A stretch of DNA of 33,456 nt from Candidatus Planktophila sp. (lineage in GTDB: Bacteria > Actinomycetota > Actinomycetes > Nanopelagicales > Nanopelagicaceae), in NCBI GenBank assembly GCA_030681675.1, contig JAUXRP010000002.1, forward strand, positions 69,178 through 102,633, in the 5' to 3' direction. The notes below the pieces were generated by a model. That model was not told the origin of the DNA. It searched no databases and saw only the letters and a program-made list of their open reading frames with translations. The stretch's first letter is position 1. Each line of letters opens with the position of its first letter. Shown here in pieces: positions 1 to 33,456 of this stretch. The position numbers and the translations under genes are program-made.

Positions 1-1023
1 CACGAGTACAACGTAATAGTTGATTGTGATTGGAGATCGCAGCTTCTAACCCTTGCAAAAAATAGAACTAGAGTCGGAATTATTCACACGCAAAGCATGT
101 CCTCTTCCATGCAATTTGATTGCGATAGTGAGGTTTTCTATTTCACAGTTCCAGATGGGGAAGAGGCTAAGAGTTTGAGTAACTTAACTTCTCTTTGGAG
201 TTGGCTTGCTTCTGCCGGTTTCACGCGCTCTGACTTAATTGTCGGAGTTGGAGGGGGCGCCGTCACTGATGTCTCTGGTTTTGCAGCCGCAACGTGGCTG
301 CGGGGTATTGACTGGGTCGCTATTCCAACGAGTATTGCGGGAATGGTCGATGCTTCAATTGGAGGAAAGACGGGAATTAATAGTGAGTTTGGTAAGAATT
401 TGATTGGTGCTTTTCACTCACCGATAAGTGTTCTCATCGATACATCCTGGTTGTCGACGCTTTCAGATCGTGATTTTTGTGCAGGCATGGCTGAAGTAGT
501 TAAGTGTGGTTTTATTGCAGATAAGGCAATTCTAGAATCCATAACTGGGAAAAATCTTTCCGCCCTTCGCAACGATCTTCCGACTGTGATCGGCCTGATA
601 AGCGCAGCAGTATCGGTTAAAGCGGTTGTGGTTTCAGAGGATTTCAAAGAAAGCTTTGGCAGGGAGATTCTCAATTACGGACACACTCTGGGTCATGCCG
701 TGGAGATGCACTCGGCATACTCACTACGTCATGGAGAAGCTGTCTCCATCGGATTGGTTTTTGCCGCAGAGCTAGCCCACTTAAAGGGATATTTGAGCAA
801 AGAGTTAGTTCATGCCCATCGCGAAGTTTTAAGTGGGCTTAATCTACCCATTTCATATCCGCGCTCTGCTTGGCCAGAGTTACTGCCGATGCTTGCATTA
901 GATAAGAAATCCCGTGGAACATTGTTGCGTTTTGTGGCTATCTCCGATGTTGGACGCTGCATACGAATAGAGGGAGTGAGTCAAAGCGAACTTTTGGCCG
1001 CTTATGAGAGAGTTAGCTCATGA
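1..1023 (+). CDS. aroB: 3-dehydroquinate synthase, 5' end cut by window
   Basis: Cyclises DAHP to 3-dehydroquinate, the second step of the shikimate pathway; cytoplasmic, NAD- and metal-dependent. The reading frame is open from base 1 (HEYNVIVDC...), upstream of the first ATG at 97, so the gene begins outside the window. The 340 visible residues lack roughly the first 20 of a usual ~360-residue AroB. Visible family motifs are the NAD-binding GGGAVTDVSGFAAATWLRG, the GGKTGIN loop, KNLIGAFHSP, the metal-ligand segments GMAEVVK and NYGHTLGHAVE, and LRHGEAVSIG. Its stop overlaps the aroQ start in an ATGA, so the two are translationally coupled. The frame is intact and no key motif is missing. The identification is firm; the true start is not visible. 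Confidence 0.96.
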   Translation, partial: HEYNVIVDCDWRSQLLTLAKNRTRVGIIHTQSMSSSMQFDCDSEVFYFTVPDGEEAKSLSNLTSLWSWLASAGFTRSDLIVGVGGGAVTDVSGFAAATWLRGIDWVAIPTSIAGMVDASIGGKTGINSEFGKNLIGAFHSPISVLIDTSWLSTLSDRDFCAGMAEVVKCGFIADKAILESITGKNLSALRNDLPTVIGLISAAVSVKAVVVSEDFKESFGREILNYGHTLGHAVEMHSAYSLRHGEAVSIGLVFAAELAHLKGYLSKELVHAHREVLSGLNLPISYPRSAWPELLPMLALDKKSRGTLLRFVAISDVGRCIRIEGVSQSELLAAYERVSS

Positions 1024-1451
1024 GGATTTTAGTAATCAACGGTCCAAATCTTGCGCGCTTAGATATTCGAGACTCTTCGGTGTATGGAAATCTTAACTAT
1101 GAGGAGTTAAAGAGTTTAATTGAAAGTGCAGCGCAGCAACACGGTTTAACTGCCGATGTTCGGCAAAGTGATGATGAGGCAACAATTATTAGTTGGCTAC
1201 ATGAGGCAGCTGATCTAAATCTGCCGGTAATAATTAATCCAGCGGCTTTCACTCATTACTCTTTTGCAATACGCGATGCTGCAGAGTTAGTGAAATCACC
1301 TTTGATAGAGGTTCATCTCTCCAACCCAATGGCGCGTGAAGAGTTTCGCCATACATCAGTCATCTCGGGAGTTGCACATGGAACGATCACTGGATTTGGC
1401 CCGAATTCATATGTATTAGCGATTATTGCGCTTAAAAACCTGATTGGTTAG
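1020..1451 (+). CDS. aroQ: Type II 3-dehydroquinate dehydratase
   Basis: Dehydrates 3-dehydroquinate to 3-dehydroshikimate, the step after AroB. At 143 residues it has the normal length of the small dodecameric type II enzyme. Visible are the N-terminal NGPNL, the SVYG segment with the catalytic tyrosine of the flexible lid, the substrate-binding NPAAFTHYS, IEVHLSN with the catalytic histidine, and AREEFRHTS with the conserved arginine. Where many homologues have QSNHE this protein reads QSDDE, a conservative surface difference. It shares an ATGA overlap with aroB. The FTHYS and REEFRHTS wording resembles the Streptomyces version more than the mycobacterial one (from memory). Confidence 0.95.
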   Translation: MRILVINGPNLARLDIRDSSVYGNLNYEELKSLIESAAQQHGLTADVRQSDDEATIISWLHEAADLNLPVIINPAAFTHYSFAIRDAAELVKSPLIEVHLSNPMAREEFRHTSVISGVAHGTITGFGPNSYVLAIIALKNLIG

Positions 1452-1491
1452 GCGAACTGAGCACTATCAATGAGCAGGTATCCTTAACCCC

Positions 1492-1520
1492 TTGCTATCA
1501 CAAAGGATGGCCGATTTTAT
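1492..1520 (+). promoter_or_regulatory. Candidate efp-nusB promoter
   Basis: TTGCTA (1492-1497) and TTTTAT (1515-1520) are separated by 17 bases, each with 4 of 6 matches to the sigma-70-type consensus. Transcription would begin near 1527, just before the GGAG at 1530-1533 and the GTG at 1542, and downstream of the alternative ATG at 1524. The rest of the gap after aroQ (1452-1491) shows no hairpin I trust. This is inference from spacing only. Confidence 0.35.
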
Positions 1521-1541
1521 TCAATGAGTGGAGCTTTAACT

Positions 1542-2102
1542 GTGGCAACAACAGCTGATTTAAAAAATGGAATTACTCTAGATATCGAGGGGCAGCTGTG
1601 GAATGTTATTGAATTTCAACATGTGAAACCGGGTAAAGGGCCAGCATTTGTGCGCACTAAGTTGAAATCAGTTTTGACTGGCAAGGTTATTGATAGAACT
1701 TTCAATTCAGGAGTTAAAATTGATATCGAAATTCTAGAAAAGCGCGATATGCAGTACCTGTATAAAGAGGGTGAAGATTTTGTATTTATGGATGCAAAAA
1801 CCTTTGATCAAATGACAATTTCTATGGCAACAGTTGGTGAAATGTCTAACTACATGCTAGAAAATACTGATGCAGTTGTTGCGGTTCATGAAGGCAATCC
1901 CCTGTACATCGAATTAGCAGCAGCGGTGCCTTTAAAGATCACGTATACCGAGCCTGGAATTCAGGGGGATCGTTCATCAGGTGGAACTAAACCTGCCACT
2001 GTTGAGACTGGAATTGAGATTCAGGTTCCCTTATTTATTAAGCAGGATGAGATTGTCATGGTGGATACTCGCGATGGCTCTTATCAAGGCCGCGCTAACT
2101 AG
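1542..2102 (+). CDS. efp: Elongation factor P
   Basis: EF-P binds between the ribosomal P and E sites and relieves stalling at polyproline. I choose GTG at 1542 because GGAG (1530-1533) lies 8 bases upstream and the product then begins [10 protein letters not shown] as in homologues. The ATG at 1524 has no ribosome binding site at proper distance and would add six residues (MSGALT). The 186-residue product has the KOW-like N-domain with [15 protein letters not shown], then two OB-fold domains ending in the EF-P signature region [16 protein letters not shown]. The loop contains the palindromic PGKGP, which in Actinobacteria is reported to work with an unmodified lysine. The stop overlaps the GTG of nusB by one base. 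The efp-nusB pair is the usual actinobacterial arrangement. Confidence 0.95.
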
Positions 2103-2524
2103 TGTCGGCACGCAGTAAGGCAAGAAAGGCCGCGCTTGACCTTCTATACGAGGCCGATATACGTGGCACTAATGCAGTAGAAACACTTGCTCTACGTGAT
2201 GTAAGCGATGAGGCTCCAGATGCTCGGCCAATACGCGAATACACCCGTGAATTAGTTCTTGGTGTGGGAGATAACTATCGTAAAATCGACGAGCTCATCA
2301 CCACATATGCTCAAGGCTGGGATATGGATCGTCTACCAGCAGTTGATAGAAATATCCTCAGAATTGGTATCTTTGAGATTCTCTGGGCTACATCGATTCC
2401 GGATGGAGTTGCCATCGATGAGGCGTTACTGCTTGCTAAAGAGTTATCGACCGATAGCTCTGCCGGATTTATCCATGGAGTTCTAGGAAGAATCTCGTCA
2501 ATAAAAGAGAGCTTAGCTATTTAG
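2102..2524 (+). CDS. nusB: Transcription antitermination factor NusB
   Basis: NusB binds boxA RNA with S10 (NusE) and supports rRNA antitermination. The 140-residue all-helical protein shows the family opening ARSKARKAALDLLYEADIRG and the C-terminal pattern AVDRNILRIGIFEILW followed by AIDEALLLAKELSTDSSAGFIHGVLGRI (listed here only as landmarks at about residues 80-135). It starts with GTG sharing one base with the efp stop. Its 3' end overlaps the 3' end of the convergent bldD gene by 8 bases, with no room for a separate terminator. The order efp-nusB-bldD-pyrR is also the Streptomyces order. Confidence 0.94.
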   Translation: MSARSKARKAALDLLYEADIRGTNAVETLALRDVSDEAPDARPIREYTRELVLGVGDNYRKIDELITTYAQGWDMDRLPAVDRNILRIGIFEILWATSIPDGVAIDEALLLAKELSTDSSAGFIHGVLGRISSIKESLAI

Positions 2525-3005
2525 TTTCAATGAGTAATCTATGTGAGCGCAAGATTTCCTCTAACTCTTGCTGATGTATACCAATTGCCGCAGCGAGCAA
2601 AACCATATCGCTACTTCGCAGTGAAATGACTTCGCCATTCCAATCATTTCGAAGTTTTATGATCTCTCCAGTGAAGGTAATTGCACTTCTCAGGGTTGAT
2701 TTGATTCGAGGAGGTAATGTGGAATCAGCGATTATCAAGCGTATTCGACGTAGATCTAGAATAGCGGCGCTGGCTTTTCCTGCAGGTTTTTCAGGCTCCT
2801 CCAAGAGATAGCTCAGCGGCACTCCATAGAACTGCGCAATTACTATCGCCATACGTACGCTCAATGTTCGATCGCCCCTTTCATATGAGCCGAGAACTAC
2901 GGCTCGAATACGGCGATTACTAGCTACTTCTACCTCGTGCAGAGTCAAACCCTTCGCAATACGAATTGCACGCACTCTCGATGAAACAAGCTCAATTGTT
3001 GTCAT
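2517..3005 (-). CDS. bldD: BldD-like XRE-family regulator with c-di-GMP motif
   Basis: BldD is the Streptomyces developmental repressor that dimerises around a cyclic-di-GMP tetramer. From the ATG at 3005 the protein is 162 residues. Residues ~8-70 are the helix-turn-helix domain (RAIRIAKGLTLHEVE, then AVVLGSYERGDRTLSV, nearly the BldD recognition-helix wording AVVVGSYERGDR). The C-terminal domain contains RND, eight residues, then RSSD (R119, D121, R130, D133), the exact RXD-X8-RXXD c-di-GMP signature. A GTG at 3053 would add 16 residues; I prefer 3005 because it matches the BldD N-terminus, but neither start has a clear Shine-Dalgarno. It sits between nusB and pyrR as in Streptomyces. Its targets in a non-sporulating planktonic cell are unknown. 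Confidence 0.88.
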   Translation of the reverse strand: MTTIELVSSRVRAIRIAKGLTLHEVEVASNRRIRAVVLGSYERGDRTLSVRMAIVIAQFYGVPLSYLLEEPEKPAGKASAAILDLRRIRLIIADSTLPPRIKSTLRSAITFTGEIIKLRNDWNGEVISLRSSDMVLLAAAIGIHQQELEEILRSHRLLIETK

Positions 3006-3072
3006 ACGGACGAGGCTACTGCGACGCGCAGACAAAGCTGATTTCTTATCCACACCCTGAAAGGAGGCGGTG

Positions 3073-3080
3073 CTATAGTA
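3073..3080. promoter_or_regulatory. Shared divergent -10 region, bldD / pyrR
   Basis: The perfect palindrome CTATAG (3073-3078) provides TATAGT on the plus strand (3074-3079, preceded by TG at 3071-3072 as an extended -10) and TACTAT on the minus strand (3080-3075). The plus start would fall near 3086, immediately at the base of the PyrR hairpin; the minus start near 3068 would serve bldD. No good -35 is seen on either side. Symmetric -10 boxes are known to drive divergent transcription; use here is inferred. Confidence 0.5.
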
Positions 3081-3088
3081 CCGACGTA

Positions 3089-3124
3089 TCCTTTAACGAC
3101 CCGTCCAGAGAGATGGGGAAGGAG
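3089..3124 (+). promoter_or_regulatory. PyrR-binding RNA hairpin sequestering the pyrR ribosome binding site
   Basis: The pyrR leader folds as a lower stem TCCTT (3089-3093) with AAGGA (3119-3123), extendable by a U-G pair 3094/3118; a one-sided purine-rich bulge AACGA (3095-3099); an upper stem CCCGTC (3100-3105) with GATGGG (3112-3117); and a hexaloop CAGAGA (3106-3111). The loop fits the CNGNGA rule of known PyrR targets and the core TCCAGAGAG matches them by eye. The right arm of the lower stem is the Shine-Dalgarno AAGGAG (3119-3124), 8 bases from the ATG at 3133, so PyrR-UMP binding should block translation. No terminator follows, which points to translational repression as described in mycobacteria rather than Bacillus-type attenuation. 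Confidence 0.8.
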
Positions 3125-3132
3125 TTTTTTAA

Positions 3133-3660
3133 ATGAGCGTTGCTCTGCAAGCCTCCGATATTTCTCGTGCGTTGATACGCATATCCCACGAAATCTTAGA
3201 GTCGAACTCTGACTCATCACAGATAACTCTTTTAGGTATTCCAACTCGCGGGGCACATCTTGCCATTCGGATTGCAGCGATTATGGGAGAGATTGCCGCC
3301 CATCAGATACCAGTCGGGATGCTCGATATCACTATGCATCGAGATGATCTTCGAATGAGAGCGCCTCGAGCGATTATGCCAACTTCAATTCCACCTGAGG
3401 GCGTCGAAGGAAGAGAGTTAATTCTCGTAGATGATGTTCTATATTCTGGTCGAACAATTAGAGCCGCCCTCGATGCCGTCGGTGAGATCGGACGACCTCG
3501 TACGGTTCAACTAGCCGTTCTAGTTGATAGAGGCCACCGTGAGCTTCCCATTCGAGCCGATTTTGTTGGGAAAAACCTTCCAACATCAATTTCTCAGTCG
3601 GTGAAGCTGCATTTGAGCGAGCTAGATGGCGTGGATGAAGTATTGATTGAGGAAATCTAA
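3133..3660 (+). CDS. pyrR: Bifunctional pyr operon regulator PyrR / uracil phosphoribosyltransferase
   Basis: PyrR binds a hairpin in pyr mRNA when charged with UMP and usually has weak uracil phosphoribosyltransferase activity. The 175-residue length is typical. The PRPP-binding signature [14 protein letters not shown] is at about residues 97-109, with the type I PRTase fold around it, IPTRGAHLA near residue 36 and [18 protein letters not shown] toward the C-terminus. It is the first gene of the UMP operon and lies right after a matching RNA hairpin, so it probably represses its own operon. Its stop TAA shares one base with the pyrB ATG. Confidence 0.95.
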
Positions 3661-4607
3661 TGCGACACTTACTCTCAGTTTCAGATTTAACAAAGATCCA
3701 GGCCATATCAATTCTAGATACCGCAAGTGAGCTGGCGCGTATAAGTGAGGGTACCGTTAAAAAACTTCCTACACTGCGTGGACGAACAATCGTTAACCTC
3801 TTCGCCGAAGATTCAACGCGTACGAGAATTTCTTTCGAAGCTGCCGCTAAGCGTCTATCGGCAGATGTAATTAATTTCTCTGCCAAAGGTTCGAGTTTAA
3901 GCAAGGGTGAGTCTTTAAAAGACACGGCTTTGACTTTGCAGGCCATGGGTGCTGATGCTGTTGTTATTCGCCACAGCGCATCAGGTGCGCCGCAACGATT
4001 AGCAGATTCGGAATGGATGCGAGGCGCTGTCATTAATGCGGGGGATGGTACGCATGAGCATCCTAGTCAAGCACTCTTGGATGCATACACGATTAGAAAA
4101 CATCTAGGAAAGGGCGCTAGCGACCTACATGGAATTCGGGTCGCAATAGTTGGAGATGTGTTGCACTCGCGCGTTGCTCGCTCAAATGTTTTACTACTAA
4201 AACTATTGGGAGCAACCGTTGTTTTAGTCGCACCACCTACGCTTCTTCCAGTTGGCGTAGAGTCGTGGCCAGTTACAATTTCCTACGATTTGGACAGTGT
4301 TATCCCAACCGTTGATGTGGTCATGATGTTGCGTGTTCAACAGGAGCGAATGAGCGATCTCTATTTTCCGAACGCCCGCGAGTATTCCCGTTATTTTGGA
4401 TTAAATTCCGAACGATTAAAATTTATGTCTGCACACTCAATCATTATGCATCCTGGTCCAATGAATCGTGGCCTAGAAATTACCGCTGAAGTTGCAGATA
4501 GCGCACGTTCGGTCATCGTAGAACAAGTTGCCAACGGTGTAAGTATTCGAATGGCTATTTTATACGTCTTACTTGCTGGTAAACCTTTGGAAGCGGGTAA
4601 CACATGA
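3660..4607 (+). CDS. pyrB: Aspartate carbamoyltransferase catalytic subunit
   Basis: Condenses carbamoyl phosphate with aspartate to N-carbamoyl-aspartate, the first committed pyrimidine step. The 315 residues have the carbamoyl-phosphate motif STRTR (52-56), the second-domain HPSQ (134-137) and the LRVQQERM segment with aspartate-binding residues, followed by [10 protein letters not shown]. No regulatory subunit gene pyrI is present, as usual in Actinobacteria, so a trimeric catalytic form or a complex with the dihydroorotase is expected. It overlaps pyrR by one base (TAATG) and pyrC by four (ATGA). Confidence 0.97.
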
Positions 4608-5917
4608 AGATAAAGAATCGCTACGTGTTAAAGGCTGCAATGTTGCCACAAGGTGAGCGCGCCGACCTGCTTATAGTTGATGGTCTCATCAATGCGATCT
4701 CGCCGAGCATCATCGATAGTGATGCGACGGAATTCGATCTTTCTGGTTCTGTGATTCTTCCAGGATTAGTCGATCTACATACCCATCTTCGCCAACCCGG
4801 ACGAGAGGATGCAGAGACCGTCTTATCTGGCTCACAATCTGGAGCTAAAGGCGGTTTCACCGCGCTCTCTGCGATGGCTAATACTTCACCCGTTGCCGAT
4901 AATGCAGGTGTCGTCGAACAAGTATTTCGATTAGGCCAAGAGGCTGGTCTCGTAGATGTATTTCCAATCGGTGCAGTGACACAAGGCCTTAAAGGTGAAT
5001 CTCTATCGGAAATCGGCGCAATGGCCGATTCGATAGCAGGAGTGAGAGTTTTTAGTGATGATGGAAACTGTGTTTTCGATCCATTAGTAATGCGGCGCGC
5101 ACTTGAGTACATCAAGAAATTTAACGGTGTAATTGCTCAACACGCACAAGAGCCTCGATTAACCGTTGGATCACAGATGAATGAAGGAAATGTATCGGCG
5201 ATTTTAGGTCTCAAGGGATGGCCAGCCGTTGCTGAAGAAGCGATTATTGCACGCGATGTTTTGTTAGTTGACCATGTTAAATCGCGTTTGCATATCTGCC
5301 ATCTAACAACGGCCGGGGGAGTAGAAATAATTCGATGGGCCAAGGCACGCGGGATTAATGTCACCGCTGAAGTGACGCCGCATCACTTGTTATTAACCGA
5401 TGAGTTAGCTCGATCGTATGATCCTATTTTCAAAGTTAATCCCCCACTGCGAAGTGAGAGGGATGTAATGGCCTTAAGAGAAGCACTTGCCGATGGAACC
5501 ATCGACATTGTTGCCACCGACCATGCACCGCACAGCGTTGAATCCAAAGAGTGCGAATGGCAAGAGGCAAGTTTTGGAATGCTCGGGCTGGAAACTGCGA
5601 TTTCAATAGTTCAAAAAACGATGGTCGATACTGGATTGTTAACGTGGGCCGGTGTTGCAGATAGGTTTTCAACTGGACCAGCACGAATTGGTGGTTATGA
5701 AAACCACGGTAATAATCTGGCGATAGGTTCGAGAGCTAACATCACGATTATTGATCCCAGTGCAACGTGGATAGTTGACCGAGATCTCGTAACCTCGAAA
5801 AGTCGAAATACTCCATTTCATGGATATGAACTACCTGGTGTTGTAACGCATACGTTTTTTAATGGAATACCAACACTTATTGATGGTTTACTCGTTTCAG
5901 ATGAGGTTGGATTATGA
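4604..5917 (+). CDS. pyrC: Dihydroorotase, type I
   Basis: Cyclises carbamoyl-aspartate to dihydroorotate. The 437-residue amidohydrolase has the metal motif HTHLRQPG (H59, H61), the FSDDGNCV segment, QHAQEP and HICHLTT histidines and the catalytic-aspartate motif ATDHAPHS. The length and motifs fit the long type I enzymes of Gram-positive bacteria, not the short E. coli type II form. The N- and C-terminal strands form the usual beta-sandwich ([27 protein letters not shown]). It overlaps both neighbours by ATGA. Nothing appears broken. Confidence 0.96.
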
Positions 5918-7029
5918 GTGGAGCGTTTTTAGTTTTAGATGACGGTCGGATTTTTGAAGGTACAGCGTGGGGTGCCACGGGTAAGAGCTTTGGTGAGGCG
6001 GTATTTCAAACCGGTATGACGGGTTATCAGGAAACTTTGACCGATCCCTCGTATCACAAGCAGGTTGTTGTCATGACTGCGCCTCATATTGGTAACACTG
6101 GTGTCAACTCTTTTGATAATGAGTCGAAGAAAATTTGGGTTGCTGGCTTTGTTGTACGTAATCCATCTACGCTGTCTTCGAACTGGCGAAGTGAGAGAGA
6201 TTTAGAAAGTGAGCTAATTGCCCAAGAGATAGTAGGAATTCAAGGCGTGGACACACGGGCAATCACCCGTCACTTACGTGTGCGAGGATCGATGCGTGTC
6301 GGAATTTTTTCAAACTTAGATGTAACAGTTGAAGAAATGGTCGCAGAGGTTCGCAAAGTTGAGATGATGTCTGGAGCCTTTCTTGTTGCCGATGTTTCGA
6401 CCCTTACTCCATATGTTGTTCCTGCCGTTGGACCGAGAAAGTTTGTAGTCGCAGCTCTGGATTTGGGAATTAAAGCCGCAACGCCTCGAGCTTTAGCTGA
6501 AAGAGGGGTTGAAGTTCATGTACTTCCATACAACTCAACTCTCGAGGAGATTGTCAATCTCAATCCTGATGGCGTATTTCTATCCAATGGCCCTGGAGAT
6601 CCAGCCACAATGGTGGATGCCATTGAGCTTGTAAGAGAGTTACTCCTTAGACAGATTCCGATTTTTGGCATCTGTTTCGGACATCAGATATTAGGTAGAG
6701 CCCTCGGCTTTGAAACCTACAAATTAGATTTTGGTCACCGAGGCATTAACCAACCAGTTTTAGATAAAAATACGGGCAAAGTAGAGATCACATCACATAA
6801 TCATGGTTTTGCGCTCAAAGCTCCAAGTGATGCGAAATTTTCAACTCTATATGGTGAGGGAGAAGTTACACATATATGTCTCAATGATGGAGTTGTAGAA
6901 GGCCTACAACTGCAAGATCGCCCAGCCTTTTCTGTCCAATACCATCCAGAAGCGGCGGCAGGTCCACATGATGCGTCATATCTCTTCGATCGTTTTGTGG
7001 ATTTGATGAGCATGAAAGTGCGAACCTAA
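5914..7029 (+). CDS. carA: Carbamoyl-phosphate synthase small subunit
   Basis: Class I glutamine amidotransferase that feeds ammonia to CarB. In 371 residues the N-terminal CarA domain ([23 protein letters not shown]) is followed by the amidotransferase domain with nucleophile C254 in GICFGHQ (more often GICLGHQ), SHNHGFAL, and the His/Glu pair in [11 protein letters not shown]. It overlaps pyrC by ATGA and carB by one base (TAATG). The small PH-domain gene that lies between pyrC and carA in mycobacteria is missing here. Because carbamoyl phosphate also feeds arginine synthesis, placing it under PyrR control links both pathways. Confidence 0.97.
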
Positions 7030-10000
7030 TGCCACTAGATGCGTCCATAAAGTCAGTACTAGTAATTGGAAGTGGCCCAATAGTTATAGGCCAAGCATGT
7101 GAGTTCGATTATTCAGGTACTCAAGCTTGTCGGGTCTTGCGCGAAGAGGGAATTCGAGTAATCCTCGTAAACTCTAACCCTGCAACAATTATGACAGATC
7201 CTGAGTTCGCCGATGCAACATATATCGAACCGATTACTCCTGAAGTGATTGAAAAGATCATTGCTCACGAAAAACCAGATGCAGTGCTGGCTACGTTAGG
7301 TGGACAAACTGCACTCAATGCTGCAATCGATTTATTTGAACGAGGAACGCTTTCTAGATACGGTGTTCGTTTAATCGGCGCTGATGTTGCGGCGATAAAC
7401 CGTGGAGAAAACCGCGAACTTTTCAGAGACATTGTGGCGAAAGTTGGCGGAGAATCAGCGCTTTCAATTATCTGCCATTCGATGCAGGAAGTCTTTGCGG
7501 CCGTTGAAAGCTTGAACTATCCAGTCGTCATTCGCCCATCTTTTACAATGGGTGGACTTGGATCTGGAATTGCCTTCGACAGAAATGAACTTGAGCAGAT
7601 TGCCGGTGCAGGCCTTCGTTACAGTCCTACCTCTGAAGTTCTATTGGAAGAATCGATTATTGGCTGGAAAGAGTATGAACTAGAAGTTATGCGAGATCAC
7701 AAAGACAATGTCGTTATTGTTTGCAGTATAGAAAACGTTGATCCTATGGGCGTTCACACGGGTGATTCGATAACCGTAGCTCCTGCTATGACTCTGACTG
7801 ACGTTGAATATCAAAAACTGCGAGATTTATCCCTCAGAATTATCCGAGAAGTTGGTGTTGATACAGGCGGTTGCAATATTCAATTTGCAGTGAACCCTGC
7901 TAGTGGCAGAATTTTAGTTATTGAAATGAATCCCCGGGTTTCTCGTTCAAGTGCGCTTGCTTCTAAAGCGACTGGATTTCCAATCGCCAAGATTGCAACT
8001 AAGTTGGCAATCGGTTATACATTAGATGAGATAGACAATGACATTACCAAGGTTACTCCAGCCTCTTTTGAACCAACTTTGGATTATGTTGTAGTCAAAG
8101 TTCCTCGATTTGCTTTTGAAAAGTTCCCGGATGCAGACCCGCGATTGACCACCACGATGAAAAGTGTTGGAGAGGCGATGGCTATAGGCCGTTCTTTCTC
8201 AGAGGCTTTGATGAAAGCGCTTCGATCGTTAGAGCGTAAGGAGGCGATTTTTACTTGGCCGATTGTGAGTGAAAGCGATAAGGATTCGCTTTTACTTGCA
8301 ATGCACACACCAACTGAATATCGCTTGCAACAAGTGCAGCGCGCCCTGTGGGGTGGGGCGACAATTAATCAAGTATTCGAAGCAAGCAGAATTGACCCTT
8401 GGTTCTTACGACAGATTCAAACCATTAATGAACAGGCCGCTTTAATTGCCCAACCCGGAGATCTCAGTGCAATTCTCTTAAAGTCAGCTAAGGCGTCGGG
8501 GTTTTCAGATAATCAAATTGCATTGCTTCGGGGAATTACCGAAGATGAAGTGCGTCGGGTACGTCACCATCTATCTATTCGACCAGTGTATAAAACCGTT
8601 GATACATGTGCTGCAGAGTTTGAAGCTTTTACTCCTTACCATTACTCAAGCTACGAGGAAGAGAGTGAGGTTCAACCAAGAAGTACGCCGGCAGTAATTA
8701 TTTTAGGTAGTGGGCCAAATCGAATAGGTCAGGGAATTGAGTTTGATTACTCATGTGTTCATGCCTCTTTCGCACTTCGTGAGGCAGGTTTTGAAACAAT
8801 TATGATTAACTGCAATCCAGAAACTGTTTCTACCGATTATGACACAAGTAATAGACTCTATTTTGAGCCACTGACTTTAGAGGATGTCTTAGAGGTAATA
8901 CATGCAGAAACCCTTGCTGGTCCTGTATTGGGAGTAATAACTCAGCTTGGAGGTCAGACCCCTTTGGGATTGGCAGTGCATTTAAAGGATAATGGGGTAG
9001 TAATACTTGGAACGAGTCCCGAAGCAATTAATTTAGCTGAGGAGCGCGGCGCTTTTGGAGAGATTTTGTTGGAACAAAATCTCAATGCGCCTGAGTTTGG
9101 GATGGCTTCATCAGAGTTAGAGGCTAAGAGAATCGCAACGCGAATTGGGTATCCAGTTTTGGTGCGCCCTTCATTTGTTTTAGGCGGCCGAGGCATGGAG
9201 ATTGTTTATGATGATGAGGCTTTAGGTGGTTTCATTACTAGAGCCACTGACATCACTCCCGATCATCCAGTATTGGTAGATCGCTTTTTAGATAGCGCAG
9301 TTGAAATTGATGTTGATGCTCTCTTTGATGGATCTGAACTCTTTCTTGGCGGGGTTATGGAGCACATTGAAGAGGCTGGAATTCACAGTGGTGACAGCGC
9401 TTGTGTACTACCTTCTATGACAATCACTAGCTCGCAATTAGAGGCTATAAAATCGGCAACTTACAAAATTGCTCATAGCGTCGGCGTTCTTGGTCTGATT
9501 AATATTCAATTTGCAATTGCCGATGAGGTTCTTTATGTCTTGGAGGCTAATCCCAGAGCATCGCGAACCGTCCCATTTGTAAGTAAAGCTACTGGTGTGG
9601 CGCTGGCTAAAGCGGCCGCGCGCATCGCACTCGGCACTTCTATCGCAGAGCTACGCACCGAAGGGCTTCTACCAGATACGGGAGATGGCGTTGCTAGAGG
9701 TGTGAGCGTCAAGGAGGCGGTATTGCCGTGGAATCGTTTTCGGCGTACAGATGGACGAGGTGTGGATTCGGTCTTAGGCCCTGAAATGCGATCTACTGGT
9801 GAAGTGATGGGAATTTCCCCGGGATTTGGTGAAAGCTATGCCAAATCTCAGATAGCGGCCTTTGGTCCACTTCCAATAGCTGGGAAGGTTTTCATCTCTC
9901 TTGCCGATAAAGATAAGTTATCGGGTGTGGCGCCAGCGGCAGGTTTAATCGATCTCGGCTTTAAAGTACTGGCTACACAAGGTACATCTGAATTTCTAGC

Positions 10001-10289
10001 CCGCCACGGAGTACCTTCTATTCCAGTTCGCAAAAACTCAGATGGGTCTGGTCCTATGGGTGAGCGAACAATCGTTGAAATCATTAATGCTGGAGAAATC
10101 AATTTGGTAATTAATACTCCTGTTGGTCGTGGCACAAGAGCCGATGGTTGGCTAATCCGTACCGCCGCGGTGCAGCGCTCAATCCCAATCATCACAACGA
10201 CTGCCGGTTTTAACGCGGCGGTGGAGGGAATTCGTTTTCTTCAATCTAATGAATTATCAATCAAACCTTTGCAGGAATGGCTTTCATAA
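7029..10289 (+). CDS. carB: Carbamoyl-phosphate synthase large subunit
   Basis: Makes carbamoyl phosphate from bicarbonate, two ATP and the ammonia delivered by CarA. The 1086 residues contain two homologous ATP-grasp halves: the first opens with [20 protein letters not shown] and the second, near residue 560, with [19 protein letters not shown]. Both carry ATP-grasp segments ([29 protein letters not shown]) and metal-ligand [15 protein letters not shown] / [15 protein letters not shown]. The last ~140 residues are the MGS-like allosteric domain (SLADKDK..., [17 protein letters not shown]). Length is normal and the frame is continuous. One base lies between its stop and the pyrK start. Confidence 0.98.
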
Positions 10290-10290
10290 C

Positions 10291-11127
10291 ATGACTACTA
10301 TAAATAAAGCTGCCGTGCAGATTAGGGCAACTTTAGTTGGGAACAAACGCGTTGGGCAGTATTACCAACTTATTATCAGCATCGGTGAAATTGCTAATCA
10401 ATGTAGACCGGGAAATTTTGTAGCAATTAATGTTGGTGGGGAAAGTTCGCGGATGGTGCTTCGCCGCGCTTTTGCGATCTCACGCGTTTCAAATAGTTCA
10501 TCATTTGGAGGCACGATGGAGTTGATAGTTGCCCCCCATGGCTCAGGAAGCAAGTGGCTGTGCGCACAAAACGAGGGAACGGTTTTAGATGTAGTTGTTC
10601 CACTAGGAACGGCATTTGGAATTCCAACTGAGCCTGTACAGGTACTTCTGATTGGCGGTGGATATGGATCCGCACCTCTTTTTGGTTTAGCTGAAACCTT
10701 ACATGCGCGGGGTTGTCGTGTAGATATGTTATTGGGCGCGAGCACTGCAGGCAAAATTTATGCACCAATGGAAGGTAAGCGTGCAGTTAATTCACTTCGA
10801 ATTTTTACTGAAGATGGCTCCATGGGTCAGTTAGGCCAAGTAACCGATCCGGTCAAATCTCTGATTGAAGATTTGGACATAGCCGTAATCTATTCATGTG
10901 GTCCGATGCCGATGTTGTCGGCGATTAATGAGATTACACGTGGCACCAATGTTATCCATCAGTGCGCAGTGGAAGAGTCGATGGCATGTGGAATTGGTAT
11001 TTGCATGACATGTGTTCTTCCAGTAAGAGACGAGGCAGGTAATCTCTCGATGCTTCGATCATGTATAGATGGTCCGGTCATGGATGGCGCATCGGTGGCA
11101 TGGGAAAAAGTCGGGCAGGTAATATGA
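10291..11127 (+). CDS. pyrK: Dihydroorotate dehydrogenase electron transfer subunit
   Basis: Passes electrons from PyrD through FAD and a [2Fe-2S] cluster to NAD+. I start at the ATG 10291, one base after carB; an upstream in-frame start at 10249 would lie inside carB and adds no conserved sequence. The 278 residues show the FAD-binding RRAFAIS, the nucleotide-binding GGGYGSAPLFGLAE, SCGPMPML, and the cluster ligands C233-x4-C238-x2-C241-x16-C258 (ACGIGICMTC, SCIDGP). With the adjacent class 1B PyrD it should form the PyrK2PyrD2 heterotetramer. It overlaps pyrD by ATGA. Confidence 0.95.
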   Translation: MTTINKAAVQIRATLVGNKRVGQYYQLIISIGEIANQCRPGNFVAINVGGESSRMVLRRAFAISRVSNSSSFGGTMELIVAPHGSGSKWLCAQNEGTVLDVVVPLGTAFGIPTEPVQVLLIGGGYGSAPLFGLAETLHARGCRVDMLLGASTAGKIYAPMEGKRAVNSLRIFTEDGSMGQLGQVTDPVKSLIEDLDIAVIYSCGPMPMLSAINEITRGTNVIHQCAVEESMACGIGICMTCVLPVRDEAGNLSMLRSCIDGPVMDGASVAWEKVGQVI

Positions 11128-12068
11128 TCGAGTTAGATTTTTCGACGACAATTGGTAATGCTTGGTTCCCCTCGCCAATCTTTACTGCCAGTGGATGTGC
11201 AAGCTCTGGTCGCGAATTAGCTCAATTTTTTCCACTTCATGATATAGGTGGAGTAGTCACAAAATCTGTTATGAACAAGGCACGTCATGGAAGGCCAACT
11301 CCACGCATGGCTGAAACACCAAGCGGAATGCTCAATTCAATTGGTCTGCAAGGACCTGGTATCGATGCCTTTATTGCTAAGGATATTCCTTACTTAATAG
11401 AGCAAAAAGCGCGCATTATTGTTTCAATAGCAGGAGAAACCGTTGAAGAGTACGCGACACTTGCTCGAAAGTTACGATCTGTTGCCGGAATTAGTGCGCT
11501 CGAGGTAAATATTTCCTGTCCAAATGTTGAAAACCGTGGACTTGTATTTGCTTGTGATCTAGATGCTTCCCGCAGAGTAATTGATAGCGTTCGTCGCACC
11601 ATCGGTGGCGATATTCCGATTATCGTCAAACTATCTCCTGATGTCACAGATTTAGTTGCTATCGCGCAAGGAGTTGTTGAATCTGGTGCCGATGCTTTAG
11701 CCCTCATTAATACTGTTCTTGGAATGGTTATAAATTTAGATACTTTGCGTCCGCATTTAGGCGGAAAGACTGGCGGCCTATCGGGTCCAGCAATCAGACC
11801 AATCGCGGTGCGTGCCGTATATCAAGTTCATGCAGCATTGCCAAAAACTCCAATACTCGGAATGGGAGGAATCTCTACAGGCCGTGATGCACTCGAAATG
11901 ATTGCCGCCGGGGCAAGTGCAGTATCAATTGGCACTGCCAGTTTTACAAATCCTACGGCGCTGATATCGGTTCAAAGTGAGTTAAAGGAGTTGTTGCGCG
12001 TTAAAGGTTTTGAATCGCTACGAGGAGCTGTTGGATTTGCCCATCGACCGGATGGAGTTGTGCAGTGA
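11124..12068 (+). CDS. pyrD: Dihydroorotate dehydrogenase, class 1B catalytic subunit
   Basis: Oxidises dihydroorotate to orotate with FMN. The ATG at 11124 overlaps the pyrK stop (ATGA) and gives 314 residues starting MIELDFSTTIGN; an upstream in-frame start at 11061 would sit inside pyrK. Visible are TASGCASSG, SIGLQGPG, the catalytic-loop ISCPNVENRG with C132 (cysteine as base is typical of class 1, serine of class 2), VKLSPDV, and the FMN phosphate-binding LGMGGISTGRDALEMIAAGASAVSIG. Short length and the pyrK partner make it NAD-linked 1B, unlike the membrane quinone-linked class 2 enzyme of mycobacteria. Confidence 0.95.
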   Translation: MIELDFSTTIGNAWFPSPIFTASGCASSGRELAQFFPLHDIGGVVTKSVMNKARHGRPTPRMAETPSGMLNSIGLQGPGIDAFIAKDIPYLIEQKARIIVSIAGETVEEYATLARKLRSVAGISALEVNISCPNVENRGLVFACDLDASRRVIDSVRRTIGGDIPIIVKLSPDVTDLVAIAQGVVESGADALALINTVLGMVINLDTLRPHLGGKTGGLSGPAIRPIAVRAVYQVHAALPKTPILGMGGISTGRDALEMIAAGASAVSIGTASFTNPTALISVQSELKELLRVKGFESLRGAVGFAHRPDGVVQ

Positions 12069-12772
12069 TGGAAACGAAGGCACCAATAGTTTTGGCCCTT
12101 GATACGCCCTATCTAGAAACTGCGATCGAGTGGATAGAGGCGACGCAGGGGGTTGTCTCTGTTTATAAATTAGGTTTGGAGTTCTATCTAACTTTCGGTA
12201 GGGATGGAGTAAAGAGAGTTCTTGATCATACAGACTCTGATATTTTTCTTGATTTAAAACTTCACGATATTCCACATACCGTGGGTGCGGCAGCGCTTGC
12301 GCTTTCAACACTTCAACCAAAGTATTTGACGGTTCATGCATCTGGCGGCCGTTCAATGATTGCGGCGGCCGTTGAGGCAACCCCATCTACCCATGTAACA
12401 GGCGTAACCATCTTGACATCTCTGTCTGAAAAAGATGTCCAAGAGATCGGTTTCAAGGAGAATGCATGTGAAAGTGCGGTTAAGTTAGCTTCGATTGCGG
12501 TTGGAGCTGGCGCGCGAGCTATCGTTTGTTCACCACTGGAAATAACTAATATTCGCGCCGCCATTGGCAATGGAGTAACGATTATTACTCCAGGTGTTCG
12601 TCCAACCAATGCGGCAATCTCTGATGACCAGGTGCGCACTCTGACACCGCGACAGGCAATTGAAAGAGGGGCAAACTTACTGGTAATTGGAAGACCCATC
12701 ACTAGTCAGTGGGTTAATGGTCCTACAGCCATGCGTGAGCGAGCAGTTGAAATTGCGCAGCAAATTCTTTGA
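12068..12772 (+). CDS. pyrF: Orotidine 5'-phosphate decarboxylase
   Basis: Decarboxylates OMP to UMP, the last step of the pathway; the preceding pyrE is not in the window and must lie elsewhere. The 234-residue protein has the catalytic D62-K64-D67 array in LDLKLHDIPHTV, TVHASGG near residue 94, and the C-terminal phosphate-binding PGVRP and LVIGRPIT. These are features of the short group I enzyme (E. coli/Bacillus type) rather than the longer group II enzyme common in high-GC Actinobacteria. GTG at 12065 (GTGA overlap with pyrD) is an alternative start three bases upstream. Confidence 0.95.
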   Translation: METKAPIVLALDTPYLETAIEWIEATQGVVSVYKLGLEFYLTFGRDGVKRVLDHTDSDIFLDLKLHDIPHTVGAAALALSTLQPKYLTVHASGGRSMIAAAVEATPSTHVTGVTILTSLSEKDVQEIGFKENACESAVKLASIAVGAGARAIVCSPLEITNIRAAIGNGVTIITPGVRPTNAAISDDQVRTLTPRQAIERGANLLVIGRPITSQWVNGPTAMRERAVEIAQQIL

Positions 12773-12788
12773 TTACAGTGTTGTACGT

Positions 12789-12794
12789 TAGATT
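12789..12794 (+). promoter_or_regulatory. -10 box for leaderless mihF-gmk transcript
   Basis: TAGATT (TANNNT form) ends six bases before the ATG at 12801, and no Shine-Dalgarno precedes that ATG. This spacing is the usual signature of leaderless transcription in Actinobacteria. No convincing -35 is visible in the 3' end of pyrF, so readthrough from the pyr operon is also possible. Confidence 0.45.
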
Positions 12795-12800
12795 TCAACC

Positions 12801-13673
12801 ATGGGCGCACCTCCACAACTCTCTCCCGAGGCACGCATGGCCGCCCTTGCTAAAGCTACGCAGTATCGCAAACGCCGTGCTGAAATAAAGGCGAAAATTA
12901 AACGTGGTGAGTTCTCAATTGACACTGTTCTAGAGATTGCAGCTAATGAAGATGCAGTTGCCAAGATGCGTGTTCGAGAGCTATTAGAGGCGTTGACCGG
13001 GGTCGGTAAAGTTCGTGCCAGCGCTTTGATGCAGCGCTTAAATATTTCGCCCAATCGCAGGATCGCAGGTCTTGGTCGCCATCAAATTAAAGAGCTGAGA
13101 GCTGAGTTTATGAAAACTTCGCATGCGGCTAAAGCTGGCAAACTCCTCGTCTTGTCTGGACCAGGGGGAGTCGGTAAGAGCACAGTGGCTACACGTTTGC
13201 GAAAATCCGGAGATTTTTGGGTTAGCATCTCAGCGACTACTCGTACACCTCGCACGAATGAACATGATGGCGTTGATTACTACTTTATCTCCGACGAAGA
13301 GTTTTCTCGAAGGGTTAGAAACGATGAGTTTCTGGAGTGGGCAGAGTTTGCTGGAAACAGATATGGAACTCCCAGCGCCGCCGTTAAAGAGGCGTTGTTG
13401 GCTGGGCGCAATGTTTTATTAGAGATTGAGATTGAGGGAGCCAAGCAGGTAAAGTCCCACGTCAATCAGGCGATTCTCGTTTTTCTTGAGCCACCTACGT
13501 GGGAAGAGTTGGTCTCTCGACTAGAGGGTCGTGGAACCGATACACCGGCCCGTCGTGCGGAGCGTTTACAGATCGCTCAGGACGAGCTTGCCGCAGCCTC
13601 ATTTTTCGATGTAGTGATCGTTAACGACGCAGTCGAGCGGGTTGTGGAGGAACTGATAGCATTGACCTCTTGA
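12801..13673 (+). CDS. gmk: Fused mIHF nucleoid protein - guanylate kinase
   Basis: Residues 1-105 match actinobacterial integration host factor (mIHF): the basic helix AALAKATQYRKRRAEIKAKI, then KMRVRELLEALTGVGKVRASALMQRL with the DNA-binding helix-two-turn-helix, and NRRIAGLGRHQ. Residues 112-290 are a complete guanylate kinase (GMP + ATP to GDP): P-loop GPGGVGKST at 120-128 (usually GPSGVGKS), GMP-binding SATTRTPR, VDYYFIS, EFLEWAEFAGNRYGT, and the lid RLEGRGTDTPARRAERL. There is no stop between the parts. In mycobacteria and Streptomyces mihF and gmk are separate neighbours. An internal ATG at 13110 (M104), preceded only by a weak GAG, could give free kinase. Both halves look intact. Confidence 0.93.
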   Translation: MGAPPQLSPEARMAALAKATQYRKRRAEIKAKIKRGEFSIDTVLEIAANEDAVAKMRVRELLEALTGVGKVRASALMQRLNISPNRRIAGLGRHQIKELRAEFMKTSHAAKAGKLLVLSGPGGVGKSTVATRLRKSGDFWVSISATTRTPRTNEHDGVDYYFISDEEFSRRVRNDEFLEWAEFAGNRYGTPSAAVKEALLAGRNVLLEIEIEGAKQVKSHVNQAILVFLEPPTWEELVSRLEGRGTDTPARRAERLQIAQDELAAASFFDVVIVNDAVERVVEELIALTS

Positions 13674-13691
13674 CCACATGAGCGTTAGATA
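13662..13691 (+). promoter_or_regulatory. Candidate rpoZ promoter
   Basis: TTGACC (13662-13667) inside the end of gmk is followed after 17 bases by TTAGAT (13685-13690), or after 18 by TAGATA. A second TTGACC lies at 13670-13675 with worse spacing. The rpoZ ATG at 13709 is preceded by a weak purine-rich site GGGGA (13699-13703). Supported by sequence match only. Confidence 0.4.
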
Positions 13692-13708
13692 TATGAGCGG
13701 GGAAAACT

Positions 13709-13957
13709 ATGGATGGCATTACAAATCCACCAATTGATGAGTTACTAGAGAAGAGCGGTTCTAAGTACAGCCTCGTTCTCTATGCGGCAAAGCGTGCACG
13801 TCAGATTAACGCCTATTACTCGCAGCTTGGTGAGGGTCTTCTTGAGTATGTCGGGCCACTTGTAGAGACGCATGTACACGAGAAGCCACTGTCTATCGCC
13901 CTTCGCGAGATAAACGAAGGCTTATTGGCGATCGAAAATTTAGAACCAACCGCTTAA
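13709..13957 (+). CDS. rpoZ: RNA polymerase omega subunit
   Basis: Omega binds beta-prime and assists RNA polymerase assembly. The 82-residue protein carries the actinobacterial omega core [32 protein letters not shown] (about residues 6-37; shown as landmark only) and ends with [16 protein letters not shown]. Length is close to the family norm. The gmk-rpoZ-coaBC-metK order is conserved in Actinobacteria and the gmk-rpoZ pair more widely. Confidence 0.95.
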
Positions 13958-13972
13958 TTACTCTTTCATACA

Positions 13973-15157
13973 ATGTCAGGCGCATCCCGTGAATTAGTTC
14001 TCGGTGTCGGCGCAGGAATAGCTGCATATAAATCCTGCGATCTCCTTCGTCGCCTGCAAGATCGTGGTTATTCAGTAACGGTCGTACCTACACCATCCTC
14101 TTTAAACTTTGTCGGCTCAGCAACATGGGCTGCGCTCTCTGGTCGTCCCGTCTCAACGCAGGTATGGGAGAACGTTCATGAGGTTTCCCATATCTCTATC
14201 GCCCGAGCGGCAGATTTTTTTCTTATCGCCCCAGCTACCGCTGATTTAATTGCTCGCATTGCATGGGGACGCGCCGATGATCTTTTGACCACTCTTGTAT
14301 TGGCTGCGCAGGTTCCGATTCTGATAGTTCCTGCGATGCATCCATCGATGTGGACGGCTCCAGCCACCGTGGCTAATGTCGCTCTTCTTCGAGCGCGCGG
14401 CTTCACCGTCATGGAGCCAGATATCGGACGGTTAACTGGCAGTGATATCGGTCAAGGAAGGTTTCCGGAAAGTACCGCGATTATTGAGGTTTTCGATACA
14501 TTAACTGGATATACACAAGATTTACTGGGAAAGCGTGTTTTAGTAACCGGTGGCGGTACGCGGGAGGCGATCGACCCCGTTCGATTTATCGGTAATCGCT
14601 CATCTGGAAAGCAAGCGTTAGCAGTTGCTAAAGCGGCAGTCATGCGAGGCGCTCATGTTCAACTCATTGCAGCAAATACCGATACATCGGATTTATCAGG
14701 TGTTGAAGTGACTCACGTTGAAAGCGCGGAAGAGATGGGCCAAGCGTTGTCGCTTCAATTTCCAACATGCGACATTCTCGTGATGGCCGCGGCAGTTGCA
14801 GATGCGAAACCACTGCACATGCGCTCTGAAAAAATTAAGAAGGATCAGTTGGAGATTATTGAACTTGAACCGACGCCTGATTTATTAACTAGCTTATCGG
14901 CCATCAGAACGAATCAAGTTATGGTTGGTTTTGCCGCTGAAACGAGTGAGCTCATTGCATCGGCTTCGACTAAGTTAACGACCAAGGGCCTTGATATTAT
15001 TTATGTAAATGATGTTAGCGGTGGGGCTATTTTTGGAAAAGATACGACGCAGGGTATGATTATTTCGCGCACCGGTGCGCACATAGCGCTCAAGGAAGTC
15101 TCCAAAGACGCTCTAGCAAATCTTCTCCTTGATCACGCCATCCGGCAGTTAGGTTAA
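13973..15157 (+). CDS. coaBC: Bifunctional phosphopantothenoylcysteine decarboxylase / phosphopantothenate-cysteine ligase
   Basis: Performs two consecutive steps of coenzyme A synthesis. The 394 residues split into an N-terminal FMN-dependent CoaC domain ([16 protein letters not shown]; catalytic histidine in [28 protein letters not shown]) and a C-terminal CoaB domain from about residue 185 ([19 protein letters not shown], then RSSGKQA and AAAVAD, with the lysine motif KIKK). No Shine-Dalgarno is seen; TACTCT at 13959-13964 ends 8 bases before the ATG, so initiation may be leaderless or coupled to rpoZ 15 bases upstream. Confidence 0.96.
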
Positions 15158-15161
15158 ATAT

Positions 15162-16352
15162 ATGTCAAAGCGCCTCTTTACCTCAGAATCAGTAACCGAA
15201 GGGCATCCAGATAAAATTGCCGATGCTATCTCGGATGCAGTTCTTGACTCACTTCTCTCGCAGGATAGTAAGAGCCGTGTTGCCGTTGAAACGCTTATTA
15301 CCACGGGCCAAGTTCATGTAGCTGGTGAGGTCACAACAAATGGCTATGCCGATGTTAATACGATTGTTCGAGATACCGTTCTCAATATTGGGTATGACTC
15401 CTCGGACAAGGGTTTTGATGGAAATAGTTGCGGTGTTTCAATTTCCATTGGGCAACAGTCACAAGACATTGCGCAGGGAGTAAACGATGCTTATGAGCAC
15501 CGAGTCGCAGCAGGTGCAGATCCCTTAGATTTACAGGGCGCTGGTGATCAAGGTTTAATGTTTGGCTATGCATGTGATGACACAAAAGAATTAATGCCTC
15601 TACCAATTTGGTTAGCGCATGCTCTTGCCCAGCAACTCTCTAAAGTTCGCAAATCCGGAGAACTTGCATACCTTCGCCCAGATGGAAAGACACAAGTCAC
15701 TATTGAGTATGATGGCGATCGCGCAGTCGGACTTGATACCGTGGTTATCTCAAGTCAACATTCCGGCGATGTCGATGTTGTTAAAACTCTGACGCCAGAG
15801 GTTATTGAACATGTAATTAAGCCAATTCTGGCAACAATCGAACTACCTCAAAAAGATGTGAAGATACTGATTAATCCGACTGGTCGTTTTGTAATAGGTG
15901 GACCAATGGGGGATGCTGGTTTAACTGGTCGAAAAATTATTGTAGATACCTACGGCGGTATGGCTCGACATGGCGGCGGAGCTTTTAGCGGAAAGGATCC
16001 ATCGAAAGTAGATCGTTCGGCGGCGTATGCGATGCGTTGGGTCGCAAAGAACGTAGTTGCCGCAGGACTTGCACGTCGATGCGAAGTTCAGGTGGCATAT
16101 GCGATTGGAAAAGCGCAACCCGTTGGTCTATTTGTTGAAACTTTTGGAACAGAAAGTGTGCCAGTTTCCTCTATTCAAGATGCGGTACTGTCAGTTTTTG
16201 ATCTTCGCCCTGCTGCCATTATTCGCGATCTCGAATTACTTCGACCAATTTATGCTCTGACTAGCGCTTATGGCCACTTTGGTCGTGAACTTCCAGAGTT
16301 TTCTTGGGAGCGAACCGATCGTGTTAGTGCACTTCAAAGCGCAATAAAGTAA
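15162..16352 (+). CDS. metK: S-adenosylmethionine synthetase
   Basis: Makes S-adenosylmethionine from methionine and ATP. The 396 residues contain the N-terminal [20 protein letters not shown], the hexapeptide-region [29 protein letters not shown], and the phosphate loop [19 protein letters not shown]. Length is standard. It starts 4 bases after coaBC, without a recognisable ribosome binding site, so translational coupling is likely. No SAM riboswitch lies upstream. Confidence 0.98.
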
Positions 16353-16355
16353 GAC

Positions 16356-18239
16356 GTGGCCATACCGAGCCGACTGCGTCTTAAGGCGCAGTTAATAGCT
16401 CGGCCCGAAGTGCGGGCAAGCTCAAAACCCTTTGCCAAGCTCTGGGTTGATAGCGGTGTCCCTCATCTAGATTCCCCTTTCGATTACGCCGTTCCATTAC
16501 AAATTTCCGATGAAGTTCAGGTCGGCGTTCGCGTTCAAGTTCCATTTAATGGGCGCGAAGTAGAAGCACTTGTTCTTGAGCGTTTAGATTCCACTCACGT
16601 CACGGGTGTTATTAAGGAGATTACGAAGCTCATATCGCCTCATCCCGTGGCTACCGTCGCCACTCTTGAACTTTTTGCGGCAGTTTCTCGGCATTGGGCA
16701 TGTAATCCCTTTGATATTGTCCGCTTTGCAATTCCTTCTCGCGTTGTAAGTGTTGATAAATCACTTTTAGCGCAACAACAACCAACCGTATTGAATTCTG
16801 TGAATACTGACTCTGATCGTTTTATCGCCTTTGAACCTGTGAGCGATCCGGCAGATCAATGCGCAGAGTTAATTCTTCAAAAGGCTCAAGTCGGTTCGGT
16901 ATTGGTAATAGCCCCCGATGAGAGCGATGTTGATGCAATTTGTGAGAGTTTAGAGAAATCCAGAGTGAAATACATACGTCTAGATAGTTCGCTCTCTCGT
17001 TCTGATAGATATTCGAACTTCCTTAAAACGCTTAGGTCATCAGATTGCATCGTAGTGGGGGCACGAAGCGCTGTTTTTGCGCCGATTCTAAATTTAAAAT
17101 GCGTGATCATGTATAAAGAGTCATCATTTGAGCACTTTGAGAAACGTAGCCCGGGTTGGAACGTTCGCGATGTGTTATCGCTAAGAAGTGGCATTGAAGG
17201 TTTTCAGAGAATTTATATGGGTTATGTTCCATCTTTGGATATCGCCTTGCTTATAGAAAATGCACAATTGAAATATATATTTCATTCACATCAATTGAAT
17301 GTAAAGGCATTTTCATCTAGTGACGGTGCGCTTCTTCCGGATCGAATCTTTAAGGAGATTCGCAAAGGGTTAAAGTTAGGACCGGTACTTTTCATCGTTC
17401 CACGTAAAGGCTATGGAAATGCGCTTTTGTGCGCCAATTGCAAAAATGTTGCTGTGTGCGCATGTGGATCACGGCTTGCAGTAACGAGTAAAAACGCGGA
17501 TCCTATCTGCCTCTTATGCCATACAACATATCTAGATTGGGCGTGTTCGTGGTGTCATGGTAGTAAACAATATTTGGGTTCGCGGGGTATAGACCGCGCA
17601 GGAGAGGAGATCTCGCGAGCTTTCCCAGGATTGCCTTTAATTCTCTCATTTGGCAATGTGATTAAAACAACTGTCGAAAATAGACCAGCTCTTGTTTTGG
17701 CGACCCCAGGTTCTGCGCCTAAAGTGAAATGGGGGTATGGGGCAGTAGTAATACTGGAAGGATGGAAATTTTTCGCTCATGCTGATTTGCGATCTCAAGA
17801 ACGTGCGCGCGAACTATTTTTCGAAACTGCAGCTATGGCTCGTGTCAACTCATCCGTGCTTTTGAGCATCGATGAAAGCTCTCCGATTGTTTCATCACTA
17901 GTGAGATGGAGTCCGGGGGCCATGATTCGTAGAGAGCTAAAAGAGAGATTGGAAGTTCCGCTCCCGCCATATGTATCAAGCGTTACTATTTCTGGAGATG
18001 CCAAGGAGTTCACATTAATTGCCACAGGCTTACGAAAGGCAATAGAAGATGGACGACTGCCAAGTGAGGTAAAAGTTTTCGGTCCGAATGATAAAGGTCG
18101 AAATATTGCACAAATTGTAATGTACTGTCCACGGGAAAAGAGAGCTGATTTAGCTGTTTTTTTACTCGAACTTGCGCGTCGACGTAGTATTGCTAAAAAG
18201 GAATATCTCACAATTAGATTTGATCCGTATTCGCTGTAA
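16356..18239 (+). CDS. priA: PriA-like primosomal protein, helicase motifs lost
   Basis: PriA restarts stalled replication forks. The 627-residue protein has the 3'-DNA-binding domain (VPHLDSPFDYAVP, VQVPFNGREVEALVLE), a degenerate helicase core, eight paired cysteines for two zincs at about residues 355-400 (CANC, CAC, CLLC, CSWC), and the C-terminal domain (LPPYVSSVTI). Where E. coli PriA has the Walker A GVTGSGKT this protein reads PVSDPADQ, and DEEH is replaced by MYKESSFEH, while neighbouring VGARSAVFAPILNL and W-xx-RD are kept. ATPase and helicase activity are therefore unlikely. This loss is known for actinobacterial PriA. It starts with GTG three bases after metK, probably coupled. 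Confidence 0.9.
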   Translation: MAIPSRLRLKAQLIARPEVRASSKPFAKLWVDSGVPHLDSPFDYAVPLQISDEVQVGVRVQVPFNGREVEALVLERLDSTHVTGVIKEITKLISPHPVATVATLELFAAVSRHWACNPFDIVRFAIPSRVVSVDKSLLAQQQPTVLNSVNTDSDRFIAFEPVSDPADQCAELILQKAQVGSVLVIAPDESDVDAICESLEKSRVKYIRLDSSLSRSDRYSNFLKTLRSSDCIVVGARSAVFAPILNLKCVIMYKESSFEHFEKRSPGWNVRDVLSLRSGIEGFQRIYMGYVPSLDIALLIENAQLKYIFHSHQLNVKAFSSSDGALLPDRIFKEIRKGLKLGPVLFIVPRKGYGNALLCANCKNVAVCACGSRLAVTSKNADPICLLCHTTYLDWACSWCHGSKQYLGSRGIDRAGEEISRAFPGLPLILSFGNVIKTTVENRPALVLATPGSAPKVKWGYGAVVILEGWKFFAHADLRSQERARELFFETAAMARVNSSVLLSIDESSPIVSSLVRWSPGAMIRRELKERLEVPLPPYVSSVTISGDAKEFTLIATGLRKAIEDGRLPSEVKVFGPNDKGRNIAQIVMYCPREKRADLAVFLLELARRRSIAKKEYLTIRFDPYSL

Positions 18240-18247
18240 CTTTTTGG

Positions 18248-18253
18248 TAGGAT
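18248..18253 (+). promoter_or_regulatory. -10 box of the def operon
   Basis: TAGGAT (TANNNT) ends exactly six bases before the def ATG at 18260, the spacing of a leaderless transcript. The same bases include AGGA (18249-18252), 7 bases from the ATG, which could instead act as a ribosome binding site if transcription starts in priA or further upstream. The two readings cannot be separated by eye. Confidence 0.45.
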
Positions 18254-18259
18254 AGTTAA

Positions 18260-18820
18260 ATGAGCATTCAGGAGATCAGATACTTTGGCGATCCAATACT
18301 TCTGACTCCTGCAGCCATTGTTGTTGATTTTGATAAAGAACTTCGAACGCTGGTATCTGATTTAACAGAAACAATGTTGCTGGCACCAGGTGCAGGACTT
18401 GCCGCGCCACAAATTGGTGTCTCACTTCGCGTTTTTGTTTGGAACGTCGATGAAGTATTGGGACATTTGGTTAATCCTGTTCTAACTTTGAGTGGTGACG
18501 TTGAAGTTGATGATGAAGGCTGTTTATCATTTCCAGATTTAACATACCCCACTCCTCGTTCGATACGCGCCGTCGCAAACGGCTTTAACATGTTTGGTGA
18601 GCCGATCTCCGTAGACGGCTCACAGCTACTTGCTCGGGCTCTCCAGCACGAGACCGATCACTTAGATGGTGTACTTTTTATTGATCGTTTAAGCAAGAGT
18701 GAGCGCAAAATAGCAATGAAGCAGATTCGAGAGTCCGACTGGTTTAACGAAGCCTCTAGGAATGGTACAAATATTTCAATCAAAGATTCGCCCCACAGTT
18801 TCTTCGGACGGAGCACTTAA
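18260..18820 (+). CDS. def: Peptide deformylase
   Basis: Removes the N-formyl group from nascent proteins. All three metalloenzyme motifs are present in 186 residues: GAGLAAPQ (44-51), EGCLS (86-90; the cysteine is a metal ligand) and HETDH (130-134). The cysteine-type motif 2 and length fit a bacterial deformylase. Its TAA overlaps the fmt ATG by one base (TAATG), pairing the enzyme that removes formyl groups with the one that adds them. Confidence 0.97.
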   Translation: MSIQEIRYFGDPILLTPAAIVVDFDKELRTLVSDLTETMLLAPGAGLAAPQIGVSLRVFVWNVDEVLGHLVNPVLTLSGDVEVDDEGCLSFPDLTYPTPRSIRAVANGFNMFGEPISVDGSQLLARALQHETDHLDGVLFIDRLSKSERKIAMKQIRESDWFNEASRNGTNISIKDSPHSFFGRST

Positions 18821-19725
18821 TGCGTATCGGAGTAGCCGCTACTCCGGATGTGGCTTTACCTACGCTTAATTCTTTGTTTGTTTCATCCCATGAGATTGCT
18901 CTGGTCATCTCTCAGCCTGATCGAGCCGCTGGACGTGGACAGGAGATTCGATCTTCTCCAGTGAGCACGTGGGCCAAGAGCCACAACATTCCACTGATTC
19001 GACCAGAGTCTCCAGAAGAGCTGGTAGGGGTAATCGAGGATTTAGATTGCATTGTGACAATAGGTTATGGAGTTCTTGTGCCAGAGGCGATCCTTAAACT
19101 TCCACGCTTTGGCTTTATAAATCTTCATTTTTCGATTTTGCCAGCTTATCGCGGCGCCGCTCCAGTGCAACGCGCAATTGAAAATGGCGAACTCACTACA
19201 GGAGTGACGGTCTTCGCACTTGATAAAGGCATGGATACCGGACCCGTGTACTGCAGTTCGACTATTTCAATCGATCCAAGATGGCGCGCACATGAGCTAT
19301 TTAATGAGCTCGCCCTGATCGCACCTGAAGTAGTGGAGGCGGCATTGACTGCAATTTCACTGGGTCAAAAACCTACGCCTCAAAGTGGACAGGCATCAAA
19401 GGCTCCGAAAATTTCGAAACAAGAGGCAAAGATAGATTGGAAACAGAGCGCAGATATTGTTCTGCGACGTATACGTGCTTTTTATCCAGCGCCAATTGCG
19501 TGGTGTACATGGAAAGGTGAAGGTTTTAGAGTCACTGATGCGAAAATGAATTCAACTAGTCTGCCACCGGGTGAGATATCTATCATTGATGGTTGGGTAA
19601 CTGTCGGATGCGGTGATAATCGCACAATTACGCTTGTGACAGTAATTCCTTCAGGAAAGAAAGAGATGCTTGCGATAGATTGGGCCCGCGGAGCACGCTT
19701 AGAGATAGGTTCACACTTTGGTTGA
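18820..19725 (+). CDS. fmt: Methionyl-tRNA formyltransferase
   Basis: Transfers formyl from 10-formyl-tetrahydrofolate to Met-tRNAfMet. In 301 residues the catalytic triad is N101, H103 (INLHFSILPAYRGAAPVQRAI) and D139 (LDKGMDTGPV); SQPDRAAGRG near residue 31 is the tRNA-recognition loop region. The C-terminal OB-like domain starts near residue 205 (KIDWKQSADIVLRRIRAFYPAPIAW as landmark residues). The usual HASLLP reads HFSILP, a mild variant. The end overlaps rsmB by 8 bases. Confidence 0.96.
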   Translation: MRIGVAATPDVALPTLNSLFVSSHEIALVISQPDRAAGRGQEIRSSPVSTWAKSHNIPLIRPESPEELVGVIEDLDCIVTIGYGVLVPEAILKLPRFGFINLHFSILPAYRGAAPVQRAIENGELTTGVTVFALDKGMDTGPVYCSSTISIDPRWRAHELFNELALIAPEVVEAALTAISLGQKPTPQSGQASKAPKISKQEAKIDWKQSADIVLRRIRAFYPAPIAWCTWKGEGFRVTDAKMNSTSLPPGEISIIDGWVTVGCGDNRTITLVTVIPSGKKEMLAIDWARGARLEIGSHFG

Positions 19726-21082
19726 AGCGCGCAGGAACTCGTTTAAATCGCCTAAACCTGATGCATCGAGATTATTGGCCTTTGATTTAATTTCGGAAGT
19801 CAACAGAAATAATGGATATTCAAATTTGCTGCTCCCACAAGCACTTTCCACGAGCTCGCTGGATGAACGAGATCGAGCCTTAACCACCGAACTTGTTTAC
19901 GGAACTATCCGAATGCAGGGTAAGCATGATTGGATTTTGTCTCAAATCAGCGATAGACCATGGTCAGAAGTTGATGAAGGAATAGTTGATGTCGCTCGAA
20001 TGGGAGTGCACCAACTACATGAGATGCGAATTCCCGATCACGCCGCAGTGGCGGCAACTGTAGAGGTGGCTCGTAAACGAGTGGGTGAGTCAAAGGCAAG
20101 TTTTGTCAATGCTCTACTTCGCAATGTCACTCGCAAATCCATGCAGGAGTGGTTTTCTCCGTTGGCAGATTTGAAAGATCCCATCCAGCGAATGGCGATT
20201 CAATATTCGCATCCTGAGTGGATTATTTCTGCGTATTACGATCTTTTGAAGGATTGGAGTCAAGTTGAATCGGCTTTAGCGATAAATAATGTGCCTGCCC
20301 TACCGACGTTAGTTGCTTGGCCGGGTTATTCAACCCAAGCTGATTTGATTGCAATCGGCGCGCAACCAACACAATTTTCAGCGCTAGGAGCTAAGTGGAA
20401 AGGCAATCCTGGAAATTTAGAGCTAATTCGACACCGCTTAGCCGGTGTACAGGATGAAGGCTCTCAGTTAGTCGCAACCCTCTTTGCCTCCTTTGCAAAA
20501 GGTTCTAAATGGCTCGACCTATGCGCTGGGCCTGGCGGCAAAGCTGCCTTATTGGCCGCGATTTCTCGAGAGCGTTCAATAGAATTCACGGCAAATGAGA
20601 TTTCAGTTCCGCGGGCAAAGTTAGTGCAACAAGTAGTCCACGGAGCACGAGTGTGGGTTGGTGATGGTCGAGATATCGCTATGCATAATGAGAAATTTGA
20701 TGCAATTTTAATCGATGCACCATGTACAGGGTTGGGCGCCCTTCGTAGACGTCCGGAGGTTCGATGGCGACGAAGCCTTCAAGATTTACGCGAATTAACC
20801 GCCCTGCAGCGCGAACTCATCGAATCGGCGATTTCAATTCTAGAGCCACATGCAGTGTTGGGATATGCCACATGTTCTCCGCATTTAGCAGAGACTACGG
20901 TCCAAGTTAATGACATTCTAAAAAAACATCCTGAATTGGAGCTTCTGGATATTACTCCAAACCTACCGAGCGGACTTAAAGACGCAGTTCGTGGGGGAGC
21001 GCTAGCACTGTGGACCCATAGACACGGCACTGACGCAATGTTTCTAGCTATTTTTGTTAAGAGAACTCAGGTACTTACATGA
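19718..21082 (+). CDS. rsmB: 16S rRNA (cytosine-967-C5)-methyltransferase RsmB
   Basis: Methylates C967 of 16S rRNA with SAM. The 454 residues combine an N-terminal NusB-like RNA-binding domain (AFDLISEVNRNNGYSNLLL, VYGTIRMQGKHDWIL) with a class I methyltransferase: DEGSQLVA, SAM motif LDLCAGPGGKAA, DAPCTGLGALRRRPEVRW and the second cysteine motif YATCSPHLAET. The best start is TTG at 19718, which overlaps fmt by 8 bases and keeps the conserved N-terminus; no ATG or GTG nearby does so. It overlaps rpe by ATGA. Confidence 0.94.
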   Translation: MVEARRNSFKSPKPDASRLLAFDLISEVNRNNGYSNLLLPQALSTSSLDERDRALTTELVYGTIRMQGKHDWILSQISDRPWSEVDEGIVDVARMGVHQLHEMRIPDHAAVAATVEVARKRVGESKASFVNALLRNVTRKSMQEWFSPLADLKDPIQRMAIQYSHPEWIISAYYDLLKDWSQVESALAINNVPALPTLVAWPGYSTQADLIAIGAQPTQFSALGAKWKGNPGNLELIRHRLAGVQDEGSQLVATLFASFAKGSKWLDLCAGPGGKAALLAAISRERSIEFTANEISVPRAKLVQQVVHGARVWVGDGRDIAMHNEKFDAILIDAPCTGLGALRRRPEVRWRRSLQDLRELTALQRELIESAISILEPHAVLGYATCSPHLAETTVQVNDILKKHPELELLDITPNLPSGLKDAVRGGALALWTHRHGTDAMFLAIFVKRTQVLT

Positions 21083-21744
21083 GTCGTGAAATTCGCATTA
21101 CACCAAGCATATTGAACGCCGATCCCTCTGATTTAGATAATGAAATCTCTCGAGTAGCTGGAGTCTCTGATTTAATTCATTTAGATATTATGGATAATAT
21201 TTTTGTTCCGAATTTTACTTTTGATTTCGAGCAGGCAAGTAAAATAATAAAGTCTTGTCCCATTGAAGTTGATGCACATTTGATGGTAGCCGATGTTGAC
21301 ATGATTGCTCCAGCCTATGCTGAAGTAGGGTGTGCAAGCGTAACTATCCATGCCGAAGCGACGGAGAATATTTCATCGACTTTGCGGACGATCAGAAAAT
21401 TTGGAGCACGAGCAGGTTTAGGAATTAAGCCGGCTACTTCGATTGAAGATTATCTCGATGTAATTGATGAAGTTGATATGTTTTTGATTATGACGGTCGA
21501 ACCCGGCTTTGGGGGACAGAAGTTCATGCATGAAATGATGTCAAAAGTGCGGCGTACGCGCACGATTATTGGTAACAGACCGATCTGGCTACAAGTAGAT
21601 GGCGGTGTCTCAATGGAAACTATCGCAGAGGCCTCTGAAGCGGGAGCAGATGTCTTTGTAGCAGGTAGCGCAGTATTTAACGCACAGGATCCAGCGGCGA
21701 TGGTTAATGCATTACGCAATCTTGCTACCTCTGTGGCAAACTGA
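21079..21744 (+). CDS. rpe: Ribulose-phosphate 3-epimerase
   Basis: Interconverts ribulose 5-phosphate and xylulose 5-phosphate in the pentose phosphate pathway. The 221-residue TIM barrel shows PSILNADP, the metal ligands H34 and D36 in HLDIMDNIFVPN, DAHLMV (H67), MTVEPGFGGQKF, and VDGGV with the second catalytic aspartate, followed by AGADVFVAGSAVF. It is coupled to rsmB by ATGA, the conserved actinobacterial arrangement. Confidence 0.97.
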   Translation: MSREIRITPSILNADPSDLDNEISRVAGVSDLIHLDIMDNIFVPNFTFDFEQASKIIKSCPIEVDAHLMVADVDMIAPAYAEVGCASVTIHAEATENISSTLRTIRKFGARAGLGIKPATSIEDYLDVIDEVDMFLIMTVEPGFGGQKFMHEMMSKVRRTRTIIGNRPIWLQVDGGVSMETIAEASEAGADVFVAGSAVFNAQDPAAMVNALRNLATSVAN

Positions 21745-21751
21745 GCCCACT

Positions 21752-22441
21752 GTGAATGTAATTACCTGGCTATTTGAAACAAACATCAACTTTGGAAGTA
21801 AATCTATCGCGCTGCGAGAAATCATTGGCGGCACATTAGGTTTAATAAGTGCAATTCTGGGAATGCGCAGGAAAATTTGGGCATGGCCTGTCGGAATTCT
21901 TGGAGATGCCTTGCTTTTTACCGTTTTTCTTGGCGCAGTTTTTGCGTATGCAGACCAACCTTCAGCTAATTTTTACGGTCAAGCAAGCCGTAATCTCTTG
22001 CTCATCTTTGTGAGCATCTATGGTTGGATTCGCTGGTCGCAGTACCGCAAGAGCCATGGCAACTCCAAACATGCTGTGACACCACGATGGACAACAACTC
22101 GAGAGAAATTGATTCTTGCCCCGATTATCGTTGTATTTTTTATTGTATCCATGCAGATTTTCAAGGCTTTAGGTGAGACTGGAACATGGTTACTGGTTGA
22201 TACATGGATTTTCACCGGTACAGCACTTGCTACTTTTGGCATGAGCCGCGGATATGTTGAATTTTGGTTAGTGTGGGTTGCAGTTGATTTAGTGGGTGTT
22301 CCCTTTGCTTTTAGTAACGGCTATTACCCAACGGGTACTCTTTACGCTATTTATCTTCCATTTGTTTTTTGGGGTTTCGTCGCATGGCTCAAAATCTCAA
22401 AGAGTGAAGATAATAATCGTCCTGAGGTTGTAGCTTCATAG
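21752..22441 (+). CDS. pnuC: PnuC-family nicotinamide riboside transporter
   Basis: PnuC proteins are SWEET-like seven-helix facilitators that import nicotinamide riboside for NAD synthesis. From GTG at 21752, seven bases after rpe, the product is 229 residues and starts [15 protein letters not shown]; an upstream in-frame start at 21707 lies inside rpe. The family pattern is clear: [29 protein letters not shown] around residues 42-70 and the YGWIRWSQY segment, then four more hydrophobic helices rich in Trp and Tyr. No NAD-II or other riboswitch precedes it. Substrate (riboside, or thiamin/riboflavin in Pnu relatives) is inferred from family. Confidence 0.87.
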
Positions 22442-22447
22442 TAAACT
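22442..22447 (+). promoter_or_regulatory. Candidate -10 box for leaderless hisE
   Basis: TAAACT (TANNNT) starts right after the pnuC stop and ends seven bases before the hisE ATG at 22455. No Shine-Dalgarno of normal strength is present (only AGG within CAGG, five bases away). I see no good -35. Confidence 0.35.
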
Positions 22448-22454
22448 CAGGCTT

Positions 22455-22718
22455 ATGAAATCCTTTGACACCCTCTGGGCAGAATTATCAGACATAATGG
22501 TGAGCCGCCCAGAGGGCTCAGGGACAGTGGTGGCCGTTGATGCCGGCGCACATAGTATTGGTAAAAAGATTTTAGAAGAAGCTGGAGAAGTCTGGTTAGC
22601 TGCAGAACATGAATCAGATGAGGCACTAGCCCAAGAGATAAGCCAGTTGATTTATCACATTCAAACAATGATGCTGGTTCGTGGTTTAACTCTCAACGAC
22701 ATTTACAAGTACCTTTAA
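22455..22718 (+). CDS. hisE: Phosphoribosyl-ATP pyrophosphohydrolase
   Basis: Hydrolyses phosphoribosyl-ATP to phosphoribosyl-AMP, the second step of histidine synthesis. The 87-residue MazG-like protein has the metal-binding [13 protein letters not shown] preceded by KKIL and followed by the helical [16 protein letters not shown]. It stands alone, not fused to HisI. It is directly upstream of hisG, which makes its substrate, as in mycobacteria. Confidence 0.95.
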
Positions 22719-22735
22719 TAGAATCGAGTTACGTG

Positions 22736-23581
22736 ATGTTACGTGTTGCCGTACCAAATAAGGGATCACTTGCCGATTCATCGATCGAGATTCTGAAGGA
22801 GGCTGGATATCGTCAACGCACGGATAGTCGTGATTTGGTCTTAGTAGATACCGAAAACAATGTTGAATTCTATTATTTAAGGCCACGAGATATTGCTATC
22901 TATGTAGGCTCTGGAGAGCTTGAGGCGGGAATTACTGGACGCGATCTCCTTATTGATTCAGGAGCAGATGCCGAAGAATCCATCAGCTTAGCTTTTGGAG
23001 GTTCTACTTTTCGCTTTGCCGCTCCCATTACTCAGGAGTGGTCAATAGAATCAATTGCAGGCAAACGCATCGCCACGGCTTATCCAGGTTTAGTTGCTGC
23101 GTATTTAAAGCCACTTTCGATTAAGGCCGATATTGTGCGATTAGATGGCGCAGTTGAAAGTAGTGTTCGGTTAGGAGTTGCCGACTTAATCGCTGACGTT
23201 GTGAGTACAGGAAATACCCTGCGTCAGGCAGGATTAAAGATTTTCGGTGAACCAATTCTAACGAGTGAGGCGATAGTCATCTCTAGAAAAGGTGTCGCTA
23301 TCCCTAAAGATTTAGAGATTCTCATTAGACGCCTTCAAGGAGTCGTAACAGCAAGAAGATATGTTTTGTTAGATTATGACATCCCTAAAAATAATGTGGA
23401 GGCCGCATGTGCCATAACTCCAGGTCTAGAATCTCCAACAATTTCTCCATTGCAAAAAGCCGATTGGGTAGCGGTGCGAGCTATGGTTCTACGCAGAGAT
23501 ACTAATCAAGTGATGGATGAATTGTGGAACGTTGGAGCACGGGGAATTTTAGTTACAGATATCCACGCCTGCCGCTTATAA
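22736..23581 (+). CDS. hisG: ATP phosphoribosyltransferase, long form
   Basis: Catalyses the first, feedback-inhibited step of histidine synthesis (ATP + PRPP). The 281 residues start [12 protein letters not shown] and include [15 protein letters not shown] and the PRPP-binding region [19 protein letters not shown]. After residue ~205 comes the ACT-like regulatory domain that ends [19 protein letters not shown], so this is the hexameric long form that does not need HisZ. GTG at 22733 is an alternative start three bases upstream. It ends three bases from the end of the convergent serB. Confidence 0.95.
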
Positions 23582-23584
23582 AGA

Positions 23585-24778
23585 CTACTCTTCCTCGATC
23601 ACTTCACGAGGTATTCCTAAAAAATAGAGAACTGAATCTAAATATGGTGAACTGAGGCTACTATCTGCAGCGGCTTTTACGGCAGGTTTTGCATTAAATG
23701 CAATTCCTAAGCCAGCAAGAGCGATCATATCTAGATCATTGGCCCCATCACCTATTGCAACTGTTTGTTCAAGAGTTACCGATTCCAATGCGGCAAAATC
23801 ACGTAAAGCCTGAGCCTTAGCGGCGCGATCGATAATGGGACCCTCCACTTGGCCAGTAAGAAAACCATCGACTATTTCCAGTTTATTTGCACGAAAATGA
23901 ACAATGCCTAATTGCGTAATTAACGGTGCTATAACATCAATGAAACCTCCAGAAACAACGGATACTGCGTGACCTAGCCTCTGTAAAGACCGAATGAGAG
24001 TGCTTGCTCCTGGAGTTAAAGTAATCTCACTTTGAACTTCTGCAATCACCGATTCTGGGAGACCTTTAAGAAGTGCAACTCTGGCTCGTAATGAGTGTTC
24101 AAAATCTAACTCGCCACGCATTGCCGCCTCGGTAATCTCAGCCACTTCATCACCTACCCCAGCTTTTGATGCTAGAAGTTCGATGACCTCTTGCGCGATT
24201 AAAGTTGAGTCAACATCTAATTGAACGAGTTTCTTTGCAAATCTCAACAGTCCACCTGGTTGCACTGCAATATCTATCGATTGTGCAACGGCAACAGGGG
24301 CAAGTGCCGTACTTATCGAAGTTTGACTGGCACCGGATATTATGAATTCGATAGCAGTCGTGGGAGATGATGCCGTTCGAGTAACGCGTTCAATGTTTGC
24401 ACCGGCATCGGCAATGGCACAGGCAACCCCAGCCACAGCCGTGGGTGTGAGTTTGCTACTTAAAATTACGACGTGAATGAGATCTTTTTTTAACGAAATT
24501 GTTGAATTATCTCTTATAGAAAAAAGTGTGGCGATATCTACATCTAGAGCCACAGCACACGCCATGAGATCGGCTTCGATAGCCTTTTCGTGAGCGGGGT
24601 TAAGCGAGATTAATACAGTGAGAATCAACCTTTGACCAATAATGACCTGTTCAATATCTAGAATCGTTATAGAAAATGGAGCTAATGTGTTGAACAAGTT
24701 CTGAGTGATTCCAGGTTTATCGACCCCACTGAGCAGAATTAGGCCTGTAAACTGCGCACTATTGTTAGTGGTTGCCAT
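23585..24778 (-). CDS. serB: Phosphoserine phosphatase with two ACT domains
   Basis: Releases serine from phosphoserine, the last step of serine synthesis. From ATG 24778 the product is 397 residues: two ACT-type domains (about 8-85 and 98-175) and a HAD domain with D188-V-D190-S-T, the serine motif VVSGGF, the lysine in DRAAKAQAL and IGDGANDLDM. Mycobacterial SerB2 has the same two-ACT layout, where serine regulates the enzyme. A GTG at 24805 would add nine residues; I prefer 24778 because homologues start about this far before the first ACT strand. TAACCT lies ten bases before this ATG and no Shine-Dalgarno is visible. Confidence 0.93.
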   Translation of the reverse strand: MATTNNSAQFTGLILLSGVDKPGITQNLFNTLAPFSITILDIEQVIIGQRLILTVLISLNPAHEKAIEADLMACAVALDVDIATLFSIRDNSTISLKKDLIHVVILSSKLTPTAVAGVACAIADAGANIERVTRTASSPTTAIEFIISGASQTSISTALAPVAVAQSIDIAVQPGGLLRFAKKLVQLDVDSTLIAQEVIELLASKAGVGDEVAEITEAAMRGELDFEHSLRARVALLKGLPESVIAEVQSEITLTPGASTLIRSLQRLGHAVSVVSGGFIDVIAPLITQLGIVHFRANKLEIVDGFLTGQVEGPIIDRAAKAQALRDFAALESVTLEQTVAIGDGANDLDMIALAGLGIAFNAKPAVKAAADSSLSSPYLDSVLYFLGIPREVIEEE

Positions 24779-24850
24779 AAGGTGAGCAAGGTTATCGCGA
24801 ATCACGCTATGCCAGGAGCCATAATCGCGCTACTTTCCCTATTTACACAG

Positions 24851-24856
24851 TATCTT
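24851..24856 (+). promoter_or_regulatory. Candidate -10 box for the orphan ABC ATPase gene
   Basis: TATCTT (TANNNT) ends eight bases before the ATG at 24865, in the short region between the divergent serB and the ABC gene. No Shine-Dalgarno is seen. No -35 is convincing. Confidence 0.35.
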
Positions 24857-24864
24857 TTCGCTCT

Positions 24865-25656
24865 ATGGGTAGTTCAACGGTTTTAGAGCTCATTGATGTC
24901 TCAGTTCGCCGTGGCGAAAATTTGATCCTTGGACCAATAAATTTTCAGATCAACTCGGGGGAGCGTTGGGTAATTTTGGGACCCAATGGAGCAGGTAAAT
25001 CTACGCTTTTACAGATTTTAGCAACGAAATTTTTCCCAACTACGGGTACGGTTAAAATTCTTGATAAATCAATGGGGAAAGTAGATTTGTTTGAACTACG
25101 CACACGTATTGGTTTGTGTGGATCAATAGTCTCTGAAGATATTCCTGGAGATGAAAAAGTTCGAGATGTCGTATTAACGGCAGCCTATGCAATTCTCGGC
25201 CGTTGGAATGAGAGCTATGATCTTTGGGATGAATCTCGTGCGATATCGTTATTGTCAACTTTTGGAGTTCGAGAACTTGGGGAACGTCTCTATGGAAGTT
25301 TGAGTGAGGGTGAACGAAAACGTGTGCAAATTGCACGAGCATTGATGACCGATCCTGAACTTTTACTTCTCGATGAACCAGCAGGGGGATTGGATGTTGG
25401 AGGGCGCGAAGATTTACTAGCTAGATTTGCTAATTTTTCAAAGGATCCAACGGCGCCTGCAACGGTTTTAGTAACGCATCACATCGAAGAAATTCCAATT
25501 GGTACGACCCATGCCCTTTTACTTAAATCGGGAGTAATTGCAGTTTCAGGTCCAGTCGAACACGTAGTAACAAGCGAACATGTTTCAGCTGTTTTTAATG
25601 TTGCGATTGATGTGAGGCATGAATCGGATCGCTTTTGGGCTCGCGCTCGAAATTAG
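24865..25656 (+). CDS. ABC transporter ATP-binding protein without adjacent permease
   Basis: A 263-residue soluble ABC ATPase. Walker A GPNGAGKST is at 39-47, the signature is LSEGE (146-150) in place of LSGGQ, Walker B with catalytic glutamate is LLLLDEP (167-172), the D-loop GGLD follows, and the switch histidine is in VTHHIEE (205-206). There is no membrane domain and no permease or binding-protein gene nearby. The same pairing with serB occurs in mycobacteria (the neighbour of serB2), so the linkage appears ancestral. It may energise an unlinked permease or act without one. Function is not assigned. Confidence 0.88.
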   Translation: MGSSTVLELIDVSVRRGENLILGPINFQINSGERWVILGPNGAGKSTLLQILATKFFPTTGTVKILDKSMGKVDLFELRTRIGLCGSIVSEDIPGDEKVRDVVLTAAYAILGRWNESYDLWDESRAISLLSTFGVRELGERLYGSLSEGERKRVQIARALMTDPELLLLDEPAGGLDVGGREDLLARFANFSKDPTAPATVLVTHHIEEIPIGTTHALLLKSGVIAVSGPVEHVVTSEHVSAVFNVAIDVRHESDRFWARARN

Positions 25657-25657
25657 C

Positions 25658-26296
25658 ATGAACCTGTTCAGCCAGTTACATCCCGATTGGCAGATTGCTC
25701 TAGCCCCGATGCGAAGTAATTTTGAGGCAATTGATGCACAGTTAATTGAACAAGATATAACTCCAGCATATGAATTTGTTTTGCGATCCTTGAACACGCC
25801 AATTGATTCCATTAGAGTTGTTATCGTCGGACAAGATCCCTATCCAAATCCGGCCCATGCTAACGGACTCGCATTTTCTGTTGCTCCCAGTGTTTCACCG
25901 CTACCGGCCACATTGAGGAATATTTTTAAAGAGTTGGTCAATGACTGCGCCATTATTCATCCCGAGAATGGCGATTTAACACACTGGGCCGAGCAAGGAG
26001 TTCTTCTTCTCAATAGAGTCTTGACGACTCAAGTTAACCAATCGTTGACACATTCTGATATTGGTTGGCAGGTTATTACCGATGAAGTAGCGCGTATTCT
26101 AGGTACACGCGATGTTATAGCCGTTTTGTGGGGCAAGAGCGCTCAAGAACTCTTGCCATATTTTTCAAATGAGTTGGTAATCTCTGGAGTCCATCCAAGT
26201 CCTTTATCGGCATATCGTGGCTTCTTTGGATCAAAACCATTTTCCCGTGTGAATGAGATTTTGTCAGGTCAAGGGCGCTCACTTATAGAGTGGTGA
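25658..26296 (+). CDS. ung: Uracil-DNA glycosylase, family 1
   Basis: Excises uracil from DNA to start base-excision repair. The ATG at 25658, two bases after the ABC gene, gives 212 residues; an upstream in-frame start at 25619 is inside the ABC gene. The water-activating motif GQDPYPNPAHANGLAFSV holds D60 (actinobacterial Ung has GQDPYP rather than GQDPYH), followed by GVLLLNRVLTTQ and the intercalation loop HPSPLSAYRGFFGSKPFS. No ribosome binding site is obvious; coupling to the ABC gene is likely. A strong hairpin follows. Confidence 0.95.
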   Translation: MNLFSQLHPDWQIALAPMRSNFEAIDAQLIEQDITPAYEFVLRSLNTPIDSIRVVIVGQDPYPNPAHANGLAFSVAPSVSPLPATLRNIFKELVNDCAIIHPENGDLTHWAEQGVLLLNRVLTTQVNQSLTHSDIGWQVITDEVARILGTRDVIAVLWGKSAQELLPYFSNELVISGVHPSPLSAYRGFFGSKPFSRVNEILSGQGRSLIEW

Positions 26297-26298
26297 AA

Positions 26299-26336
26299 AA
26301 CTAAGAACCCGCAGATTTTTCTGCGGGTTCTTAGTT
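26299..26336. terminator. Bidirectional intrinsic terminator between ung and the purine permease gene
   Basis: A perfect 16-bp inverted repeat, AACTAAGAACCCGCAG (26299-26314) and CTGCGGGTTCTTAGTT (26321-26336), closes a 6-base loop. It lies between two convergent genes, 2 bases after the ung stop and 14 before the permease stop. On the minus strand the stem runs into a T tract (GTTTTTC); on the plus strand the T richness is weaker (GATTTCTT). It is the only strong terminator I see in the window. Confidence 0.9.
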
Positions 26337-26350
26337 GATTTCTTAATGTT

Positions 26351-27787
26351 TTAGCCGATCCAAGCGTTTATTGGCGATGTAAAGAAGTAGATTATGAATA
26401 ATCCAGATACTAGAAGCAGTAGAGGATGAACTTCCTTGCGTCGACCTTGAACAAGGCGAATGACTACATGGGATATGAAGCCAGCACCGATTCCAACTGA
26501 AATATTGTATGTAAATGGCATCAAAATGATTGTCAAGAATGCCGGAATCGCAATTCCATAATCATCCCAATCGATTTTCTTGATTTGGGTCATCATTAAG
26601 AAACCTACGATAACAAGTGCCGGTGTTGCCGCTTCATATGGAATGACCGCAACAAGTGGAGCAAGGAAAGTTGTCAGTAAAAATAGAAAACCTGTAACAA
26701 TAGATGCCAGTCCAGTTCGCGCACCTTCACCAACGCCAGCGGCAGATTCAATGTAACTAGTATTTGATGAGATGCTTCCGGCGCCACCGGCTACGGCAGC
26801 TAGCGAATCAACTAGCAAGATACGATCATTGTTTGGAATATTTCCATCTCTATCAATGAGATCAGCTTCATAACCTATGGCAGTAACCGTACCAACGGTG
26901 TCAAAGAAATCTGAGAGTAGAAGTGTAAATACCAAGAGAATGCAAGCGATTAGAGATATCCGGTCGAAGGAGCCAAACAGGTTGAAATCTCCAAATAGAG
27001 AAAAATCAGGTTTGCCCACTACATCGGATGGGATAACCGGGATGTTAAGACCCCATCCCTTTGGATTAACTTCACCGGTAGCTCCATTAAAGCCAGGACC
27101 TATTTTAAATGCAGACTCTACTGCGATAGCTGCAACAGTTGCTGCAGCGATTCCAATGAGTAGCGCACCTTTAACTTTCTTTACCATTAAGATGATCATT
27201 AAAAAGAGTCCGAGAGCAAAGATGATAATTGGCCATCCGACAAGCGTTCCGTTATCACCCAAAGTAACAGGAACTGGACCTGCGCCGGTTTTTCTAACAA
27301 ATCCAGCATCAACTAGCCCAATGAGTGCAATAAATAGGCCAATACCTACAGATATCGCGATCTTCAATTGAGATGGAACGGCCCTGAAGACGGCAGTTCT
27401 AAATCCAGTTAAAACAAGAATCGTAATGATGATTCCCTCAAGAACTACTAAGCCCATAGCTTCGGCCCATGTCATTTGAGATGCAATTCCAACGGCAACA
27501 AAAGTGTTTAACCCTAACCCTGTTGCAAGTGCAAGTGGGTAGTTACCAACAACGCCCATGAGAATCGTCAGAATTCCAGCCATTAAAGCGGTCATGGCAG
27601 CAACAGCAGCTAAGTTTGGTGCATCTCCACCGCCGAGATACTTTCCATTCACATCCTTGGAAAGACCGATAATTAAGGGGTTGAGAGCAACGATGTATGC
27701 CATTGTGAAAAATGTGACGAAACCGCCGCGAATTTCACGAGCTACGGTTGACCCACGTTCTGTAATTTTGAAATATGAATCGAGCAT
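26351..27787 (-). CDS. NCS2/AzgA-type purine permease
   Basis: Membrane carrier of the PbuG/AzgA group that imports hypoxanthine, guanine or adenine with a proton. The 478 residues contain about 12-14 hydrophobic segments. Family landmarks are FVTFFTMAYIVALNP near residue 24, PLALATGLGLNTFVAVG, LLLSDFFDTVGTVTAIG, and SSNTSYIESAAGVGEGARTGL. GGG within AAAGGG lies 7 bases before the ATG at 27787, a good ribosome binding site. It follows the yczE-like gene after 97 bases containing two small hairpins. The exact purine is inferred; apt, which would use adenine, lies at the other end of this region. Confidence 0.9.
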   Translation of the reverse strand: MLDSYFKITERGSTVAREIRGGFVTFFTMAYIVALNPLIIGLSKDVNGKYLGGGDAPNLAAVAAMTALMAGILTILMGVVGNYPLALATGLGLNTFVAVGIASQMTWAEAMGLVVLEGIIITILVLTGFRTAVFRAVPSQLKIAISVGIGLFIALIGLVDAGFVRKTGAGPVPVTLGDNGTLVGWPIIIFALGLFLMIILMVKKVKGALLIGIAAATVAAIAVESAFKIGPGFNGATGEVNPKGWGLNIPVIPSDVVGKPDFSLFGDFNLFGSFDRISLIACILLVFTLLLSDFFDTVGTVTAIGYEADLIDRDGNIPNNDRILLVDSLAAVAGGAGSISSNTSYIESAAGVGEGARTGLASIVTGFLFLLTTFLAPLVAVIPYEAATPALVIVGFLMMTQIKKIDWDDYGIAIPAFLTIILMPFTYNISVGIGAGFISHVVIRLVQGRRKEVHPLLLLVSGLFIIYFFTSPINAWIG

Positions 27788-27814
27788 GGATTATCCCTTT
27801 CTGTTTTGGTATCG

Positions 27815-27862
27815 GGGGTGTTTACGACCCCGTGTGCAGTGAATCGGCCAACACAAAGGCCG
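27815..27862 (-). promoter_or_regulatory. Two short hairpins in the purine permease leader
   Basis: Reading the minus strand toward the permease, CGGCC-N8-GGCCG (27862-27845) is followed by GGGGT-N7-ACCCC (27831-27815), and then the AAAGGG ribosome binding site. No T tract follows either stem, so they are weak as terminators. The conserved loops of a purine riboswitch are missing. They may be a regulatory leader, a processing site, or chance. Confidence 0.35.
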
Positions 27863-27884
27863 GGGGATATGAGAAGGCTAATGG

Positions 27885-28553
27885 TTAAGGTGTAGTAAGA
27901 CGGGCTACGACACCGAGAGCGATAGCAATAGATTGCCCGATCAAAGCGGCAAATAAGAGCGTACCAAGGCCTACATTGCCCCCCAGTAGGGCACCTAGAG
28001 CTACCACGGTTAGTTCAATGCCTAAACGTACTCGGCCAACTCGAACTCCCGATCGATTATGGATTGCCGTCATCAATCCATCGCGAGGTCCGGGTCCTAA
28101 GCCGCAGGTAATATAGAAACTAGTTGCAACTCCAACCATACCGATTCCCAAAAGTGCGAAAACAACGCCCGCAAAAAAACTATCTTGCACAGGAATAACT
28201 GAAACTCCTACTTGAATCGCAATCGCAATTATCACCAAATTAGAAATTGTTCCAAAGCCTGGTTTCTCTCGAAGTGGAATCCAAGCAAGTAAAACCACCG
28301 CGCTTATGAGAAAAGTTGACCACCCCATAGTGATGTTTAGATGATTCGAAATTCCCTGAGCGAGTACTGACCAAGGAGTATTACCAATATTGCTCTGAAT
28401 GAGAAAAGCGTCGCCTACACCAAATATGAAAAGAGCAGCGATGAGAATGAAGGTTCTCAGAGGGTTTAAATCCCATCGCCCACTTGCTGTCCAGGGAGTT
28501 ATTGGAACGCTTCGATGAGGACGCAGGAACTCCATTATTGGATTGGATGACAT
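27885..28553 (-). CDS. YczE/YitT-like integral membrane protein
   Basis: A 222-residue protein with about five to six hydrophobic helices. It matches the YczE/YyaS group by the N-terminal arginine-rich segment followed by GVGDAFLIQSNIGNTPWSVLAQGIS and by the late motif CGLGPGPRDGLMTAIHNRSG, then VRLGIELTVVALGALLGGNVGLGTL. The biochemical role of this family is not established. It starts with ATG at 28553; TAGACT six bases upstream suggests a leaderless transcript. A perfect palindrome lies just before that box. It is divergent from a DUF554 gene and upstream of the purine permease on the same strand. Confidence 0.85.
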   Translation of the reverse strand: MSSNPIMEFLRPHRSVPITPWTASGRWDLNPLRTFILIAALFIFGVGDAFLIQSNIGNTPWSVLAQGISNHLNITMGWSTFLISAVVLLAWIPLREKPGFGTISNLVIIAIAIQVGVSVIPVQDSFFAGVVFALLGIGMVGVATSFYITCGLGPGPRDGLMTAIHNRSGVRVGRVRLGIELTVVALGALLGGNVGLGTLLFAALIGQSIAIALGVVARLTTP

Positions 28554-28559
28554 TGTGGG

Positions 28560-28565
28560 AGTCTA
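28560..28565 (-). promoter_or_regulatory. -10 box for leaderless yczE-like transcript
   Basis: On the minus strand TAGACT (28565-28560) is followed by six bases (CCCACA) and the ATG at 28553, the leaderless spacing also seen at def and mihF-gmk. The -35 position (about 28583-28588, CCCTCT on the minus strand) is poor, so activity may depend on a regulator. Confidence 0.5.
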
Positions 28566-28568
28566 TTG

Positions 28569-28587
28569 CCTCTAATGTATTTAGAGG
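28569..28587. promoter_or_regulatory. Palindromic operator candidate at the yczE-like promoter
   Basis: CCTCTAA-N5-TTAGAGG is a perfect 7-bp inverted repeat with a 5-base spacer. It fills the space between the -10 and the expected -35 of the minus-strand promoter, the classical place for a repressor site. No regulator gene is adjacent, so the binding protein is unknown. Confidence 0.5.
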
Positions 28588-28592
28588 GTATT

Positions 28593-28607
28593 TAGATGTT
28601 GCATCTA
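28593..28607. promoter_or_regulatory. Second palindrome, overlapping the DUF554 -35
   Basis: TAGATG-TTG-CATCTA is a perfect 6-bp inverted repeat with a 3-base centre. The plus-strand -35 element TTGCAT (28599-28604) lies inside it. The sequence differs from the palindrome at 28569-28587, so if both are operators they would bind different proteins. Confidence 0.4.
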
Positions 28608-28627
28608 TATTTAGTTTTGCGTAACCT
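28599..28627 (+). promoter_or_regulatory. Promoter of the DUF554 gene
   Basis: TTGCAT (28599-28604), a 17-base spacer and TAACCT (28622-28627) are followed by seven bases and the ATG at 28635. This is a complete leaderless promoter and the reason I place the start at 28635 instead of 28596, which would lie upstream of the -35. Confidence 0.6.
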
Positions 28628-28634
28628 TTGCAGA

Positions 28635-29369
28635 ATGTTTCCTGGAGTTGGCACCGTAATAAATGTAATAGCGATAGTTATTGGTGCATCGTTCGGAGTA
28701 CTAGTAGGAAATCGCATGGGTATTCGTACTCGGATTTTGCTAACAGATGTTCTTGGATTAGTCGTTTTGGTAAGTGCTGCTTCTGCCTTGATTCCCATGT
28801 GGTCTACTAGGTATACCTCGGCATTTGCCCAAGGTTGGGCATTACTTGTTATTTTAGGATCACTGCTCATCGGCGGGCTCATAGGATCTGCACTTGATCT
28901 TGAATCTAGATTAGATCACATGGGGGAGCAGTTGAGAAGGCGCTTTAAAGCTTCTAAGGAGAGCCCTTTTGTTGAAGGTTTTGTTTCGGCCGCGCTCTTA
29001 TTTGCCATTGGACCTTTAGCTATTCTTGGATCTATTAGTGATGGAATGTCTACCGGCATTGATCAACTCTTGCTTAAAAGTACTTTAGATTTTTTTGCAG
29101 CGATGGCCTTTGCTAGCTCATTGGGATGGGGAGTTGCCGCATCGGCAATGCCGGTGGCAATTTATCAGGGCTTTTGGACAATTACTGGGTTATCACTCGG
29201 TGAAATTTTGAGCCCTTACCAAATTGATGCGATGACGATAGTGGGTGGCATACTGCTTATAACAATTGCTTTAAAACTACTTAATATTAAGAGCGTTGCA
29301 GTTGCCAACCTTCTTCCTGCACTTGCAATAGCTCCAATACTTGCATTGCTTGTGCACAGTTTTAATTAA
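28635..29369 (+). CDS. DUF554-family (YdfK/YqgA-like) membrane protein
   Basis: A 244-residue membrane protein, mostly hydrophobic, of the DUF554 family. Landmarks are the N-terminal GVGTVINVIAIVIGASFGVLVG, the GSLLIGGLIGSALDLESRLD segment, the cytoplasmic basic stretch LRRRFKAS, FVEGFVSAALLFAIGPLAILGSISDG and LLLKSTLDFFAAMAFASSLGWG. Function is unknown; a transport role is only guessed at in the family. The promoter at 28599-28627 supports the start at 28635. It ends ten bases from the convergent dehydrogenase gene with no hairpin between. Confidence 0.85.
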   Translation: MFPGVGTVINVIAIVIGASFGVLVGNRMGIRTRILLTDVLGLVVLVSAASALIPMWSTRYTSAFAQGWALLVILGSLLIGGLIGSALDLESRLDHMGEQLRRRFKASKESPFVEGFVSAALLFAIGPLAILGSISDGMSTGIDQLLLKSTLDFFAAMAFASSLGWGVAASAMPVAIYQGFWTITGLSLGEILSPYQIDAMTIVGGILLITIALKLLNIKSVAVANLLPALAIAPILALLVHSFN

Positions 29370-29379
29370 GACACATGAG

Positions 29380-30420
29380 TTAAAAAGTTGAAGCGTCAAT
29401 CACAAATCTATATTTAACATCACTGGCAACGGTTCGCTCGTACGCAACATTGGCATAATCTGCAGAAATTACTTCAACATCACTCACAATTGAATGTTGG
29501 CCGCAAAAATCAAGCATCTCCTGCATCTCTGGAATTCCACCTATCATCGATCCAGCGATTCGGCGGCGACCATCAAGAAGAGAACCTACGTTGACACCGT
29601 AAGGTTTACCTGGCAGTCCAATGACAACGAGTGTGCCATCCAATTTGAGAAGATTCAGATATACGTTAATATCCAATTCGGCGCTCACTGTATTCAGTAT
29701 CAAGTCAAAGGTTTTATACAGTGGTTTCAAGAGCGATGTATCTTTAGTAACAACAAAGTGATCAGCACCCATTGCTCTTGCATCGCTCTCTTTGTCGGGA
29801 GAGTGTGAAAAGACTGTAACTTCAGCGCCCATTGCATGTGCAAACTTAACTCCCATGTGGCCAAGACCGCCTAAACCCATCACGCCTATTTTCATCCCAG
29901 GACCGGCGCCCCATGTACGAAGCGGCGAGTACAAAGTTATCCCAGCACACAAAAGTGGAGCCACTCCAGAAAGTGGGAGATTTGAGGGTATATGTACTGC
30001 ATAATCTTGATCAATGATGAAGCTATTTGCATAACCACCATAAGCAACGCTCGTACCATCACGCTCGAGAGTGTTATATGTACCGGTCATTCCCTCTTCA
30101 CAATATTGCTGTAACCCTTGTAAGCAGCTAGTGCACACTCGACATGAATCGATAAAGACACCGACGCCGATGAGATCTCCCACGGCAAACTTTGTTACAG
30201 AATCCCCAACGGAAGTTACAACGCCAGCAATCTCATGGCCTGGAACCATAGGAAATATCGCCGGACCCCACTCTTGACGAACTTGGTGAATATCAGAGTG
30301 ACAGATTCCGGTGAATGAAATATCTAAAACCACATCATTTGCACCTAAGTCGCGTCGTTCAAACTCAAAAGGAGTCAAAAGAGCGCTAGGGGTGATAGCT
30401 GCTAGGCCACGTGATTTCAC
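29380..30420 (-). CDS. Zinc-dependent NAD(P) alcohol dehydrogenase, CAD/YahK type
   Basis: Medium-chain dehydrogenase that reduces aldehydes, usually with NADPH in this subgroup. GTG at 30420 is chosen because AAGGAG lies 7 bases upstream at the end of tdk; the product is 346 residues. Catalytic zinc ligands are C40 (GICHSD), H62-E63 (GHEIAG) and C157 (LLCAGIT). Structural zinc is C93-x2-C96-x2-C99-x7-C107. The cofactor fold has GLGGLGHMGVKFAHAMGAEV, with S rather than an acidic residue at the second strand (VFSHSPDK), favouring NADP. It follows tdk by 4 bases and is the last gene of the minus-strand group. Its physiological substrate is unknown. Confidence 0.9.
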   Translation of the reverse strand: MKSRGLAAITPSALLTPFEFERRDLGANDVVLDISFTGICHSDIHQVRQEWGPAIFPMVPGHEIAGVVTSVGDSVTKFAVGDLIGVGVFIDSCRVCTSCLQGLQQYCEEGMTGTYNTLERDGTSVAYGGYANSFIIDQDYAVHIPSNLPLSGVAPLLCAGITLYSPLRTWGAGPGMKIGVMGLGGLGHMGVKFAHAMGAEVTVFSHSPDKESDARAMGADHFVVTKDTSLLKPLYKTFDLILNTVSAELDINVYLNLLKLDGTLVVIGLPGKPYGVNVGSLLDGRRRIAGSMIGGIPEMQEMLDFCGQHSIVSDVEVISADYANVAYERTVASDVKYRFVIDASTF

Positions 30421-30424
30421 GGCT

Positions 30425-31069
30425 TTACTCCTTAAATGGAAGAGGTTGTGATGATATGTGTCCGGCGCGTGAAGCGCGGGCTGTAACGTGTCGCATATGG
30501 TGGCGGCGACACAAGACTTCATATGCAATCTCTGCACCCGGTGTCACATCACCAACCACTACTTGTTCGCCCTCAATAACCATTGTCCCACCTTGTGTAC
30601 GAGCGTTGTGGGTAGCCCTAGAGCCGCACCAGCACAACGCTTCAACTTGGAGAGCATGAATTCGATCAGATAGTTCAATCAATCGAGCCGAACCTGGAAA
30701 TAGCAAAGTTTGGAAGTCAGTGAGAATGCCAAAGGCGAAAACATCGATTCCCAAACCATCTACGATTTTGGCGAGTTGTTCAATTTGTTCTCTTTCATAA
30801 AACTGGGCTTCATCGCAGATTATGTAATCGATTCGATCGCCAGCAGATAGATGGTCAACGACATGTTTGTGTAAATCTAGCTCGGGAGTAACTTCAATGG
30901 CCGGAGATGAGAGTCCCAGACGCGATGAAATCACACCAGTACCTGCACGATCCTTATTAGTGAAGATAACTCCACTGCGTCCCCGACTATGGTGGTTATG
31001 AGCCGTTTGAAGCGCAAGAGTTGATTTACCACTATCCATAGTTCCGCAGTAATAAATTAACTCAGCCAT
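30425..31069 (-). CDS. tdk: Thymidine kinase
   Basis: Phosphorylates salvaged thymidine (type II, TK1-like). The 214 residues have the P-loop GTMDSGKST (9-17), the DEAQF segment with catalytic E87, the lasso region, and the zinc site formed by C146, C148, C187 and H190 (CWCG; CRRH). It lies between the acyltransferase and dehydrogenase genes on the same strand. Thymidine salvage fits a planktonic cell living on dissolved nucleosides. Confidence 0.95.
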   Translation of the reverse strand: MAELIYYCGTMDSGKSTLALQTAHNHHSRGRSGVIFTNKDRAGTGVISSRLGLSSPAIEVTPELDLHKHVVDHLSAGDRIDYIICDEAQFYEREQIEQLAKIVDGLGIDVFAFGILTDFQTLLFPGSARLIELSDRIHALQVEALCWCGSRATHNARTQGGTMVIEGEQVVVGDVTPGAEIAYEVLCRRHHMRHVTARASRAGHISSQPLPFKE

Positions 31070-31090
31070 GAAAACTATCTTGCCACACCA

Positions 31091-32941
31091 TCAGGCAAAG
31101 AGCCCCTTCTCCTTTAATGCCGACTCTAACAATGGCATCAAATGAAGAGACATTGCTATCGAAATGTGTGACCTATCACGATAGGCGACGATGGAGTCCT
31201 TTATTGCCGGGCAGATATCGGTGCAGAGCCATGGAGTTGGGTCAATGACCTTAAAACCCGGGACTACTAGGTTTAGTGATTTTTCGGAGGTATCACATTC
31301 GAAGGCCTTTTGTGTGGCAAGGCACGAGGGGATATCTACTTTGGGGTGGGGAGTATCACTAATATAAATTAAGTTCTCACTTGCTCCCTTGAGTGAGTTG
31401 AGTAGTTTTATCTGACCATTCCTCCACCACAGTTCTGGATTTGGATATTTGTCTGGAGCTGAAAAGTACTGAAAACTACTCATGATTACGGCAATTGGTT
31501 TGATTTCATTAATCCGTTGATATGAGTATTTTCGCCACTGCGCGCAGTTTATATATTTGAATCCACCTCTATCATCCCTGGGAGCATCGACCGCTGGACA
31601 TGCTGATTTTGTAAGTGATACCAATTTAATTCCTCTTTTAATGGCGATTTTTTCAAGTGCAGGAAACCATTGTGCCGCGTGAGAATCACCATAAAGAACG
31701 ATAGTTTTTTTAGATTTGATATCCCCATATGTACAGTAACCAGATCTATTGCCTCTATGTGAAACGTGGCAACCATCGCCAACCACAATCGGTTTAGCTA
31801 CTACTTCGGCTAAATTAAAGGTAAAGGCGGTTTTGCCACTTGTTGATACTAGCGCTGGTACCGATGTTGAAATGAAAACCGCTAGCGCAAGGGAGGTTGC
31901 CGTCGTTGCTAAAGCCGCCAGATAGATCTTCTTTGGTGCAATCTTCATATGTCTAAGCGGCTCTTCTATAGCTCTGTTTGTAACATCGGCCAAAATCACG
32001 GTGAGAATAATGCACAAGAATCGCTCGAGAAGAGTTAAAGGGCGGCCAAGTGCGCTACTTGGAATAACTAATGCTGGCCAATGCCACAGATAGAGTGGAT
32101 AAGATATTTTTCCTAGCCATTGACTCACGCGATTATTTGATAAGTCATTTAGAATTGGCGGCCACTCTGCAATGGTTGCTATCAGAAGAGCGGTACCAAG
32201 GACTGGAAGAAGTGCATTGACTCCAGGAAATGCTGTTCCATCACTAAAACCAAATGATGCTACAAAAACTGCAGTCAACCCTACCCACGGGAGAAAGCGA
32301 TACGCAAAAAACCGTGACGGTATAAAGAGTAAGAGAGCCCCAACGCCTAATTCCCACGCTCGTGTAGATAGTGAATAGAAGGCCCAAATAGGTGAACTCT
32401 GAGTTTGATAAATCGAGAGTACGAGCGAGAGCGTAGTTATAGTTAAAACTCCATTTAATATAGCTCGCTTGCCTTTTCGCGCAAATACAATGAGGAGTAC
32501 AGGCCACACTAAGTAAAACTGTTCTTCAACTGCCAGCGACCAATAGTGAATAAATGGCGAAGGAGTAGCGTCGAGATTTTGATAATCATTTTCCCACCAT
32601 GCAAAAAGATAGTTCGAAATATATGTCGCAGCTGCAAAAAAATCTCGACCAAGCTCGTCACGATTTATTGAGGGTAAAACAAACCACGAGACTATTGCCG
32701 TTGCAAATAGAACAAAAATCGATGTTGGGAGAAGGCGCTTTATACGCCGTTGATAAAAAGCGGCGAGATCAAGTTTTCCAGTGGTATCCAATTCGCGCAG
32801 AATTAGGCCAGTAATAAGGTAACCCGAAATGACATAAAAAATATCAACACCAATGAATCCGCCAGGTACCAAACGAGCGTGGAACAGGGTAACTACTATT
32901 GCGGCAAAAGCTCTAAGACCTTGAATTTGTAAAACGCGCAC
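31091..32941 (-). CDS. Acyltransferase-3 with C-terminal SGNH domain (OafA/YrhL type)
   Basis: Membrane O-acyltransferase that typically acetylates cell-surface glycans. The 616 residues hold about ten transmembrane helices (1-360) with the family motifs IQGLRAFAAIVVTLFHA (H21), GGFIGVDIFYVISGYLI, FYQRRIKRLLP, IHYWSLAVEEQFYLVWP and KISYPLYLWHWP. The extracytoplasmic SGNH hydrolase domain follows: GDSHA at 418-422 holds the serine, and the late DRSHIS near 590 holds the Asp/His pair. It starts with GTG two bases after the apt stop, so the two are likely cotranscribed. The glycan target (peptidoglycan, polysaccharide or glycolipid) cannot be told from sequence. Confidence 0.92.
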   Translation of the reverse strand: MRVLQIQGLRAFAAIVVTLFHARLVPGGFIGVDIFYVISGYLITGLILRELDTTGKLDLAAFYQRRIKRLLPTSIFVLFATAIVSWFVLPSINRDELGRDFFAAATYISNYLFAWWENDYQNLDATPSPFIHYWSLAVEEQFYLVWPVLLIVFARKGKRAILNGVLTITTLSLVLSIYQTQSSPIWAFYSLSTRAWELGVGALLLFIPSRFFAYRFLPWVGLTAVFVASFGFSDGTAFPGVNALLPVLGTALLIATIAEWPPILNDLSNNRVSQWLGKISYPLYLWHWPALVIPSSALGRPLTLLERFLCIILTVILADVTNRAIEEPLRHMKIAPKKIYLAALATTATSLALAVFISTSVPALVSTSGKTAFTFNLAEVVAKPIVVGDGCHVSHRGNRSGYCTYGDIKSKKTIVLYGDSHAAQWFPALEKIAIKRGIKLVSLTKSACPAVDAPRDDRGGFKYINCAQWRKYSYQRINEIKPIAVIMSSFQYFSAPDKYPNPELWWRNGQIKLLNSLKGASENLIYISDTPHPKVDIPSCLATQKAFECDTSEKSLNLVVPGFKVIDPTPWLCTDICPAIKDSIVAYRDRSHISIAMSLHLMPLLESALKEKGLFA

Positions 32942-32943
32942 CG

Positions 32944-33456
32944 CTATAAAACTAACAAAGATCTAATTGCTATTTCAGGATACTGGGCACTGAGTGCGCT
33001 GCGTCCGTCTAATCCCTTTATTTCAATGAGGGTTAGAACCGCTTCGACACGTGCTTGGCTTCTATGTATGAGCTCAATTGCTGCCGCAATTGTTCCTCCT
33101 GTTGCCAAAACATCGTCGATTAAAAGTACTGATGCACCTGGTGCGATTGCATCACTATGAATCTCTAAAGTATCAGTGCCGTATTCAAGGCCGTAGTTTT
33201 GGGAGATAGTGTGGTGGGGTAGTTTTCCGGCCTTTCGGATGGGCACAAAGCCAGAGTTCAGTTCATGGGCGACGGCCGATGCGAAAATGAAGCCTCGTGC
33301 CTCAATGCCGGCCACTAATGTTCCAACCGTTGCAAAGGAGGCTAATTTTCTAGTAATAGCAGAAAATGCTTCACCATTGGCTAATAGGGGAGTTATGTCC
33401 TGGAAACGGACTCCCGGCTTTGGATAGTCAGGGATTTCACGGATGAGCGAGAGCGC
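32944..33456 (-). CDS. apt: Adenine phosphoribosyltransferase, 5' end cut by window
   Basis: Converts adenine and PRPP to AMP. The frame is open through the window edge at 33456, so the start lies outside; the visible 170 residues begin ALSLIREIPDYPKPGVRF and lack only a few N-terminal residues. Apt motifs are DITPLLANG, VAGIEARGFIFASAVA, RKAGKLPH, and the PRPP loop VLLIDDVLATGGTI. The GTG at 33315 sits in the middle of a conserved motif and is not a start. It is upstream of the acyltransferase gene. In Actinobacteria apt is commonly next to secDF and relA, which would be the expected genes just beyond the edge (from general knowledge). Confidence 0.95.
   Translation of the reverse strand, partial: ALSLIREIPDYPKPGVRFQDITPLLANGEAFSAITRKLASFATVGTLVAGIEARGFIFASAVAHELNSGFVPIRKAGKLPHHTISQNYGLEYGTDTLEIHSDAIAPGASVLLIDDVLATGGTIAAAIELIHRSQARVEAVLTLIEIKGLDGRSALSAQYPEIAIRSLLVL

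Follow-up and report, generated by a model that had tools for sequence, protein, structure and literature searches.

The actinobacterial IHF proteins mIHF of Mycobacterium (Rv1388) and sIHF of Streptomyces (SCO1480) are free proteins of approximately 105–107 amino acids, and mycobacterial mIHF is reported to be an essential protein of the nucleoid (PMC6155035). Guanylate kinase (Gmk) has likewise been described as essential (PMC5686395). In Mycobacterium tuberculosis the genes follow the order mihF-gmk-rpoZ (PMC6155035), and most Actinomycetota, among them Streptomyces, Mycobacterium, Arthrobacter and Cellulomonas, carry mihF and gmk in this order but in separate frames. A search of open-access papers by titles and abstract openings returned no description of an mIHF-Gmk fusion, and passages of PMC6155035 do not mention one. 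Annotators may nevertheless know of it, given that the NCBIfam model for mIHF is typed as an equivalog domain.

In the 33,456-nucleotide stretch of Candidatus Planktophila sp. DNA analysed here (the window), mIHF and guanylate kinase share a single open frame of 290 residues that runs from an ATG to a TGA (Table 1). The front part scored 116.8 bits with the NCBIfam model actino_IHF (curated cut-off 60) and the back part 216.9 bits with guanyl_kin (curated equivalog cut-off 160.45). Pfam detected H2TH_5 at residues 33–103 (8.4e-24) and Guanylate_kin at residues 113–285 (1.5e-43), and in a sequence search of the PDB the structures of sIHF (4itq) and mIHF (6tob) matched residues 2–106 while Gmk structures matched the back part. 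The original prediction of a complete mIHF and a complete Gmk with no stop between them is therefore borne out, both families lying above their curated cut-offs, and the GVGKVRA motif, the internal ATG at 13110 and the GPGGVGKS P-loop that it had pointed out are all present in the sequence. Since an in-frame TAG (12789–12791) sits four codons upstream of the ATG, giving a stop-to-stop frame of 293 codons, the start codon is nearly forced. The source genome, a draft of 1.83 Mb in 46 contigs, gave one Gmk match and one mIHF match, and both are the fusion gene. As the fusion is the only mIHF and the only guanylate kinase of the cell, the full-length chain would have to supply both functions. A scan of viral contigs with the fusion protein found no relative, and on this basis we rejected a phage origin.

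Table 1 Features of the mIHF-Gmk fusion gene and its immediate neighbours. Positions are those of the window.
Feature	Position	Strand	Basis or remark
pyrF, upstream neighbour	12065..12772	+	OMPdecase 2.3e-39
TAGATT, -10-like hexamer placed for a leaderless transcript from the ATG	12789..12794	+	kept in near relatives
mIHF-Gmk fusion gene	12801..13673	+	290 aa, stop included
mIHF (actinobacterial IHF, H2TH) domain, residues 5-103	12813..13109	+	NF041260 5.2e-34; PF22525
Helix-two-turn-helix motif GVGKVRA, residues 67-73	12999..13019	+	read from sequence
RRIAGLG, residues 86-92 (RRxR-GLG motif)	13056..13076	+	Ala89; Arg/Lys in most split mIHFs
Linker MKTSHAAKA, residues 104-112, holds internal ATG 13110-13112	13110..13136	+	9 residues
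Guanylate kinase domain, residues 113-288	13137..13664	+	TIGR03263 1.6e-64; PF00625
P-loop GPGGVGK, residues 120-126	13158..13178	+	sequence, alignment
rpoZ, downstream neighbour	13709..13957	+	RNA_pol_Rpb6 9.7e-16

Compared with the described proteins, the mIHF part belongs to the same family as Rv1388 and SCO1480 (NF041260) and scores above its cut-off, but it forms the N-terminal third of a 290-residue enzyme, and Ala replaces the third basic residue of its RRxRGLG motif. The Gmk part is a complete catalytic domain with the signature residues of bacterial Gmk (TIGR03263; M. tuberculosis Rv1389, structure 1s4q) and differs from Rv1389 in the preceding mIHF domain and in its GPGGVGK P-loop. 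The Gly in this loop, which had been flagged as unusual, is indeed there. However, GPGGVGK occurs in 66 of 70 fused and 13 of 17 split loci of the order (near-copies included), so that the residue is a lineage trait without a tie to the fusion, and we reject it as a sign of catalysis altered by the fusion. Furthermore, phmmer hits to eukaryotic MAGUK proteins indicate another case in which the Gmk fold is a module of a longer protein. MAGUK guanylate-kinase-like domains are mostly inactive scaffolds, whereas the fusion keeps the Gmk signature residues.

The order mihF-gmk-rpoZ is shared with M. tuberculosis (PMC6155035); rpoZ starts 35 bases downstream of the fusion stop and is followed by coaBC and metK (names from Pfam hits). 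Synonymous variation declines toward the 3′ end of the fusion gene (13581–13670, codons 261–290), perhaps because of signals for rpoZ. Elsewhere in the window, a PriA-like protein (16356–18239) has its Pfam match (E up to 1e-5) confined to the 3′ DNA-binding domain and looks as if its helicase part were degenerate, and a protein encoded on the minus strand (31091–32941) combines acyltransferase-3 and SGNH domains.

To describe the distribution of the fusion, we scanned genomes of the order, the class and the phylum. In the order of the window (Nanopelagicales), 149 of 151 genomes gave an mIHF match, the two without one being 79 and 81% complete. Among the matches listed, 127 run on into Gmk (two of them, G362 and G390, are cut by contig ends) and 22 of the 149 have a free mIHF frame of 105–154 codons. 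In this sample the state is uniform within genera, nine being fused and six split (g203, g205, g206, g209, g211 and g213). In a second family (that of G225, 150 genomes), 148 genomes gave a Gmk match and 137 of these matches span mIHF into Gmk. No stop was seen in 112 of the 137. Inspection of 24 of the remaining 25 placed the stop after Gmk in every case, and the last (G724, locus L083) has one 309-codon frame with both domains. The other 11 genomes comprise a probable frameshift (G782), a contig break (G914) and nine with a lone Gmk. In a third family, 7 of 59 genomes are fused. Across 394 genomes of the class, the stop-free spanning matches listed all fall in these three families, and across 296 genomes of the phylum a single stop-free spanning match outside the class appeared among the matches listed (G265). 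It was confirmed as a single frame and represents one genome of another class, 82% complete.

The named loci, a biased sample formed by the best-scoring 80 of 434 confirmed stretches, comprise 19 fused and 61 split loci. Since all 12 named Microbacteriaceae loci in this set are fused (including Agreia, Curtobacterium, Cryobacterium, Leucobacter and Microbacterium), we take the second family to be Microbacteriaceae. The suggestion that similar long Gmk proteins may exist in other small-genome Actinobacteria, with Nanopelagicales and Microbacteriaceae as the groups to search, is supported (127/149 and 137/148, respectively). Seven further named fused loci are akin to the window: Ca. Planktophila, Ca. 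Nanopelagicaceae, IMCC26103 (CP015604, an acI-A4 strain; PMC5301498), three others and one labelled Bifidobacterium breve. The fusion of IMCC26103 has the same coordinates and score as that of G308, a genome of the window's genus. The latter (L188, a metagenome-assembled genome) carries a Planktophila-like fusion with 65% identity, and its title is likely a mislabelling. The loci of Micrococcaceae, Cellulomonadaceae, Streptomyces and Mycobacterium among the best 80 of 434 are split. A locus titled Candidatus Fonsibacter lacus (L224) has a split mIHF and Gmk and looks actinobacterial.

How the fusion may have arisen is suggested by three relatives of the order in which just one stop separates the two genes within a shared frame (L100, TAA; L101, TAG; L102, TAG); in L101 the TAG directly precedes the gmk ATG. 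In the phylum sample, at least 41 genomes have a spanning match that holds exactly one stop, counted irrespective of its place. Loss of a single in-frame stop is therefore the likely route. A maximum-likelihood tree of 93 Gmk domains showed seven changes between the fused and the split state, a count that cannot separate gain from loss. A constraint placing the fused genes of the order and of the second family in one clade was rejected (p-AU 2.4e-06), whereas a single clade of the fused genes of the order was not (p-AU 0.29). Within the order, the split genera that branch among fused ones may have separated the two genes again; alternatively, joining may have happened there more than once. The fused genes of the third family group, with support, with split members of the same family. 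If joining is likelier than re-splitting, the tree would imply three or more origins, plus another one should G265 hold. The fusion thus seems to have arisen several times; one ancient fusion followed by many later splits is formally possible. Since it recurs in many relatives, seemingly with several origins, the fusion is real and tolerated.

We put the probability at roughly three in four that the fusion was formed by stop loss and yields one chain with two working domains, the sole source of both mIHF and Gmk. According to this reading, mihF and gmk, neighbours in most Actinomycetota, would have been joined through loss of the intervening stop. In the clade of the window, a leaderless mRNA would be transcribed from the fusion gene's own -10 element and translated into one polypeptide of approximately 32 kDa, with two independently folded domains and a short flexible linker. 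The full-length chain would act both as DNA-binding protein and as GMP kinase, in a constant 1:1 ratio, and neither mIHF nor Gmk would regularly occur free. We infer that the protein stays uncut and that both activities are present. In Mycobacterium smegmatis, fusions of mIHF to fluorescent proteins or HaloTag replaced the essential native mIHF with wild-type growth, growth with Dendra2 being slightly slower (PMC10028186), which indicates that a large passenger on mIHF need not be harmful.

Two lines of evidence suggest that both parts are maintained. First, the uncorrected ratio of non-synonymous to synonymous differences was 0.20 for mIHF, 0.35 for the linker and 0.17 for Gmk across 25 genes of the genus, for which synonymous sites are near saturation, and 0.06, 0.08 and 0.05, respectively, in 19 close pairs. 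By this measure, all three segments are under purifying selection. Second, 33 alignment columns are invariant across 57 fused proteins, including P-loop residues and R23, R26, G69 and Q95 of mIHF, while R87, G90, L91 and G92 of mIHF are kept in 90% or more. The H2TH domain together with the Gly and RR-GLG-Q signature of mIHF is present in the fusion, and the model of this part is helical. The invariant Gmk residues are G120, P121, G125, K126, S144, R148, R151, Y160, E179, Y188, T190, E208, R240, R244, R255 and N275, some of which we take, from Gmk structures, to touch the substrate. The AlphaFold model (mean pLDDT 93.5, pTM 0.68) shows both domains with confidence, its lowest-confidence block is the linker (pLDDT 69 over residues 101–110), and its best match in the PDB is M. 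tuberculosis Gmk (1s4q).

Nevertheless, the mIHF half could have been weakened or lost for DNA binding and be kept mainly as a folding or regulatory extension of Gmk that is itself being lost. This idea draws on the third basic residue of RRxRGLG, which we take to be a DNA contact in mIHF and which is common, yet not defining, in the family model. In the window this position is Ala89 (codon 13065–13067), so that the complete motif is not present. Arg or Lys occupies it in 30 of 30 split loci of the phylum sample and in 12 of 12 of the class, whereas most fused mIHFs have Gln, Ala or Gly. Among the 84 tree rows counted, which leave out one row with an unreadable motif and the rows without mIHF, the residue is missing in 37 of 41 fused but only 10 of 43 split rows. 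However, the association reflects few independent events: there are five independent pairs, in which the trait went with the fusion in 2.5 and in the opposite direction in 0 on average (median p 0.25), and five pairs put significance out of reach. In addition, the split relatives of genus g205, nested among the fused ones, also lack the residue. The data are thus no more than suggestive of an association between fusion and loss of the third Arg.

A further argument for a dispensable mIHF half comes from the nine second-family genomes with a lone Gmk, which represent five genera (g339, g342, g393, g398 and g407; loci L145–L151 and L161). None of the nine yielded an mIHF above the cut-off, one giving a stray match with an E-value of 9.1e-4. 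Six of them are 99–100% complete, but three reach only 78–84%, and in the tree g342 and g407 have a Gmk that does not join the rest of the second family. A fused ancestor that later lost mIHF is therefore the likely history only for g339, g393 and g398. It is possible that these genomes represent a natural loss of a protein reported to be essential in mycobacteria. In L150, from a genome without mIHF, a low-complexity stretch rich in Ala, Thr and Pro precedes Gmk in the place of mIHF. Moreover, the mIHF part scored 56–79 bits in six fused proteins of other groups, one of them below the cut-off of 60, and its identity to the window is mostly lower than that of Gmk. The missing third basic residue and the nine genomes without mIHF hint, as far as sequences can tell, at relaxed DNA binding. 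On the other hand, the motif keeps its first two basic residues and the domain most of its H2TH signature positions, and mIHF is under purifying selection almost as strong as that on Gmk. We consider it unlikely, though a serious contender, that the mIHF half has lost or weakened its DNA binding and persists mainly as an extension of Gmk.

We also analysed the start signals, which bear on whether free Gmk is made beside the fused form, either by internal initiation at the ATG at 13110 or from an internal promoter. In Actinomycetota, leaderless genes are recognised by a -10 hexamer approximately 7–12 nucleotides upstream of the start codon and the lack of a Shine-Dalgarno sequence. A TANNNT hexamer precedes the fusion start in all 31 near relatives (L033–L062), at -12 in 30 and at -13 in one, while at any other offset between -40 and -6 it occurs in at most 5 of the 31. 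A Shine-Dalgarno-like tetramer before the fusion start was found in 0 of the 31. The fusion gene thus has the features of a leaderless gene, and the conserved hexamer without a Shine-Dalgarno sequence suggests that its mRNA is probably leaderless in the clade of the window. The TAG of the hexamer doubles as the in-frame stop and could be kept for that role, though not where the hexamer sits at -13 and the TAG is out of frame. Among the other fused genes of the order, the hexamer is present at -11 to -13 in 22 of 36 and missing in 14, and it is absent from all 18 second-family fused genes examined. As many fused genes lack it, a leaderless start does not come with the fusion in general.

Before the internal ATG (M104), the -10 hexamer was found in 0 of 29 relatives, as against 31 of 31 before the true start. 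M104 is kept in 25 of 25 genes of the closest clade, and a Shine-Dalgarno-like tetramer precedes it in 5 of 29 relatives. Synonymous variation showed no dip over codons 91–110, a stretch with only ten informative columns. For a wider view we used 92 fused genes, the set after removal of nine repeat loci and duplicate proteins. Here, as in the start-signal counts above, start codons were picked by rule (the ATG nearest the domain start, otherwise GTG or TTG), by which a few choices may err (for example in L071). An ATG, GTG or TTG lies within 26 codons upstream of the P-loop in 78 of the 92, while 14, from four groups, have none. Counting ATG alone, the order has one within this distance in 40 of its 67 fused genes, the second family in 2 of 18. 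A start codon with a Shine-Dalgarno-like tetramer was found in 22 of the 92, for which the chance level was not computed; these are 19 of 67 genes of the order, 1 of 18 of the second family and 2 of 6 of the third. Internal initiation is therefore possible in some species, the clade of the window included. As a general mechanism it is not borne out, given the missing hexamer, the 14 genes without a start codon and the lack of a synonymous dip, and the proposal that the ATG at 13110 could release free Gmk is not supported in this sense, the hexamer being absent in all 29 relatives and the start codon in many lineages. A regular mixture of fused and free Gmk appears rather improbable to us. With the start hexamer kept, the internal ATG devoid of one and no internal start codon in 14 of 92 genes, both functions probably come mainly from the full-length protein.

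The fusion might also be adaptive, in that tethering Gmk to DNA would place GMP-to-GDP conversion, or a nucleotide-sensing Gmk, on the nucleoid and let guanine-nucleotide or (p)ppGpp status alter the DNA binding of mIHF. The original prediction's GMP/GDP metabolism on the nucleoid is a possibility, but one to treat with caution in view of the putative DNA-contact Arg missing from most fused proteins and of the genomes without mIHF. Gmk is a (p)ppGpp target in some bacteria. The existence of several separate fused lineages and the retention of the fusion under selection would fit such a coupling. But the linker has few residues and little conservation, and the split lineages that branch among fused ones, like the genomes without mIHF, suggest that coupling is seemingly not indispensable. 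We hold a functional coupling to be improbable, and quite improbable its stronger form, a repeatedly evolved device in which Gmk rides on the nucleoid and its nucleotide or (p)ppGpp occupancy tunes the hold of mIHF on DNA. As the two genes are adjacent and often in the same frame, repeated joining is likely without any benefit, and we infer that what has preserved the fusion is tolerance within a compact operon rather than any mutual need of the two activities. Finally, that a sequencing or assembly error masks a stop or frameshift near 13105, the circumstance named in the original prediction as fatal to it, is practically out of the question, as is chance: the source genome is a draft of 46 contigs and the second-family genome G782 has a probable frameshift in its fusion gene, but all other listed species of the window's genus, single-contig genomes among them, have this frame open as well, and the fusion recurs in 127 genomes of the order and 137 of the second family.

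Both parts of the protein are members of known families; what is new here is the joined architecture, its breadth, its occurrence in separate lineages and its start signals. In two large actinobacterial groups, the sole mIHF forms the N-terminal portion of a GTP-synthesis enzyme. If the adaptive reading were true, chromosome architecture would be tied to GTP supply in dominant freshwater Actinomycetota and in Microbacteriaceae. Searches that expect an mIHF of 105 residues may miss the Microbacteriaceae form, which is the weakly scoring front of a Gmk, and essentiality or proteome data on ‘Gmk’ in fused species report on mIHF as well. The fusion makes it testable whether a nucleoid protein has to be plentiful, free to move and uncoupled from metabolism.
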